Below are positions 1 to 55,740 of a DNA stretch of 55,740 nucleotides, one piece after another. Location of the stretch: assembly GCF_030019085.1 (NCBI RefSeq), contig NZ_JASEFJ010000011.1, positions 1 through 55,740 on the forward strand. Reading direction: 5' to 3'. Source of the stretch: Methanoculleus sp. (GTDB lineage: Archaea; Halobacteriota; Methanomicrobia; Methanomicrobiales; Methanoculleaceae). The stretch's first letter is position 1. Each line of letters starts with the position of its first letter. Both the position numbers and the translations under genes were made by a program. The notes beneath the pieces are model-generated. The model saw only the letters and a program-made list of their open reading frames with translations. It was not told where the DNA came from and made no database searches.

Positions 1-123
1 GTATGCCCGGATCTTCTGCTCCAGAGAATGGTTATACACAAACCGACAGGCATGGATGTGCTTCATAAGGAGCGTAACCTGCTCTCTCGATGGATACATC
101 CGATACTTGTAGGCTTGAAGCAT
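1..123 (-). CDS. tnpB: TnpB (IS605 OrfB) RNA-guided nuclease, N-terminal 41 codons
   Basis: The reading frame runs off the left edge of the window. It starts MLQAYKYRMYPSREQ, followed by CRFVYNHSLEQ, which is the typical N-terminus of IS605 OrfB/TnpB proteins, relatives of Cas12. The RuvC catalytic residues and the zinc finger lie outside the window, so it is unknown whether this copy is intact. The ATG at 121-123 lies about 30 nt from a TATA-like box, suggesting a leaderless or very short-leader transcript. Confidence 0.85.
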   Translation of the reverse strand, partial: MLQAYKYRMYPSREQVTLLMKHIHACRFVYNHSLEQKIRAY

Positions 124-200
124 GTAAGGATTGCTTGTTTGTTCTTATAATAATATATAGTCCCTGGTAATTGTGCGACGAGGGGCGGCTCTGCTTTTAT

Positions 201-220
201 CCCCACCCTAAAGGGTGGGG
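201..220. repeat. Subterminal hairpin of the left IS end
   Basis: Perfect inverted repeat with 9-bp arms CCCCACCCT / AGGGTGGGG around a 2-nt centre. The same hairpin, with a different centre dinucleotide, lies at 55630-55649. Subterminal hairpins of this kind are the structures recognised by the TnpA Y1 transposase in IS200/IS605 elements. Confidence 0.85.
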
Positions 221-311
221 TCTTCCCGCTCCGCCACCTTCACCCCCCCAAGATAAATTTGAAAACTATACAGAGACATTTCATTACAGTGACCCCTTAT
301 CTCTCTGAAGA

Positions 312-1520
312 GTGACCCCGGGGCGCGTACCTTGTTCGGGGCGTGATAACCTGACGTGGGATGTTATCGTTGTGGGTGCAGGGCCTGCGGGGAGCGCTGC
401 AGCGCGGGCCTGCGCGGAGGAAGGGCTCTCAACGCTCTGTATCGAGGAGCACGGGACGATCGGCCACCCGGTGCAGTGTGCCGGGCTCCTCTCGACCTCT
501 GCGTTTGCGGAGTGCGGTGTATCAAGACGCCCGATCTTAAACGAGGTGAGCGGCGCCCGCATCCTCTCCGGCCTCGGCGGGGAGATATCCTTCGATGCGG
601 GTGTCACAAAGGCCTATGTCGTTGACCGTGGTCTCCTCGACCGCGAGATGGCAGAGAGGGCGGCAGACGCCGGGGCGGAGTTCCGGTTGAAGACCAGCGC
701 AACCGGTATACAGGGCACCACTCTCCAGACCCGGGGCGTCTGCGGGCACGAGGAGTTCTCGTTCCGTCTCCTGATCGCCGCCGACGGACCACGGAGTTCT
801 ATCGCCCGCATGCTCGGGTTCCAGCGCCCGGCGGTCTACCTTGCCGGGATACAGGCTGAAGTCCTCTGTTCCACCGACCCGCGTTACGTGGAGTTGCACC
901 CAAACGCCTCGCCCGACTTCTTCGGCTGGGCGATACCGGTCTCGTCGACCCGGGCCAGGGTCGGCCTCTGCGCGAGGGAGCACGCAAAAGAATCCTTCGA
1001 CCGTTTCATCGCCGGATACGGGGGGAGCATGCTCCACCTCGTGACAGGGGTCATCCCCCTCGGGGTCATGCCGCAGACCTGCGGTCATCGGACGTTTGTA
1101 GTCGGGGATGCGGCCGGGTTTGCAAAACCCACCTCCGGCGGTGGGGTCTACACCGGCGTCCGCTCGGCAAAACACGCGGCCACCGTCGCAGCGGCGTGCT
1201 GCTCCGGGGGGACGTTTGATAACGCGCATCTCCAGGATTATGAACGCCGGTGGAAGGAGGATTTCGGGAGAGAACTCGATATCGGGATGAAAGCGCTCAG
1301 GATGCGCCAGCGGATGACGCCCGAAGAGATCGACCGTCTCTGCCGGACTCTCAACAGCCCGGAGATCATAAGGACGATCGTGGAGCATGGTGACATCGAC
1401 CGGCCGGCCACTCTGCTTCGCAAACTTCTCGTGAAACCAGCGGTGGCCAGGGCTATGGGGATACTTTTCGCATCGGAAGTACGCCGGATTATTACCGGTT
1501 TAAATAACAATATTGTTTAG
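312..1520 (+). CDS. Geranylgeranyl reductase family FAD-dependent oxidoreductase
   Basis: A 402-residue flavoprotein of the geranylgeranyl reductase family, which in archaea saturates the isoprenoid chains of ether lipids or related isoprenoids. The N-terminal dinucleotide-binding motif VVGAGPAGSAAA is at about residues 20-31, and the second FAD-contacting motif VGDAAGFAKPTSGGG is at about 265-279. No transmembrane segment is evident. The only usable in-frame start is GTG at 312, which adds about 16 residues before the usual start of the fold. A TATA-like AACTATACAG lies at about 263-272. It is monocistronic, next to the IS end and ahead of the cobalt transporter operon. Archaea carry several paralogues, so the substrate is not certain. 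Confidence 0.85.
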   Translation: MTPGRVPCSGRDNLTWDVIVVGAGPAGSAAARACAEEGLSTLCIEEHGTIGHPVQCAGLLSTSAFAECGVSRRPILNEVSGARILSGLGGEISFDAGVTKAYVVDRGLLDREMAERAADAGAEFRLKTSATGIQGTTLQTRGVCGHEEFSFRLLIAADGPRSSIARMLGFQRPAVYLAGIQAEVLCSTDPRYVELHPNASPDFFGWAIPVSSTRARVGLCAREHAKESFDRFIAGYGGSMLHLVTGVIPLGVMPQTCGHRTFVVGDAAGFAKPTSGGGVYTGVRSAKHAATVAAACCSGGTFDNAHLQDYERRWKEDFGRELDIGMKALRMRQRMTPEEIDRLCRTLNSPEIIRTIVEHGDIDRPATLLRKLLVKPAVARAMGILFASEVRRIITGLNNNIV

Positions 1521-1537
1521 TAATACATTTATACTAA
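1506..1537 (+). promoter_or_regulatory. Candidate promoter/operator of the cbiM operon
   Basis: Two palindromes sit in the AT-rich gap before cbiM. The first is the perfect 12-mer AACAATATTGTT at 1506-1517, which overlaps the end of the upstream gene. The second is TTAGTA-N9-TACTAA at 1517-1537. The right half of the second palindrome overlaps a TATA-like TTTATACTA that is about 30-35 nt before the cbiM ATG, so a bound protein would block transcription. A metal-responsive regulator such as NikR is the obvious guess, but the protein is not identified. No cobalamin riboswitch is seen. Confidence 0.45.
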
Positions 1538-1565
1538 AAAGTGCTACAATCGGGTGAGATGTGTT

Positions 1566-2204
1566 ATGCATATCCCTGATGCGTTCATCCCTATCGGGCA
1601 GGCCCTGGTTTACTGGGTAATAGCCCTGGTATTTGTTGCTCTCGCTCTCCGCTGGGCGAGGCGGTCGATGGGAGAGGAGAAGATACCCCTGGTTGCCGTG
1701 CTTGCCGCCGGCATCTTTGCCATCCAGGCGTTGAACATCCCCATTCCCGGCGGGACGAGCGGGCATATGGTCGGTGCAACGCTTGCAGCGATCGTCCTCG
1801 GCTCGCCGTATGCGGGTGTCTTCGTTCTGACGCTGGTACTCCTGGTGCAGGGCGTCATCTTCGGCGACGGCGGTATCACCGTGATGGGTGCAAATATCAT
1901 AAACATGGGCGTGATCGGCGGGTTCATCGGTTACTATGGTTACACCGCCGTCAGGAGGCTGATCGAGAACCCGTATGCCGCAGCGTTTATCGCAGGCTGG
2001 GCGTCGCTCTTTCTCTCTGCAATCCTATGTGCGGTTGAACTTGCAGTCGCCGGCACGTTTCCCCTTGTCGCCGGGCTTACCATGATGGGTATTTACCACG
2101 CCATCATCGGTCTCATCGAGGGAGGCATCACCGCGATAGCCCTGTACCTGATAGCCTCGGCACGACCGGACATCCTCGAACATCCGCTGGGGGTGGGTGC
2201 ATAA
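1566..2204 (+). CDS. cbiM: Cobalt/nickel ECF transporter substrate-binding subunit CbiM
   Basis: The membrane S-component of a Co2+/Ni2+ energy-coupling-factor transporter: 212 residues, strongly hydrophobic, with about six or seven membrane segments. I place the start at the ATG at 1566, not the in-frame GTG at 1554. It gives the family-typical N-terminus MHIPDAF, in which the free amino end and His2 bind the metal, and GGTGAG lies 8 nt upstream. The motif GGTSGHMVGATLAAI at about residues 62-76 is family-typical. The stop codon shares one base with the next start (TAATG). Methanogens need cobalt for corrinoids and nickel for F430 and hydrogenase, so either metal is possible. Confidence 0.93.
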   Translation: MHIPDAFIPIGQALVYWVIALVFVALALRWARRSMGEEKIPLVAVLAAGIFAIQALNIPIPGGTSGHMVGATLAAIVLGSPYAGVFVLTLVLLVQGVIFGDGGITVMGANIINMGVIGGFIGYYGYTAVRRLIENPYAAAFIAGWASLFLSAILCAVELAVAGTFPLVAGLTMMGIYHAIIGLIEGGITAIALYLIASARPDILEHPLGVGA

Positions 2205-2554
2205 TGGAGACGAAACGGTTTGTCATCATCGGCATCGCGGTTGCCATCCTGATCGCAATCGCCGCACCCTTCCTCGCATCGAGCAACCCCGATGGGCTTG
2301 AGAGCGCGTTCTTCAGCATCTACGGTGCGAAGTCATTCATGGGCAGCGACCTTGACGAAGAGACTGCCGCCGCTGCAGAAGAAGAGGCGGTTGCGGTGAC
2401 TGGAAACGACTTCTCCCACGAACCCCTGATACCTGATTACAGCATACCCGGTCTGGATAAGGCGGGGGAGGTGCTTGCTATCGTGGTCGGGACGCTGCTC
2501 ATGCTGGGACTTGCATTCGCCGTTGCAAAGGTCTCCACCAGGTCAGGCAGTTAG
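2204..2554 (+). CDS. PDGLE-domain small membrane subunit (CbiN/NikN-like)
   Basis: A 116-residue protein with one hydrophobic segment near each end (about residues 4-24 and 84-106) and an acidic extracellular loop between them. It carries the PDGLE motif straight after the first segment (ASSNPDGLES, about residues 25-34), which names Pfam family PDGLE, usually found beside or fused to CbiM. The topology is that of CbiN/NikN, the small subunit that helps metal insertion into CbiM. The start overlaps the cbiM stop by one base, implying translational coupling. I infer that it replaces CbiN here. It is not a classical CbiN sequence. Confidence 0.8.
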   Translation: METKRFVIIGIAVAILIAIAAPFLASSNPDGLESAFFSIYGAKSFMGSDLDEETAAAAEEEAVAVTGNDFSHEPLIPDYSIPGLDKAGEVLAIVVGTLLMLGLAFAVAKVSTRSGS

Positions 2555-2584
2555 ATACCTGAAAACCTCCAACCATTTACTGTT

Positions 2585-3418
2585 ATGCACCTGATCGAGA
2601 CCCGCGAACTCACACACGTCTACCGCGGCAACGTCCGCGCCCTGGAGGGCGTGAACTTTGTTGCAGAGCGAAAGGCACGAATCGCTGTTATCGGGCCGAA
2701 CGGTGCCGGAAAGAGCACGCTCTTCAAGCACTTTAACGGCATCCTTAAACCCACCTCCGGCGAGGTGCTGGTCAGGGGAGAGCCCATAACAAAGGAGAAC
2801 CTCCGTGAGGTGCGTAAGTTCGTCGGGATCGTCTTTCAGAACCCGGACGACCAGATCATCTCCCCCACCGTTGAGCAGGATATAGCCTTCGGCCCGATCA
2901 ACCTGGGTCTCGATGATGAGACGGTCGCCCACCGTGTCGAGGAGGCTCTGCGTCTCCTCGGGATCGAAGACCTCCGGGAGCGTGCGCCACATCACCTATC
3001 CGGCGGCGAGAAGAAACGGGTCGCCATCGCCGGTATCCTGGCGATGGAGCCACAGGTCCTGGTGCTCGATGAACCGACCGCGGGACTTGATCCGCAGGGT
3101 GTCGCTGACCTGGTGACGTTCATAAACCGGTTGCCCGAGGATTACGGCATGACGGTGATCTTCTCGACCCACCATCTCGACCTGGTGGCAGAGATGGCAG
3201 ACTTCATCTATGTGATGGACGGTGGGAAGATCATGGGTTCAGGAACAGTCGAGGAGGTCTTTGCCCAACCGGAACTCCTCACCCGGGCAAAACTCGATGT
3301 GCCGCCCATCCCGAGGTTGATCCGGTCGCTGCAGGAGAACGGTGTGGAGATCGAGATGGCCTACACCTACAGGGGTGCCGAGAAGGTTTTCCTTGACGCC
3401 TATACGAGAGGAAGATGA
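2585..3418 (+). CDS. cbiO: Cobalt/nickel ECF transporter ATPase CbiO
   Basis: A 277-residue ABC ATPase that powers the transporter. Seen in order: Walker A GPNGAGKST (37-45), Q-loop Gln85 in FQNPDDQ, signature LSGGEKKR (138-145), Walker B VLVLDEPTAGLD (158-169) and the switch histidine region STHHLDL (194-200). About 75 residues follow the nucleotide-binding core, as in other CbiO/EcfA proteins. It lies 30 nt after the PDGLE gene, and its stop overlaps the cbiQ start by 4 nt. Confidence 0.93.
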   Translation: MHLIETRELTHVYRGNVRALEGVNFVAERKARIAVIGPNGAGKSTLFKHFNGILKPTSGEVLVRGEPITKENLREVRKFVGIVFQNPDDQIISPTVEQDIAFGPINLGLDDETVAHRVEEALRLLGIEDLRERAPHHLSGGEKKRVAIAGILAMEPQVLVLDEPTAGLDPQGVADLVTFINRLPEDYGMTVIFSTHHLDLVAEMADFIYVMDGGKIMGSGTVEEVFAQPELLTRAKLDVPPIPRLIRSLQENGVEIEMAYTYRGAEKVFLDAYTRGR

Positions 3419-4230
3419 TCGACGACCTGTACTCCATCGAGAAGTCCGCCTACGGCACAAGCATAATCCACCGACTGGATGCAAGGATAAAACTCCTGCT
3501 GACTCTTGTTGCCATCGTGGCCATTGTGGCGCTACCATACTCTACAAAGGTCTACACTCTCGGCGCCGCCTTCTTTGTTCTTTTTCTCATTCTCTGGGCG
3601 GCATCGCGTCTCTCACCGCTGGTCTACTTCCGGAGGCTTGTGTTTATCCTGCCGTTCGGGATATTTCTGGTGGGGTTCCAGGCCTTTGTGAAGAACCCTT
3701 ATTACGAGACCTTTCATACGGTTGCAACCCTGCCCTTCGGGCTCGAGGTCTACGCGGAGTCGCTGGAGTTCGCCTCGATACTCCTTGTGAAGTTCATCGT
3801 CAGCATATCGTTCATAATCCTGCTCTCCTCGACAACGAAGATGCAGGAGATGATCGAGGCGGCCGGGAGGTTGGGTCTGCCTCTGGAGTTCACACTCACC
3901 CTGGGGATGATGGTCCGCTACATCTTTGTATTTGCCGAGATGTTCGGGAGGATAAGGACGGCGATGTCAACCAGGTGTTTCGATCCCCTTGACCGCCGCC
4001 TCCCCTACCGCTACAGACTGCACCAGGTCGGCTACACAGTGGGGACGATCTTCATCAGGTCATATGAGCAGGGGGAGCGCACCTACACGAGCATGCTTTG
4101 CCGGGGCTACGGCGGAAAGTCCGGTCTTTATATACGCAAGAAGCCCCTCAATACCGGGGAGATGGTCTTTGCAGCCACAACACTTGGTTTCATTGTGCTA
4201 TCAACAATACTGGTCTACCTGCATCCATAG
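3415..4230 (+). CDS. cbiQ: Cobalt/nickel ECF transporter T-component CbiQ
   Basis: A 271-residue membrane protein with several hydrophobic segments in the first half (for example residues 24-43 and 45-60) and one at the C-terminus. Two short Ala/Arg-Gly coupling-helix motifs, in the regions EAAGRLGLP and SMLCRGYGG, are the ones that contact the ATPase in EcfT proteins. It is the last gene of the operon and is translationally coupled to cbiO through ATGA. Downstream is the repeat-bearing gap 4231-4554. Confidence 0.92.
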   Translation: MIDDLYSIEKSAYGTSIIHRLDARIKLLLTLVAIVAIVALPYSTKVYTLGAAFFVLFLILWAASRLSPLVYFRRLVFILPFGIFLVGFQAFVKNPYYETFHTVATLPFGLEVYAESLEFASILLVKFIVSISFIILLSSTTKMQEMIEAAGRLGLPLEFTLTLGMMVRYIFVFAEMFGRIRTAMSTRCFDPLDRRLPYRYRLHQVGYTVGTIFIRSYEQGERTYTSMLCRGYGGKSGLYIRKKPLNTGEMVFAATTLGFIVLSTILVYLHP

Positions 4231-4302
4231 GACGCCGTGGCCCGGTCTCTGGCAGGATTGCACCCTGAAAACCGTGCCCGGGGGGATAAAGGTGGTCGGC
4301 GG

Positions 4303-4500
4303 GGAGAAACAGGATCTCGATGATGGGGTTGTTGTGTTGACAGCAGGAGATACCTTCCCGGACAGTGTGTCGATGGAGAATCGCCCCTGTCTCCTGTCTT
4401 GATGTGTTACCGGGACACTCTATTTTCGGGCAGGGAGTTGACCACCCCCGCCTCCCGGCGCCTCCTCCCGCCCCCTCAAGGGGGCGGGCAGTGTGTGGAG
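4303..4500 (+). repeat. Dispersed intergenic repeat, copy A
   Basis: This copy fills most of the 324-bp gap between cbiQ and thrS (convergent genes). By eye it is largely identical to copy B at 15733-15925: both contain GGATCTCGATGAT, GTTGTTGTGTTGAC, TCGATGGAGAATCGC, GTTACCGGGACACTCT, TTTTCGGGCAG and GAGTTGACCACCCCCGCC in the same order. It ends in the GC-rich hairpin CCGCCCCCT-CA-AGGGGGCGG at about 4469-4487. No coding signature is seen. Confidence 0.8.
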
Positions 4501-4554
4501 ATAGCAGGGATGGTCGTGCATATCTTCTCCAGAGTCTCCCCGGTGTTTCTGGTT

Positions 4555-6396
4555 TTAAATAAACCGTGGCTTCCTCGAGAGGTAGCCCGGCGTGTAGAGG
4601 GGGCGGAACGGTTTCCCGTCGCTTTCCATTCTCACCGCCTGGATGAGTTCGCTCTCGGTCATCGTCTCCCGGTATGGTATTTTCTTCTCCGAGAGTCTCC
4701 TGATGGTGACCGTGAGCCTGCCGGTCTCGGCCTCCAGGTCGCCGATCATCACGACGTAGGGCACCCAGTCCATCCCGGCCTCACGGACCTTCCTGTTCAC
4801 ACTCTCGTCCCGGTCATCGATGTCCACCCGGATGGCTGCTGCCCTCAACCTGGCGGCTATATCCTCGGCAAAAGAGACGTGCCGTTCCGCCACCGGCACC
4901 AGTCGCACCTGGGTCGGCGCAAGCCAGGTCGGGAACGAGGGCACCTCCTGAGTTGCGGTGTTCTCAAGCATAGCGCAGATCACCCGCTCGATCGAACCCG
5001 TCGGCGAGCAGTGGAGGATGGGGGGATGGATCTCCTGCCCCTCGGGGGTGTAGTAACTGATATCGAACCGCCCGGCGCTCTCGACATCGATCTGGACGGT
5101 CGGGTTCTCGATCGGCCTGCCCTGTGCATCGATCGCCGCAAGGTCCACCTTCGCGATCCAGTAATGACTCCGCTCCGAGAGAACCTCGATCAGCATCGGC
5201 ACCCCGGAGTCTGCAACGATCTTCTTCACCCATGGTTCATACTGCTCAAAGAAGTCGCGGGTGCATCTGAAGACACCGACAAGCGGCGTCTCGAGGTCGC
5301 GGCCACTCTTCCAGCCCATACTCAGCTGTTCCTCAAACACCGCAAGCGCACCCTCCATGTCCCGGCAGAGCGTGTGCATATCGGGCATCGTGAATGCACG
5401 GAGACGTTTTAACCCGATAACCTCCCCCTTCTGCTCGTGGCGGAACGAGTAAGTCGAGAGCTCGTAGAGTTTCATCGGCAGCGTGTTTGGCGAGATGTGC
5501 ATATCGTTCATGATGGAGAACATCCCGAAACAGGCCGCAAAACGGAGCATCATATCACGGTTGCCGCTCTTGAACCGGTACTGCCGCTCCCCGAACTTGG
5601 CAGCGTGCTCCGCAATAGCCCTATCAGCCAGGTCGTACATCACCGGCGTCTCCACCGGCATTGCACCGTAATCGAGCACCTGAGACAGGACATAATCGGC
5701 CAGGAGGTCGCGGATCAACTTGCCCCTGGGCATCCATCGGAGGTGGCCTACGTCCGAACGCGGTTCATAGTCCACAAGCTCCTTCGCCCGCATCAGGTCA
5801 ACGTGGGCCGGTTCGACTCCCTCCTTCCCGGGGTGGCCAAGTTCCTTCTGGACAAGAGATGCAAACGGCGTATTTCCCGCCGCATATTCGTTGGCGTCCC
5901 GGCGCTCGCCCTCGGGTGTGATGACGAAGAACTCATGCTCGATCTCCTTCTTCGCGGCGGTCGAAGCCCCCTCCCCCGGGGTGATCGTCCTTGAGAGTTC
6001 AGAGAGCGGGTGACCCTTACAGGAGAGGGTGAACGCCTTGTACCAGCCAAAAGGCGCCCGTTTCACAACAAAACCGTCCTCCTGTTCCCGGAGCGCCCCT
6101 TCAATACCCCGGAGAACGCTCACCGCCACCTCCGGTGGCGCCAGGTCGGATGAGAGATGGGCATAGGGGTAGATCATGATATTGCTCGTGCCGAGTTGCC
6201 TGGCGGTATTGACGATCTCCTCGACCGCCTGCCTGACGACATCATCAATATTCTCCTCGTCAAGAGACTCTACCGCGCAGAAGACAGCAAGCGCCTCATC
6301 GAGTGCGTCCTTTGGGACGGCATCCTCTTCGGCGACCTTCGTCTTCTTCCTTGCCTCATACTCGATATGATCAGAGTGGATCAGAAGAAGTCGCAT
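4555..6396 (-). CDS. thrS: Threonyl-tRNA synthetase (archaeal type)
   Basis: 613 residues, the archaeal form. The N-terminal about 140 residues ([15 protein letters not shown]...) are the archaeal editing domain related to D-aminoacyl-tRNA deacylase, which removes mischarged serine. The class II catalytic core follows, with motif 2 around [18 protein letters not shown], zinc-site residues in AACFGMF, DMHTLC and HCSP, and motif 3 [10 protein letters not shown]. The anticodon-binding domain is at the C-terminus (about 500-613). It has its own promoter (TATA at 6436-6443) and follows the dcd operon on the same strand. Confidence 0.96.
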
Positions 6397-6435
6397 TGGT
6401 ATCCCCAGTTGAATTGTTCAATGTCTGTTTTCCTG

Positions 6436-6443
6436 CTATATAG
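6436..6443 (-). promoter_or_regulatory. TATA box of thrS
   Basis: CTATATAG, about 45 nt upstream of the thrS ATG and beyond the dcd-side hairpin, supports separate transcription of thrS. Predicted only from sequence and position. Confidence 0.5.
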
Positions 6444-6461
6444 TGCATAACGCTCGCTGTC

Positions 6462-6478
6462 GGGGTCGCGCCGACCCC
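6462..6478 (-). terminator. Hairpin downstream of dcd
   Basis: Perfect 7-bp stem GGGGTCG / CGACCCC with a 3-nt loop, between the dcd stop and the thrS TATA box. It probably marks the 3' end of the long dcd-distal operon. There is no long T-run after it, so its function as a terminator is uncertain. Confidence 0.4.
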
Positions 6479-6521
6479 TCTGCCCGACCTTCCCGTGGTT
6501 TGCCGGATCCCCTGCGCCTGA

Positions 6522-7079
6522 TCAGGTGCGGCGCGCGTTCTCATGGTAACGGGAGAGCGTTGCCTGCCGCTGGTTCATGTACTTTGCATCCTTCTTCATG
6601 TTGTATGGGCGCGCGGCACGGTCGGTGTGGTAGAAGACCAGCTGCCCGATCGCCATCCCGGCATATACCCGCACCGGCCTGGAGTTCACGTTACACATCT
6701 CGAGCGTGATCGTTCCCCGGAACCCTGCATCGATCCAGCCTCCCGTCTGGTGGAGTTCGACCCCCAGGCGTGCGATGCTGCTCTTCCCCTCAATGCTTGC
6801 CACGATATCGTCGGGGAGTTCGATCGACTCCAGTGTCTCGCCAAGCAGGAACTGGCCCGGTGCAAGTACGATAGAGTCGGCCACGGTCTCCTCCGTCCCC
6901 GCACATACGCTCTCCTTCTCAAAAGGATCGATCACCATACCCCCGGGAACGTACCAGACAAAGTGCGACCCGAGCCTGATATCCAGCGAGTTTGGCTGAA
7001 TCAGGTCGGGATCGTAAGGTTCGACCTTTATGTGCCCCCGCCTGATCCGATCCTCTATCTGCCAGTCAACAAGAATCAT
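6522..7079 (-). CDS. dcd: dCTP deaminase
   Basis: 185 residues, the normal length for the trimeric Dcd/Dut fold. Key motifs are GKSSIARLG (98-106), which binds the triphosphate, and [14 protein letters not shown] (115-128) with the catalytic glutamate at residue 127. It deaminates dCTP to dUTP on the route to dTMP. Some methanogen enzymes also hydrolyse dUTP; the sequence alone does not settle which type this is. It is the last gene of the operon that begins at 15288, 22 nt after the methyltransferase gene. Confidence 0.93.
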
Positions 7080-7101
7080 TCTATCATATCTCTCATGCAG
7101 A

Positions 7102-7800
7102 CTATTCCTTGTTTTCGAGATGCCACTCCGCCCGCCGCATCAACCCGTGCAGCGTGCTCACCTCGCGGGTGGTAAGTTTCGTCCGGCCGAGCACCCGCCG
7201 GATGAGTGTGAGCGTGTTATCCCGCTTGAAATCCGGATGCTCGATCAGGTCGAGAAACGCGTCTATATGACGGTAGAGCGACTCCATCTCGATTGGCCCG
7301 GCCAGGGGGTATGTCCCGCGCGGCAGGCTGGCAAGTTCGTAGCAGAGGATGCCAACAGCGTGGGAGAGGTTAAGGATGGGGTAGACCTCCGAGGTTGGAA
7401 TGGTGCAGATCAGGTTAGCGCGCTCGAGTTCGGCGTTCGAGAGTCCCCAGTTCTCCCGTCCAAAGAGGATCGCGACCGACCCGTCGATATCAGCGATGAT
7501 CTCTCTGACCTCTGCCGGAGTGTAGTAGGGCATCCGCGTCGGGGTGCAGACCGATTTGCTCACCTCACCCGTCGTTGCAACAACAAAATCGAACTCCCGG
7601 TAGACCTCGTCGATCGTCATCCGGCGGGCGGAATCAAGGACGTCGCGGGCGTGGGATGCGCGCATTATGGCATCGTCGCCAAGAGCGCAGGGGTTGACCA
7701 GCACCAGGCGGTCGAACCCGAAGTTCTTCATCACCCTTGCGGTAAACCCTACGTTCCCATCGTAGAGGGGTTCGACCAGGACTATAGAGATCTCTGGCAT
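7102..7800 (-). CDS. TrmJ-type RNA 2'-O-methyltransferase (SpoU family)
   Basis: A 232-residue SPOUT-fold methyltransferase. The N-terminus [21 protein letters not shown] is motif 1 of the TrmH/TrmJ family. The knotted SAM-binding region contains [18 protein letters not shown] (about residues 98-115), followed by [18 protein letters not shown]. Archaeal TrmJ methylates the ribose of tRNA nucleotide 32, which is the most likely job. A C-terminal helical tail of about 60 residues matches the TrmJ subgroup. It lies 9 nt after the GGGP synthase gene in the operon. Confidence 0.85.
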
Positions 7801-7809
7801 ACTCTCCTT

Positions 7810-8505
7810 TCAGTGCACCGCCCGGACGGTCGCCCGGAGCACCTCGATCCCTTCCTCGTAGACCGCGTTTCCTACAACGATAGTGTCGGCATAGCGACCC
7901 ATCTCCGCAGCCTGTTCAGCCGAACGTATCCCTCCCCCGTAGTAGAGGAGGGCGTCCTGGACCGCTCCGGCTGCCGCCTGCACGACCCGCGGGTCGCCGT
8001 ATCTCCCGCTGTACTCGATATAAACAATCGGAAACCTGAAGTAACGGTCAGCCACCTCTGCAAACGCCGCCACCTCTCTCGCAGAGAGGTTGCAGTCCGC
8101 ACCCGTCACCCGACCGACCGCCGAGTCCGGGTTGAGGACTATGTAGGCCTCGGGCACAACCATCTCCCAGTTTATGCCGTTGCCGCTGTTGAGAAGCCAG
8201 GTGTAGTGTTTCCCGACGATCCAGCGGACTTCGTTTGTGTTCAGCACGCTCGGCACAAAGAGGTGGTCGACCCCGCCATCGAATATGGCGCAGTCGGGGC
8301 TCGCCGGTTCGACCACCACCGGCAACCCGTAGGGGGAGACCTGGTCCAGGAGTTCAAGGAGGTTCTCTCGTGTCACGTTCAGCGTGCCCGAGAGCATCAG
8401 GGCATCTGTGCCGCTTGTTGCGATCTCTTCGACGGCTCCCGCAGGGAGGCGTTTATCGGGGTCCAGTTTTGTTACGTGGGTCCACGTCTTCCAGTTGGCG
8501 TGCAT
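7810..8505 (-). CDS. Geranylgeranylglyceryl phosphate synthase
   Basis: 231 residues, a PcrB/GGGPS TIM barrel. It joins geranylgeranyl diphosphate to sn-glycerol-1-phosphate, the first committed step of archaeal ether-lipid synthesis. Seen: the N-terminal TKLDPDK, the VEYSG-like IVYIEYSGRYG (about residues 154-164), and the phosphate-binding loops YYGGGIRSAEQA (about 187-198) and VVGNAVYE. It lies 6 nt downstream of topA. The reductase-family gene at 312-1520 may act later in the same lipid pathway. Confidence 0.93.
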   Translation of the reverse strand: MHANWKTWTHVTKLDPDKRLPAGAVEEIATSGTDALMLSGTLNVTRENLLELLDQVSPYGLPVVVEPASPDCAIFDGGVDHLFVPSVLNTNEVRWIVGKHYTWLLNSGNGINWEMVVPEAYIVLNPDSAVGRVTGADCNLSAREVAAFAEVADRYFRFPIVYIEYSGRYGDPRVVQAAAGAVQDALLYYGGGIRSAEQAAEMGRYADTIVVGNAVYEEGIEVLRATVRAVH

Positions 8506-8511
8506 TCTATC

Positions 8512-11307
8512 TCACTTCAGGTGACTGATGTAGTCATGGATCCTGGCCTTCGGGATGCCGGTGATGGAGGAGACCTCCTCCGGGTCAGCCTCACGAAGTG
8601 TTTCGGCATCGTAAACCCCCGCAAGGTACAGTCGCTGAAGGGTCGCCTCGCCCAGTCCCGGGATCTCCAGGAGTTCTTTTCGCCCGCGTTCGATCACCTG
8701 TCTGCTGACCTTTGGGGGTGTGGGGCGACCGAGATACCTGCAGACCAGATCCACATGTTTATGTACGGTTTCCGGGTTAATGCCGGTTTTGGCCGCGAGG
8801 TAGGGGATGGGAAGGTAACAGAGACCCTCGGGACTGCTGATGCCCGCCTCAAGGTACTTCTTCAGGCTGACCGCAGGAACCCCCGCTTCCCTCAAGGCGC
8901 GTTCACTGGAGATCCGGCGCGCCTCCTCGAGCAACTCGTTTGCAGCGGTCTCGGGGATGCCCGCTTTCTTGAGCGTTGCAACTTCGGCAAGAGAGAGTGC
9001 CTGGAGGTCGCCGATCCCCTCTTCGAGCAGGTTCCTGAAGATCTTTGCGTGGCTCCGCCCCTTTCTCGGCGGGACTATCTTCCTGACGAGTTTCCTGAGT
9101 TCCGATCTCCGGCGAAGGATCTCAAGCGCGTCTTCGGCCTCCCTTACAAGCCCTCCTGCCTCTTCGATATCGGTACCCACCGCCTCTGCGAGTTCTTCTG
9201 GCGAGATGCCCGCGATATCGGATACGGTGTATATGTGCTTTTCATGCAACCGCTGCAGCAGGTCGTCGGTCATCGAGGGCATGAGATGAAGCGCCTCTAT
9301 GTTCGAGGAGATATGACTGCAGAGCGGGCAACCCATGTCCCAGGGACGGGCGCCTTTCTTGATCAGGCGGATGTGAGCGAGGTTGTGCTTCTCACAGGTC
9401 TTATCCGTCCTGATAGCCCTGCCCCAGGCTGTTCCCGGCAGGCTGATGTTGAACCGGCATTCAGGGTAGCCGCTGCATCCGATAAACTGGGAACCCCCGC
9501 TATGCCGGATCCGGAGATCCTGGCCGCAGACAGGGCAGGGGCCGACGGTATGCTCTTCAGCGGTCTGCTCCATGATCTCCTCTCCGATCTCCGACTCGTG
9601 GGCTTCGAGGTTGTCAAAGACCCGGTGCAGCATCTGGCGCGACTCGGTGATGACGTCGTCACGGGAGCGCCGGTTCTGTTTTATGAGCTGCATGTGCTCC
9701 TCAAGTGTCCGGGTCATCTCGGGTTCGGTGATCGTCGCGGCGTGGTTGTCGAGCGCGTCTATGACCGCCCTGCCAACAAGCGTCGGCCGGAGGGGGTTCC
9801 CCTCCACATACCGCCGTGAGATCAGTTTCCCGATCACCTCGTGCCGGGTGCTCTTTGTGCCGAGTCCAAGTTCCTCCATCACCTGGATGAGCCGGCTCTG
9901 GGAGTAGCGTGCGGGGGGTTGTGTCTCTTTCTCCTCGAGTTTCAGATCCTTAATCGGCAGTTTCTCGCCCTGCCTGAGCCCGGGGAGGATGGTCTCTTTC
10001 GCCTCTGAGTAGGGGTAGACCCGGCGCCACCCCGCGTCGATGAGTCGACCGCCCGTGGCACGGTAGGTCTCGCCGGAGGCATCGAAGGTGTACTGGGTGG
10101 TCGCCCATTTCGCGTCGGGGGAGAGGGTTGCCAGGAACCGGCGCACAACCAGTTCGTAGACCTTCCACCGCTCCTCCCCGAGAACCTCACGGGTCGCTGC
10201 TGCGGTGGGGTGGATGGGGGGATGGTCGGTACTCTCCTTCTTGCCGCGGGTCGGCGTGGAACGCCGGTTCCGCTGTACCCAGACGACATCTTTATCAAAG
10301 ACCCCTCCCTTCAGGGTCTCGAGGATACCGTTCAGGGAGAGCGACCCCGGGTAGACGGTGTTGTCTGTCCGGGGGTAGGAGATGTAACCATTCATGTAGA
10401 GGTCTTCGGCGATCCGCATCGCGTTTGCCGCCGAGAACCCGAGTCTGGCTGCCGAGACTATGAAGGTCGTGGTATCGAACGGTGTCGGGGCACGGTCGAT
10501 CTTCTGGCCCTCTTTCACCTCCGTGACAACAAGCGGCTCTTTCGTCCTCTCCTTTGCGGCGAGGGCGGCGTTGTAATCGGTGAACCGGCCGGCAGTATGT
10601 CGGGCCTCAAAGGTTGTTCCGTCTTTCTCTGTTGTGAGCGAGAGCTGCCAGTACTTCTGGGGGACAAAGTTCTCGATCTCACGTTCCCGGTCGACGATCA
10701 TGGCAAGCGTCGGGCTCTGGACGCGGCCGACGGACAGGATGTCCCGGCCACCCCGGCGTGCCGCAAGGCTGAGGAACCGGGTCAGCGCCGCCCCCCACAT
10801 CAGGTCTACCGTCTGGCGGGCCTCGCCGGCAGCCGCCAGGTCAAAATCAAGTTCAACAGGATTTTCAAAGGCCGCTCTTATCTCTGCTGGAGTTATCGCC
10901 GAGAACCGGGCACGGTTGATCCTGACACCGGGGTTCACTGCACGCACAAGTTCGTAGGCCTCTTTGCCTATGAGTTCCCCCTCGGTATCGAAATCGGTGG
11001 CGATGGTGACGAGATCGGCCTTCTTTGCAAGTTTCTGAATGAGGTTGACTATCTTCTTCTCGGTCGGTTTCTTGACTATTCCGGCATCGATGAGGGTGCG
11101 GGGGGTGTGGGTTGTGCTGCGCCAGTTTGTGTAACCGGGCTCGAAGTCCACCTCAACCACGTGTCCTTTGAGGCCTACAACCGTCCTGTCGTCGAAGGAG
11201 TAGGTGAAGACATTCCCGTCTTTTGTAGTCTTCACCTTCTCCTCACCTGCAAGGATCTGTGCGATCCGTTTTGCAGAGATGTTCTTCTCTGTGATGATCA
11301 GGTGCAC
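8512..11307 (-). CDS. topA: DNA topoisomerase I (type IA, archaeal)
   Basis: 931 residues. The N-terminal Toprim domain begins HLIITEKNISAKRIAQIL and has the acidic triad region ATDFDTEGELIG (103-114). The type IA core has the catalytic tyrosine at residue 311 in GYISYPRTD. Two cysteine clusters follow: CPVC...CSGYPEC and a CEKH...CPLC pair. The C-terminal third is unusual in holding several helix-hairpin-helix-like repeats (IAGISPEELAEAVG, IPGLGEATLQRLY, ITGIPKARIHDYI), as in other methanogen TopA proteins. Role: relaxes negatively supercoiled DNA. It is embedded in the gat operon, with 6-nt gaps on both sides. Confidence 0.94.
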   Translation of the reverse strand: MHLIITEKNISAKRIAQILAGEEKVKTTKDGNVFTYSFDDRTVVGLKGHVVEVDFEPGYTNWRSTTHTPRTLIDAGIVKKPTEKKIVNLIQKLAKKADLVTIATDFDTEGELIGKEAYELVRAVNPGVRINRARFSAITPAEIRAAFENPVELDFDLAAAGEARQTVDLMWGAALTRFLSLAARRGGRDILSVGRVQSPTLAMIVDREREIENFVPQKYWQLSLTTEKDGTTFEARHTAGRFTDYNAALAAKERTKEPLVVTEVKEGQKIDRAPTPFDTTTFIVSAARLGFSAANAMRIAEDLYMNGYISYPRTDNTVYPGSLSLNGILETLKGGVFDKDVVWVQRNRRSTPTRGKKESTDHPPIHPTAAATREVLGEERWKVYELVVRRFLATLSPDAKWATTQYTFDASGETYRATGGRLIDAGWRRVYPYSEAKETILPGLRQGEKLPIKDLKLEEKETQPPARYSQSRLIQVMEELGLGTKSTRHEVIGKLISRRYVEGNPLRPTLVGRAVIDALDNHAATITEPEMTRTLEEHMQLIKQNRRSRDDVITESRQMLHRVFDNLEAHESEIGEEIMEQTAEEHTVGPCPVCGQDLRIRHSGGSQFIGCSGYPECRFNISLPGTAWGRAIRTDKTCEKHNLAHIRLIKKGARPWDMGCPLCSHISSNIEALHLMPSMTDDLLQRLHEKHIYTVSDIAGISPEELAEAVGTDIEEAGGLVREAEDALEILRRRSELRKLVRKIVPPRKGRSHAKIFRNLLEEGIGDLQALSLAEVATLKKAGIPETAANELLEEARRISSERALREAGVPAVSLKKYLEAGISSPEGLCYLPIPYLAAKTGINPETVHKHVDLVCRYLGRPTPPKVSRQVIERGRKELLEIPGLGEATLQRLYLAGVYDAETLREADPEEVSSITGIPKARIHDYISHLK

Positions 11308-11313
11308 TCTGGA

Positions 11314-12729
11314 TCACACCTCGCCTCTATCGATGTACTCAGCCACGATGCGCCCGAGTTCCCGTGGATCCGCCCGACCACGGGTCTCTTTCATCACCTG
11401 ACCAACGAGGAAGTTCAGTGCGCCTTTCTTCCCCGCCCGGTAGTCGGCGACCGCCTGCGGGTTTGCGGCGATCACGTCACGAACGATCTCTGCAAACTCT
11501 TCGCTCTCGCCCCTGACCAGCCCCTCACGTTTTACTATCATGGCGGGAGGTTCACACGGTCTTCCAGCGGCGCAGGTGTCAAGCATCTCCCGCAACACCT
11601 GGACGGCGACGGTCTCGGTGATCGTACCGGACCTGATGAGTGCCAGGAGTTCAACGAATCGGTTGGCAGGAAAGTCTGTGATCCGCATCCCCCGGTAGTT
11701 GAGTTCTCCAAGCAGCGTGTCGGCCACCCAGGTTGCGGCGAGAAACGGATCGACGTAGGCAACTTCTTCGTAGAAATCGGCAAGTCTGGGGTCGCCGGTC
11801 AGCGTCCTGGCGTGGTTTAGCGAGATCCCGTACTGGGCCATGAACCTTTCTTTCCGGGCGGTGGGCAGTTCGGGGAGATCGATCCCGGCGACCATCCCGG
11901 CGACCCTTAGCGGTCGGAGATCGGGTTCGGTGAAGTAGCGGTAGTCCTGTTCCTCCTCCTTGCTGCGGGCTGATGTGGTGATCCCCCGCGCTTCCATGAA
12001 GTGCCGGGTCTCCCGGGTAACGCTCTGGCCGCGCCGGAGCAGGTTCTTCTGCCGGGTCACCTCGAAGGTGAGTGCCTTCTCAACCCCCCTGTAGGATGAG
12101 ATGTTCTTGACCTCGACCCTTTCAGAGCCCTCGATCGAGATGTTTGCATCGACGCGGAGCGCTCCCTCACGGTCGCCGTCAAAGACCTCGAGGTACTCCA
12201 GGATCGATCGGAGCCTGTTGAGGAACCGGCGCGCTTCCTGCGGAGACCTCAGATCCGGTTCGGTGACTATCTCGAGCAGCGGGATGCCGGAACGGTTGTA
12301 GTCGACGAGCGAGTAACTTGACCCGCCGGCGACGTGGATGAGCCTCCCGGGGTCCTCTTCAAGGTGTATACGGGTGATCCGGACGATCTTTTCATGACCC
12401 TCGTCGTCCTCGATCTCGACAGTTCCCGCGACCGCGAGCGGTCTGTCGTACTGGGTGATCTGGTAACCCTTCGGGAGGTCGGGGTAGAAGTAGTTCTTCC
12501 GGGCAAACTCCGACTCTTCCAGCACATTCATTTTGAGGGCTTTTGCCACCTTCAGGCCGTGCTCGACCGCTTTTCTGTTCAGTCTGGGGAGTGCACCTGG
12601 CAGACCGAGACAGATGGGGCAGCAGTGGGTGTTGGGTTCGTCGTTCTGGTAGTCGGTCGAGCAGCTGCAGAAGAGTTTTGTTGCGGTGGATAGCTGGACA
12701 TGAACCTCAAGCCCGATGATCGTCTTCAT
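11314..12729 (-). CDS. gatB: Asp-tRNA(Asn)/Glu-tRNA(Gln) amidotransferase subunit B
   Basis: 471 residues from the ATG at 12729 ([15 protein letters not shown]). The frame is open further upstream, but that part lies inside gatA and is not homologous. GatB binds the misacylated tRNA and carries the kinase/transamidase site. It shows the family cysteine cluster CSCSTDY...[10 protein letters not shown] and the [11 protein letters not shown]-like segment [14 protein letters not shown]. The C-terminal YqeY-like helical tail ends EYIDRGEV. It overlaps gatA by 4 nt (ATGA) and lies 6 nt ahead of topA. Confidence 0.95.
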
Positions 12730-14030
12730 CGCCCCACCCCCTGCTCGTAGGCATAGGCGGCATCGATGACCCGCTCGTCCTCGAACCGTCTTCCCATCAG
12801 CTGGAGACCCACCGGGAGACCGTCCACACTCCCGGCACACGGCACTGATATCGCCGGGATACCGGCAAGGTTTGCCGGCACCGTCAGGATGTCGGATAGG
12901 TAGAGTGAGAGCGGGTCGGTCTTCTCGCCCAGCCGGAATGCGACGGTCGGCATTGTAGGCCCGGCGATTATATCTGCGCTGCGGAACGCCCGCTCGAAGT
13001 CCTCCTTTATGTTCCGGCGCGCTATCTGTGCTTTTGCATAGTATCGGCCGGCGTAACCTGCGGAGAGGGCAAATGTGCCGAGCATGATCCGGCGCCTGAC
13101 CTCGGCACCGAACTTCTCCTGCCGGATCTCCCTGTAGGCCTCGTGCCAGGGTTTTCTGGTATCGACCGCAGGGCCGTAGCGAAGCCCGTCGAACCTGGCC
13201 AGGTTTGAGGAGGCCTCGCCTGTGCAGATTACGTAGTAGGCCGCGAGCGCATACCGCATCCCGGGGATGCTGACCTGGACGGTTCTGGCGCCCATCTCTT
13301 CCAGGACGCTGATGGCGTCTCTGACCGTCTCTGCGACGCGCGCGTCCACACCCTCACCGAAGTACTCTTCGGGTACGCCGATCCGGAGCCCCTCGATATC
13401 AACTGAGGGTTGATGCTTGTAGGGCCGGTCGATCATCGTTGAGTCCCGGGGGTCGTATCGCGCGATCACGGATAGCAGTCTTGAGATCTCCTCCACATTC
13501 CGGGCCATCGGCCCTATCTGCTCGAGGGAGTTGGCGTAGGCGATAAGTCCGTAGCGTGAGACCCTGCCGTAGGTCGGTTTGAACCCCACGATCCCGCAGA
13601 AGGCTGCGGGGCACCGGATTGAACCGCCGGTATCGGTGCCAAGCGCCATCGGAACAAGCCCTGCGGCGACGGCGGCGGCGCTCCCACCGGACGAACCGCC
13701 GGGAACCCGTGAGGTGTCGATGGGGTTTGTCGTGGGGCCGAAAGCGCTCGTCTCGGTGGTTGTGCCCATGCCAAACTCGTCCATGTTGGTCTTGCCGACG
13801 ATGGCGGCCCCTTCACGCCTGAGGAGTTCCACGACGTGGGCGTCATACGGCGGGACGTAGCCTTCAAGGATCCTCGACCCGCAGGTGGTCTCGATTCCCG
13901 CCGTCGAGATGTTGTCCTTGACCGCGATGGGGGTGCCGGCGAGCACTCCATCGGAGAACGGCGCCTCCTTACAGGTGGTGATAAAGGCGTTGTAGCGGTC
14001 ATCCGGTGAGAATTCAAGGGTTCCCGCCAC
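12726..14030 (-). CDS. gatA: Asp-tRNA(Asn)/Glu-tRNA(Gln) amidotransferase subunit A
   Basis: 434-residue amidase that releases ammonia from glutamine for GatB. The Ser-cisSer-Lys triad is present with correct spacing: Lys38 (AVKDN), Ser113 (GGSSGG) and Ser137 (TGGSIR). It starts with GTG directly after the gatC stop codon (TGA-GTG). Because GatCAB is complete, Asn-tRNA and/or Gln-tRNA is probably made by the indirect route. Archaea also use GatDE for Gln-tRNA, so GatCAB most likely serves Asn-tRNA here; that is inference. Confidence 0.95.
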
Positions 14031-14300
14031 TCACATCACCCTGGGCGCCTTGATAAACCCGTTCTCTGTCGATCCTGCGTTCTCCAGCACTTTTTTCTGC
14101 GGGAGCGAGGGCCGGGGCTCGTCCTCCCGAAAGACGTTCACCGTCCCGCTCTCGGAGACGGTTTCGCCTTCCACGGTATCGAGAATCTCAAAATAGTCCA
14201 GAATCTCGTTAAACTGGCTCGTGAACTCGGAGATCTCCGCTTTTGAGATACCGATATCCGCAAGTTCTGCTATATGCTCTATCTCCCTCTCAGTGATCAT
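14031..14300 (-). CDS. gatC: Asp-tRNA(Asn)/Glu-tRNA(Gln) amidotransferase subunit C
   Basis: 89 residues, the small structural subunit that wraps around GatA. Its N-terminal helix region (EREIEHIAELADIGIS) and FNEILDYFEILDTVEGE are typical of the family. The start codon lies inside the 3' end of the asparagine-synthetase-like gene (11-nt overlap), and the stop abuts the gatA GTG, so the three reading frames are probably translated in a coupled way. Confidence 0.92.
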   Translation of the reverse strand: MITEREIEHIAELADIGISKAEISEFTSQFNEILDYFEILDTVEGETVSESGTVNVFREDEPRPSLPQKKVLENAGSTENGFIKAPRVM

Positions 14301-15288
14301 GTTCCGCCCTGCTGATCTCAGTTAAGTACCGTTGCACCGATTTTTTATAACCATTGGCACGTGCGAGGGTTTCGATGGTCTTCCAGATCCCGCTTCCGTA
14401 TTGCATCGCTTTCTTCTCCGTCCAGGCAATTTCGGCAGGAATGTGACGTTCTGCGATCAGGCGGAGGGGGTATTTTCTCACACCTCCGCGCACTCTTATC
14501 GATGCCGGGATGGGCAGCGCGGCGCGCACCACCCGGAGATCCTGGTATGGCATCGAGAAGTAAGCGCCGTGAAGCGCCGCAACCGCCTGATCCCGGGCCC
14601 GCTGGCGGGGGAGGTCTGCAAAGTCGCGCTCGAGTTCCGCCGCAAGGTCGGTGGAGGAGAGGTAGCGGGCGTAGCCGCCGAAGATCTCGTCTGCTCCCTG
14701 TCCGGCCAGGATCCGGGTATGCCCCTGCTCTTCTGCCGTTTCCGCGACGAAGTATAACGTTGTCGCGATCGAGGCGTCGACCGGGTTCGGAGGGCCGGGG
14801 ATGGCCCGGACGACCCGGGACAGTGCGTCTGCGACCTCTTCCTTTCCAGGGGATATGACCGTGAGGTCGAGATCCAGCATCCTGGCGGCTTTTGTTGCAC
14901 GCGCGAGGTCGTGTGAACCGGGAAGTCCCACCGTGACGCAGGGGAGGCGGGCGAGGTGGGCGATGAGAGCGGAATCGACGCCGCCGGAGAACGCAACCAC
15001 GCCCTCGTCGCTCCGGAGTTTGACGGCGGTAACGATAGCCTCCTCCAGGCTACAGGGAGGGGGGTCGGGTTTTATCCGGCCTACCGGTCTCCCGCCGCAG
15101 CAGATGGTTCCCGGGGGGACGGGGCCGGGAATGATACCGGGGTCGTCCCTTGCGGTGCAGTCGTCCCACTCGACCAGGAACTCGCCGCCGCAGCGGGCAA
15201 GGTTCTCCGGGTTTGTGGCAAGCATCCGCTCCAGTTCGGCGGTGGTAATCCGCACTCCGTCGCGTTCGATCCAGCCCTTCAGTCTCAT
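14290..15288 (-). CDS. Asparagine-synthetase-like PP-loop ATPase lacking a glutaminase domain
   Basis: 332 residues from the ATG at 15288, which has a GGAGACGGG ribosome-binding site. The C-terminal two thirds match the AsnB synthetase domain: the PP-loop VVAFSGGVDSALIAH (97-111), a GLPGSHDLARA segment and GQGADEIFGGYARY. The N-terminal about 80 residues look like a shrunken remnant of the class II glutaminase domain and have no Cys2 nucleophile. If active, it would need free ammonia or act on another substrate by adenylation. It heads the operon containing gatCAB, which amidates tRNA-bound Asp/Glu. The link to amidation is suggestive, but the reaction is not known. An upstream in-frame extension to 15483 is judged untranslated. 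Confidence 0.8.
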   Translation of the reverse strand: MRLKGWIERDGVRITTAELERMLATNPENLARCGGEFLVEWDDCTARDDPGIIPGPVPPGTICCGGRPVGRIKPDPPPCSLEEAIVTAVKLRSDEGVVAFSGGVDSALIAHLARLPCVTVGLPGSHDLARATKAARMLDLDLTVISPGKEEVADALSRVVRAIPGPPNPVDASIATTLYFVAETAEEQGHTRILAGQGADEIFGGYARYLSSTDLAAELERDFADLPRQRARDQAVAALHGAYFSMPYQDLRVVRAALPIPASIRVRGGVRKYPLRLIAERHIPAEIAWTEKKAMQYGSGIWKTIETLARANGYKKSVQRYLTEISRAEHDH

Positions 15289-15565
15289 GCAACCCGTCTC
15301 CGGGTGGTTCGTGCTCTGTGGACTCTGCACCCGATGCCGCCCGGGAGATTCTGATCCTGTGGGGCGGGGTTTGAAATAATGGTTGCTGAGGTTCTCCACC
15401 GTTGGAGCGCGGTGTGGGGTGGAGAATTCACAGGGATGTGCTCCCTGTAGCAGCCTCCTCCAGATTTCGCCATTCGGCCACATTCTGAGTCTCTGTCTTC
15501 TGGTTAACGCCAGGTGTAATGGTCACCCCTACCAGAAGTACACTCACAACAGCGGTATTTTTACA

Positions 15566-15708
15566 ATTATTCAGAAATAATAGCACGATTCTCGTAAATA
15601 GGCCGTTTAAACCCACTTTGCAGGACCCTGCCCCCGGGCGTTGCGACAGATCTTCTGCTCCCGGGGCACCACGGTTCAGTAACTCCACATAAAGCGAAGG
15701 TTCGCTTT
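15566..15708. other. Structured, AT-rich to GC-rich intergenic segment with two hairpins
   Basis: Within the 752-bp gap 15289-16040, the inverted repeat ATTATT-CAGA-AATAAT lies at 15566-15581 and a perfect 8-bp stem AAAGCGAA-GG-TTCGCTTT at 15691-15708. GGGGC/GCCCC-rich blocks flank the second hairpin. The AT-rich part at 15545-15605 is the best promoter region for the minus-strand operon, although its distance to the start at 15288 would imply a long leader. No protein-coding signature was found in the gap. Confidence 0.4.
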
Positions 15709-15732
15709 CTCAACCCCGGGGCGGCGGGGGCA

Positions 15733-15925
15733 GAAACGGGATCTCGATGATTGGGTTGTTGTGTTGACCCAGCAGATATCTCCAGGGCAGTTTATCGATG
15801 GAGAATCGCTCCCCTCCCCTGTCTTGACGTGTTACCGGGACACTCTGTTTTCGGGCAGCGAGTTGACCACCCCCGCCGCCCGGCCGCTACCGCGGCCTCC
15901 TCCCGCCCCCTCGGGTGCGGGGGAC
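15733..15925 (+). repeat. Dispersed intergenic repeat, copy B
   Basis: The closest relative of copy A (4303-4500), with the same order of conserved blocks from GGATCTCGATGATTGGG through TTTATCGATGGAGAATCGC and GTTACCGGGACACTCTGTT to GAGTTGACCACCCCCGCC. It ends in GC-rich sequence (CGCCCCCTCGGGTGCGGGGG). It lies between the asparagine-synthetase-like gene and fbp. Confidence 0.8.
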
Positions 15926-16040
15926 AGTGATCGGTGACAGCCACTTGAAACCCGTGGGAAGAATTGAAAGAGGATTTCACCGGCAGAACACCGGGATCAT
16001 TTCGGGTGAGATTTTCAAAAACCCGGGAAAAAGGAGAAAA

Positions 16041-17138
16041 TTATTGTGGGATATCTTCCCAGCGGTCTTTAAACTCCTTCTCGACGCCGGGGAGCGTGGT
16101 ATACTCCATCTCGCTCAGGGAGAGTCGGTGCGGTTCGAATGGTCCGTGAGCCCTGATCATGCTGGAGATCTCACAACACTGCTGGCGGACGCGGTCAAAA
16201 GCGGGGTCGTCGAACATATCTGCGGGCCCGATCAGCCTGCCGTTGGAGACCTGGAACCCGAGACAGATGACCCGCGGCGGTCCATCAAACGCTGTGCAGT
16301 TTGCATCGGGAACGCCCACCGGCATGAATGGGCCGTGGTGCGAGCCGCGCATCCACCCGGCCACAAGGATTGGCGTCCGGAATGGGTCGAGGACCTCTCC
16401 AACCGCCGGGAACCCGCTCTGCGCCCTCACGATCATGACCGGGTCGTCCTTGCCGACATATCGGCCGGCAATCAGGCTCAGCCGCTGGGTGCTGGTGGAC
16501 GCCCCGATAACGCCGTTCTTCTTCCAGACATACTTGATAACGTAACGGCTCGGTGCTCCGATATAGGCGAGGAGGTTGTATGACTCCTCGGGTGTGCTGA
16601 ACCTGATCCTCCTCTTCTCCATGACATCATGGACCTCGAATATGAACCCGTCGTGGAGCGACGGGTCGATGACGAGACCGGAGGTGTTGAACGGATCTGC
16701 AAAGATCTTGTAGAGGAAATAGTTCCAGGCTCCAGGCTCAGTCTTGTCGGCCATAAAGATCAGGACGGGATCGGATCCCCGCTCCTCGAACTCCATCTCG
16801 GCGACACCGGGTCCCATACCCTTGACGTTGCCGCTGAACGAGTCGCTGAGCAGGTCCTGACCGGCGCCGTAGAGTTTCATCTCTCTGGCGATCCCGGCAC
16901 ACTCCATAAATATGTCCCAGGCCAGTTTGTGGATCTCTTCGTCGTCCTCACCCCTGGTGTGGGTCATGATCAGCTCCAGGTCGTCACCGCAGTGGGTGAC
17001 ATAGGAGTCGATGATGAGGTTACCTTCTGCCTCCTTGAGTCGCCGGGTGGCTGTCTCCAGGATCTTCGGGTGGGTTCGGGAATGTCCCGGAAAACTGCCT
17101 ACGTCTGCTTTAATCACGGATACGGTAGTCTTAACCAT
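16041..17138 (-). CDS. fbp: Fructose-1,6-bisphosphate aldolase/phosphatase (archaeal type V)
   Basis: 365 residues. This archaeal enzyme condenses the triose phosphates and dephosphorylates the product to fructose-6-phosphate, making gluconeogenesis one-way. Seen: the N-terminal metal-binding stretch ADVGSFPGHSRTHP (11-24), multiple Asp/His metal ligands (SYVTHCGDD, HTRGEDDEE), DKTEPGAWN (131-139), and Tyr199/Lys202 with the three-residue spacing expected for the aldolase Schiff-base pair. I chose the ATG at 17138 over a GTG at 17150 because GGTGA lies 5 nt before the ATG. Confidence 0.93.
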   Translation of the reverse strand: MVKTTVSVIKADVGSFPGHSRTHPKILETATRRLKEAEGNLIIDSYVTHCGDDLELIMTHTRGEDDEEIHKLAWDIFMECAGIAREMKLYGAGQDLLSDSFSGNVKGMGPGVAEMEFEERGSDPVLIFMADKTEPGAWNYFLYKIFADPFNTSGLVIDPSLHDGFIFEVHDVMEKRRIRFSTPEESYNLLAYIGAPSRYVIKYVWKKNGVIGASTSTQRLSLIAGRYVGKDDPVMIVRAQSGFPAVGEVLDPFRTPILVAGWMRGSHHGPFMPVGVPDANCTAFDGPPRVICLGFQVSNGRLIGPADMFDDPAFDRVRQQCCEISSMIRAHGPFEPHRLSLSEMEYTTLPGVEKEFKDRWEDIPQ

Positions 17139-17160
17139 AATCTTCACCACTGGTTGAGCG

Positions 17161-17180
17161 GGCGGGCATGCCCGTATAAG
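17161..17180 (-). promoter_or_regulatory. Promoter of fbp with palindrome CGGGCATGCCCG
   Basis: On the minus strand a TATA-like ACTTATAC (17173-17180) is followed directly by the perfect 12-bp palindrome CGGGCATGCCCG (17161-17172), then the fbp start region at 17138. The palindrome sits between the TATA box and the expected start of transcription, a position where a repressor would act. Confidence 0.45.
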
Positions 17181-17221
17181 TAGTTGATGGGGTATTCACT
17201 GTATATGTAGGTGTTGTTGTA

Positions 17222-17259
17222 CTCAAAAATAGGTTGCTCGTGAGGCTCGACCCACGAGC
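17222..17259 (-). terminator. Intrinsic-like terminator after hsp20
   Basis: On the minus strand, a 7-bp stem GCTCGTG / CACGAGC (17236-17259) is followed by ATTTTTG. This is a stem plus T-run just past the hsp20 stop, and it probably ends the cdc48-hsp20 transcription unit before the fbp promoter. Confidence 0.5.
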
Positions 17260-17281
17260 CGTTCATAAAGGGTTGCCGGAC

Positions 17282-17569
17282 TCAATCAATCCTGATCGGT
17301 CTCCCTCTGGAAAACCGGACCTCAAGGACCCCGTGCCTGTATCTGGACTCCATCGAGTCAGGATCCACCGGCGGCAACGCCAGCACGGTCACCCGGCTTC
17401 CGCCGGCGATGATCGTCAGGGTGCCGCTGATAAACCGTAACTGGATCTCTTCCTCCTCGAATCCCGGAAGGTCGATCGCCACTGTCAGGTCATCGTCGGT
17501 CCTGTAGATCTCAACTATCGGTTCCATGTCCATCCGTGGGGGTTCAGCATCCCCTGTATGCGGGATCAT
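17282..17569 (-). CDS. Small heat shock protein (Hsp20/alpha-crystallin fold)
   Basis: 95 residues from the ATG at 17569, preceded by GAGAGGA. A TTG start at 17620 would give 112 residues, but it lies within a hairpin (17619-17637) and adds a non-conserved tail. The core is a short alpha-crystallin domain: VEIYRTDDDLTVAIDLPGFEEEEIQL, then SGTLTIIAG and YRHGVLEVRFSRG near the end. The usual C-terminal IXI motif is reduced to RPIRID. The length is short for the family, which usually has 140-170 residues. As an ATP-independent holdase next to cdc48, it suggests a protein quality-control unit. Confidence 0.78.
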   Translation of the reverse strand: MIPHTGDAEPPRMDMEPIVEIYRTDDDLTVAIDLPGFEEEEIQLRFISGTLTIIAGGSRVTVLALPPVDPDSMESRYRHGVLEVRFSRGRPIRID

Positions 17570-17618
17570 CCATCCTCTCTCTGTCTTCCCCGGCACCCTG
17601 AACCCGGTTCTTCTCTTC

Positions 17619-17637
17619 AATGAGGCGCCCCCTCATT
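17619..17637 (-). terminator. Hairpin between cdc48 and hsp20
   Basis: Perfect 7-bp inverted repeat AATGAGG / CCTCATT with a 5-nt loop, about 85 nt past the cdc48 stop and just before the preferred hsp20 start. It may be an attenuating or partial terminator, or an element that tunes hsp20 translation. Confidence 0.4.
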
Positions 17638-17722
17638 ACGCTGCCCGGTTTGAATTAGCCAGCACCTCCGTGAGATTCTATCAAGTCCGGTGGTTTGTGA
17701 GAGGGGGAGGTGGTAGTCCTCC

Positions 17723-20155
17723 TCAGAACGCCATGCCCGCCTGAGCCACAGGGTGTTCCAGCCTCTTCTTCAGATCCTCTGTGAGGCGCCTGATCTCAGC
17801 GAAGTCCTTCTTCCTTGCGTATACCGCATCTTTGAGGGCCTTTGTGAGATCCCTGACTTCCTGCTCGGTCTTCTCGGTCTCCTGCAGTCTGGCGCGGTTG
17901 ATCATCGAGACGGCCTCCTCGAGCGCAGACCGCTGCTCCTGGTTGTAGAGTATCTGCCAGGATTGGCGCTCGTATTCCTCCAGACGGTCGAGATCGAGCG
18001 TGCCCTTCACACGGCTGAGGGCGTCTTCGAAGTGCTTCTTTGTGATCCTCACGTTGCCGATTGCCTGGCGCCGCTCCTCCTCGCTCTTGTTGCTCATTGC
18101 CGCGATGAACTCGCGCATCGCTGATAACTTCGCCTCGCGGACGAGTGCCTCGATATCAGCACCGACGTAACCCTCTGTCCTGTCGACCAGTTCGTCGATG
18201 TTGATGTCTTTTGCCAGCAGTTCTTTGTTCCGGAGGTAGACCTCGAAGATCTTCTTCCTGCCGTCTCTGTCGGGCGGCGGGACGTAGATGACCCTGTCAA
18301 GCCTGCCGGGGCGCAGCAGTGCCTCGTCCAGCATGTCCGGGCGGTTGGTGGCGCCGAGAACCATGACGTTCTTTAGTTCCTCAAGGCCGTCGAGCTCTGT
18401 CAGGATCTGGCTTACCACGCTCTCGGTCACATGGGATGACCCCATATACGTTCCCCGTTTCGGGACGAGGGCGTCGATCTCGTCGAAGAATATGATCGAC
18501 GGTGCCGCCTGCCGCGCTTTCCGGAATATCTGGCGCACGCCGCGCTCTGATTCTCCGACCCATTTAGAGAGGAGTTCAGGGCCCTTGACGGATATGAAGT
18601 TGCACTCGCTCTCGTTTGCGACCGCTTTGGCAAGCAGGGTCTTGCCCGTGCCCGGGGGGCCAAAGAGCAGGATGCCACGCGGGGGCTTGGTATCCAGGGA
18701 TGAGAAGACCTCCGGGTACTTGAGAGGCCATTCAACGGCTTCTGCAAGTTCCTGTTTTACGTCTTCGAGCCCTCCAACATCCTCCCACTTGACGTCCGGG
18801 ACCTCAACGAGTACCTCACGCATCGCGCTTGGCTCAACGTGCTTGTGCGCCTCGATGAAGTCTTCGTTTGTCACGCGGAGCTGCTCGATGATCTCGGCCG
18901 GGATCTCTTCCTCGATCTTGATCTGGGGGATGACACGGCGGAGCGCATGCATTGCCGCCTCCTTGGCGAGCAGAGCGATATCGGCACCGACGAAACCGTG
19001 CGTCGTTCGGGCATACTCTTCAAGATCCACGTCATCGGCGAGCGGCATGCCACGTGTGTGGATCTGGAAGATCTGGAGTCTGCCCTTTGTGTCCGGGATG
19101 CCGATCTCGATCTCACGGTCGAACCGGCCGCCGCGCCTGAGTGCGGGGTCGATCAGGTCCGGCAGGTTGGTTGCGGCTATCACCACCACCTGTCCGCGGG
19201 CCTTCAGGCCGTCCATCAGCGCAAGGAGCTGGGCAACGATCCGGCGCTCGACTTCACCCTTCACCTCTTCACGCTTTGGCGCGATCGCATCGATCTCATC
19301 GATGAAGATGATCGACGGTGCGTTCTCCTGAGCCTCGTTGAAGACTTCACGCAGGCGTTCCTCGGACTCGCCGTAGTACTTGCTCATGATCTCGGGGCCA
19401 GAGAGCGTGATGAAGTGGGCGTCCACCTCGTTTGCAACCGCTTTTGCGATCAGCGTCTTGCCGGTGCCCGGTGGGCCGTAGAGAAGGACGCCTTTTGGGG
19501 GCTCGATCCCGAGACGCTCAAAGAGTTCCGGGTGACGCAGCGGGAGCTCGATCATCTCGCGGACGAGCTGCAGTTCGCGGTCAAGACCGCCGATGTCCTC
19601 ATAGTGGACGTCGCCTACAATCTCACGACCGCGTTTTGATACCTTTTCGGGCTCGTAGGGGGTTTCCTTCAGTTCGATCTCGGTGCTATCGGTGACTATG
19701 GCAACGCCTTTCGGCGCCACTTTTGCTACCGCGAACGTGAGCGGGTTGCCCAGGATGTTGATCCGGATTAACTGGCCTTCCGTTACCGGACGACCACGCA
19801 GGATCCTGCCAAGGTACTGCTCGCCGCCAACAAGGCGTATGGGCTGCGTGGGCTGGATGACGACCTTCTTTGCGTATCCGGCCTCAATCTTTCTGATCCG
19901 GACCTTGTCATCGATACCGGCCCCGACGTTGCTACGGGTGCTGCCGTCGATCCGGAGGATCGCTCTCCCGGTATCCTGGGGAAAACCGGGCCAGACCAGT
20001 GTCGCTGCCTTCTGGCGCCCCTCGATCTCGATAACGTCGCCGCTGACGAGGTTGAGCGACTTCATGGCGTCAAGACTCAGCCTGGCGATCCCACGGCCTA
20101 CATCCTCGTGAGCCGCTTCTTTGACGATTACTTCAATGGAATTATTATTGGTCAT
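17723..20155 (-). CDS. cdc48: CDC48/VCP-type AAA+ ATPase
   Basis: 810 residues. The N-terminal double-psi barrel CDC48 domain (about 1-190) is followed by two AAA modules, each with Walker A GPPGTGKT and Walker [10 protein letters not shown] or IIFFDEIDA. The D1 module carries [11 protein letters not shown] and the D2 module [11 protein letters not shown], the usual second regions of homology. The C-terminal about 80 residues are charged, probably coiled coil, ending [10 protein letters not shown]. It unfolds proteins for the proteasome or dissociates complexes. It has a clear promoter (TATA at 20204-20214), a palindrome over the predicted transcription start, and the ribosome-binding site AGGAG 9 nt before ATG. 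Confidence 0.95.
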
Positions 20156-20175
20156 TTGAACAAACTCCTGTTTTA

Positions 20176-20214
20176 CTTACTCACCATAGGTAAGCGTTAT
20201 TAACTATATATATT
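20176..20214 (-). promoter_or_regulatory. cdc48 promoter with palindrome CTTAC-N9-GTAAG
   Basis: On the minus strand the TATA box (complement of CTATATATATT, 20204-20214) is followed about 10 nt later by the inverted repeat CTTAC-N9-GTAAG at 20176-20194. This covers the expected transcription start near 20180. The arrangement resembles archaeal heat-shock repressor operators. The HSR1 regulator of Archaeoglobus fulgidus is recalled to control an hsp20-cdc48 operon through a CTAAC-N5-GTTAG palindrome, so the gene pairing matches though the spacing differs. Confidence 0.5.
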
Positions 20215-20220
20215 TTTCCA

Positions 20221-20796
20221 CTAACTACCCCTCTCCCCGGGCTGGATGATCGCCTCTTCTGTGATGATGTAATCCATCATTATATCGTTCTCGTCAGCGG
20301 GAATACTTTCCATCTGCTGACAGGAGAAAGCGATCCCGATCTTTTCCAGGTGAGGGTATCTCTGGAGGAAACGGTCGTAGTAGCCTGCACCGTAGCCGAG
20401 GCGGTTGCCATAAGAATCGAAGGCGAGCATCGGGACGACGATCGCCTGGACCTCCTCCGGCCGTACCGGGATCTCGTGACCGATCGGTTCAGGGACGTTG
20501 AATGTGCTCCTGACAAGGACACCGGGGTCGGGAAGGGCGGAGAGGCGGAGGCTGAGGGTCTCCCTCTCTATGATAGGAACGACTACGCGGACGCCACGAG
20601 TGTTTAAGGCCGCTATCAACCCCCGGGTCTCGACCTCAGGTGGTTTTGAGACGTATACCATGACGGTCGTGAATCCGTCGAGAAGATCCAGAAGATTGCG
20701 CTCGATCCTGGCACTGTATACAGCGATCTCTTCTGGCGAGAGGCGGGACCTGGCCTCCCGGGCCTTAAGACGAAGTTCCGCCTTTGTCAACCCCAT
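20221..20796 (-). CDS. 5-formyltetrahydrofolate cyclo-ligase family protein
   Basis: 191 residues from the ATG at 20796 (MGLTKAELRLKAREARSRLS); an upstream ATG at 20832 would add 12 non-conserved residues. The signature GNRLGYGAGYYDRFL near residues 135-149 marks the MTHFS family, which converts 5-formyl-THF to methenyl-THF using ATP. A methanogen uses tetrahydromethanopterin more than folate, so the natural substrate is uncertain. Its stop codon lies 6 nt from the cdc48 TATA box, so cdc48 transcription is separate. Confidence 0.85.
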   Translation of the reverse strand: MGLTKAELRLKAREARSRLSPEEIAVYSARIERNLLDLLDGFTTVMVYVSKPPEVETRGLIAALNTRGVRVVVPIIERETLSLRLSALPDPGVLVRSTFNVPEPIGHEIPVRPEEVQAIVVPMLAFDSYGNRLGYGAGYYDRFLQRYPHLEKIGIAFSCQQMESIPADENDIMMDYIITEEAIIQPGERGS

Positions 20797-20949
20797 TAAA
20801 GAAATATTTGGCTGAATCAGACCATAAAACATGCCATGTTGAGGGGAAAAACTGGCAGAATACTCTCCCTGCTGCCGGGGATAGTGATGTTCACCGAAGG
20901 ACGTTTACCGGGAGACGCCTGGACATGGACGGAAGGAAGTTCCTCATCA

Positions 20950-21140
20950 ACATGCCAGGGTGACTCCACATCGATACACTGCCCGGGAGGTGTCTCCCGG
21001 GGTCACCTTCTTTCTGCTCCCCGTGCACCGCCGCGTCGGCAGCCGGAAGGTGGGGTTGTTCAACTCCCAGCCCGGAAAATAGTGCCCGCTGACACGCCGC
21101 GTCAGGGGGTGATCCTCTATCGATACACTGCCAGGTAAGG
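20950..21140 (-). repeat. Dispersed intergenic repeat, copy C (double core)
   Basis: Read on the minus strand, this gap contains two copies of the core GCAGTGTATCGAT (near 21121-21133 and 20971-20983). The first is followed by GGCACTATTTTCCGGGC and GGGAGTTGAACAACCCC, which line up with copies A and B. It is in the opposite orientation to A and B and more diverged. The rest of the 437-bp gap (20833-21269) has no coding signature that I recognise. Confidence 0.65.
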
Positions 21141-21269
21141 AGTTCCGCCCTGAGACGGCCCACCCCCCCGAAACACCTTTGACCGGATTTCCTCACCCGC
21201 GATCTTCACCCGGAGAGATATCGCCGAAGGCCTGCCAGAGATGCTGGCAGCCAGCCTCCCCATACTCTC

Positions 21270-21686
21270 CTACTCTCGCCCGCCCCTCTCCTCGCCGCAG
21301 ACATCCCTGAACTGGCGGAAGGTGGTGGCAAGGATGCCTGTCTTACCTATCATCCCGGCAATCAGGAGGACGTCCAGGATCTGCTCCGGAGAGGCTCCCT
21401 CCTTCAGCGCGGCCCCCATGTGAACCTTAAGGCAACTTTCCGCTCCTGCACCTGCTGCGGCCGCAACGGCGACCAGTTCCGCGGTCTTCGGATCGAGGGA
21501 AGCAGGTCGAGAGATCCTATAATCAGCAAGAGCGGAGAGCGCAAAGGCCTCAGGACGTTTGCGCAACACACTGAAGATGAACGGCACAACCCCGAGCATC
21601 TCACGAACATCCTCTGTAATCTCATCGCCAAGGTCATCGGCGTGAGCGAGGAAATCCTCTATAAGTTTTTCAGTTTCAGGTTTCAT
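21270..21686 (-). CDS. Carboxymuconolactone decarboxylase/AhpD-like protein
   Basis: A 138-residue all-helical protein. The segment AGAGAESCLKVHMGAALKEGASPEQILDVL (about residues 80-109) is the AhpD core motif with a single catalytic-type Cys (ESC) and His four residues later; the usual CxxC pair is reduced to one cysteine. Family members act as peroxidase-linked reductases or gamma-carboxymuconolactone decarboxylases, and in methanogens the role is not established. The gene stands alone, 53 nt downstream of thiC on the same strand. Confidence 0.82.
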   Translation of the reverse strand: MKPETEKLIEDFLAHADDLGDEITEDVREMLGVVPFIFSVLRKRPEAFALSALADYRISRPASLDPKTAELVAVAAAAGAGAESCLKVHMGAALKEGASPEQILDVLLIAGMIGKTGILATTFRQFRDVCGEERGGRE

Positions 21687-21739
21687 GAACTATCCTCCTG
21701 AGGTGAAAAACAATGATAGGGGCGCCAATCCCCCCTCTT

Positions 21740-23014
21740 TCAGAAGTTGAAGTGCCGCCCGACTATCTTTAACGCACAGTAGTCCCCGCACATCGTGCAG
21801 GCATCAGCATCGGCCGGCATCCTCTCCGTCCGGATCGCCCTGGCGCGTTCGGGATTGATCGCGATCGCAAACTGCCGCTCCCAGTCGAGATCGCGGCGTG
21901 CATGCCCCATCTCGAGGTCAGCGTCGCGCTTCTTGAGTTTGACCATATCCCCGACGTGGGCGGCGATCCGTGCACTGATGACGCCCTCGTAGACCTCCTC
22001 GGGCGTGGGGAGCGCCAGGTGCTCTGCGGGGGTCACATAGCAGATAAAGTCAGCTCCATATGACGAAGAGAGAGCAGCGCCGATGGCTGCCACACGATCG
22101 TCATATCCCGGCGCTATGTCGGTGACCAGAGGGCCGAGCATATAGAACGGTTTTCGGTTCGTGACACGTTTCTGGATTATAACGTTTGCCTCGATCTCGT
22201 CAACCGGGATATGCCCCGGCCCCTCAATGATCGACTGTACACCCTCCGCGTGCGCCTTATCGGCAAGTTCCGCGTTTATAAGCAGCTCCTGGATCTGGGC
22301 GCGATCGGTTGCATCGTGAACCGCGCCTGCCCGCATACCGTTGCCAAAAGATAGCGTGACCTCGTGCTCCTTGAGGATCTCAAGAAGGTAATCAAACTCC
22401 GCATAGAGCGGGTTCTCCTTCTCGTTGTGAAGCATCCAGGCTGTCATAAACGCCCCCCCTCTCGAGACAAGCCCGCCGTGTCGTCCCTGGTTCTGGAGGC
22501 GTTTCATCGTCTCGTAGTTGATCCCCGTATGGATCGCCATGAAGTTGGTCCCGGCCCTCGCCTGTTCCGCCGTGATCCTGAAGAGGTCGTCCTCCTCCAT
22601 GTTAACGACAGCGCCGTACTTCCTGGCAGCCTCGATAAACGCCTGGTAGAGCGGCACCGACCCGACCGAGAGACTGGTCGCCTCGATTACACGGCGCCGG
22701 ATCTCCGTAAGATCCCCGCCGGTCGAGAGTTCCATCAGCGTATCGGCACCGGCACGTTCAGCCTGCCGGGCCTTCTCGACCTCCATATCGATATCTACGA
22801 TGTCTGATGAGGTTCCTATGCTCGCGTTGACCTTTGTGCGAAGCCCCTCGCCGATGCCACAGATCTTAACCTCCCGGTATGGAGAGACCGGGATGACTAT
22901 CTGACCGCTCACCAGACCGCGCCTGACAAAATCTTCTGTTACGCCCTCTGCCGCCGCGACAGTGCGCATCTCTTCAGTGATGACGCCGCGTCGGGCGTCC
23001 TCTATGAGACCCAT
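21740..23014 (-). CDS. thiC: Phosphomethylpyrimidine synthase ThiC
   Basis: 424 residues from the ATG at 23014 (MGLIEDARRGVITEEM); the frame stays open to 23092 but that part is not conserved. ThiC rearranges aminoimidazole ribotide to the thiamin pyrimidine using SAM and a [4Fe-4S] cluster. The cluster ligands are in the C-terminal CTMCGDYCALK. Substrate and metal residues lie in SIIEGPGHIPVDEIEANV and FYMLGPLVTDIAPGYDD. No TPP riboswitch was found upstream. Archaeal ThiR-type control is possible but no operator is assigned. Confidence 0.96.
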   Translation of the reverse strand: MGLIEDARRGVITEEMRTVAAAEGVTEDFVRRGLVSGQIVIPVSPYREVKICGIGEGLRTKVNASIGTSSDIVDIDMEVEKARQAERAGADTLMELSTGGDLTEIRRRVIEATSLSVGSVPLYQAFIEAARKYGAVVNMEEDDLFRITAEQARAGTNFMAIHTGINYETMKRLQNQGRHGGLVSRGGAFMTAWMLHNEKENPLYAEFDYLLEILKEHEVTLSFGNGMRAGAVHDATDRAQIQELLINAELADKAHAEGVQSIIEGPGHIPVDEIEANVIIQKRVTNRKPFYMLGPLVTDIAPGYDDRVAAIGAALSSSYGADFICYVTPAEHLALPTPEEVYEGVISARIAAHVGDMVKLKKRDADLEMGHARRDLDWERQFAIAINPERARAIRTERMPADADACTMCGDYCALKIVGRHFNF

Positions 23015-23189
23015 GAACCTATGTTGGATGAAATAAGTTGATAAAGCCTCGTTTTTTAAAACCAGGCTAAAATTGGCTTGATCGCACAACAAGTAAACTT
23101 GATTTGAGATTATTCAGGTACTATTTCATAGCCAGAAACCCAAGCATTACAAGAAATAAGCACCCACCTCTCTCTTGCAACGTGATCAG

Positions 23190-23888
23190 ATGTATGTAAA
23201 CTTCGGGGGTTTCGTCCCCGTCAGCACCGTCGACTGGCACGGAAGGGCGGCCTGCACCGTATTCCTGAGAGGATGCCCCGCGCGCTGCTTCTACTGCCAC
23301 AACGTTGCAATCCAGGATGGCGAGGATATCCGCGACGCCGACGAGATAATCGAGATGATCCGGGGTTCACGTATGATTGCAGGTGCCGTGGTCTTCTCCG
23401 GCGGCGAACCCACCATGCAGGGACCGGCGCTCGCCTACCTCGCCGCCGCCGCCCGCAGGATGGGGTTCTCTGTAGGGCTGCACACAAACGGCATATTCCC
23501 ACGTGTCATCGAGACCCTCATTAAAGAACGCCTGGTGGACATGATCGCGCTCGATATCAAGACAACATGGGACCGCTACGACGACCTCCTGAAACTCCCC
23601 GCCTCCAATGCGGTGAAACAGTCCCTCTCCGCATGCAAAAGTGCAAAGGCCGATGGCAGCCTTGAGACCTGTGAGATCGTGGTCACCCTCTTCCGCGGTC
23701 ACGAGGCTGAGCTCCCCGAGATCGCAAAGGCGGCCGGCGACCTCGACCTCGTCCTCCAGCAGGGCGTGGCCGCGGGGTTTGCTCCTTTCAACCTCAAGGA
23801 ACTCCAGGCTTTAGCGGCCCCGCTTGGCCGACGGCTCCGTATCCGCACCCGGGAAGATGGGGAGGTCATCTACGACCCCCTCCAGTAA
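23190..23888 (+). CDS. Radical SAM activating enzyme (anaerobic NrdG/PflA-like)
   Basis: 232 residues from the ATG at 23190, with GTGAT just upstream; a TTG at 23175 is less likely. The radical SAM cluster motif CPARCFYCHN gives Cys29, Cys33 and Cys36 (CX3CX2C), followed by the GGEPT motif (VVFSGGEPTMQ, about residues 73-83). The N-terminus MYVNFGGFVPVSTVDWHG is typical of the anaerobic ribonucleotide reductase activase-like subgroup. No reductase or glycyl radical enzyme is adjacent, so the partner is unknown. It is divergent from thiC with a shared 175-bp promoter region. Confidence 0.85.
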   Translation: MYVNFGGFVPVSTVDWHGRAACTVFLRGCPARCFYCHNVAIQDGEDIRDADEIIEMIRGSRMIAGAVVFSGGEPTMQGPALAYLAAAARRMGFSVGLHTNGIFPRVIETLIKERLVDMIALDIKTTWDRYDDLLKLPASNAVKQSLSACKSAKADGSLETCEIVVTLFRGHEAELPEIAKAAGDLDLVLQQGVAAGFAPFNLKELQALAAPLGRRLRIRTREDGEVIYDPLQ

Positions 23889-24025
23889 ATGACGTTAAGC
23901 ATAATATCGTCTGGAACGCACCGTTAAGGAGACGTTTATGGCGGTTGCCGCAACCAGCGCCGCCGGGACCTGGAAGCCAGCCTCGTCCCGGCACGGCCCG
24001 CTGTTCTGGAAAAGGGTGGAACGGG

Positions 24026-24577
24026 ATGAAGGTTATTGGAATCGTTGGTATGCCCGGAAGCGGGAAGGGAGAGGTCTCAAGGATCGCCCGCGAACTCGGG
24101 ATACCTGTCGTGGTCATGGGAGACGTGATCCGGGAGCAGGCAAGAAAGGCGGGGCTCCCCCCCACAGACGAGAACCTGGGTGCGATATCGGCGCAACTTC
24201 GCGCGGACCTCGGTATGGACGCCATCGCCCGGCTCACAATCCCCATCATCGAGTCACAGGCTACCCCCGTGGTGTTGGTCGATGGCATCCGGGGTGACCG
24301 GGAGGTCGCGGTCTTCCGGGAGCATTTCCCGGATTTCACGCTCATCGCGATCGACTCGAGTTTTGAGACTCGTTACCAGCGTCTCGCGAAGCGTGGCAGA
24401 TCGGACGATCTACTCACCCCGGAAGAACTCCGTGCCCGTGACGGGCGGGAACTCGGGTGGGGACTGGGTCGGGCACTCGATCTCGCGGATTATAGGATAA
24501 AGAACGAGGGTTCGCTTGAAGAGTTTGCTGAAGAGGTCCGTGCCCTGCTCTCCCGGCTTGGAGGGGTGGAAGGATGA
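24026..24577 (+). CDS. UPF0200 family P-loop kinase-like protein
   Basis: 183 residues from the ATG at 24026, preceded by GGGTGG. The N-terminus MKVIGIVGMPGSGKGEVSRIARELGIPVVVMGDVIRE has a P-loop at 8-15 and looks like an adenylate/dephospho-CoA kinase fold. This is the archaeal UPF0200 family, whose substrate is unknown as far as I recall. A VLVDGIRGDREVAVF segment forms the Walker B region. Its stop overlaps the next gene by 4 nt. It is the first gene of a plus-strand run reaching 30588. Confidence 0.85.
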   Translation: MKVIGIVGMPGSGKGEVSRIARELGIPVVVMGDVIREQARKAGLPPTDENLGAISAQLRADLGMDAIARLTIPIIESQATPVVLVDGIRGDREVAVFREHFPDFTLIAIDSSFETRYQRLAKRGRSDDLLTPEELRARDGRELGWGLGRALDLADYRIKNEGSLEEFAEEVRALLSRLGGVEG

Positions 24578-25347
24578 GTCTCGTTCCCTACTTCTCCGCC
24601 TCCTCAAAAGTCTGGGACTCGCTGGACTGGATATACGGGATCGAGGAGATCGGGTATAGCGGGTGGGAGATAGTTGCCGACGGGAACTACCGTCTGGATA
24701 ACCCCGAAAATTTTGCTGCGATCAAGGAGAGAGTTGCGAGCACCGGTCTTTCAGTCAGCGTTCACGCCCCTTACAGCGACCTGAACCTTGCCTCGCTCAA
24801 CTACCCCATATGGCGCGAGTCCATCCGCCAGATCTGCGGTTGTATTCACCATGCGGCTGACCTGACCGACCGGGTGACGATCCACCCCGGATACCTTTCC
24901 CCCCTGGGAAAACTCATCCCCGACCTTGTCTGGGAACAGCAGAAGGCCGCGCTTACCGAGATCGGAAAAGAGGCAGAGGATTGCGGCGTCCTCGCCTGTC
25001 TCGAGAACATGATAAGCATCAGGGACTTTCTCTGTCGATACCCCGAGGAGATGATCGGCCTCACGGAAGGGATTCCAGGGATCGGGATCACAATCGATCT
25101 CGGGCACGCCAACACCAACGGTCTTGTGGACGCGTTCCTTGCGCATATCGGGGAGGCTGACCACCTCCACATCCACGACAACCACGGCCAGTCGGACGAG
25201 CACCTTGCGCTTGGCGACGGTATCATCCGCTGGCAGAAAGTAGGCCGGATCATCGCCCGGGATTACACCGGCCCGGTTGTCATCGAGGGCCGGAATCTCG
25301 AAGAGGCGCGACGAAGCCTTATGGCATTCAGGGGATGGTTTGTATAG
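24574..25347 (+). CDS. Sugar phosphate isomerase/epimerase-like TIM barrel
   Basis: 257 residues of the xylose isomerase-like (AP endonuclease 2) fold. Metal-binding-type residues appear in order: SVHAPYSDLN (about residues 62-71), VTIHPG, CLENM (about 144-148), IDLGHANTNG, HLHIHDNHG and VIEGRN near the C-terminus. These are the positions of the His/Glu/Asp ligands in this superfamily. The substrate cannot be predicted. It is coupled to UPF0200 by ATGA and overlaps RNase Z by 13 nt. Confidence 0.82.
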   Translation: MSLVPYFSASSKVWDSLDWIYGIEEIGYSGWEIVADGNYRLDNPENFAAIKERVASTGLSVSVHAPYSDLNLASLNYPIWRESIRQICGCIHHAADLTDRVTIHPGYLSPLGKLIPDLVWEQQKAALTEIGKEAEDCGVLACLENMISIRDFLCRYPEEMIGLTEGIPGIGITIDLGHANTNGLVDAFLAHIGEADHLHIHDNHGQSDEHLALGDGIIRWQKVGRIIARDYTGPVVIEGRNLEEARRSLMAFRGWFV

Positions 25348-26288
25348 CCGGAGAGACCCTTCACGTCCACTTCCTGGGCACTTCCGGGGCCCTCCCTTCT
25401 CCCCAGAGGAACCCTTCCTGCATACTTATCCGGCGTGGCTCCGACACCCTGCTCTTTGACTGTGGTGAAGGCGCGCAGCAACAGATGATGCGCGCCCGAA
25501 CCGGATTTACCGTTAACGCCATATTTATCACCCACTGGCACGCCGACCACTTCCTTGGCGTATTCGGGCTGGTTGAGACTCTCGCGTTCATGGGGCGGAC
25601 GGAGCCACTCCCGCTATATGGCCCGCCCGGAGTCGGCGATTTTGTCGACCTGGTGCAGAGGGTCGGCCGCTACGACCGGAGTTTCCCGATCATCGCCCAC
25701 ACCCTTGAACACGGTTCGGTCGTCCCGTTCAACGGTTATACGATTCGGGCGTTTGCAACGCTCCATGGGGTCACCGGGCTCGGTTACGTCCTTCTGGAGG
25801 ATGAACGACCGGGTAGGTTCAACCGCGAGCTGGCGATCGAACTCGGGGTCCCCCCTGGCCCGCTCTTCGGGCGACTGCAACGCGGTGAGACCGTTCGCAT
25901 CGTCCGCGACGGTGTTGAGACAGAGGTCCTGCCCACCGAAGTTCTGGGCGAACAGCGTCCCGGGAGAAAGGTTGTCTATACCGGGGATACCCGGCCGCTC
26001 CATGAGAGGGCCGATTCCGCGGGGATGATCCGGGATGCGGACCTCCTGATCCACGACGCCACATTCGATGACCAGGAGCGAGATCGCGCCCGCGAGGTTC
26101 TGCACTCAACCGCCGGCGAGGCTGGAGAGGCGGCCGATGCCCTCGGCGCCCATATGCTCGCTCTGGTGCACATAAGTTCCCGGTATACGACTACAACAAA
26201 CCATATACGCGATGCCCGGCGACAGTATAAAGGCAATGTGATCCTCCCGGCCGATCTGACGGTGCTGGAGATACCCTACAGGAGTTGA
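25335..26288 (+). CDS. rnz: Ribonuclease Z
   Basis: A 317-residue metallo-beta-lactamase-fold endonuclease that trims the 3' ends of tRNA precursors. The double-zinc motif THWHADH has His67, His69, Asp71 and His72. Further ligands are in YTGDTRP and the C-terminal ALVHISSRY. The exosite arm region (about 150-190, rich in Gly/Pro: ELGVPPGPLFGRLQRGE) is the one that grips tRNA. The start at 25335 lies within the end of the isomerase-like gene. Confidence 0.92.
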   Translation: MVCIAGETLHVHFLGTSGALPSPQRNPSCILIRRGSDTLLFDCGEGAQQQMMRARTGFTVNAIFITHWHADHFLGVFGLVETLAFMGRTEPLPLYGPPGVGDFVDLVQRVGRYDRSFPIIAHTLEHGSVVPFNGYTIRAFATLHGVTGLGYVLLEDERPGRFNRELAIELGVPPGPLFGRLQRGETVRIVRDGVETEVLPTEVLGEQRPGRKVVYTGDTRPLHERADSAGMIRDADLLIHDATFDDQERDRAREVLHSTAGEAGEAADALGAHMLALVHISSRYTTTTNHIRDARRQYKGNVILPADLTVLEIPYRS

Positions 26289-26309
26289 TCGAGATGGACG
26301 GTGATACTG

Positions 26310-27506
26310 ATGGAGCAGGAAGTGTTTACCAGGAGCCGCCTGATACTCACGGGTCTCGGAGCCCTGCTCATCAGTGCCGTTGTCTCGAGCGTAGCGGGTA
26401 TATATCTTGGTTCAGTACGTGAAAACCTCCTCTTGATACCGGGACTGATGGTGCTCCTGCCCTCGATCATCCATATCCGTGGAAGCATCGCCGGTGTTCT
26501 CGCCTCCCGTCTCTCCTCTGCGATGCACCTTGGGGAGTTTTCCGTCGATTTTGGGGAGGGAAGCGTTCTCGGGGACAACGTCCGTGTCTCCTTTGTAGTG
26601 ACAATCCTGATAGCATTCGTCATTGGTATCTTTGCCTATGCAGCAAGCCTGATCCTGGGCTACCCTGTGATCGGTGTCACGGACCTTGTCCTGATCTCGG
26701 TTGTCACGGGTATCCTGGCCGGGACGGTGGTGACCGTGATCACCCTGCTCATCGCGCTTGCGAGTTACCGCTACGGCCTTGACCTGGACATGATCGCTGC
26801 GCCGACTGTCACCACCTTCGGAGACATCGTAACCCTTCCCATCCTGATGGTCTCGGCGGCCTTTGTCATGCACCTCGGTCCCCTGACACGCCTGGTTCTT
26901 GGGGGCATCGCGGTCGCTCTCACGGTTGCTGCTATCGCCTACACCCTTCACCGCCGGGAAGGGATCGGGCCGATTGTCCGGGAGAATATCGGTCTGCTCA
27001 TACCTCTGAGCGTCATCGGCACAATGGCGGGGCTGACCTACTCTTCCAACCTTGAGACGCTGGTGACAACCGCAGCCCTTCTCATCCTGATCCCGCCGTT
27101 CACGGGTATCCTCGGGTCCATCGGTGGTATCCTCGGATCACGCCTCTCGACCGGGATGCACACCGGCGAGATCAACCCGGTGTTCCCCCCGGAGCGCAGC
27201 GTTGCCCATCACTTTATTATTTCCTATCTCTATACCTTGGTACTGCTTCCACTGCTGGCGCTCATAGCACATGGGGCAGCGGTGCTTATGGGGTCAAACA
27301 GCCCCGGTCCAGGAATGCTGGTCATAGTCAGCCTTGCGGCGGGCCTGATCGTCATGACAGTGGTGATTGGCGTGGCGTACGTCACTGCAAGCCTTTCATT
27401 CCGCTACGGTCTGGATCCCGACAACTTCGGGATCCCTGTCATCACAAGCCTGATTGACCTGATCGGTGCAACCGCACTGGTGGCAATGATCGGCCTTCTG
27501 CTGTAG
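26310..27506 (+). CDS. MgtE-type divalent cation transporter (membrane domain only, two repeats)
   Basis: 398 residues from the ATG at 26310 (GGTGAT 4 nt upstream), nearly all membrane. Two MgtE membrane modules are present as an internal repeat: LLLIPGLMVLLPSIIHIRGSIAGVLASRLSSAMHLGE (about 42-78) and ALLILIPPFTGILGSIGGILGSRLSTGMHTGE (about 257-288). Each is followed by the family TxxxYRYGLDxD pattern. There is no cytosolic N or CBS domain, unlike bacterial MgtE, so magnesium gating must differ. The organisation resembles eukaryotic SLC41. The adjacent PhoU/TrkA-C protein may be the missing regulatory part. Confidence 0.85.
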   Translation: MEQEVFTRSRLILTGLGALLISAVVSSVAGIYLGSVRENLLLIPGLMVLLPSIIHIRGSIAGVLASRLSSAMHLGEFSVDFGEGSVLGDNVRVSFVVTILIAFVIGIFAYAASLILGYPVIGVTDLVLISVVTGILAGTVVTVITLLIALASYRYGLDLDMIAAPTVTTFGDIVTLPILMVSAAFVMHLGPLTRLVLGGIAVALTVAAIAYTLHRREGIGPIVRENIGLLIPLSVIGTMAGLTYSSNLETLVTTAALLILIPPFTGILGSIGGILGSRLSTGMHTGEINPVFPPERSVAHHFIISYLYTLVLLPLLALIAHGAAVLMGSNSPGPGMLVIVSLAAGLIVMTVVIGVAYVTASLSFRYGLDPDNFGIPVITSLIDLIGATALVAMIGLLL

Positions 27507-27534
27507 TCAAGATAAAAATCCCGGTTAATAGATT

Positions 27535-28737
27535 ATGATGGACCTTGAATACCAGCCGATCAGCTTCAAGGATGTCCTGATAGAGATGAAGGACATCTCT
27601 GAGTTGATGATCGACCTGGCCTACTCCGCGATCCTTTTTGAAAGCAAAGAGATTGCGCTCGAAGTGATCAACCTCGAGGAGAGGATGAACGGCCTCGTTT
27701 ACCAGGCCAGGGTTCAGAGCATCCTCGGCGGGAGAAGGCTTGAAGAGGCCGAGGCGATGAGCGGTATGCTCCAGGTGGTTGAGGCCGCGGAGAGGATCGC
27801 AAACTCGGCTTCGGACATGGCAAAACTCATCTTAAAGGACATAAAGTTCCCTGCAAAACTCAAGCGCGCCCTTCCGGAGGCGGAAGAGATCGTCACCCGG
27901 CTCATTGTGAGCCAGAGTAGCGAACTTGCCGGCAGGACGCTCGGGGACCTCAAGGTCCAGAGCACAACGGGGATGCAGGTTATTGCCATCCGGCGCGGGA
28001 AAACCTGGATCTACGATCCTGACAAGAATACAAGGGTCGAGGCCGGGGATATCCTGATTGCACGCGGTCCTGAAGCCGGCGAAGATATTATTGGCCGGAT
28101 GGCGGGGATGGTCGGGGGCGCAGCAGGCGAACCCTCGCGTGCGGGTGAGGTTGATGACCTCGACCGTGCTGTCCAGCTGATAATCGAGATGAAGAACCTC
28201 TCCGAACTCTCTGTGGGGCTGGCCTACACCTCCCTTCTTTTCAACAACAAGGAGGTGGCGCACGAGGTGGTCTCCCTGGACTCCAGGCTCGATGATATGC
28301 GCTACGACCTGGATCTCTGGATCCTTGAGGCCGCACGAAAGATCGATGACGTGCGCCATCTCCGCGGCCTCCTTTACATGTCGGCGTTCACGCAGGCGAT
28401 CAGCGATGCGGCCCATTCGATAGTGGATGTCCTGCTTCGCGATATCGAGATCCCACCGCTATTCAAGAAGATCGTCCGGGGCTCTGATGAGATCATCACG
28501 CGTATGCGCGTGGAGCCATCCTCACCGCTTGTGGGCAGGACGCTCAAGGAGGCGTCGCTCGGGACGGTGACCGGGATGGTTGTGCTCGCCATCAAGCGCG
28601 GCAACCGATGGATCTACCGGCCGGGGAAGCGGGTCCGACTGGAGAGCGGGGATATCATTATAGCAAAAGGTAGAAGGGATGGCGAATGCAGGCTGTACGA
28701 ACTTACCGGGCACACCGCTGAGGTGTCCGAGGATTGA
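27535..28737 (+). CDS. Duplicated PhoU/TrkA-C regulatory protein
   Basis: A soluble 400-residue protein built from the same module twice. Each half has a PhoU-like helical part (EMKDISELMIDLAYSAILFESKEIALEV and EMKNLSELSVGLAYTSLLFNNKEVAHEV), followed by an RCK-C/TrkA-C domain (GRTLGDLKVQSTTGMQVIAIRRGKTWIYDPDKNTRVEAGDILIA, then GRTLKEASLGTVTGMVVLAIKRGNRWIYRPGKRVRLESGDIIIAKG). RCK-C domains bind small ligands such as nucleotides or c-di-AMP. It lies 28 nt after the MgtE-like gene and presumably regulates it. It has no pore segment of its own, so it is not a channel. Confidence 0.85.
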   Translation: MMDLEYQPISFKDVLIEMKDISELMIDLAYSAILFESKEIALEVINLEERMNGLVYQARVQSILGGRRLEEAEAMSGMLQVVEAAERIANSASDMAKLILKDIKFPAKLKRALPEAEEIVTRLIVSQSSELAGRTLGDLKVQSTTGMQVIAIRRGKTWIYDPDKNTRVEAGDILIARGPEAGEDIIGRMAGMVGGAAGEPSRAGEVDDLDRAVQLIIEMKNLSELSVGLAYTSLLFNNKEVAHEVVSLDSRLDDMRYDLDLWILEAARKIDDVRHLRGLLYMSAFTQAISDAAHSIVDVLLRDIEIPPLFKKIVRGSDEIITRMRVEPSSPLVGRTLKEASLGTVTGMVVLAIKRGNRWIYRPGKRVRLESGDIIIAKGRRDGECRLYELTGHTAEVSED

Positions 28738-28752
28738 GATGGAGAACTGACC

Positions 28753-30588
28753 ATGCAAAATATTGATGATACGATTGTTTATCGCCTTGGAGCAACCTGT
28801 GGCCTGGACGAGGTGGAGGAGGGAAAGATCTACCTTGGATGGGTGCAGGGGTTTGCCCCGTTTGGCGTCTTTGTCCAGTTAAACGACAAAGTCAAGGGCC
28901 TTATTCATAAGAGCAACGTTAAGATGAAGCATACCGAGCGCGACCCCATCATTGTCCATGTCCTCCAGGTCAGAAGCAATGGTAACATCGATCTCGAGGA
29001 GGTCACGCCGATCGTCTACCAGACTGTCAACGTGATCAAGAAGATGCCTTCTGTGCTCCTGGTCGATATCGGGAAGAGGGTTGGAAAAACGGTGATGATC
29101 AAGGGCGAGGTTGCCCAGATCAAGCAGACCTCGGGTCCGACTATCTTTACGATTGTGGACGAGTCTGGCACGGCAAACGCGGCGGCGTTTATCGAGGCTG
29201 GAGTCCGCGCATATCCTGAGGTCGAACTCGGGGACATTGTCGCTATCACCGGCGAGGTGATGCAGCGCAACAACCAGCTCCAGATCGAGGTCGGGTCCAT
29301 GACTGTCCTGGAGAGTGAGGAGGCGGCGGCGGTCAGGGAGCAGATCGAGGCAGCGCTCGATAAACGTGCGGAGCCCCGGGATATCCCGTTCCTGGTAGAG
29401 AGCGAGGTTCTTGAGGGCTTGAGGCCACAGATGCGAAAAGTGGCGAAGGAGATCCGGAAAGCGGTCTTCTCAGCGCGCCCGATCGTCCTGCGGCATCACG
29501 CGGATGCGGACGGGATATGCGCCGCCGTCGCTATTGAGCAGGCGGTGACCGCTCTGCTCCGGGAGAGCGGCGCTGATTTCGATGCTGAGTATTTCCTGTT
29601 CAAGCGTGCGCCCTCGAAGGCTCCGTTCTATGAGATCGAGGATATCACGCGGGATCTCGATTTTGCCCTGAAGGACGGCGTCCGCTACGGTCAGAAGATG
29701 CCGCTGATCCTTCTGATGGATAACGGTTCCACCGAGGAGGATATGCCGTCGCTGAAGATGACCAGGATATACGATCTCCAGGTGATGGTTGTGGATCACC
29801 ACCATCCAGACGAGGTCGTGGACGATTACCTGATAGCGCACGTCAATCCCTACCATGTTGGCGGGGATTACGGGGTCACGGCAGGAATGCTGGGGGCGGA
29901 GATCGCGCGTATGGTCAACCCGGCGGTTGAGAACCAGATCCGGCACCTGCCGGCGGTTGCGGGGGTCGGTGACCGGAGCGAGGCGCCGGAGCGTGCGCGA
30001 TACCTTGCGGTTGCTGGACCGGAGTACTCGGAGGAGGATTGCCGGAATATTGCGCTCGCGCTCGACTACGAGCAGTTCTGGCTCCGGTTTGGTGATGGCA
30101 GGGAGATCATCAAGGATATTCTGAACCTCTCTGGCAACCCTGAGCGCCACGAACGACTTGTCGATCTCCTGGTCGAGGAGGCGAACCGCGCGATCGAGGA
30201 GCAGATTGAGGCTATCATGCCGCACGTCGAGGCCAGTGTGCTCGAGAACGGTGCTCACCTTTTCATGCTCGATGTGGAACTTTTCGCTCACCGGTTTACA
30301 TTTCCGCCGCCTGGAAAGACCTCGGGGGAGGTGCACGATCGGCTGGTCCGGGCGCACCCCGGTGAACCGATTGTCACGATCGGCTACGGGCCGGACTTTG
30401 CGGTCCTTAGGTCACGTGGTGTTATGATGAACATTCCGCGGATGGTGCGTGAACTCAGAGACGAGATCACGGGTGCAGGGGTGAGCGGAGGCGGTCACCT
30501 TGTTGTCGGGAGCATCAAGTTTGTTGAGGGAATGCGCGATGTTGTGCTTGGTAAGCTGATCGAGAAGATCGGTAAAGCACCTATCTGA
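28753..30588 (+). CDS. DHH-family phosphoesterase with S1 and OB domains (archaeal RecJ-like)
   Basis: 611 residues. The N-terminal S1 RNA-binding domain (about 20-75, YLGWVQGFAPFGVFVQLNDKVKGLIHKSN) is followed by an OB-fold (about 105-190) and then the DHH catalytic domain. The catalytic motifs are HHADADGICAA, LMDNGS and VVDHHHPDEV, and a DHHA1-type GGGH motif (GVSGGGHLVVG, near 580) closes the C-terminus. Such archaeal proteins are nucleases or oligonucleotide phosphodiesterases related to RecJ and the replisome-bound GAN. The S1 plus OB arrangement points to single-stranded nucleic acid. It is the last gene of the run beginning at 24026. Confidence 0.88.
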   Translation: MQNIDDTIVYRLGATCGLDEVEEGKIYLGWVQGFAPFGVFVQLNDKVKGLIHKSNVKMKHTERDPIIVHVLQVRSNGNIDLEEVTPIVYQTVNVIKKMPSVLLVDIGKRVGKTVMIKGEVAQIKQTSGPTIFTIVDESGTANAAAFIEAGVRAYPEVELGDIVAITGEVMQRNNQLQIEVGSMTVLESEEAAAVREQIEAALDKRAEPRDIPFLVESEVLEGLRPQMRKVAKEIRKAVFSARPIVLRHHADADGICAAVAIEQAVTALLRESGADFDAEYFLFKRAPSKAPFYEIEDITRDLDFALKDGVRYGQKMPLILLMDNGSTEEDMPSLKMTRIYDLQVMVVDHHHPDEVVDDYLIAHVNPYHVGGDYGVTAGMLGAEIARMVNPAVENQIRHLPAVAGVGDRSEAPERARYLAVAGPEYSEEDCRNIALALDYEQFWLRFGDGREIIKDILNLSGNPERHERLVDLLVEEANRAIEEQIEAIMPHVEASVLENGAHLFMLDVELFAHRFTFPPPGKTSGEVHDRLVRAHPGEPIVTIGYGPDFAVLRSRGVMMNIPRMVRELRDEITGAGVSGGGHLVVGSIKFVEGMRDVVLGKLIEKIGKAPI

Positions 30589-30593
30589 TCGCT

Positions 30594-30640
30594 CTTTTCT
30601 TTCTAATCTGTTCTGTCTGCGGTTTTTTGGCCAATCCCCT
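30594..30640 (+). terminator. T-rich termination region after the DHH gene
   Basis: Pyrimidine-rich sequence directly after the stop codon with CTTTTCTTTCT and GGTTTTTTGG. Archaeal transcription stops on such T-runs without needing a hairpin. It probably ends the transcript that includes RNase Z, MgtE and the DHH protein. Confidence 0.5.
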
Positions 30641-30799
30641 GAAACCGGTGTTGCAACGCTCTGGTGCTCTTTGCCTGACTCTTTTGTCTGACTCATGTTC
30701 TGTGGGGGGAGACGGAGACAGAGACAAAGATCGGGGCCGGATGCGCTTATCCCATAAGGGTGGAGGCCCTTTGCGGCGTGTTGGTTCTGGGGGTGTCCT

Positions 30800-30940
30800 T
30801 GCATCCACGTGAGAGAGTTCCCGGTGACACGCCGGGACTGGTGCAGGGGACGTTCCGTCCCCCTCCCGGTCAGCACCTCCCCACGGGGGCGGGTTCTCCG
30901 TAGATACAGTCTCCGGGAAGGTATCTCTCCGGGTCGTCTC
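30800..30940 (-). repeat. Dispersed intergenic repeat, copy D
   Basis: Read on the minus strand it contains GAGATACCTTCCCGGAGACTG followed by a TCTACGGAGAA core that matches copy A, and then GTGTCACCGGGAACTCT. The plus strand has a perfect 7-bp hairpin GGGGACG-TTC-CGTCCCC at 30846-30862 and CCCCACGGGGGC, both shared with copy F. A weaker partial copy lies at about 31120-31195 (GCACCGCC...CCGGAAGGTGG, shared with copy C). No coding signature is recognised elsewhere in the 741-bp gap 30589-31329. Confidence 0.6.
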
Positions 30941-31298
30941 ACTCACGCTCCCCCTGAGACGTCCTTCCGGGTCTACCGCCGATCACTGCCCGCTCCCGGG
31001 GGGACGGGAGGAGGCGGGGGTGTTTTACGTAAACAGTTCTACCTGAGATGCAGGAGACATCCATTCATCTGTTTTCTCTGTGAGAAACGTCCTGGAGGGT
31101 TCATTAATCTCCCCTGACACGGCCCTCCCCTTTATCGCCATGCACCGCCTGCTCCGGAAGGTGGCGCTATCCATAACGACACTCTACCAGCCCATTTCCC
31201 CACACCCGGGCAGGAAAAGCAAAGAACCGCGTTCGTTCCTCCCATCTCTGGCCGCGCCGCGCTCTTTTCTGCCTGCAGGGTTGGGTCGATGGTCAACC

Positions 31299-31330
31299 AT
31301 ATATGGCACTGGTATGAAACACTATAGGCG
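31299..31330 (+). promoter_or_regulatory. Promoter of the glycan cassette (leaderless)
   Basis: TATA box ATATATGG at 31299-31306 lies about 28 nt before the GTG at 31330, which is the normal archaeal TATA-to-start distance. Together with the lack of a ribosome-binding site, this predicts a leaderless transcript and supports the GTG as the true start. Confidence 0.6.
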
Positions 31331-32643
31331 TGAAATCGGCGGTACTGGGCGGCGGCCTTACCGGTATAACCCTGGCCCGTCTGCTCCACGATCGGGGCAG
31401 CGAGGTCATCGTTCTCGAAGGGAACGACAGGATCGGGGGGCTCTGCCGCTCGAGGACAGAGGCGGGGTTTACGTTCGACACCGGGGGATCGCACATAATC
31501 TTCTCCCGCGACAGCGAGGTCCTCTCCTTCATGCTCTCGGTCCTCGGCGAGAACGCCGACCATCGGAAGCGGAACACAAAGATCCTGTACAAAGGCCGTT
31601 ACGTCAAATACCCATTTGAGAACGGGCTCCACGACCTGCCTGACGAAGACCGTTTCTTCTGCATCAACGAGTTTGTCCGGAACCTCATTGCCGTCGAGAA
31701 AGGCGAAGTCCCACCGCCTACGAACTTCGCCGAGTGGATATACTTCACCTTTGGCCGGGGTATCGCCGAGTGCTACATGATCCCCTACAACGAGAAGATC
31801 TGGAACTACCCCGTCGACCGGATGTCGCACCACTGGGTGGAGGGACGCATCCCCCGCCCTCCGGTCGAGGATATCATCCGGTCGGCCATCGGCATCGAGA
31901 CCGAGGGCTACGTTCACCAGGCGGTCTTTTCATACCCGGTGAAGGGAGGGATCGAGGCCCTGGTCAGGGCAATCTCAGAACCCGTCCTCCCCGCCATCAG
32001 GACAGGTTTTACCGTCACCTCCATCTGCGAGGAGGGTGGAAGGTTTGCTCTCAGCAACGGCCACGAGACCGTTTACGCCGATCGCCTGATCTCGACGATC
32101 CCGCTCCAGAACCTGCTTCCAACACTCCAGGGCGTCCCGAAAGAGGTGCAGGCAGCGTGTGACGCCCTCCGCTACAACTCGCTCTGCTCGGTCTTTATCG
32201 GCCTCAAAGGCAATGTCCCGGATATCTCATGGCTCTACGTCCCCGACGAGAAGACCGGGCTCTTCAACAGGATCTCGTTCCCGTCAAACTACAGCACCGC
32301 GGTAGCCCCGCCGGGCCACTCCTCCATCCTTGCCGAGATCACCTACAACGAGGGAGACGCCGTCTCCCGGATGACCGACGACGGCGTTATCGAGCACACC
32401 GTCGACTCTCTCATCGCCGCAGGCTTTATACCATCCCATGACGCGGTCGTCTACACCGGCGTCGAACGGCAGAGGTTTGCCTACGTCGTCTATGACATCG
32501 ACTACCTCAAGAACATCGCAATCGTCCGCGATTTCTGCCGGGAACGGGGGATCGACCTTGTCGGGAGGTTCTCACAGTTTGAGTATCTCAACATGGACGG
32601 CTGCATAAGGAGCGCCATCGACTTTGTGGAGGGATATCCATGA
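31330..32643 (+). CDS. FAD-dependent UDP-galactopyranose mutase/protoporphyrinogen-oxidase-like protein
   Basis: 437 residues. The N-terminal Rossmann motif is AVLGGGLTGITLARLLHDRGSEVIVLE (about 4-30), followed by DRIGGLCRSRTEAGFTFDTGGSHIIF, a pattern shared by UDP-galactopyranose mutases and NAD(P)-binding amine oxidoreductases. The C-terminal FAD loop includes RFSQFEYLNMDGCIRSAIDFVEG. Genes for two glycosyltransferases follow directly, so sugar-ring rearrangement or another nucleotide-sugar reaction is likely. The exact substrate is not known. It has a GTG start and a 4-nt overlap with the next gene. Confidence 0.75.
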   Translation: MKSAVLGGGLTGITLARLLHDRGSEVIVLEGNDRIGGLCRSRTEAGFTFDTGGSHIIFSRDSEVLSFMLSVLGENADHRKRNTKILYKGRYVKYPFENGLHDLPDEDRFFCINEFVRNLIAVEKGEVPPPTNFAEWIYFTFGRGIAECYMIPYNEKIWNYPVDRMSHHWVEGRIPRPPVEDIIRSAIGIETEGYVHQAVFSYPVKGGIEALVRAISEPVLPAIRTGFTVTSICEEGGRFALSNGHETVYADRLISTIPLQNLLPTLQGVPKEVQAACDALRYNSLCSVFIGLKGNVPDISWLYVPDEKTGLFNRISFPSNYSTAVAPPGHSSILAEITYNEGDAVSRMTDDGVIEHTVDSLIAAGFIPSHDAVVYTGVERQRFAYVVYDIDYLKNIAIVRDFCRERGIDLVGRFSQFEYLNMDGCIRSAIDFVEGYP

Positions 32644-33620
32644 AGGTCAACTTCTTTGTCGAGGATATGCTCCTGTTCAAGTACATCGGCTGCGCAACAC
32701 TGGCAAAGGCACTCTACCGCGCTCTTATCATGGACGAGTCATGCCCGCAGGTTGCCTGGAACGCTCGCGGCCGTGAGTTTGACCTCGTCCACTACCACAC
32801 CTTCGGTCCCTTCGCCCTGGCGAACAAGACCTACAGTCTCGGTGTCAAGGTGCTCACCGCGCACTCCACACCACGTCTCAACACCGGCAACCTGACCATC
32901 TCCGAGGCTGTAAACCACCTCTATCCGGAGATCTATCGGGGGTTTGACCACATCATCACCATCTCCCCTCTCTGCGACGAAGAGGTTCACGAGATCGCCC
33001 CCGATGTCCCTACAACCCTGATCCCGAACGGTGTTGACCGGGATAGGTTCCGCCCGGACCCAGAGAAAAGGGCAGCGTTCAGGAAGAGGTACGGGATCGG
33101 GGAGGACGAGTGGGTGGTGCTTACAGTCGCCCAGCAGACGCCCAGGAAAGGGATCTACGACTTTATTGCCCTCTCGCACAAACACCCGGACATAAGGTTC
33201 GTCTGGGTGGGGGGGTTCCCATACGGGAGACTCTCGCAGGACTACAGCATCATTGAGGAGGAGAAGAAACGCTGCGGGAAGAATGTCATCTTCACCGGGT
33301 TTGTCGACGATATCACCGCCGCATACTGTAGCGCCGATGTATTCTTCATACCCTCCTATGCAGAGGGTCTCCCGATGGTCGCGCTGGAGGCGTTTGCTAC
33401 CGGTCTGCCGGTCGTCGCCCGGAAGATCCCTGAGTTTACCGGGAATTTCAAGGACACTGCCGTCTACTTTGAGAACCTCGAGGGGGCCGGAAGACTGATC
33501 GAGGATCGGAGTCTGCTCGGGCGGCATGCGACGCTATCGCGACCATTTACAGAGGACTACGACATCCGTAAGATCGCAAAACTCCACATTGACCTCTACC
33601 GGGAGCTGACCGGGCAGTGA
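32640..33620 (+). CDS. Glycosyltransferase family 4 (GT-B fold)
   Basis: 326 residues. The N-terminal acceptor domain contains EFDLVHYHTFGPFA and LTAHSTPR, and the linker carries TLIPNGVDRDRFRPDPE, the usual GT4 sequence. The C-terminal donor domain has VLTVAQQTPRKGIYDF and the sugar-nucleotide motif FFIPSYAEGLPMVALEAFATGLPVVAR with the EX7E glutamates. It lacks a membrane anchor. It is coupled to the mutase-like gene by ATGA. The product and donor sugar are unknown. Confidence 0.87.
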   Translation: MKVNFFVEDMLLFKYIGCATLAKALYRALIMDESCPQVAWNARGREFDLVHYHTFGPFALANKTYSLGVKVLTAHSTPRLNTGNLTISEAVNHLYPEIYRGFDHIITISPLCDEEVHEIAPDVPTTLIPNGVDRDRFRPDPEKRAAFRKRYGIGEDEWVVLTVAQQTPRKGIYDFIALSHKHPDIRFVWVGGFPYGRLSQDYSIIEEEKKRCGKNVIFTGFVDDITAAYCSADVFFIPSYAEGLPMVALEAFATGLPVVARKIPEFTGNFKDTAVYFENLEGAGRLIEDRSLLGRHATLSRPFTEDYDIRKIAKLHIDLYRELTGQ

Positions 33621-33719
33621 CATCTTTCCTGAGACGGTCTTTGCGATCGCGAGGCCACCTGGCATCAGACTTATGGCACGAACCCGGCAACAGTTATACC
33701 GCGAGTGGTGAATCGAGAG

Positions 33720-34418
33720 ATGATCTCCGTAGTTGTTCCAACCTATAACGAAGAGCAGAACATCGAGCGCTGCCTGCGGTCGCTCGCCGACCAGACGGTT
33801 CCCCGGGAGACCTACGAGATCATCGTCGTTGATGGGAACTCAAAAGACAGGACGCGGGACCTGGCCGAACCAATGGCCGACCGTGTCTTTATCCAGACAG
33901 GCAAGCGGGTGGGCGGCGCCCGTAACGACGGCGCGATGGCCGCATCGGGCGATATAATAGCCACTACGGACGCGGACTGTATCGTCCCACCGGACTGGGT
34001 GGAGCGGATCGAACGGAACTTCGCAGAGCGCGATATCGTCCAGTTATACGGCACGGTCTATCCTATCGAGGAGGGTCTCCGGAACCGGTTATCGCTTCTC
34101 GGTGCAAACGCCTTCTCGCGCCTGGGTTATTACACCAGGACGATCTACTTCACCCTTGGGTGCAACACCGCGTTTGACCGGGAGGCGTTCATCCGTGCCG
34201 GGATGTACCGCTGTATCGACGCCGGGGACGATCTGGAGATCGCGCAGCGGATGCGTAAACTCGGGAAGGTCTACCTGGATCCTGGCCTGAAGGTGGGGTT
34301 CTCGATGCGTCGCTACCAGCAGTTCGGGACGATCAGGTCGCTGTGGGAATGGTTCCACATCGTTCGTTCCGGTGGCGAGGCGGCCGATGCAACCTATACT
34401 AAACGGGAGTACAGGTGA
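33720..34418 (+). CDS. Glycosyltransferase family 2 (GT-A fold)
   Basis: 232 residues from the ATG at 33720 (MISVVVPTYNEEQNIERCLRS), with GGTGA 9 nt upstream; GTG codons at 33705 and 33708 are alternatives. The DXD-type metal motif is in ATTDADCIVPPDW (about 79-91), with the acceptor/catalytic region DAGDDLEIAQRMRKLG. No long membrane anchor is seen. The gap to the GT4 gene is about 100 bp. Together with the two upstream genes it forms a three-gene glycan cassette. Confidence 0.85.
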   Translation: MISVVVPTYNEEQNIERCLRSLADQTVPRETYEIIVVDGNSKDRTRDLAEPMADRVFIQTGKRVGGARNDGAMAASGDIIATTDADCIVPPDWVERIERNFAERDIVQLYGTVYPIEEGLRNRLSLLGANAFSRLGYYTRTIYFTLGCNTAFDREAFIRAGMYRCIDAGDDLEIAQRMRKLGKVYLDPGLKVGFSMRRYQQFGTIRSLWEWFHIVRSGGEAADATYTKREYR

Positions 34419-34430
34419 GGTGGCCTGATC

Positions 34431-34859
34431 TTGGAGAACCCTGAATCCATCCCCCGGGATTACATCGAGACGGTGCAGCGGTCAGATTCCTGTGAGTTTG
34501 CACGCCTGCTCGGTATGGTTGTGACGGGGATCGAGGACGGAAGTGTCCGGGTGAGAATGTCAATCGAGGGCACCAGAAACGCTCACGGCACAATCCACGG
34601 CGGCGCGATCTTTGCCATCGCCGATCATGCCTTCGGCGTTGCGGCAAACATGGAGGGAATCGATCAGATCGCGATCTCTGCGAATATCCGCTACTTCTCT
34701 GTTCCGGCGGGGGATTCCCTCGAGGCAGTGGCCCGCAGGGTCTCGGAGGGGGAGAAGACCTCGGTCTATGCCGTCGATGTCTACTCGGGGGATCGTCTGG
34801 TTGCCGCATTCGAGGGTGTAGGGTTCAGGATCAGGTTTCCAGGCAAGGCGGTCGGATAA
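34431..34859 (+). CDS. PaaI/YdiI-type hotdog thioesterase
   Basis: A 142-residue single hotdog domain. It starts at TTG 34431 with GAGGTGG 7 nt upstream. The helix and catalytic region AHGTIHGGAIFAIADHAFGVAAN (about 45-67) includes the HGG motif and the Asp typical of PaaI-type acyl-CoA thioesterases. The acyl substrate is unknown. The gene lies 12 nt after the GT2 gene and is probably cotranscribed. Confidence 0.85.
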   Translation: MENPESIPRDYIETVQRSDSCEFARLLGMVVTGIEDGSVRVRMSIEGTRNAHGTIHGGAIFAIADHAFGVAANMEGIDQIAISANIRYFSVPAGDSLEAVARRVSEGEKTSVYAVDVYSGDRLVAAFEGVGFRIRFPGKAVG

Positions 34860-34875
34860 ATCTTTTTGAAGATCC
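34854..34875 (+). terminator. Hairpin overlapping the thioesterase stop
   Basis: Imperfect stem GGAT..ATCTT-TTTG-AAGATCC spanning the stop codon, with a T5 run in its left arm and loop. It is a plausible end for the glycan cassette transcript. Confidence 0.35.
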
Positions 34876-35056
34876 TTCGTCGACCCTCCCTTCTTTTCGG
34901 GGCGATTGTCCCATGGAAACCATGTCCGTGGCGCAGGTGAAATTTCCCCTGTCTCTAACCGGGAAGAGGCCGGGAACGTCCTCTCACCTTTCTCCTGACC
35001 CCTGGTTCGCGGTTACCCGTGCATACACTTATCTTGAGTCGGTGCCACGTACTCTC

Positions 35057-35608
35057 ATGAATTATGAATCAGACGCTGTAGAGATGGTTGCCCGTCTGAT
35101 GGCCCTCTCTGCCAGAACCGCCCCGAAAGCGACCGGCACCGACGTCATCAAGACGATGATCGTCATCGGCGAGCAGAAGGCGCAACTTGCCGCAGCGATG
35201 CGGGACTACGGCGAGAAGCACAAAATCGGGTTCTACATCAGGGATGCCGGAAACGTTGCCGCAAGCGATGCCTGTCTCCTCATCGGTTCTTTGCTACAGG
35301 ACACCGTGGGTCTAAACTGCGGTGGGTGCGGGTATGAAACCTGTGCGGAGGTGCTCGATGCGCAGCGCGAGAGACGGTCGTCTGCCACGCCGTTCCGGGG
35401 CCCGAACTGTGCCGTCAGGATGACGGACCTCGGGATCGCGGTAGGTTCTGCGGTTAAGACCGCAAGCATCCACAACGTCGACAACCGGGTCATGTACTCT
35501 GCCGGCGTTGGTGCGCTGGCGCTCGGGTGGCTGGAAGGCTGCGGGGTTGCCTACGGTATCCCGCTGCGGGCATCTGGAAAGAACATCTTCTTTGACCGCG
35601 CACGCTAA
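35057..35608 (+). CDS. DUF2148 ferredoxin-domain protein
   Basis: 183 residues from the ATG at 35057; an open extension back to 34913 is not conserved in style. The N-terminal half is a helical/alpha-beta domain (MNYESDAVEMVARLMALSARTAPKATG). The cysteines cluster in GLNCGGCGYETCAEV (about residues 93-107) with one more in FRGPNCAVR, a [4Fe-4S]-type arrangement. DUF2148 proteins are common in anaerobes and their function is not known to me. It lies 12 nt before the GHMP gene and is probably in one transcript with it. Confidence 0.83.
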   Translation: MNYESDAVEMVARLMALSARTAPKATGTDVIKTMIVIGEQKAQLAAAMRDYGEKHKIGFYIRDAGNVAASDACLLIGSLLQDTVGLNCGGCGYETCAEVLDAQRERRSSATPFRGPNCAVRMTDLGIAVGSAVKTASIHNVDNRVMYSAGVGALALGWLEGCGVAYGIPLRASGKNIFFDRAR

Positions 35609-35620
35609 ACCGGTGACAGA

Positions 35621-36703
35621 ATGCCTGTAATGAAGATCCGGGGCGGGGATCTCGACCTCGTCGAGTACGAGTTCACCTCCTTCTCCCCCGGCGAGAATAT
35701 CCGGACATGCGGCCTCCAGAAAGACTACCACCTCACCCCTGTCTCCGGCACGGTCACCGTCCGTGCCCCGGCAAGGATCCACCTCACCGTGCTCGATATG
35801 AACAGGTTTGCCCCGGATCACCCGGGTGGAGGTGGGATCGGGTTTGCCATCGGGGTCTACTGCACCGCCGAGGTCGAGTGCACCGATTCGGGGATCGATA
35901 TCGACTACTCCCGTGAACCGATCCTCCGCCACTTCACCGAGGTATTCCGGCAGGTCGTAGGTTATAAGGGCGGGTTCAAGATCCGTGCACGCGACCACCG
36001 ATACGAGCACGTCGGACTCGGGTCAACGAGCACCATACTGATCGCGGTTGCAAACGCCCTCAACACAGCGGTGGGGTCGCCCCTTACAGGCGAGAACCTC
36101 CGTCTCCTGCTCGGCAGCAACTTCGTCGAGGAGACGGTGGCTGGAAACGTAGCCTTCGGGTTCGAGACCGGGGTAGGACCCGCTGCAAGCACCTATGGCG
36201 GGATGGCGGTTATGGGCGACGAGCTGACGCTCGTCTACCGGCACGCCTTTGCCGAGGGGAAACGACTCTACATCGTCATCCCGCCGTCCGAGATCTCCTC
36301 GGCCGGTGAGAAGGAATTTTACCTCCTGATGAACAAGGCCCGGACTCTGGACTATCGCGACCGCGAGTTGAAGTCCTACCTGATCCTGATGGATCTCATC
36401 CCGGCACTGGAGAGGGGCGACCTGGAGAAGGTCGGTGAGGTCATCTGGGAGATCGAGTTCCGTGGCTCCAAGCGCGCCGAGGTGGAACATCATGGGTTTG
36501 AGATCTACCACTACATGGCGGCTTTACGGGATGCCGGGCTCGAGTTCGTGGGCATGAGTTCGGTTGGCCCCTCGATCGCTGTGATCACCGGCAGACCGGA
36601 GGAGGAGGTGGCGAAGATCCTTGCAGATCTCGGTCTCCAGGTTGCCATCGCGACCACGGTTGATAACGAGGGTTTGAAGATCAGCGTGGACAGTAAGGAG
36701 TGA
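35621..36703 (+). CDS. GHMP-fold protein, beta-RFAP synthase-like
   Basis: A 360-residue GHMP superfamily protein. The segment VTVRAPARIHLTVLDMNRFAPDHPGGGGIGFAIG (about 46-79) resembles the start of beta-ribofuranosylaminobenzene 5'-phosphate synthase, the first enzyme committed to the pterin carrier methanopterin. The phosphate-loop-like EHVGLGSTSTILIAVANAL is at about 128-146 and EETVAGNVAFGFETGVGPA follows. It could also be another GHMP kinase. GGTGA precedes the ATG by 4-5 nt. Confidence 0.72.
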   Translation: MPVMKIRGGDLDLVEYEFTSFSPGENIRTCGLQKDYHLTPVSGTVTVRAPARIHLTVLDMNRFAPDHPGGGGIGFAIGVYCTAEVECTDSGIDIDYSREPILRHFTEVFRQVVGYKGGFKIRARDHRYEHVGLGSTSTILIAVANALNTAVGSPLTGENLRLLLGSNFVEETVAGNVAFGFETGVGPAASTYGGMAVMGDELTLVYRHAFAEGKRLYIVIPPSEISSAGEKEFYLLMNKARTLDYRDRELKSYLILMDLIPALERGDLEKVGEVIWEIEFRGSKRAEVEHHGFEIYHYMAALRDAGLEFVGMSSVGPSIAVITGRPEEEVAKILADLGLQVAIATTVDNEGLKISVDSKE

Positions 36704-36727
36704 ACGGGTTTACACCCCCTCCTCCGG

Positions 36728-38266
36728 TCAGAGACTGTTCTTCCGGTAATCGTAGTCGCCGCTTGCGATCCGCGCCATCACGATCTCGCCTACGGCGTTG
36801 AGATCTCTCTCGGGAAAATAACCGGAGGTTATGCTGGACCCGCCGGTAGAAGAGAGCAGATAGATCTTACCCCTGGCAACGTCGAACAGTCTTGCGATCG
36901 GGCCTTTTACCGTGACCACCATCTGAACCCTGTCGTAGTTCATCGTGACGGTCTCGCGATCGACTGCACCGTTCACAAACGAGAAGAGTTCATCTCCGAG
37001 GTCGAACTCTGTGATCCTGTACGAGACGTAAACAGCATAGAATATCGCCAGGATAGCAGAGACCGCGATCAGGGGCAGTATGTATGGCAGGACGTGGCCG
37101 GCAACCCCGGGCATGGCCATAGCCTCGCGGTATAGATAGATGGAGGGGTAGATCATCACCAGAGCGAGGACGAGAGAGGCTGCACCGGCCCTGATCAGGA
37201 GCACTCTCTTTGCGCCTTCGGGCTGTTTCTCTGGTTTGCGGTCGTAGACAAACTCCGGCAACAGTTCCCGGAGAAGGGCCTGCTGAGTTGCATCGTCCTT
37301 CAGGAGGCAGAGAACGGGGCGCAGGCTCTGCCCGCTCCCGGACGCAAGTCCCACCACCTCAGCCTCTATGCATGACCTGTGCATCAACCTGGCTGCGAGG
37401 GTGCTCTTGATGCGGACAGCGTTGATCCTGGAGACGTCAAACGAAGTCCTGTAACTACGGATCAGTCCATGCTGGAGGTATATCGTATTACCCCTGCGGT
37501 ATACGCGGTAGTTGTAGTAGTAAAAGATCTGCGATGTAAAGGGGCCCACCAGCAGGGCAGCAAAGATCAAGAGCGAGATCAGTGCCCCGGCGCTGCCCAC
37601 ATCGGTTCTTGCCGAGACGTAAAACTGAAATATGGAGTAGAACAGGAAGAAGAGACCGGAGACGGTCTGATAGGTCGATACGTTGAAGAGACCGTGCAGG
37701 ATCACGTCCAGCGGGGTGAACAGTGCGGGCGTTTCAACCGGTTCGTCCTCATCGTCCTGAAGATCGCTCCGGTCGTGAAGGCGGTGCAGTATCCCCGACC
37801 GTATCCTCTCAGCCAGACCCTGTTCAAACGTCAGGACGGCCTCCGGTACCGTGGCACCGCTCCCCGAGTTGATGTTGATCAACAGACTCGATGTTCCAAG
37901 CAGTCTGTTTGTGATGCCACGGTTCACGTTGACCGATGCTATCTTTGAGTAGGGGATCGTCTTCTTCCTCTTAAAGACCGTGTCCCGCTCCACCACCACG
38001 CCGGTATCGTCGAACTTGATGGTCGTCCGGCTCCAGATCCTGTAGTTGATAAGAATTGCCGCGATGAAGATGACCGCAAGTGAGGCTGCTACCACCGGTC
38101 GACCGAGCTGTGTGACGCCGATAAACAGAATCAGAGCATATGGAAGTGTTCTCTCAATGATGATCCCGGGGTGACACCGGATCCGTTTCCCTTCGATCTT
38201 TGCCTCACCCTGCTGGTGGGCGGTGCCGGACAGGTCTTCAGTCGCTCGATCATCTGTTCCGGTCAT
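36728..38266 (-). CDS. Bacterial-PH-domain membrane protein (YdbT-like)
   Basis: 512 residues with three bPH2 domains and paired hydrophobic segments. The first module is TLPYALILFIGVTQLG (membrane) followed by YRIWSRTTIKFDDTGVVVERDTVFKRKKTIPYSKIASVNVNRG. Similar PH modules recur around residues 230-320 and 400-490. The N-terminal about 30 residues are hydrophilic. YdbS/YdbT pairs are found in many bacteria and some archaea; their molecular role is unresolved. The start overlaps the end of the upstream 195-residue partner by 4 nt. Confidence 0.82.
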   Translation of the reverse strand: MTGTDDRATEDLSGTAHQQGEAKIEGKRIRCHPGIIIERTLPYALILFIGVTQLGRPVVAASLAVIFIAAILINYRIWSRTTIKFDDTGVVVERDTVFKRKKTIPYSKIASVNVNRGITNRLLGTSSLLININSGSGATVPEAVLTFEQGLAERIRSGILHRLHDRSDLQDDEDEPVETPALFTPLDVILHGLFNVSTYQTVSGLFFLFYSIFQFYVSARTDVGSAGALISLLIFAALLVGPFTSQIFYYYNYRVYRRGNTIYLQHGLIRSYRTSFDVSRINAVRIKSTLAARLMHRSCIEAEVVGLASGSGQSLRPVLCLLKDDATQQALLRELLPEFVYDRKPEKQPEGAKRVLLIRAGAASLVLALVMIYPSIYLYREAMAMPGVAGHVLPYILPLIAVSAILAIFYAVYVSYRITEFDLGDELFSFVNGAVDRETVTMNYDRVQMVVTVKGPIARLFDVARGKIYLLSSTGGSSITSGYFPERDLNAVGEIVMARIASGDYDYRKNSL

Positions 38267-38850
38267 TCGTCTGCCGACCCCGTCACCGATGGTGTTGGCG
38301 TATGTAGCCTCTCCCGGAGCATCTCCCCGATCAGTTTGTTGAGCAGTTCGGCCACTCTCTCCGCCTCTTCAAGTTCCAGGTAATTGATGGTGGCCTCGCC
38401 TCCTGCGGTGGTGATGGTAACATCCGCAAGACCGAGCAGGTTGTTGATCGGGCCCCTGGTGATCTCCACCTGGTGCACTCTCTCGATCGGTACCAGTGTG
38501 TGGCTTATCACGAGGACTCCGCGACGCATCTCGATCCGGTCGTCGGTGATCCTGTAGCGGTACCGCGCGTAGAAGACAGGCGGGGCCACCACCATGTATA
38601 TCAGGACGATCGCCGGAACCCCTACAAGGGACAGTCGGGCGATATCGTAATAGGGGCCAGGAAGGTTCTGCGTGAGGCTCGTAAGAAAGGTGCAGATCGC
38701 AAGGAGGATCGCATACCCTATGCCGTATTTGATGTAGATCGAGATCATGCACCGGCGGTTCAGTCTCCTGTAGCCGTCTGTGCCAGCAGCGCCTGACGAT
38801 GGATCAGGTGCCCCATCCTCAATCCCTTTTTCTCCGGTGAATGTCGACAT
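38263..38850 (-). CDS. Bacterial-PH-domain membrane protein (YdbS-like)
   Basis: 195 residues. A hydrophilic N-terminus precedes two membrane segments (YGIGYAILLAICTFL and VGVPAIVLIYMVVAPPVFY), then one bPH2 domain: RYRITDDRIEMRRGVLVISHTLVPIERVHQVEITRGPINNLLGLADVTITTAGG. It is the short partner of the YdbT-like gene, with which it overlaps by ATGA. It lies next to the transposase relic at 38880-39230. Confidence 0.83.
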   Translation of the reverse strand: MSTFTGEKGIEDGAPDPSSGAAGTDGYRRLNRRCMISIYIKYGIGYAILLAICTFLTSLTQNLPGPYYDIARLSLVGVPAIVLIYMVVAPPVFYARYRYRITDDRIEMRRGVLVISHTLVPIERVHQVEITRGPINNLLGLADVTITTAGGEATINYLELEEAERVAELLNKLIGEMLRERLHTPTPSVTGSADE

Positions 38851-38879
38851 TGAAATATCTCTGGTAGCAGGTCTGGTAT

Positions 38880-39230
38880 ACCTGTAAGATGTACACCCTG
38901 CATAAGGGTTTCTCCATCAAATACCCTCCTGGCGGTCGCGAACTTCTCCGCTGAACGTTTCACATGCGCAAAAATCGTCAATCCCGGACCCTCCTCCGGG
39001 AGCGACCCTTCGTATCCGATCACAGTGGGGGCAGTGCCATGAACCTGCCTCTTCTGACCCCCTATGGCGTCTCCAGGTCTCTTTTTGCGCTTCTTTCTCC
39101 GGTCGTTTGGAGCCATCGGCGGAATGGGGACGACTGCTGTATTGACCGTTCGTGTCTGAGTGCGTCGTTCGAGTTCAGCGATCCGCACAAACCACCCCCG
39201 GACACCGGACGATCGTGAATGATCGCTTCA
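38880..39230 (-). pseudogene. Relic of an IS66-type transposase (TnpC N-terminal part, frameshifted)
   Basis: On the minus strand, pieces of the IS66-family N-terminus appear in order but in different frames. RIAELERR and KKRPGDAIGGQKRQVHG are in one frame. SSRPHSADGSKRP (compare the family's NSSKPPSSDG) and HCPHC (zinc-finger CPHCG) are in a second. RRVFDGETL is back in the first. At least two frameshifts and small deletions are needed, so it cannot be expressed as an active protein. The catalytic domain is absent. Identification is by motif memory only. Confidence 0.5.
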
Positions 39231-39350
39231 GGGTCAGTGCACGAATATCGTCACGTTCCATGATGACATAACCCCGGTATTCACCCATGCACGGGGGTGG
39301 TCTTTGCCCTGGATCCGGATAACCGCCAGGATAGCCCGGTTTGGAGAACT

Positions 39351-39400
39351 GAACCCGTATAGGTTCGATTTTTTTCGTAGTTTACAATCTGTTTATCACT
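39351..39400 (+). promoter_or_regulatory. Hairpin with T-run, then promoter of the META-domain lipoprotein
   Basis: The stem GAACC-CGTATA-GGTTC (39351-39366) followed by GATTTTTTT is terminator-like. A TATA-like GTTTATCAC at about 39391-39399 lies about 26-28 nt before the ATG at 39424, implying a leaderless transcript. The hairpin may insulate the gene from read-through out of the relic region. Confidence 0.45.
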
Positions 39401-39423
39401 AACTCCGACCAACATGATGATGT

Positions 39424-40290
39424 ATGGCACCAGACCTAAAAAGGAGCAGGAATACCCTCATTGTAGCGGCGTCGCTGCTCGTGATCGCGGTGGCGTGCGT
39501 CGTCACCGCCGCCTGCACGGAACCCGGATCACCGGTCCGTGAGCCAGGACCCTCCCTGGCCGGGACTTCCTGGACTCTCGACTCATACATTGCCGGTAAT
39601 GGCACGCTCGTTCCTGCCCTGGCCGGGACCGAGGTTACTGCCAGTTTCAGTGACGATGGCAGCCTCACCGGTTCTGCCGGGTGCAACTCCTACGGGACCA
39701 TCTACCACCTCGACGGTGCAAACCTCAGCATCGAGCCACCGGGCAGCACAAAGATGTACTGCAGCGAACCGCCGGGCATCATGGAGCAGGAGAACCGGTA
39801 TCTTGCCCTGCTCACAGAGGTCGCTTCAGTGCGACTGGAGGGGGACCGCCTGATCCTCACAGACGCTGACGGCACCGACCTGCTCTTCTTTGAGCAGGCC
39901 ACGTCGTCACCTGAACTCTCACCTGTTGGAACGGAGTGGGTCCTCCAGGGTTACATAAGCCCCGAGAAAGAGGCGATCTCTTCTGTGATAGCCGGCACCA
40001 CAGTCACGGCCACCTTCACCTCCGGTGGGAATCTCACCGGTTCTGCCGGGTGCAACCGATACGGTGGCGGCTACACACTTGACGGTGCAAACCTCTCGGT
40101 TTCATCGCTCTTCAGCACCCTCATCTACTGTGAGGAGCCAGAAGGCGTCATGGACCAGGAGGCGCTTTATCTCGCCCTCCTTGAAGACGTCTCTTCCTGG
40201 AGACTGGAGGGTGGACGTCTGATCCTCACAGACGCTGACGGCACTGACCTGCTCTTCTTTGAGCAGGCGCAGGTCGAGCAGGAGTCGTGA
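39424..40290 (+). CDS. Lipoprotein with two META/HslJ domains
   Basis: 288 residues. The N-terminal signal segment (NTLIVAASLLVIAVACVVTAAC) ends in a lipobox-like TAAC, so it is probably exported and lipid-anchored. Two META domains follow (about 45-155 and 160-280). Both carry the family pattern SWTLDSYI/EWVLQGYI, LTGSAGCN, YLALL and RLILTDADGTDLLFFEQA. The last 18-residue stretch is identical in both copies, and much of the DNA also matches, so the duplication looks recent. The META/HslJ role is poorly known; in bacteria it is linked to stress and novobiocin resistance. Confidence 0.85.
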   Translation: MAPDLKRSRNTLIVAASLLVIAVACVVTAACTEPGSPVREPGPSLAGTSWTLDSYIAGNGTLVPALAGTEVTASFSDDGSLTGSAGCNSYGTIYHLDGANLSIEPPGSTKMYCSEPPGIMEQENRYLALLTEVASVRLEGDRLILTDADGTDLLFFEQATSSPELSPVGTEWVLQGYISPEKEAISSVIAGTTVTATFTSGGNLTGSAGCNRYGGGYTLDGANLSVSSLFSTLIYCEEPEGVMDQEALYLALLEDVSSWRLEGGRLILTDADGTDLLFFEQAQVEQES

Positions 40291-40312
40291 CGGCCCCGCC
40301 ACGTCTCGTCGG

Positions 40313-40687
40313 TTATGAACAGTGCACCTGGGCAAACAGCCAGGTGTGACCTGTTCCCCGGAGGACTGCGGTCAGCAACCCTTCCCGGGCCCCACCTCCA
40401 ACCATATTGAATCTCACATCTGCCATTACCCAGGCCACCGTTCCCTCGGCGCTTATATGGATGCTGGAGATCTCAAGCCTGATCAGGTCCGGTGGCGCAG
40501 AGTCCTGTTCAAGGTAGCGCTGGAGTGCCTCCTTCCCGACCACCTTATCGCCGGCATCGCTCCAGAAACCACGGAAATCGACGTCAGTGAGCGCCAGAAT
40601 CCCGCCGACGTCTTTCCTGCCGAGAGCCTCCACCAGGCGCTGGATCACCGTCATGACCTGGTCGCGTGTCTGTTCACTGACTCGCAT
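40313..40687 (-). CDS. NTF2-like/SnoaL-like protein
   Basis: A 124-residue protein of the cone-shaped NTF2-like fold as judged from pattern: an N-terminal helix (DQVMTVIQRLVEALGRKDVGGILALTDVDFRGF), then KEALQRYLEQ and alternating strands (LIRLEISSIHISAEGTVAWVMADVRF, LTAVLRGTGHTWLFAQVHCS). Such proteins often occur as small accessory or ligand-binding proteins. It is the last gene after moeA, 27 nt downstream, so it may share that operon. Function not predictable. Confidence 0.72.
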   Translation of the reverse strand: MRVSEQTRDQVMTVIQRLVEALGRKDVGGILALTDVDFRGFWSDAGDKVVGKEALQRYLEQDSAPPDLIRLEISSIHISAEGTVAWVMADVRFNMVGGGAREGLLTAVLRGTGHTWLFAQVHCS

Positions 40688-40714
40688 GAAGGAGGGTCAT
40701 GTCAAAAAACGATA

Positions 40715-42553
40715 TTAGTTTCGAGCAGGTGCAGCGTCCCCGGGATTGAGCGGTTCATCGCCCGAGCCTCCGGCCAGTTCCCGTCCTGTGGCCAGGAGGG
40801 ACGCGCGGAATTCCCGTGACCTCGCTGTACGGATGAGGGCCGCAACACCCCCCTCTGCAGCAACCTCCTGCCTTATCACCAGGTTAAAGGACTCGTAACC
40901 GATCGGGGTAAAACTGAGCAGTCCTGCCTCCCGCGCTTCGCCGACGGAGCAGACCCGCATCTCCGCACCAGCTGCCAGGTCTGGGTCCTGCGGTGGGTGA
41001 CCAATCCCCTCCCTCTCAAGCCAGGCATCAAGGAGGGCCCGTGCCGCCTGGCTCTTCGGGCGGTTGGAAACCCTCAGCAACGCAAGCGTCTCAGGATCCG
41101 GTTCACCTGTTGAGGCGATCCCGAGTTCCGCCATGCCAACCGGCAGCCGCAGGAGGTTCACGCCAGGCAGGTAACGGAGCACCAGATCGTTCCAGGCAGA
41201 TTCCATGTCCGGGAGAACGACCGATGCCACGTGGCATGTATTCGCACGCAGAGCAAGTACCGCTCCGATCGTCGAGGCGTTGCAGCAATGGAGCAGGTAG
41301 CCAGAATCCTGGAGCCGGTTTCCCAGTTCAGCGATGACCGGGTCACGCTTCCCTACGCAAACAACTGTCCGCGCGACCGTGGCCGAGGGGGCGGTGAGAC
41401 TTACACGCACCCCCTCTCCCGCCTCTCTCCCTTCGCGCCCGGCGGGGATGTGGATATACCCGTTTGCCCGGACAACCGACATCTGGATACCGCCGCCGCG
41501 TGGATGGGGCGTTGCCCAGCAGGTGCCGTTTACCTGCCCGACCGATACCGGGACGAACTCATCGAACCCGAGATCGGACGTCAGCCTTCTGGCCAGCCTG
41601 GCGTCCATCTCCTCGATGAGGGGCGGCGCGAGCCCCCACCACAGAAGCAGGTTTGCGACAACCTCCCGGAGTACCGTCTGCGCTGAAACAGGGTATCCTG
41701 GCATCCCGAAGACCGGTTTCCCATCGAGATCTGCAAGCAGCACCGATTTTCCGGGCCTCATTGCGATCCCGTGGAAGACGATCTCGCCGAGTCTGGCGAC
41801 GGCGTCGCGGGAGTGGTCGCGACTGCCGGTCGAAGTCCCTGCTGAGACGAGGACGAGATCGTTCTCGGCGACCGCTTCGGCGACCGTTTCCAGGATCCGG
41901 TCAGGGTCGTCCGGCACGACCCCGTAGCGGTGGCAGGTAGCGCCCATACCCCTCAGATACGCCTCCGCCATCAGGGTGTTTGTCTCAACCGTCTGCCCCG
42001 GTCGGGGCAGCGTGCCTGGCGGGACGAGGTCGCTACCCGTCGGGATGATTCCTACCCTGACCGCCCGCACCCTTAAACTGGTTATCCCGTAGGTTGCGAG
42101 CGCACCGATATCAGAAGGCCGGATCTGGTGGCCTTTCGGGAGCACGAGTTCTCCAGCCTGGATATCCTCGCCGGTACGGCGGATGTTCTGCCCCGGCGCG
42201 GCAGACTTCCGGATCCAGACACGACCGCCCTCTTCCCATGTATCCTCAACCATGATCACGGCGTCAAACGCCGGCGGGATCACATCGCCGGTGTTGATCC
42301 CGAGATACGTGAGAAGTGGCAGGGGTCGCTGATCCAGCGCTCCGAGCGTCTCGTGGCTCTTCACGGCGTAACCATCGAACTTTGCAATATCCGCTATCGG
42401 GACGGAATACTCTGCGTAGAGTGGCTCGGCGGTCACCCTGCCGACGGCGAGTTGTAAAGGCATGCTCTCCGCATGGCCCGAGGGTGGGAACCTCTGACGC
42501 ATGATCTCAAGCGCCCTTGATAGCGACGTAAGGTTAAGGTATCTCTGTGTCAT
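40715..42553 (-). CDS. moeA: MoeA molybdopterin molybdotransferase fused to a periplasmic-binding-like domain
   Basis: 612 residues from the ATG at 42553 (MTQRYLNLTSLSRALEIM); an extension to 42607 lies in the upstream gene. MoeA (about 1-400) inserts molybdenum or tungsten into the pterin cofactor. Seen: the FDGYAVKS motif, VLVSAGTSTGSRDHS, AMRPGKSVLLADLDGKPVFGMPGYPVSA, and C-terminal domain IV. Residues from about 410 to 600 form a LysR-substrate-like/PBP domain (SGYLLHCCNASTIGAVLALR, FTPIGYESFNLVIRQ), a known archaeal fusion that may sense the metal oxyanion. It lies in the operon divergent from fdhAB, and FdhA needs this cofactor. Confidence 0.9.
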   Translation of the reverse strand: MTQRYLNLTSLSRALEIMRQRFPPSGHAESMPLQLAVGRVTAEPLYAEYSVPIADIAKFDGYAVKSHETLGALDQRPLPLLTYLGINTGDVIPPAFDAVIMVEDTWEEGGRVWIRKSAAPGQNIRRTGEDIQAGELVLPKGHQIRPSDIGALATYGITSLRVRAVRVGIIPTGSDLVPPGTLPRPGQTVETNTLMAEAYLRGMGATCHRYGVVPDDPDRILETVAEAVAENDLVLVSAGTSTGSRDHSRDAVARLGEIVFHGIAMRPGKSVLLADLDGKPVFGMPGYPVSAQTVLREVVANLLLWWGLAPPLIEEMDARLARRLTSDLGFDEFVPVSVGQVNGTCWATPHPRGGGIQMSVVRANGYIHIPAGREGREAGEGVRVSLTAPSATVARTVVCVGKRDPVIAELGNRLQDSGYLLHCCNASTIGAVLALRANTCHVASVVLPDMESAWNDLVLRYLPGVNLLRLPVGMAELGIASTGEPDPETLALLRVSNRPKSQAARALLDAWLEREGIGHPPQDPDLAAGAEMRVCSVGEAREAGLLSFTPIGYESFNLVIRQEVAAEGGVAALIRTARSREFRASLLATGRELAGGSGDEPLNPGDAAPARN

Positions 42554-43389
42554 ATCCCTGGATCCAGGAAAGGCCCGTCCTCTATCGGCCGGGTGCAAAC
42601 CCTGCACTCAAACAGTGTCTCCTCCCTCGCAGCAAAGATCTCGTCGACGTCGTCCGGCAGGTCCAGGAGACGGAATACGACCTCTTTTCCCGAACATGAA
42701 AGAACAAAAGAGTCTCCTCCAGGATACCTGAACCGCCGGTTTCCCGGTGTCGCGCCGGTGATGCCGATAAGCGCATCCGTGGTGCAGGGGTCGGCGCCCG
42801 GCGTAACCACGAGATCAGGACGCCGCAGGTCGCAGTCCAGGATGCGTGTTGCCGCCTCCGCGATCCGCACCCCGGTAGCCACCCCCGTGCAGACCTCTCC
42901 ATGATAGTTCGCGGCCTCGCGGATGAGGCTGGCGCGGTAGTCGGCGGGCTTCATCTTCTGGATCTTCTCCGTACGGTCGTGCCCGGTTGCGGAGAAGACG
43001 CAGTCCCACCCCGGCTGGTAAGGTTTGATGTCGATCACCGGTGTTCCATCGATCAGGTCGAGATGCTCAAGCAGAAGGTATCGACCTTCGCGCACGCCGA
43101 GCAGTTGAACAACCGAGATCGATAGAGGATTCGGCCGTGCCGGAGAGCGGAGAGAGAAGACGCCTTTCTCCGGGAGGTCGTTTGAGATCTTTCGCGCGAC
43201 CGCCTTCAGGACGTTCCGGTCTGCCTGGTGGAGCCAGCAGACCAGGATCAGGTGCGAGTTCTCCTCGATACCATCGAGCCCGGCCGCGTAGCCTTGAAAG
43301 ATCTCAACCTCCGCACTGACGCCCTGGATGGGCATATCGCTCCTGGATCGGATGCTTGAATGTACGAGCCCGATGGGTGAGAGTTCCAT
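42550..43389 (-). CDS. TrmO/TsaA-type methyltransferase fused to an FmdE-like domain
   Basis: 279 residues. Residues 1 to about 135 match the TsaA/UPF0066 barrel (MELSPIGLVHSSIRSRSDMP, LRSPARPNPLSISVVQLLGVREG, GTPVIDIKPYQPGWD), which in TrmO methylates the t6A37 base of tRNA. Residues of about 150-270 match an FmdE domain (NYHGEVCTGVATGVRIAEAA, VVTPGADPCTTDALIGITGATPGN). A C-terminal CRVC could bind metal. The fusion and its place between an FmdE gene and moeA suggest the methyltransferase acts in pterin-cofactor or metal handling rather than only on tRNA; that is inference. It overlaps moeA by 4 nt. Confidence 0.8.
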   Translation of the reverse strand: MELSPIGLVHSSIRSRSDMPIQGVSAEVEIFQGYAAGLDGIEENSHLILVCWLHQADRNVLKAVARKISNDLPEKGVFSLRSPARPNPLSISVVQLLGVREGRYLLLEHLDLIDGTPVIDIKPYQPGWDCVFSATGHDRTEKIQKMKPADYRASLIREAANYHGEVCTGVATGVRIAEAATRILDCDLRRPDLVVTPGADPCTTDALIGITGATPGNRRFRYPGGDSFVLSCSGKEVVFRLLDLPDDVDEIFAAREETLFECRVCTRPIEDGPFLDPGI

Positions 43390-43445
43390 GTGGTGCCTTC
43401 TGTGCCGACGGATTCAGGTGCTGCATCGCTGGGCGATGCTAAATC

Positions 43446-44105
43446 TCAACTGATGGTCTTCTCGTAGTAGGATTGTGATCGGCAGTCGCTGCAGACGCCG
43501 TTGACAAGCATGTTGTCTGGAACTATCTCGCCGCAGATGGAGCAGACGGCGGATTTCCAGGGCAATTTCTGAGGAACCTTCACGCGCACGTGTTCGTGCG
43601 AGAGGAGGTCGCGTCCTGCATCGATGATCTCGTCGATCAGCGCGGTGCCCCGTGTCCTGGGGTCAAAGAGCGGGTCCTTTGTGTACCAGAGGGCAAACGT
43701 CGGATACCGCTGAATCTTTTCGCCGTCAAGGAAGACCCGGACACCGTTAACGTAGGGAGCGTTGGCCGGGCCGTTCATGGTGATGGCAAATTTCCCGATA
43801 GGGATCACGCGGAGGCGGTGGTTGCCGGTTGTACAGTGGGCGATCACCTGCAGGGCGTCCGGCAGACACTTTGTAGTCTCGCAGACAGCATAGATCTTCT
43901 CACCATCAGGCGGGTTCAGGAGTTCCAGGGCGTAGTCCACCATGTAGACCCCGACCAGGAGACCCGGGGCCGGGTATGTGTGAAACTCTATGCATCGCCT
44001 GAAGTCCTCTATCAACTCCGGAGATGTACCCCTTGATCTGAGACGCGCCTCGATATCTTCCCATGTATGATTCAGTCTCGGTTGCACGTGAGAGTGTTTG
44101 ATCAT
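43446..44105 (-). CDS. FmdE-family protein with C-terminal zinc ribbon
   Basis: 219 residues. The N-terminal FmdE domain contains EFHTYPAPGLLVGVYMVDYALELL, YAVCETTKCLPDALQVIAHCTTGNHRLRV (conserved Cys pairs) and GKFAITM. The C-terminal zinc-ribbon-like part is CSICGEIVPDN...CSDCRS (two CxxC pairs). FmdE was first named as subunit E of molybdenum formylmethanofuran dehydrogenase, but it is not part of the catalytic core and its function is unknown. It is the first gene of the minus-strand operon and divergent from fdhA. Confidence 0.85.
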   Translation of the reverse strand: MIKHSHVQPRLNHTWEDIEARLRSRGTSPELIEDFRRCIEFHTYPAPGLLVGVYMVDYALELLNPPDGEKIYAVCETTKCLPDALQVIAHCTTGNHRLRVIPIGKFAITMNGPANAPYVNGVRVFLDGEKIQRYPTFALWYTKDPLFDPRTRGTALIDEIIDAGRDLLSHEHVRVKVPQKLPWKSAVCSICGEIVPDNMLVNGVCSDCRSQSYYEKTIS

Positions 44106-44130
44106 AACCTGTTGTAAATATTTTGGATTG

Positions 44131-44161
44131 GTAAATCAGGTAAAGTTTACTCTCTCAGAGA
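44131..44161 (-). promoter_or_regulatory. Candidate operator upstream of the FmdE gene
   Basis: Two inverted repeats lie 26-56 nt before the FmdE ATG: GTAAA-N10-TTTAC (44131-44150) and the palindrome TCTCT-C-AGAGA (44151-44161). They are candidates for control of the Mo-cofactor operon. The regulator is unknown. Confidence 0.3.
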
Positions 44162-44261
44162 GGCCATCGCGTCGTATCAATCAGATGCCATTTTGTGACC
44201 CAATTCCGGATCCTGTTGCGAATGTCGGATTTGATGGGATCCGGGCATTAAAAAATCAAAT

Positions 44262-44315
44262 ATATGTTGTAAGGTAGATCCATATGTTAAAACAATATGT
44301 TTAAACTTATATACT
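44262..44315 (+). promoter_or_regulatory. fdhA promoter with three ATATGTT repeats
   Basis: The heptamer ATATGTT occurs at 44262-44268, 44282-44288 and 44295-44301; the last two extend to ATATGTTAAAAC and ATATGTTTAAAC. They lie just upstream of the TATA box AACTTATATACT (about 44304-44315). The predicted transcription start is near 44336, giving a leader of about 70 nt. This looks like an activator or repressor array controlling fdhAB. Confidence 0.55.
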
Positions 44316-44340
44316 ACTGAGTAGAGTAAACCTACTGTGG

Positions 44341-44364
44341 GCATGCCTGGCATTCCTGGCATGC
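44341..44364 (+). other. Hairpin in the fdhA 5' leader
   Basis: Inverted repeat GCATGCC-N10-GGCATGC (44341-44347 and 44358-44364) just after the predicted transcription start. It also contains a direct repeat CCTGGCAT (44346-44353 and 44355-44362). It would form a stem-loop at the 5' end of the mRNA, followed by the ribosome-binding site GGGAG 7 nt before the ATG. It could stabilise the message or act as an operator. Confidence 0.5.
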
Positions 44365-44404
44365 TTTGCAACCCATGTTGAATGTAACAACCGGGAGAAT
44401 GTGA

Positions 44405-46474
44405 ATGACAGATACCAGTGAAAAATTGCGCTACGTTCACACAACCTGCCCCTACTGTGGTGTAGGGTGCGGGCTGAACCTTGTGGTGAGCGATGGCAAA
44501 CTCGTTGGGGTCGAACCATACAAGAGAACCCCGATCAACGAGGGGAAACTCTGTCCCAAGGGAATGACCTGCTGGGAGTTCGTCCAGAGCCCTGACAGGC
44601 TTACAAAACCGCTTATCAAGAAGAACGGTGAATTTGTCGAAGCGACCTGGGATGAGGCGCTCGACCTCGTGGCCTCGAAGTTCAAAGAGACATACGAGAA
44701 GTACGGGCCGAAATCCCTCGGTTTCCAGGTCTCGTGCCGCACGCCTAACGAGGAATGCTACATCATGCAGAAACTCGCCAGGGTGGCCTTCAAGACGAAC
44801 AACGTCGACAACTGCGCGCGCATCTGCCACGGGCCGTCCGTCGCCGGGCTCTCGCTCTCTTTCGGCTCCGGTGCCGCGACGAACCCCTTCGAGGACGTCC
44901 TGAACGCGGATGTCATCTTCATGATCGGGGCGAACACCATTGAAGCACACCCGCTCGCTGGACGCCGGATTGTTCAGGCCAAGAAGGCAGGGAAGACGAT
45001 CATCGTCTGCGACCCGCGCTACACGCCCACGGCGCGCCTGGCCGACCACTACGTCCGCTATAACCCATCGACAAACATCGCCCTGATAAACTCGATCATG
45101 TACTGGATCATCCAGCAGAATCTCCATGATAAGGAGTTCATCGAGAAGAGGACGACCGGATTTGAGGAACTGCAGAAGACCGTTGAGAAGTACGCGGATG
45201 TCGAGTCGATCACCGGTGTTCCAACTGAGAGGGTCAAGGAGATCGCGCGGATATATGCCAGCGCCAGGAACGCCGTGATCATCTACTGTCTGGGTATCAC
45301 GGAACTTACAACCGGGACTGACAACGTCAGGTCGCTCGGGAACCTCGCGATGCTTACCGGCAACGTCGGCAGGCCTGGAACCGGTGTCAACCCGCTTCGT
45401 GGCCAGAACAACGTCCAGGGCGCCTGTGACATGGGTGCTTACCCGAACGTCTACTCCGGCTACCAGAAATGCGAGGACGACGCTACCCGCAAGCGGATGG
45501 AGGAACTCTGGGGCGTCACCGGTCTTCCAGGCGAATACGGTGCGACCCTGGTCGAGCAGATCAAGCAGTGCGGCGACCCGATCAGGGCGATGTACATATT
45601 TGCGCTCAACCCCGTCGTCTCCTACCCCGACTCGAACCTTGTGATGAGCTCGCTTGAGAAACTCGATTTCCTTGTCGTGCAGGACATCTTCATGACCGAA
45701 ACGGCGAAGTACGCCGACGTGATCCTGCCAGGCGTCTCCTTTGCCGAGAAGGACGGGACATTCACCAGCGGTGAGCGGCGTGTCAACCGTGTCCGCAAGG
45801 CCGTGGAACCGCCGGGTGAGGCAAGGCCCGACTGGGAGATCTTTGTTGACCTCGCCCACAGACTTGGTCTCAAGGGATTCGACTTCAACTCGCCGGAGGA
45901 CATCTGGAATGACGTGCGGCGGGTCACCCCGTCGATGGCCGGTATCTCCTACGAGAGGATGGAGAAGCCCGAGTCACTACACTGGCCCTGCCCGACTCTG
46001 GAGCACCCGGGGACACCGATCCTGCACCGCGAGAAGTTCTCGTCGGCAGACGGCCTCGGGCATTTCTTCGGTATCGAGTATCGGCCACCTGCGGAGGTTG
46101 CTGACGCTGAGTATCCGTTCACCCTGATGACCGGACGCCTGCTCTTCCACTACCACACCCGGACTCAGACCGGACGGGCGAAGATCCTCCACCACGAGGT
46201 GCCCGAAGCCTACGTGCAGATCAACACGGAAGATGCAGCGCGGTTGAATATCAAGAACGGGGAGAAGATCCGGCTCCGCAGCAGGCGCGGAGATGCGGTG
46301 GCTGTGGCCAGGGTGACCGACGAGGTTGGGCCCGGTGTGCTGATGATGACGATGCACTTCAGCGGTGAAGGGTCTGTGAACCGGCTGACGAACACCGCGC
46401 TCGATCCGATGTCCAAGATGCCGGAGTTGAAGCACAGTGCGGTTGCCGTCGAGAAGATAACGGAGGTGCAGTGA
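44405..46474 (+). CDS. fdhA: Formate dehydrogenase alpha subunit FdhA
   Basis: 689 residues, a molybdopterin oxidoreductase that takes electrons from formate to CO2. N-terminal [4Fe-4S] ligands are Cys15, Cys18, Cys22 and Cys50 (CPYCGVGC...LCPKGM). The metal ligand is Cys141, followed by His142 (NCARICHGPSVAGL), the position of selenocysteine in some formate dehydrogenases. The downstream cofactor-binding domain includes NTEDAARLNIKNGEKIRLRSRRGDAV. No twin-arginine signal, so it is cytoplasmic. With FdhB it feeds electrons to F420 and, in methanogens, to heterodisulfide reductase. Confidence 0.96.
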   Translation: MTDTSEKLRYVHTTCPYCGVGCGLNLVVSDGKLVGVEPYKRTPINEGKLCPKGMTCWEFVQSPDRLTKPLIKKNGEFVEATWDEALDLVASKFKETYEKYGPKSLGFQVSCRTPNEECYIMQKLARVAFKTNNVDNCARICHGPSVAGLSLSFGSGAATNPFEDVLNADVIFMIGANTIEAHPLAGRRIVQAKKAGKTIIVCDPRYTPTARLADHYVRYNPSTNIALINSIMYWIIQQNLHDKEFIEKRTTGFEELQKTVEKYADVESITGVPTERVKEIARIYASARNAVIIYCLGITELTTGTDNVRSLGNLAMLTGNVGRPGTGVNPLRGQNNVQGACDMGAYPNVYSGYQKCEDDATRKRMEELWGVTGLPGEYGATLVEQIKQCGDPIRAMYIFALNPVVSYPDSNLVMSSLEKLDFLVVQDIFMTETAKYADVILPGVSFAEKDGTFTSGERRVNRVRKAVEPPGEARPDWEIFVDLAHRLGLKGFDFNSPEDIWNDVRRVTPSMAGISYERMEKPESLHWPCPTLEHPGTPILHREKFSSADGLGHFFGIEYRPPAEVADAEYPFTLMTGRLLFHYHTRTQTGRAKILHHEVPEAYVQINTEDAARLNIKNGEKIRLRSRRGDAVAVARVTDEVGPGVLMMTMHFSGEGSVNRLTNTALDPMSKMPELKHSAVAVEKITEVQ

Positions 46475-46475
46475 G

Positions 46476-47714
46476 ATGGCAGCAAAGGGAGATATGCTAT
46501 ACGCCTGGACAACGAGCCCCGATATTGCCGGCGTCGCTGAGTGCGGCGGTGCGGTGACCGGGCTGCTCAAGTTTGCCCTGGAGAACGGTATCGTCGATGC
46601 CGTGCTGGCGGTGAAGAAAGGTGTGGACATCTACGATGCGATTCCTACGCTCGTCACCGACCCCGCGGATATGGCTGAGACGGCCGGCTCGCTCCACTGC
46701 GGGACGCTCCTGCTCTCGAAACTGCTCAAGAAGTATCTTGACGGCGCCGAGAATATGCGCATCGGGATCACGGTTAAGGGTTGCGATGCGATGGGGCTCT
46801 ACGAGCTTGCAAAGCGTAACCAGGTAAACCTGGACAACGTTCTGATGATCGGTGTGAACTGCGGTGGTTCTGTCAGCCCTGTGACCGCCCGGAAGATGAT
46901 CCGCGAGAAGTTCGGGGTTGACCCGGACGATGTCGTCAAGGAGGAGATCGACAAGGGTCAGTTCATCATCCAGACGAAAGACGGCCAGCACAAGGGCATC
47001 TCGATGGACGAGCTCGAGGACGAGGGATACGGCCGCCGTCCGAACTGCCGTCGCTGCAAGATGAAAGTCCCGCGTCAGGCGGACCTTGCCTGCGGTAACT
47101 GGGGTGTCATTGGCGATAAGGCAGGGAAGGCGACCTTCGTTGAGGTCTGCTCCGATAGGGGCGCTGACCTCCTCAGCAGGGCGGTGAAAGCCGGGGCCAT
47201 TGCTACGGAGCCTGCAAACCCGAAGGGTGTCGAGATCCGCGGCAAGGTCGAGAACTCGATGCTGAAACTCGGCGACAAGTGGCGGAACCGCTACTTCGAG
47301 AGTCTGGGCGAGGGCAAGGAGCGTCTCCAGAAGATCATGGAAGACTCCTCCCGGTGCACCAAGTGCTACGCCTGCATCGAGCACTGTCCGATCTGCTACT
47401 GCGTTGAGTGCAGTACGAAGAAGACTTACCTCGTTCCGCCAGGAGTGCTCCCCGTGCCGTTTATGTTCCACCTGATCCGCTACGCCCATGTGGCGGACTC
47501 GTGTGTCAACTGCGGCCAGTGCGAGGAGGACTGCCCGATGGAGATCGCGAACTCGCTCTACATGCATTCCCTGCAGGTGGAGATGGAGAAGATGTTCGGT
47601 CATACCCCTGGCGTGAACATGGAACTCCCGGTGCTTGCGCTTGTTGAAGAGCATGCCGAGCGTGAGCGGCTTGCCTCAACTGGAAGCGACCAGATCTTCG
47701 ATATCTTCAAGTAA
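46476..47714 (+). CDS. fdhB: Formate dehydrogenase beta subunit FdhB (F420-reducing)
   Basis: 412 residues. The FrhB/FdhB-type core (AGVAECGGAVTGLLKFALENGIVDAVLAV, then GITVKGCDAMGLYELAKRNQ and VNCGGSVSP) carries the FAD and F420 site. The C-terminal iron-sulfur part has CTKCYACIEHCPICYC and CVNCGQCEEDCP. The ATG follows the fdhA stop by one base, with an ideal GGAGGTG ribosome-binding site inside the fdhA end. It ends at the 47751 hairpin. It reduces F420 with formate-derived electrons. Confidence 0.96.
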   Translation: MAAKGDMLYAWTTSPDIAGVAECGGAVTGLLKFALENGIVDAVLAVKKGVDIYDAIPTLVTDPADMAETAGSLHCGTLLLSKLLKKYLDGAENMRIGITVKGCDAMGLYELAKRNQVNLDNVLMIGVNCGGSVSPVTARKMIREKFGVDPDDVVKEEIDKGQFIIQTKDGQHKGISMDELEDEGYGRRPNCRRCKMKVPRQADLACGNWGVIGDKAGKATFVEVCSDRGADLLSRAVKAGAIATEPANPKGVEIRGKVENSMLKLGDKWRNRYFESLGEGKERLQKIMEDSSRCTKCYACIEHCPICYCVECSTKKTYLVPPGVLPVPFMFHLIRYAHVADSCVNCGQCEEDCPMEIANSLYMHSLQVEMEKMFGHTPGVNMELPVLALVEEHAERERLASTGSDQIFDIFK

Positions 47715-47750
47715 AATCGGCTGAAAAATTCCAGACAGACCGAAAGGAGA

Positions 47751-47770
47751 GGCCGGCCAGATGGCCGGCC
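47751..47770 (+). terminator. Strong hairpin after fdhB
   Basis: Perfect inverted repeat with 9-bp arms GGCCGGCCA / TGGCCGGCC around a 2-nt centre, 37 nt after the fdhB stop. There is no T-run behind it, so it may protect the 3' end of the message rather than terminate. Confidence 0.5.
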
Positions 47771-47780
47771 ACACCTCTGT

Positions 47781-47900
47781 CTTCGCGAGGGTGTCATTGC
47801 GCCCGTGCCGGCGGAGGTGATTTTTTACGAAGAAAACAGGCAGAATGTCCTCGGCGGGAGGGGGATGAATGCCGTCGGGTGGCGGATCCTGTTTATTTAG
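47781..47900 (+). pseudogene. Possible aldehyde ferredoxin oxidoreductase N-terminal remnant
   Basis: A perfect ribosome-binding word GGAGGTGAT (47813-47821) overlaps a short open frame. The frame contains NVLGGRGMNA, like the GGRG stretch near the N-terminus of tungsten aldehyde ferredoxin oxidoreductases, and stops at 47900. The rest of the gene is absent. Low confidence; the motif is short. The surrounding gap 47715-48277 otherwise holds a hairpin and repeat copy E. Confidence 0.2.
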
Positions 47901-47999
47901 CGTGTGCGATAAACTTGAGGTTTCGAGCGTTCCACCCCGCTGGCGCCTCGCCCAACCACGATACCCCCCGAGTCTTTATGCTCCGGATACCGTTTACTC

Positions 48000-48120
48000 C
48001 TGCACACCGACGCCGTCTCCGGCGCCCGGATCACCACCCCCTCAGCCACTCCCCGGGATGGCGATTCTCCATCGATACGGTGCCAGAGGACAACCCCTGC
48101 CTCCCGCGTCAGCGGTCGTG
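48000..48120 (-). repeat. Dispersed intergenic repeat, copy E (short)
   Basis: Read on the minus strand it includes GTATCGATGGAGAATCGCC, identical over most of its length to the core of copies A and B, with CGCTGACGCGGGAGGCAGG on one side. It lies in the gap before the nuclease-helicase gene. An open frame extending that gene back to 47879 runs through it but is not considered coding. Confidence 0.55.
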
Positions 48121-48277
48121 TGATGTGGTTTGCCGCTTCGTCCATAGAAAGATGTTCCCGGCGGCACGCCTGGATCCTTTCCCACCGGCCCCGGAAAACC
48201 CCCGGCGGAGACTTTTTCCTGCTCCCGGAGAAACCGTTGAGAGAGATTCCCCTTTTTTTTCCCGGGAAGAGAGATCC

Positions 48278-51200
48278 ATGCCGCACTACAACCTCAGCCC
48301 ATCGCTCATCGGCCGGTTCTTCTACCATGACTGCGAACGCTACCTCCGATACCACGCAACCCCGGAACAGGAACGGGATGCCGCCGGTATCCCGCCGGCG
48401 GCGGTCGAGACCGGCCCCGTGACCCGGGCGCTCCTCGAGGCCGGGATCCGCTGGGAGGAAGAGGTCGTCTGCCAGAGGGTCGCTGGGCGGGTGCTCGTCC
48501 CCGACGGCGCCGGCCCCATCACCGACCGCTCCTTCTCCATCGAGGAGACCTTCAACCTCCTCCCAAACCTTACCAGCGGGGAGGCGATATACCAGACGAC
48601 CATCCCGGTCTCCGTCCACTTCCTGCGCGGCTACGGGCTTGACCCGGAGGTGCACCGGTTCGCCCCCTGCCGTCCCGACCTGATCCTCATGGACGACCGC
48701 GGCCGGCTGCAGGTCATCGATATCAAGGCAAGCGAGGAACTCAGTATCAGCCACCGGATCCAGGCGACGCTCTACGCACTGATCCTGGATCACGCCCTCG
48801 CCCTCCTCGGACTCGATCTCAGGGTCGACCTCGATCACGCGGCCATCTGGCTCCACGGCCAGACCGCCCCCGAACCCTTCGACCTCCACCTCAACATCCG
48901 GGTTGTCGAGGAGTTCCTCCGCCACCGTCTCCCGGAGATCCTCAGCCGCCAGGCACCCGACCTCGCCTGGCACCTCACGTCCCGCTGCGAGTCCTGCGAG
49001 TTCTACCCGTACTGCCGTGCCGGGGCCGGGAGAACCGCGTCCGTCTCCCTGATCCCGGGTCTCTCCACCGCCGCACGCCGCTACCTCCGGGAGGCCGTGC
49101 CGCCGATCGAGACGCTGCCCGACCTTGCAGAGTTCCTCAACGATCCGAAAGCCGAACCTTACCTGGACGGTTGCGGTTCGCTTGCCGGAGAGCGCGAACA
49201 CCTCCAGGCGGTCGTCCGGGCGCTCCTTTCGGGCGAGGTCGTCCCGCTCCCCGCGAGATCGCACGCCCTCCCCGTCCACGAGGATATCGCCATCATCCTG
49301 ACGCTCCAGAGCGACCCGGTCTCCGGGCTGATATACGCCCTCGGGTTCCGGCGGATCGGGGGAAGAGAGGTCTACGGCACCCCCGCCCGCGAGGAGATCC
49401 ATATCGCTGCCGACCCCGCCGATACCACACGCGTCCGCCGGGAGTTCATCCGCGGACTCCTTGCTGACCTTGAGGCCGTGGAGACCTACAACCGCGGCCG
49501 CGACTGGAAGGATCAGAGATCCCTCCAGACCTACGTCTACGACACCTACGAAGAGGCTCTCTTCACCCGGCTCCTCGACGACGCCATGGATGACCCGGAC
49601 ATCTCAGAAGAGGCGCTCAGGCTCCGGTTCTACTACCAGGACGCCGGGATCGCGGCCGCTTCCAGTCACCCGGAGACCACCGTCTCCTATCCTCTCGTCG
49701 TCCTCACCCGCGAGATCCGGCGGCTGCTCGCCCTCCCCGTCCCCTTCTCGCTCCGTCTCCCCGAAGTGCTTGATGCGATCCCCTCGTCCCGGTTCCACTA
49801 CCGCCTCTCGCCCGGCCCCCTCTTCTGGAACGAGCACAACAACGCCATGAAGGCCGACGCCATACTGCTTGCCTGGCACGGCAACCGGCCGGAGGCTCTC
49901 GACTGGATCCGCCATGAGGTATCCCGCCGGCTGCTCGCCGCCGGCAGCGTGCTTGAAGGGCTGCGCGAACGTGTGAGCGATCGTCTGCAACGCTGGCCGG
50001 AGAGGTTCCGGTTCCCCCGCCCCTTCGAGGCCGCGACCCCTGAGATATCCCGGCTTCTCTTCATAACGGAGTACGAGTCGTTCATGGGCGCACGCCGGGT
50101 CCAGGACCTCCGCAGCAGGCCGCGGGAGGTGCGTCTCCGGGAGGGGATCAGCATACCGGTCGAGAGAGCGGAGGGGAACTTCTGGCGACTCCTCCGCCCC
50201 CTCGACCTTGCGGTCTTTGAACGCTCGCGCTCGTTCAGTTACCTCCTCGTTCCCGAGGGCGAGGAGGTGGCGTTTGACGATCTGCGCTACCGGAGCAGCG
50301 CAAGCCCCGGCGGGGCCGGGGTCGCGTTTGCCCGCGTCCACGACACCATCGTCGATTATGCCGCCGGACTGGTGAAGGGGGTTGTGCTGGAGGTCCGGTA
50401 TCCCCCGAACCGCCCGCCGATAGAGCGCGGGGTGCTCCACCCCCGGTTCACCGACTTCAACGCCCCCAGGATGATCGAGAGGCTGCTCTCCCTGGACGGC
50501 GACCCGGAGAACGGGTTCATCCGGCTCCTCCGCGACCCCCGCGGGTTTGCCGCGCCCCTCCCGGCGCTCCCGGCGCCGGTCGATGATACCGGGTTTACGA
50601 GGAGCCAGGAGAGGGCGTTCCGGCACATGACGGAGAACCGGCTGACCCTGGTCTGGGGGCCGCCCGGGACCGGGAAGACCCATTTCCTGGCGACGGCCAT
50701 CGTCTCGCTCATGCGGGCGCAGCGTCTCCGGGTCGGGGTGGCGGGGTTCACCCACGCCGCCGTCGAGAACCTGCTCCTGAAGGTCCAGGGGATGACCGCA
50801 TCCTTCCCGGTCTACAAACTCCGGGAGGTCCGGACACCCGGGGCGGATCGGAGCCTCGCGGTTCTCGGGCATGACCGTGCCGGCGACCTTGCCGGCTACC
50901 CCGGGTTCCTGATCGGCGGGACGGTGCACGCGTTTGAGAGGCTCGAGAGGCTCCTTCCCGCACTCGACCTCCTCGTCGTAGACGAGGCCTCGCAGATGCG
51001 CCCGGCCGACCTTGCGATGGTCTTCCCGATGCTCTCAGCGGCGGGACGACTTGTTCTTGCCGGCGACGACCTCCAGCTCCCGCCGGTGATCCAGGGGCGC
51101 TACCCGGCGCCTGAGGACGGGTTGCCGGGGCTGGAGGACTCGATCTTTGCCTACCTCCGGCACCGCGACGACCCGGAGGATCCGGTCTACACCTGCCAGC

Positions 51201-51973
51201 TCCTGGAGAACTGGCGGATGAACCGGACACTGTCCCTCTTCCCGGCGGAGACGCTCTACGGCAGGGGCTACGCCCCGGCAACGGAGGAGGTTGCCCGGCG
51301 CCGGATCTACCTCGTTCCGGGGGAAGAGGAAGAGCCCTGGCTCGATCGTGTCATCGACCCCGACTACCCGCTCGTCCTCTGCGTTCTCGAGGGTGTCAGG
51401 ACGACGATCGAGAACCGGGTCGAGGCCGACCTGGTCGCGAGGGTTGCGGCGAGGCTTCGCGAACGCCTGATCGACCCCGAGACAGGGAGACCCTACGTGA
51501 CGCCGGAGTTCTGGCACCGGGGGCTCTTCATCGTCAGCCCGCACCACGCCCAGATAGGTGCGATCAAAGAGAGGCTTGCCGCACTCATCCCCGGCGACCG
51601 GTCGGTCTTTGTGGACACCGTCGACAGGATGCAGGGCCAGGAGGCGGACGCCGTGATCGTCAGTTACGGGGTGAGCGACGTCGAGACTGCTCTTGCCGAG
51701 GCGGAGTTCATATACAGCAGGAACCGGCTGAACGTCTCGCTCACCCGGAGCCGGGCGAAGTGTATCGTCTTCCTGCCGCGGCCGCTGCTTGAACCGCCGC
51801 TCGACGTGGTCTCAAACGATCGGAGCGGGAGGACGGGCTTTTCGCATATGCTCGACCTCCAGGAGTTCTGCCGGGAGGACGCGGCCCGGTTCGGCCTTGA
51901 TGAGGGTGTCTCGCTCACGGTGATGAGGGCGGAGAGCCCGCGATCTCCGAGCGGTAACGGACGAGCGATGTGA
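48278..51973 (+). CDS. Dna2-like PD-(D/E)XK nuclease-superfamily 1 helicase
   Basis: 1231 residues from the ATG at 48278 (GAAGAGAG upstream). The N-terminal RecB-like nuclease has LSPSLIGRFFYHDCERYLRYH, RPDLILMDD and VIDIKASEE (catalytic Asp/Lys). Cysteines Cys19, Cys237, Cys240 and Cys246 (CESCEFYPYC) form the iron-sulfur staple known from AddB, Cas4 and Dna2. The C-terminal SF1 helicase has Walker [10 protein letters not shown] (793-801), Walker B VVDEASQM (Asp902, Glu903), VDTVDRMQGQEADAVIVSYG and NRLNVSLTRSRAK. It likely processes DNA ends or flaps. It stands alone and its 3' end overlaps the convergent MFS gene by 59 nt. Confidence 0.88.
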   Translation: MPHYNLSPSLIGRFFYHDCERYLRYHATPEQERDAAGIPPAAVETGPVTRALLEAGIRWEEEVVCQRVAGRVLVPDGAGPITDRSFSIEETFNLLPNLTSGEAIYQTTIPVSVHFLRGYGLDPEVHRFAPCRPDLILMDDRGRLQVIDIKASEELSISHRIQATLYALILDHALALLGLDLRVDLDHAAIWLHGQTAPEPFDLHLNIRVVEEFLRHRLPEILSRQAPDLAWHLTSRCESCEFYPYCRAGAGRTASVSLIPGLSTAARRYLREAVPPIETLPDLAEFLNDPKAEPYLDGCGSLAGEREHLQAVVRALLSGEVVPLPARSHALPVHEDIAIILTLQSDPVSGLIYALGFRRIGGREVYGTPAREEIHIAADPADTTRVRREFIRGLLADLEAVETYNRGRDWKDQRSLQTYVYDTYEEALFTRLLDDAMDDPDISEEALRLRFYYQDAGIAAASSHPETTVSYPLVVLTREIRRLLALPVPFSLRLPEVLDAIPSSRFHYRLSPGPLFWNEHNNAMKADAILLAWHGNRPEALDWIRHEVSRRLLAAGSVLEGLRERVSDRLQRWPERFRFPRPFEAATPEISRLLFITEYESFMGARRVQDLRSRPREVRLREGISIPVERAEGNFWRLLRPLDLAVFERSRSFSYLLVPEGEEVAFDDLRYRSSASPGGAGVAFARVHDTIVDYAAGLVKGVVLEVRYPPNRPPIERGVLHPRFTDFNAPRMIERLLSLDGDPENGFIRLLRDPRGFAAPLPALPAPVDDTGFTRSQERAFRHMTENRLTLVWGPPGTGKTHFLATAIVSLMRAQRLRVGVAGFTHAAVENLLLKVQGMTASFPVYKLREVRTPGADRSLAVLGHDRAGDLAGYPGFLIGGTVHAFERLERLLPALDLLVVDEASQMRPADLAMVFPMLSAAGRLVLAGDDLQLPPVIQGRYPAPEDGLPGLEDSIFAYLRHRDDPEDPVYTCQLLENWRMNRTLSLFPAETLYGRGYAPATEEVARRRIYLVPGEEEEPWLDRVIDPDYPLVLCVLEGVRTTIENRVEADLVARVAARLRERLIDPETGRPYVTPEFWHRGLFIVSPHHAQIGAIKERLAALIPGDRSVFVDTVDRMQGQEADAVIVSYGVSDVETALAEAEFIYSRNRLNVSLTRSRAKCIVFLPRPLLEPPLDVVSNDRSGRTGFSHMLDLQEFCREDAARFGLDEGVSLTVMRAESPRSPSGNGRAM

Positions 51974-53297
51974 CGGCCGCGATCCCGGTCAGGATGGCGC
52001 CGACGAGGTAGGCGTCGTGGAGCGCAAACAGAAACGCACCCTCCCCGAGACCGGCGTAGACCGGCATCCTCCAGGCCACCACCGCGCCAGCGACGGCGAT
52101 GCCAAGCACCATCCCGACGTTTCGGACGGTCGCGAGTATGGCCGAACCCACGCCGAGATACTTCTTCGGGGTGCTCCCCATGACCGCACTGTTGTTTGGC
52201 GACTGGAAGAGCCCGGTTCCAAGCCCGAAGAGCGCCAGGCAGCCGATCAGCCCGGGGCCCTGCATCAGGCCGATCCGCGCCATGAAAAGGAGCGCGACGG
52301 CGCAGAGTCCCGCGCCGAGGGCGCTTGGCGCCCGCGTCCCGATCCTGTCCGAGAGGGCGCCGCTGAACGGCGCGACCAGGAGCACGACCAGCGGGAAGGC
52401 GACCATCACCATACCGATCCTGTCCGGGGTATACCCCATCACCTGCTGGAGGTAGAACGGGGTGAGAAAGACCAGGATGTACTGCGACATGAAGTTCAGC
52501 ATCGCGCTTAAGTTAGCAAACGTGAACGTCCGGATGGAGAAGATCTTGAGGTCGAGCATCGGTTGCGGCACGCTGAGTTCCGTCCTGACGAAGACGGCGA
52601 GCGCCGCAAGCATCACGGCAACGAGCCCGAGCCTCCAGGACCGGGTCATCGTCTGCCAGCGGTTGACGATGAAGAGGAACGAGAAGAGAGCGATGAACGC
52701 GCTTCCCGCGCCCACGGGGTCGAGGCTCTGTCCCGGCCGGGGTTCAGGGCGGGGCAGGATCCTGGAGGCGATGAGGAGCGCTGCAATCCCGACGGGGATG
52801 TTTATGAAGAAGATGAACCGCCAGCCCAGGTATGCCGCGATGAACCCGCCCAGCGTGGGGCCGATCGCAAGCCCGATCGCTATGCTGGTCGCGTTGATCC
52901 CGAGGGCTCTTCCGCGTTCGGATGGCTGGAAGGCGTCGACGATGATCGCCGAGGCGACCGCCATCATCATACCGGCGGTGACCCCCTGGACGGCGCGGGC
53001 GGCGATCAGCATCCCGATGCTCGTCGAGAACCCGCAGAGCGCCGAGGAGACGACAAACCCGGCCAGGCCGGAGAGGTAGAGGATGCGGTAGCCGTGCATG
53101 TCCCCGAGGCGGCCGTATGTGAGAAGCAGGCTGCTGATCATCAAAAGATAGATCATCGGGACCCACTGCGCCGTGGGCATCCCGGTCTCGAAGACCTCCG
53201 CGATCGTCGGGAGCACGACGTTCACGACGCTTGCATCGATGGGGCCCATGATGCTCCCGAGCATCACCGTGGCAAGGATGAGCCACTTCCTCTCCAT
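51915..53297 (-). CDS. MFS transporter, DHA2/EmrB-QacA-like
   Basis: 460 residues with about 14 membrane segments. The N-terminal pattern GSIMGPIDASVVNVVLPTI and motif C-like GLAIGPTLGGFIAA are typical of drug:H+ antiporters of the DHA2 family. The ATG follows the ruvB stop codon with no gap (TGA-ATG), and GGTGA lies just upstream inside ruvB, so it is translationally coupled to the ruvCAB operon. Its 3' end overlaps the nuclease-helicase gene on the other strand. The substrate is not known. Confidence 0.9.
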   Translation of the reverse strand: MERKWLILATVMLGSIMGPIDASVVNVVLPTIAEVFETGMPTAQWVPMIYLLMISSLLLTYGRLGDMHGYRILYLSGLAGFVVSSALCGFSTSIGMLIAARAVQGVTAGMMMAVASAIIVDAFQPSERGRALGINATSIAIGLAIGPTLGGFIAAYLGWRFIFFINIPVGIAALLIASRILPRPEPRPGQSLDPVGAGSAFIALFSFLFIVNRWQTMTRSWRLGLVAVMLAALAVFVRTELSVPQPMLDLKIFSIRTFTFANLSAMLNFMSQYILVFLTPFYLQQVMGYTPDRIGMVMVAFPLVVLLVAPFSGALSDRIGTRAPSALGAGLCAVALLFMARIGLMQGPGLIGCLALFGLGTGLFQSPNNSAVMGSTPKKYLGVGSAILATVRNVGMVLGIAVAGAVVAWRMPVYAGLGEGAFLFALHDAYLVGAILTGIAAVTSLVRYRSEIAGSPPSSP

Positions 53298-54284
53298 TCA
53301 GTCACCGTTTATGTGTCTCAGTGCGGCCTCTGTTATCTCGCGGCCCTGGGGCGTCCTTTTTATGAACCCGATCTGGATCAGGTATGGCTCGTAGACCTCT
53401 TCGACCGTTCGCACCTCCTCTCCGATCGAGATCGCGATCGTTCGAACACCCACGGGGCCGCCGCTGAAGTCCTCCCCGATGACCCGGAGGATCCGGCGGT
53501 CAAGTTCGTCGAGTCCGAGGGGGTCTATCCCGAGCATCGTGAGCGCGGACTCCGCGGTGGCGGCATCTATCCTTCCGTCCCCCCGGACGATCGCGTAGTC
53601 GCGCACCCGCCGGAGGAGCCGGTTGGCGATCCTGGGGGTTCCGCGGCTCCGTCTTGCTATCTCGATAGCCCCTTCATCTGTTATGGGCGTCTTCATGATC
53701 GCGGCGCTCCGCCGGACGATCCGGACAAGGTCTTCGACGTCGTAGAGGTTGAGCCGGAATATGAACCCGAACCGGTCGCGGAGCGGGGATCCGAGCAGCC
53801 CGACCTTTGTGGTGGCGCCGATGAGGGTGAACTCCTCGAGCGGCAGCTGGACGGCGCGGGCCCCGGGGCCTTCGCCGATCATGACGTCTATCGAGCAGTC
53901 CTCCATCGCTGGGTACAGGATCTCCTCGACCACGGGGTTTAGTCTGTGGATCTCGTCTATGAAGAGGATGTCGCCCCGGTTGAGAGCGGTCAGCTGGGCG
54001 GCAAGGTCGCCGGGCTTCTCGAGCACGGGGCCGCTTGTGCTCCGGATGGAGACGCCCATCTCCCTTGCGACGATATGGGCAAGGGTGGTCTTTCCGAGGC
54101 CCGGCGGCCCTGAGAAGAGGATGTGGTCGAGGGCTTCGCCGCGCTGTTTTGCGGCCGCTATGGCTATCGCAAGCGTCTCCTTCACCCCGGACTGGCCGAT
54201 GAACTCCTCGAACCTTGTCGGCCGGATCCTGGGGTCTTCCTCCTCGCTGCGGAGGAGGCCGGATGATGTGACTCTCTCGGTCAT
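53298..54284 (-). CDS. ruvB: Holliday junction branch migration ATPase RuvB
   Basis: 328 residues from the ATG at 54284 ([22 protein letters not shown]). AAA+ motifs: Walker [10 protein letters not shown] (59-67), Walker [13 protein letters not shown], sensor 1 [10 protein letters not shown], and the [18 protein letters not shown] segment of the lid domain. The C-terminal winged helix contains [41 protein letters not shown]. The full bacterial RuvB layout is kept. It lies 7 nt after ruvA. Bacterial-type RuvABC is unusual in archaea, which mostly resolve junctions with Hjc. Confidence 0.96.
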
Positions 54285-54291
54285 GGGGCAA

Positions 54292-54864
54292 TCACTCCTG
54301 CCGCAGCCTGGCAAGCGAGGCGCGGATCAGGCTCTGGACGTCGGGGTGGGGCAGTCCCGGCAGGACGGCGTCGACGGCGTCCTGCGCCTCCCTCGGCGAG
54401 AACCCGAGGGATATGAGGGCGCTCACGGCGTCGGAGGCCTCCGACGGCCGGCCGACGTGATGTGTCTTCATCTTCTCTTTCAGTTCCAGGATCAGCCGTT
54501 TTGCGCTCTTCTGGCCGACACCGGAGATCCGGGTGAGCGCTTTTTCGTCCTCGTTTATGATCGCGACCGCGAACTCGTCGAGTCTGATCTGGGAGAGGAT
54601 GTTCATCGCGGTCTGGGGGCCGATCCCGGAGACGGTTATAAGGATCCCGAAGAGTTCGAGTTCGTCGGGGTGGAGGAACCCGTATAGCAGGATATCGTCG
54701 TCCCGGACGATCATCCGGGTGTGGACGCGGACGGGGCCTTCGGTCTTGCGGAGCGCTTCGAGCGTCAGCCGGGTGACGGTGACCCGGTATCCGACGCCGT
54801 TGACGTCGATCACCACCCAGGTCTCCCCGGTGGCTACCAGTTCTCCTGCAAGGTGTGCTATCAT
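54292..54864 (-). CDS. ruvA: Holliday junction binding protein RuvA
   Basis: 190 residues, the usual length. Domain I ([28 protein letters not shown]) is an OB fold. Domain II has the two helix-hairpin-helix motifs [17 protein letters not shown] and [19 protein letters not shown], and domain III ([21 protein letters not shown]) binds RuvB. All parts are intact. The start overlaps ruvC by 4 nt. Confidence 0.96.
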
Positions 54865-55376
54865 GGGGATCGCTGTATGTTCATGTGGCAGAGGGCGATC
54901 GCGAGGGCGTCGGCGGCGTCGTCCGGCCGGGGGATCTCGTCCAGACGGAGGAGTCGGCGCATCATCTCCTGGACCTGGTGTTTTCCGGCACGACCCGACC
55001 CGGTGACCGCCTGCTTGATCTGGTTGGGGGTGTACTCGGCGATGGGGATCCCGCGCTGCTCGGCGGCGAGGAGGATGACACCCCGGGCTTCGCTGACGGC
55101 AATCGCGGATGTTATGTTCCGGGTGAAGAAGACCTGTTCGATGGCGATCCAGTCCGGCCGGTGTTCGTCGAGGACGCTCGAGACGGCGTCATAGATCTCG
55201 CGGATGCGTTCGGGTCTTCTCTGGCCGCTCGCGGTCTCGATGCAGCCGTAGGTGACGGCGGTGAGAGATGGGGGGGAGGTGGTGTCACCCGGATCCCCCC
55301 TCACCAGGACACCGTATCCGACCCGCTCCAGCCCCGGATCGATCCCGACGACGGTTATACCCTTTATGGCCTTCAT
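54861..55376 (-). CDS. ruvC: Holliday junction resolvase RuvC
   Basis: 171 residues with the four acidic catalytic residues visible: Asp13 (GIDPG), Glu80 (IAIEQVFF) and Asp153/Asp156 (DDAADALAIALCH). A loop of about 10 residues (RGDPGDTTSPPS) is inserted after the first strand pair. It is the first gene of ruvCAB-mfs, and it lies about 215 bp from the right-hand IS end. Confidence 0.95.
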   Translation of the reverse strand: MKAIKGITVVGIDPGLERVGYGVLVRGDPGDTTSPPSLTAVTYGCIETASGQRRPERIREIYDAVSSVLDEHRPDWIAIEQVFFTRNITSAIAVSEARGVILLAAEQRGIPIAEYTPNQIKQAVTGSGRAGKHQVQEMMRRLLRLDEIPRPDDAADALAIALCHMNIQRSP

Positions 55377-55489
55377 CGCTATGATAACTTCCGTTCTTCA
55401 GATAGATACCAATTGTGCATGCGGCCTGAAAGTATTCGGGGGGTGAGGCGGGGGATAGGGGGGTTTTCCGGGACGGTGTTGGGGTGGGG

Positions 55490-55592
55490 GTCAGTGTGTG
55501 GAGCTGATGGCTGGTGATACGTCGAGACAGGGGAAGGGGCGTCCCGTCCCCTCCCCGTCAGCCCTACCCCCACGGGGTGGTGATAAGGTATC
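55490..55592 (-). repeat. Dispersed intergenic repeat, copy F
   Basis: The plus strand shares GGTGATACG, a GGGGCGTCCCGTCCCC hairpin-like block, CCCCGTCAGCCC and CCCCCACGGGG with copy D at 30800-30940. It lies directly against the left end of the right-hand IS, between it and ruvC. Confidence 0.55.
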
Positions 55593-55629
55593 TTTATCTT
55601 ACGGGGGTGAAGGGGGCGGAGCGGGAAGA

Positions 55630-55649
55630 CCCCACCCTTCAGGGTGGGG
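55630..55649. repeat. Subterminal hairpin of the right IS end
   Basis: 9-bp arms CCCCACCCT / AGGGTGGGG around TC, the same stem as at 201-220. Confidence 0.85.
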
Positions 55650-55720
55650 ATGAAAGCAGAGCCCCTTCATCATACAATTACAGGGAACTATATATTGTTA
55701 TAAGAACAAATAATCATTAT

Positions 55721-55740
55721 ATGCTCCAAGCCTACAAGTA
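55721..55740 (+). CDS. tnpB: TnpB, first six codons and part of the seventh
   Basis: Starts MLQAYK, identical to the left-hand copy, and runs off the right edge. The ATG lies about 29 nt after the TATA-box centre, predicting a leaderless transcript. Confidence 0.75.

Follow-up and report, generated by a model that had tools for sequence, protein, structure and literature searches.

The genes fmdE, trmO-fmdE and moeA, which lie divergently from fdhAB in a Methanoculleus sp. genome, probably constitute an accessory maturation module dedicated to the class-I F420-linked formate dehydrogenase (FDH). The window, that is the whole stretch of DNA analysed, is 55,740 nucleotides long, and its features at this locus are as follows.

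40313-40687, minus strand: SnoaL/NTF2-like gene, 27 bp after moeA (Pfam SnoaL_3, E=3.4e-13)
40715-42553, minus strand: moeA-PBP paralogue (Pfam MoeA_N, MoCF_biosynth, MoeA_C and PBP_like)
42550-43389, minus strand: trmO-fmdE fusion (TrmO_N domain, 1 to ~135; short FmdE core, ~155 to 279)
43446-44105, minus strand: fmdE, first gene of the cluster (FmdE core and C-terminal CxxC-CxxC zinc finger)
44106-44404: divergent intergenic region between fmdE and fdhA, 299 bp
44307-44314: TATA-like box of fdhA
44341-44364: palindrome GCATGCC..GGCATGC in the fdhA leader
44405-46474, plus strand: fdhA, catalytic subunit of F420-linked FDH, class I (TIGR01591)
46476-47714, plus strand: fdhB, F420-reducing subunit (FrhB_FdhB_N and _C)

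The order of minus-strand transcription is fmdE, trmO-fmdE, moeA-PBP and the SnoaL/NTF2-like gene, with fdhAB read in the opposite direction. All of the open reading frames named in the initial annotation are present at about the positions assigned to them, and their Pfam families match; judging from sequence and alignment, the start of moeA is probably ATG 42553, which overlaps the TGA of the fusion, and not GTG 42607. The same annotation had united four genes in a single operon divergent from fdhAB. Of these, fmdE, trmO-fmdE and moeA-PBP form a tight cluster, but the NTF2-like gene lies at variable distances from moeA, is missing in several loci and, among the loci examined, is confined to the genus apart from one sister genus, where it lies at some distance. 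Because of its variable spacing and absences it was dropped from the core set, and it is probably a bystander of the cluster. The genome (1.9 Mb) contains three FmdE domains, four MoeA, four TrmO and three FdhD, and the members of the locus are therefore extra paralogues.

The initial annotation named an unconserved linkage as grounds for refuting its proposal; the linkage of fmdE, trmO-fmdE and moeA with fdhAB was found to be conserved and is borne out by divergent arrangement, co-occurrence and co-loss. The divergent arrangement is kept across the genus and beyond. Class-I fdhA, fmdE and the fusion occur together in 33 of 35 genomes of the genus; the fusion is split into two frames in G040, and the locus-type moeA is found in 32 genomes, the missing case (G158) having its fusion at a contig end. 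Two genomes of the same genus, G063 (99% complete) and G088 (93%), are without class-I FdhA, the FDH-linked FmdE (FmdE-fdh), the fusion and the locus-type MoeA alike. The window's fdhA product scores well over the TIGR01591 Fdh-alpha cut-off (882.7 bits versus 666.25), and by identity to it the FdhA proteins of the order fall into two classes, class I at about 69% or more and the other at 53-57%; class II occurs without the FmdE-fdh gene set. When the genome sets for FmdE-fdh and class-I FdhA, compiled by hand, were compared over 200 genomes of the order, 73 had both, 3 FdhA only, 7 FmdE only and 117 neither (Fisher p 3e-42, not corrected for phylogeny). Most of the exceptions can be attributed to contig ends: class-I fdhA is truncated there in four of the seven FmdE-only genomes (G006, G023, G190 and G196), and all three FdhA-only cases are on small contigs. 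In a further FmdE-only genome, G113, decayed pieces of fdhAB adjoin fmdE and moeA. Among the fetched loci, 60 of 72 distinct FmdE-fdh genes (the duplicate locus L142 being excluded) diverge from class-I fdhA, within 1.5 kb in 56 cases, and fdhA is not nearby at L092, L103, L105 and L131.

Given that most of these counts come from related genomes and are not phylogeny-corrected, one could envisage a neighbourhood that was simply inherited by descent, with no functional tie. We find this scarcely credible in view of the joint absence in G063 and G088, the decay of fdhAB in G113, and the fact that other families have these partners too, but differently ordered. The members of the set are not equally tied to the enzyme. 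Many Methanoregulaceae have FDH and FmdE yet no fusion, and that of G166 is broken, so FDH cannot depend on the fusion in every host. The core partner of class-I FDH is FmdE, and the fusion is dispensable.

The wider neighbourhood bears on what the set does. FdhD is the established FDH sulfurtransferase, and for that reason no other feature of the context speaks as strongly for late cofactor maturation as the position of its gene. In sister genera and other families, fdhD either separates the fusion from moeA or adjoins fdhAB, and in relatives of the genus it immediately follows fdhB. The window's genome carries fdhD elsewhere, outside this locus. The same islands contain genes for ModA, ModB and ModC (L071, L076), for formylmethanofuran dehydrogenase subunits including FwdB/D (L070, L073) and for DUF364, putatively a chelator of heavy metals (L070), and outside the order the fusion, MoeA, FdhD, FwdB, FwdD and FmdE-fdh make up one island in two genomes of family f14; in f7/g39 the fusion is without a Mo/W neighbour. 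These neighbours point to Mo/W cofactor assembly or delivery. The initial annotation had offered metal sensing or cofactor delivery for FdhA, and it is the second that the context supports, through the conserved linkage and the nearby FdhD, ModABC, Fwd and DUF364 genes.

The MoeA paralogue retains its three MoeA domains and, in an alignment, the catalytic D59, D142, D228 and D259 of E. coli MoeA, with the changes E188D and K279R. It scores below the NCBIfam equivalog PRK14498 for MoeA-PBP (471 bits, cut-off 534), and the PBP motif AD.G.G, present in the other MoeA-PBP of the genome, is lost in the FDH-linked paralogues. The protein probably inserts Mo or W. The idea of a dedicated MoeA has an experimental precedent in Methylorubrum, where a W-FDH requires one of five MoeA paralogues, along with MobB and FdhD, but not the other four (PMC13197769). 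Like MoeA1 of Methylorubrum extorquens, the W insertase for FDH1 (PMC13197769), the locus MoeA is an extra paralogue tied to one FDH and accompanied by FdhD; unlike it, it belongs to another lineage and has a PBP-like C-terminal domain, present in degenerate form. FmdE is not mentioned in the Methylorubrum MoeA1 paper (PMC13197769).

The product of fmdE matches Pfam FmdE (PF02663; E=4.5e-28, 98.4 bits, cut-off 22.9), and its closest solved structure is 3d00 from Syntrophus (E=4e-27). FmdE-fdh is a distinct subfamily, its members being at least ~48% identical to the window's protein and the Fmd and Fec types ~30%. Its neighbour here is fdhA and not the fmd/fwd catalytic subunits, although some relatives also have fwd nearby; it thus differs from the fmdE of fmd operons (PMC2954224), being linked to FDH and not to formylmethanofuran dehydrogenase subunits. 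The two-domain layout and C-terminal zinc finger are shared with the Syntrophus protein Q2LQ23 (3d00). A zinc domain had been proposed from the outset, as a zinc ribbon, and full-length alignment with 3d00 corrects its type to a treble clef; in the available text of the structural paper (PMC2954224), the C-terminal domain of 3d00 is described as a treble clef and no zinc is present in the N-terminal domain. The core metal motif FHGHxC is absent from FmdE-fdh, which has FHTYPAPG instead, and as in 3d00 the core is probably metal-free. Across the family, FHGHxC occurs in many, not all, FmdE members. No NarJ/REMP-type molybdoenzyme chaperone family appeared among the Pfam or NCBIfam matches of the locus proteins, for which a chaperone role may be proposed only by analogy.

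A different role for the zinc-finger FmdE, perhaps together with TrmO-FmdE, would be to sense metal or cofactor state and regulate the divergent fdhA and fmdE promoters. Regulation or metal sensing was suggested by the authors of the 3d00 structure in the available text of PMC2954224, and the CxxC-CxxC finger is kept in every FmdE-fdh relative (76 of 76 in a motif survey). An alignment of 29 genomes further shows that the divergent region is ~300 bp in all members of the genus and that the fdhA leader carries a conserved palindrome, GCATGYC..GRCATGC, with a small hairpin. The palindrome may be a regulatory site. It is, however, seen only in the genus and nothing links it to FmdE, and treble-clef fingers have many roles; the missing core metal motif also speaks against a sensor, and we consider this explanation unlikely. 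An RNA structure for the palindrome was considered and rejected, since the pairs are mostly one-sided or invariant, with little true covariation. An Rfam search of the divergent region gave nothing above threshold and one chance match below it.

The fusion contains both of its namesake domains (TrmO_N, E=2.1e-28; FmdE, E=2e-11, 44.5 bits, cut-off 22.9) and passes the TIGR00104 equivalog (120.2 bits, cut-off 93.25). An AlphaFold model of medium quality (pLDDT 64, 6 sequences), used for fold assignment only, was matched by Foldseek to 2nv4, AF0241 with AdoMet (E=3e-10), and to 2glz, an FmdE (E=4e-5). The residues that contact AdoMet in AF0241 (Q22, R82, D111 and K122) are all kept in the window's fusion as Q22, R81, D111 and K122, and in the FDH-linked fusions as a whole they are found in 38/41, 41/41, 41/41 and 41/41 proteins, respectively. 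The FmdE half has a variant of the metal motif, NYHGEVC, in which the His and Cys are kept, and a C..D motif. The protein therefore shares the Class VIII AdoMet fold, the AdoMet residues and the TIGR00104 score with TrmO/YaeB, the tRNA m6t6A enzyme (PMC4132733), but differs in that FmdE replaces the DPRxxY domain and in a context of Mo/W enzymes; there is no DPR in the fusion, whose C-terminus is the FmdE core.

The conserved AdoMet residues and the score over the TrmO equivalog cut-off would also suit an enzyme that modifies tRNA, with m6t6A or something similar, and so adjusts how Mo/W enzymes are translated to the state of the cofactor, and an RNA role is suggested for another archaeal TrmO clade, whose members neighbour RNase HI and Mrp and include open reading frames that start with RNase HI-like sequence. 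The DPRxxY C-terminal domain, however, is required in E. coli TrmO and absent from archaeal homologues, m6t6A was undetected in archaea, and the paper that gave TrmO its name voiced doubt about an m6t6A role there (PMC4132733). The genome moreover has three further TrmO copies, one of them in the RNase HI/Mrp clade. RNA methylation by the fusion is thus quite unlikely, and tRNA m6t6A, which the initial annotation had proposed as a readout for a deletion, finds no support, since the archaeal TrmO is without the DPRxxY domain and the modification was undetected in archaea.

Proteins with the same domain pair have been described as UPF0066-FmdE fusions (PMC2954224), and in Archaeoglobales and Methanosarcinales in PMC11237513; the available text of these two papers holds no report of a link to FDH. 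TrmO comes first and FmdE second in the fusions seen. A single clade for all TrmO-FmdE fusions was rejected (p-AU 3e-14): the fusion arose at least twice, the FDH-linked form having an origin separate from that of the transporter-linked form. A plasmid search with the fusion matched 195 records, all at <60% identity and none covering 80% of the protein.

Transporters figure in the surroundings of other TrmO and FmdE genes, and FmdE and TrmO-FmdE might accordingly serve metal supply and not cofactor assembly, by helping to deal with Mo, W or some other metal brought into the cell. In Methanoregulaceae, FmdE-TrmO pairs adjoin FecBCDE-type transporters, as does the fused form in four genomes of other families, and most FmdE genes adjoin metal transporters according to a published remark. 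The window's genome itself has two TrmO genes interleaved in a molybdate-type ABC operon (L171, TrmO-ModA-TrmO-ModB-ModC), an order repeated in G042 (L188), where ModB is over the TIGR02141 cut-off. No transporter is found at the window's locus, where the partners are FDH and MoeA, and metal supply seems very unlikely to us.

Seven TrmO paralogues have been reported in Methanoculleus marisnigri (PMC4132733). In the TrmO tree, the modABC-linked copies form one well-supported clade and the FDH-linked fusions another, and a large group is associated with Mrp and RNase HI. The third standalone TrmO of the window's genome lies beside aldehyde ferredoxin oxidoreductase (AOR) and Mrp (L118); it belongs to the Mrp/RNase HI clade, and its AOR neighbour may be incidental. 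A general association of archaeal TrmO with Mo/W genes was rejected: a Mo/W gene lies within ~3 kb in roughly a third of standalone loci, the others being beside Mrp and RNase HI or nothing relevant, and the Mo/W link is limited to some archaeal TrmO clades. We offer as a doubtful but conceivable extension that several archaeal TrmO/YaeB clades, including the fusion, are AdoMet methyltransferases of Mo/W metabolism and not tRNA enzymes, with FmdE as a metal- or cofactor-recognition partner; the methyl targets would then be the pterin cofactor, a carrier or the apo-enzyme.

In the maturation module that we favour, the MoeA paralogue would load the pterin of class-I FDH with Mo or W, and FdhD would sulfurate the metal. 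From gene context we infer that the zinc-finger FmdE, two-domain and of the 3d00 type, may handle the cofactor or act as a chaperone specifically for FDH, and that TrmO-FmdE may transfer methyl groups from AdoMet to a target in the same pathway, to which its FmdE domain, of the metal-binding type, would direct it. FmdE, TrmO, MoeA and the TrmO-FmdE architecture were already known; the FDH linkage, the co-loss and the dedicated MoeA are new, and an FDH-dedicated set lost together was not found in the available text of the literature examined.

One FmdE subfamily is thus tied to one FDH throughout the order, with the fusion and an extra MoeA in part of it. FmdE has been known as a gene since the 1990s, and the substrate of archaeal YaeB/TrmO has been a question since 2014; with the tie to FDH, the function of the one and the substrate of the other can be tested in a methanogen that grows on formate. 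Acetogens use FDH as their CO2-reducing Mo/W enzyme. An orphan fwdE without fwdABCD is conserved in 14 acetogens (PMC5039349), which, given that use of FDH, would fit a role of FmdE in FDH. Should FmdE prove to help FDH mature, this would offer a reason for the acetogens' orphan fwdE (PMC5039349), and it would supply a missing part for building CO2-reducing enzymes of this kind in foreign hosts.

The divergent region upstream of fdhA contains, at 44307-44397 of the window, a TATA box and a palindrome (GCATGYC..GRCATGC), both conserved across 29 genomes of the genus; a small GTTG..CAAC hairpin, found in the same interval and in 29 genomes of the genus, lies directly 5' of the fdhA ribosome site. 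No Rfam family was found for the conserved elements of this interval. The locus is flanked by two further genes:

39424-40290, tandem META-domain protein
47879-51973, downstream of fdhB, AAA/UvrD-like helicase of 1364 aa with a weak PD-(D/E)XK match

META genes are amplified beside the locus in most members of the genus. The slot after fdhB is occupied by the helicase in the window, whereas relatives (loci L039 and L055) carry fdhD there.

Only fragments of fdhA and fdhB are left in genome G113 (L130, 10856-11574), with the adjoining fmdE and moeA intact: a loss of the enzyme that is still under way. The trmO-fmdE gene of G166 is degenerate, with several stops (L090, 14618-15268), and that of G040 lies in two overlapping frames (L077, 9396-10069), reflecting either a sequencing error or fission. 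The islands at L070, L073 and L090 each hold two FDHs and two FmdE genes, as if each FDH had a separate FmdE.

A FecBCDE-type ABC transporter is adjoined by neighbouring, unfused fmdE and trmO genes at L110-L116, L127 and L167, and again lies alongside fused fmdE and trmO at L199-L202, which belong to other families. Elsewhere in the window's genome, two TrmO paralogues are interspersed with molybdate/tungstate ABC genes (L171, 9513-13254, G000:C58) in the operon order TrmO-ModA-TrmO-ModB-ModC, which is identical in a second genome (L188, G042). At G000:C57, a standalone TrmO gene, also adjoining a SAMP1/MoaD-like protein and Mrp, is convergent with an aldehyde ferredoxin oxidoreductase gene (L118, 9191-13095). 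At L169 (8753-9610) and L170 (8500-9423), an RNase HI-like start leads into a TrmO domain within a single ORF; this arrangement suggests that they encode RNase HI-TrmO fusions and that this TrmO clade may have an RNA role.
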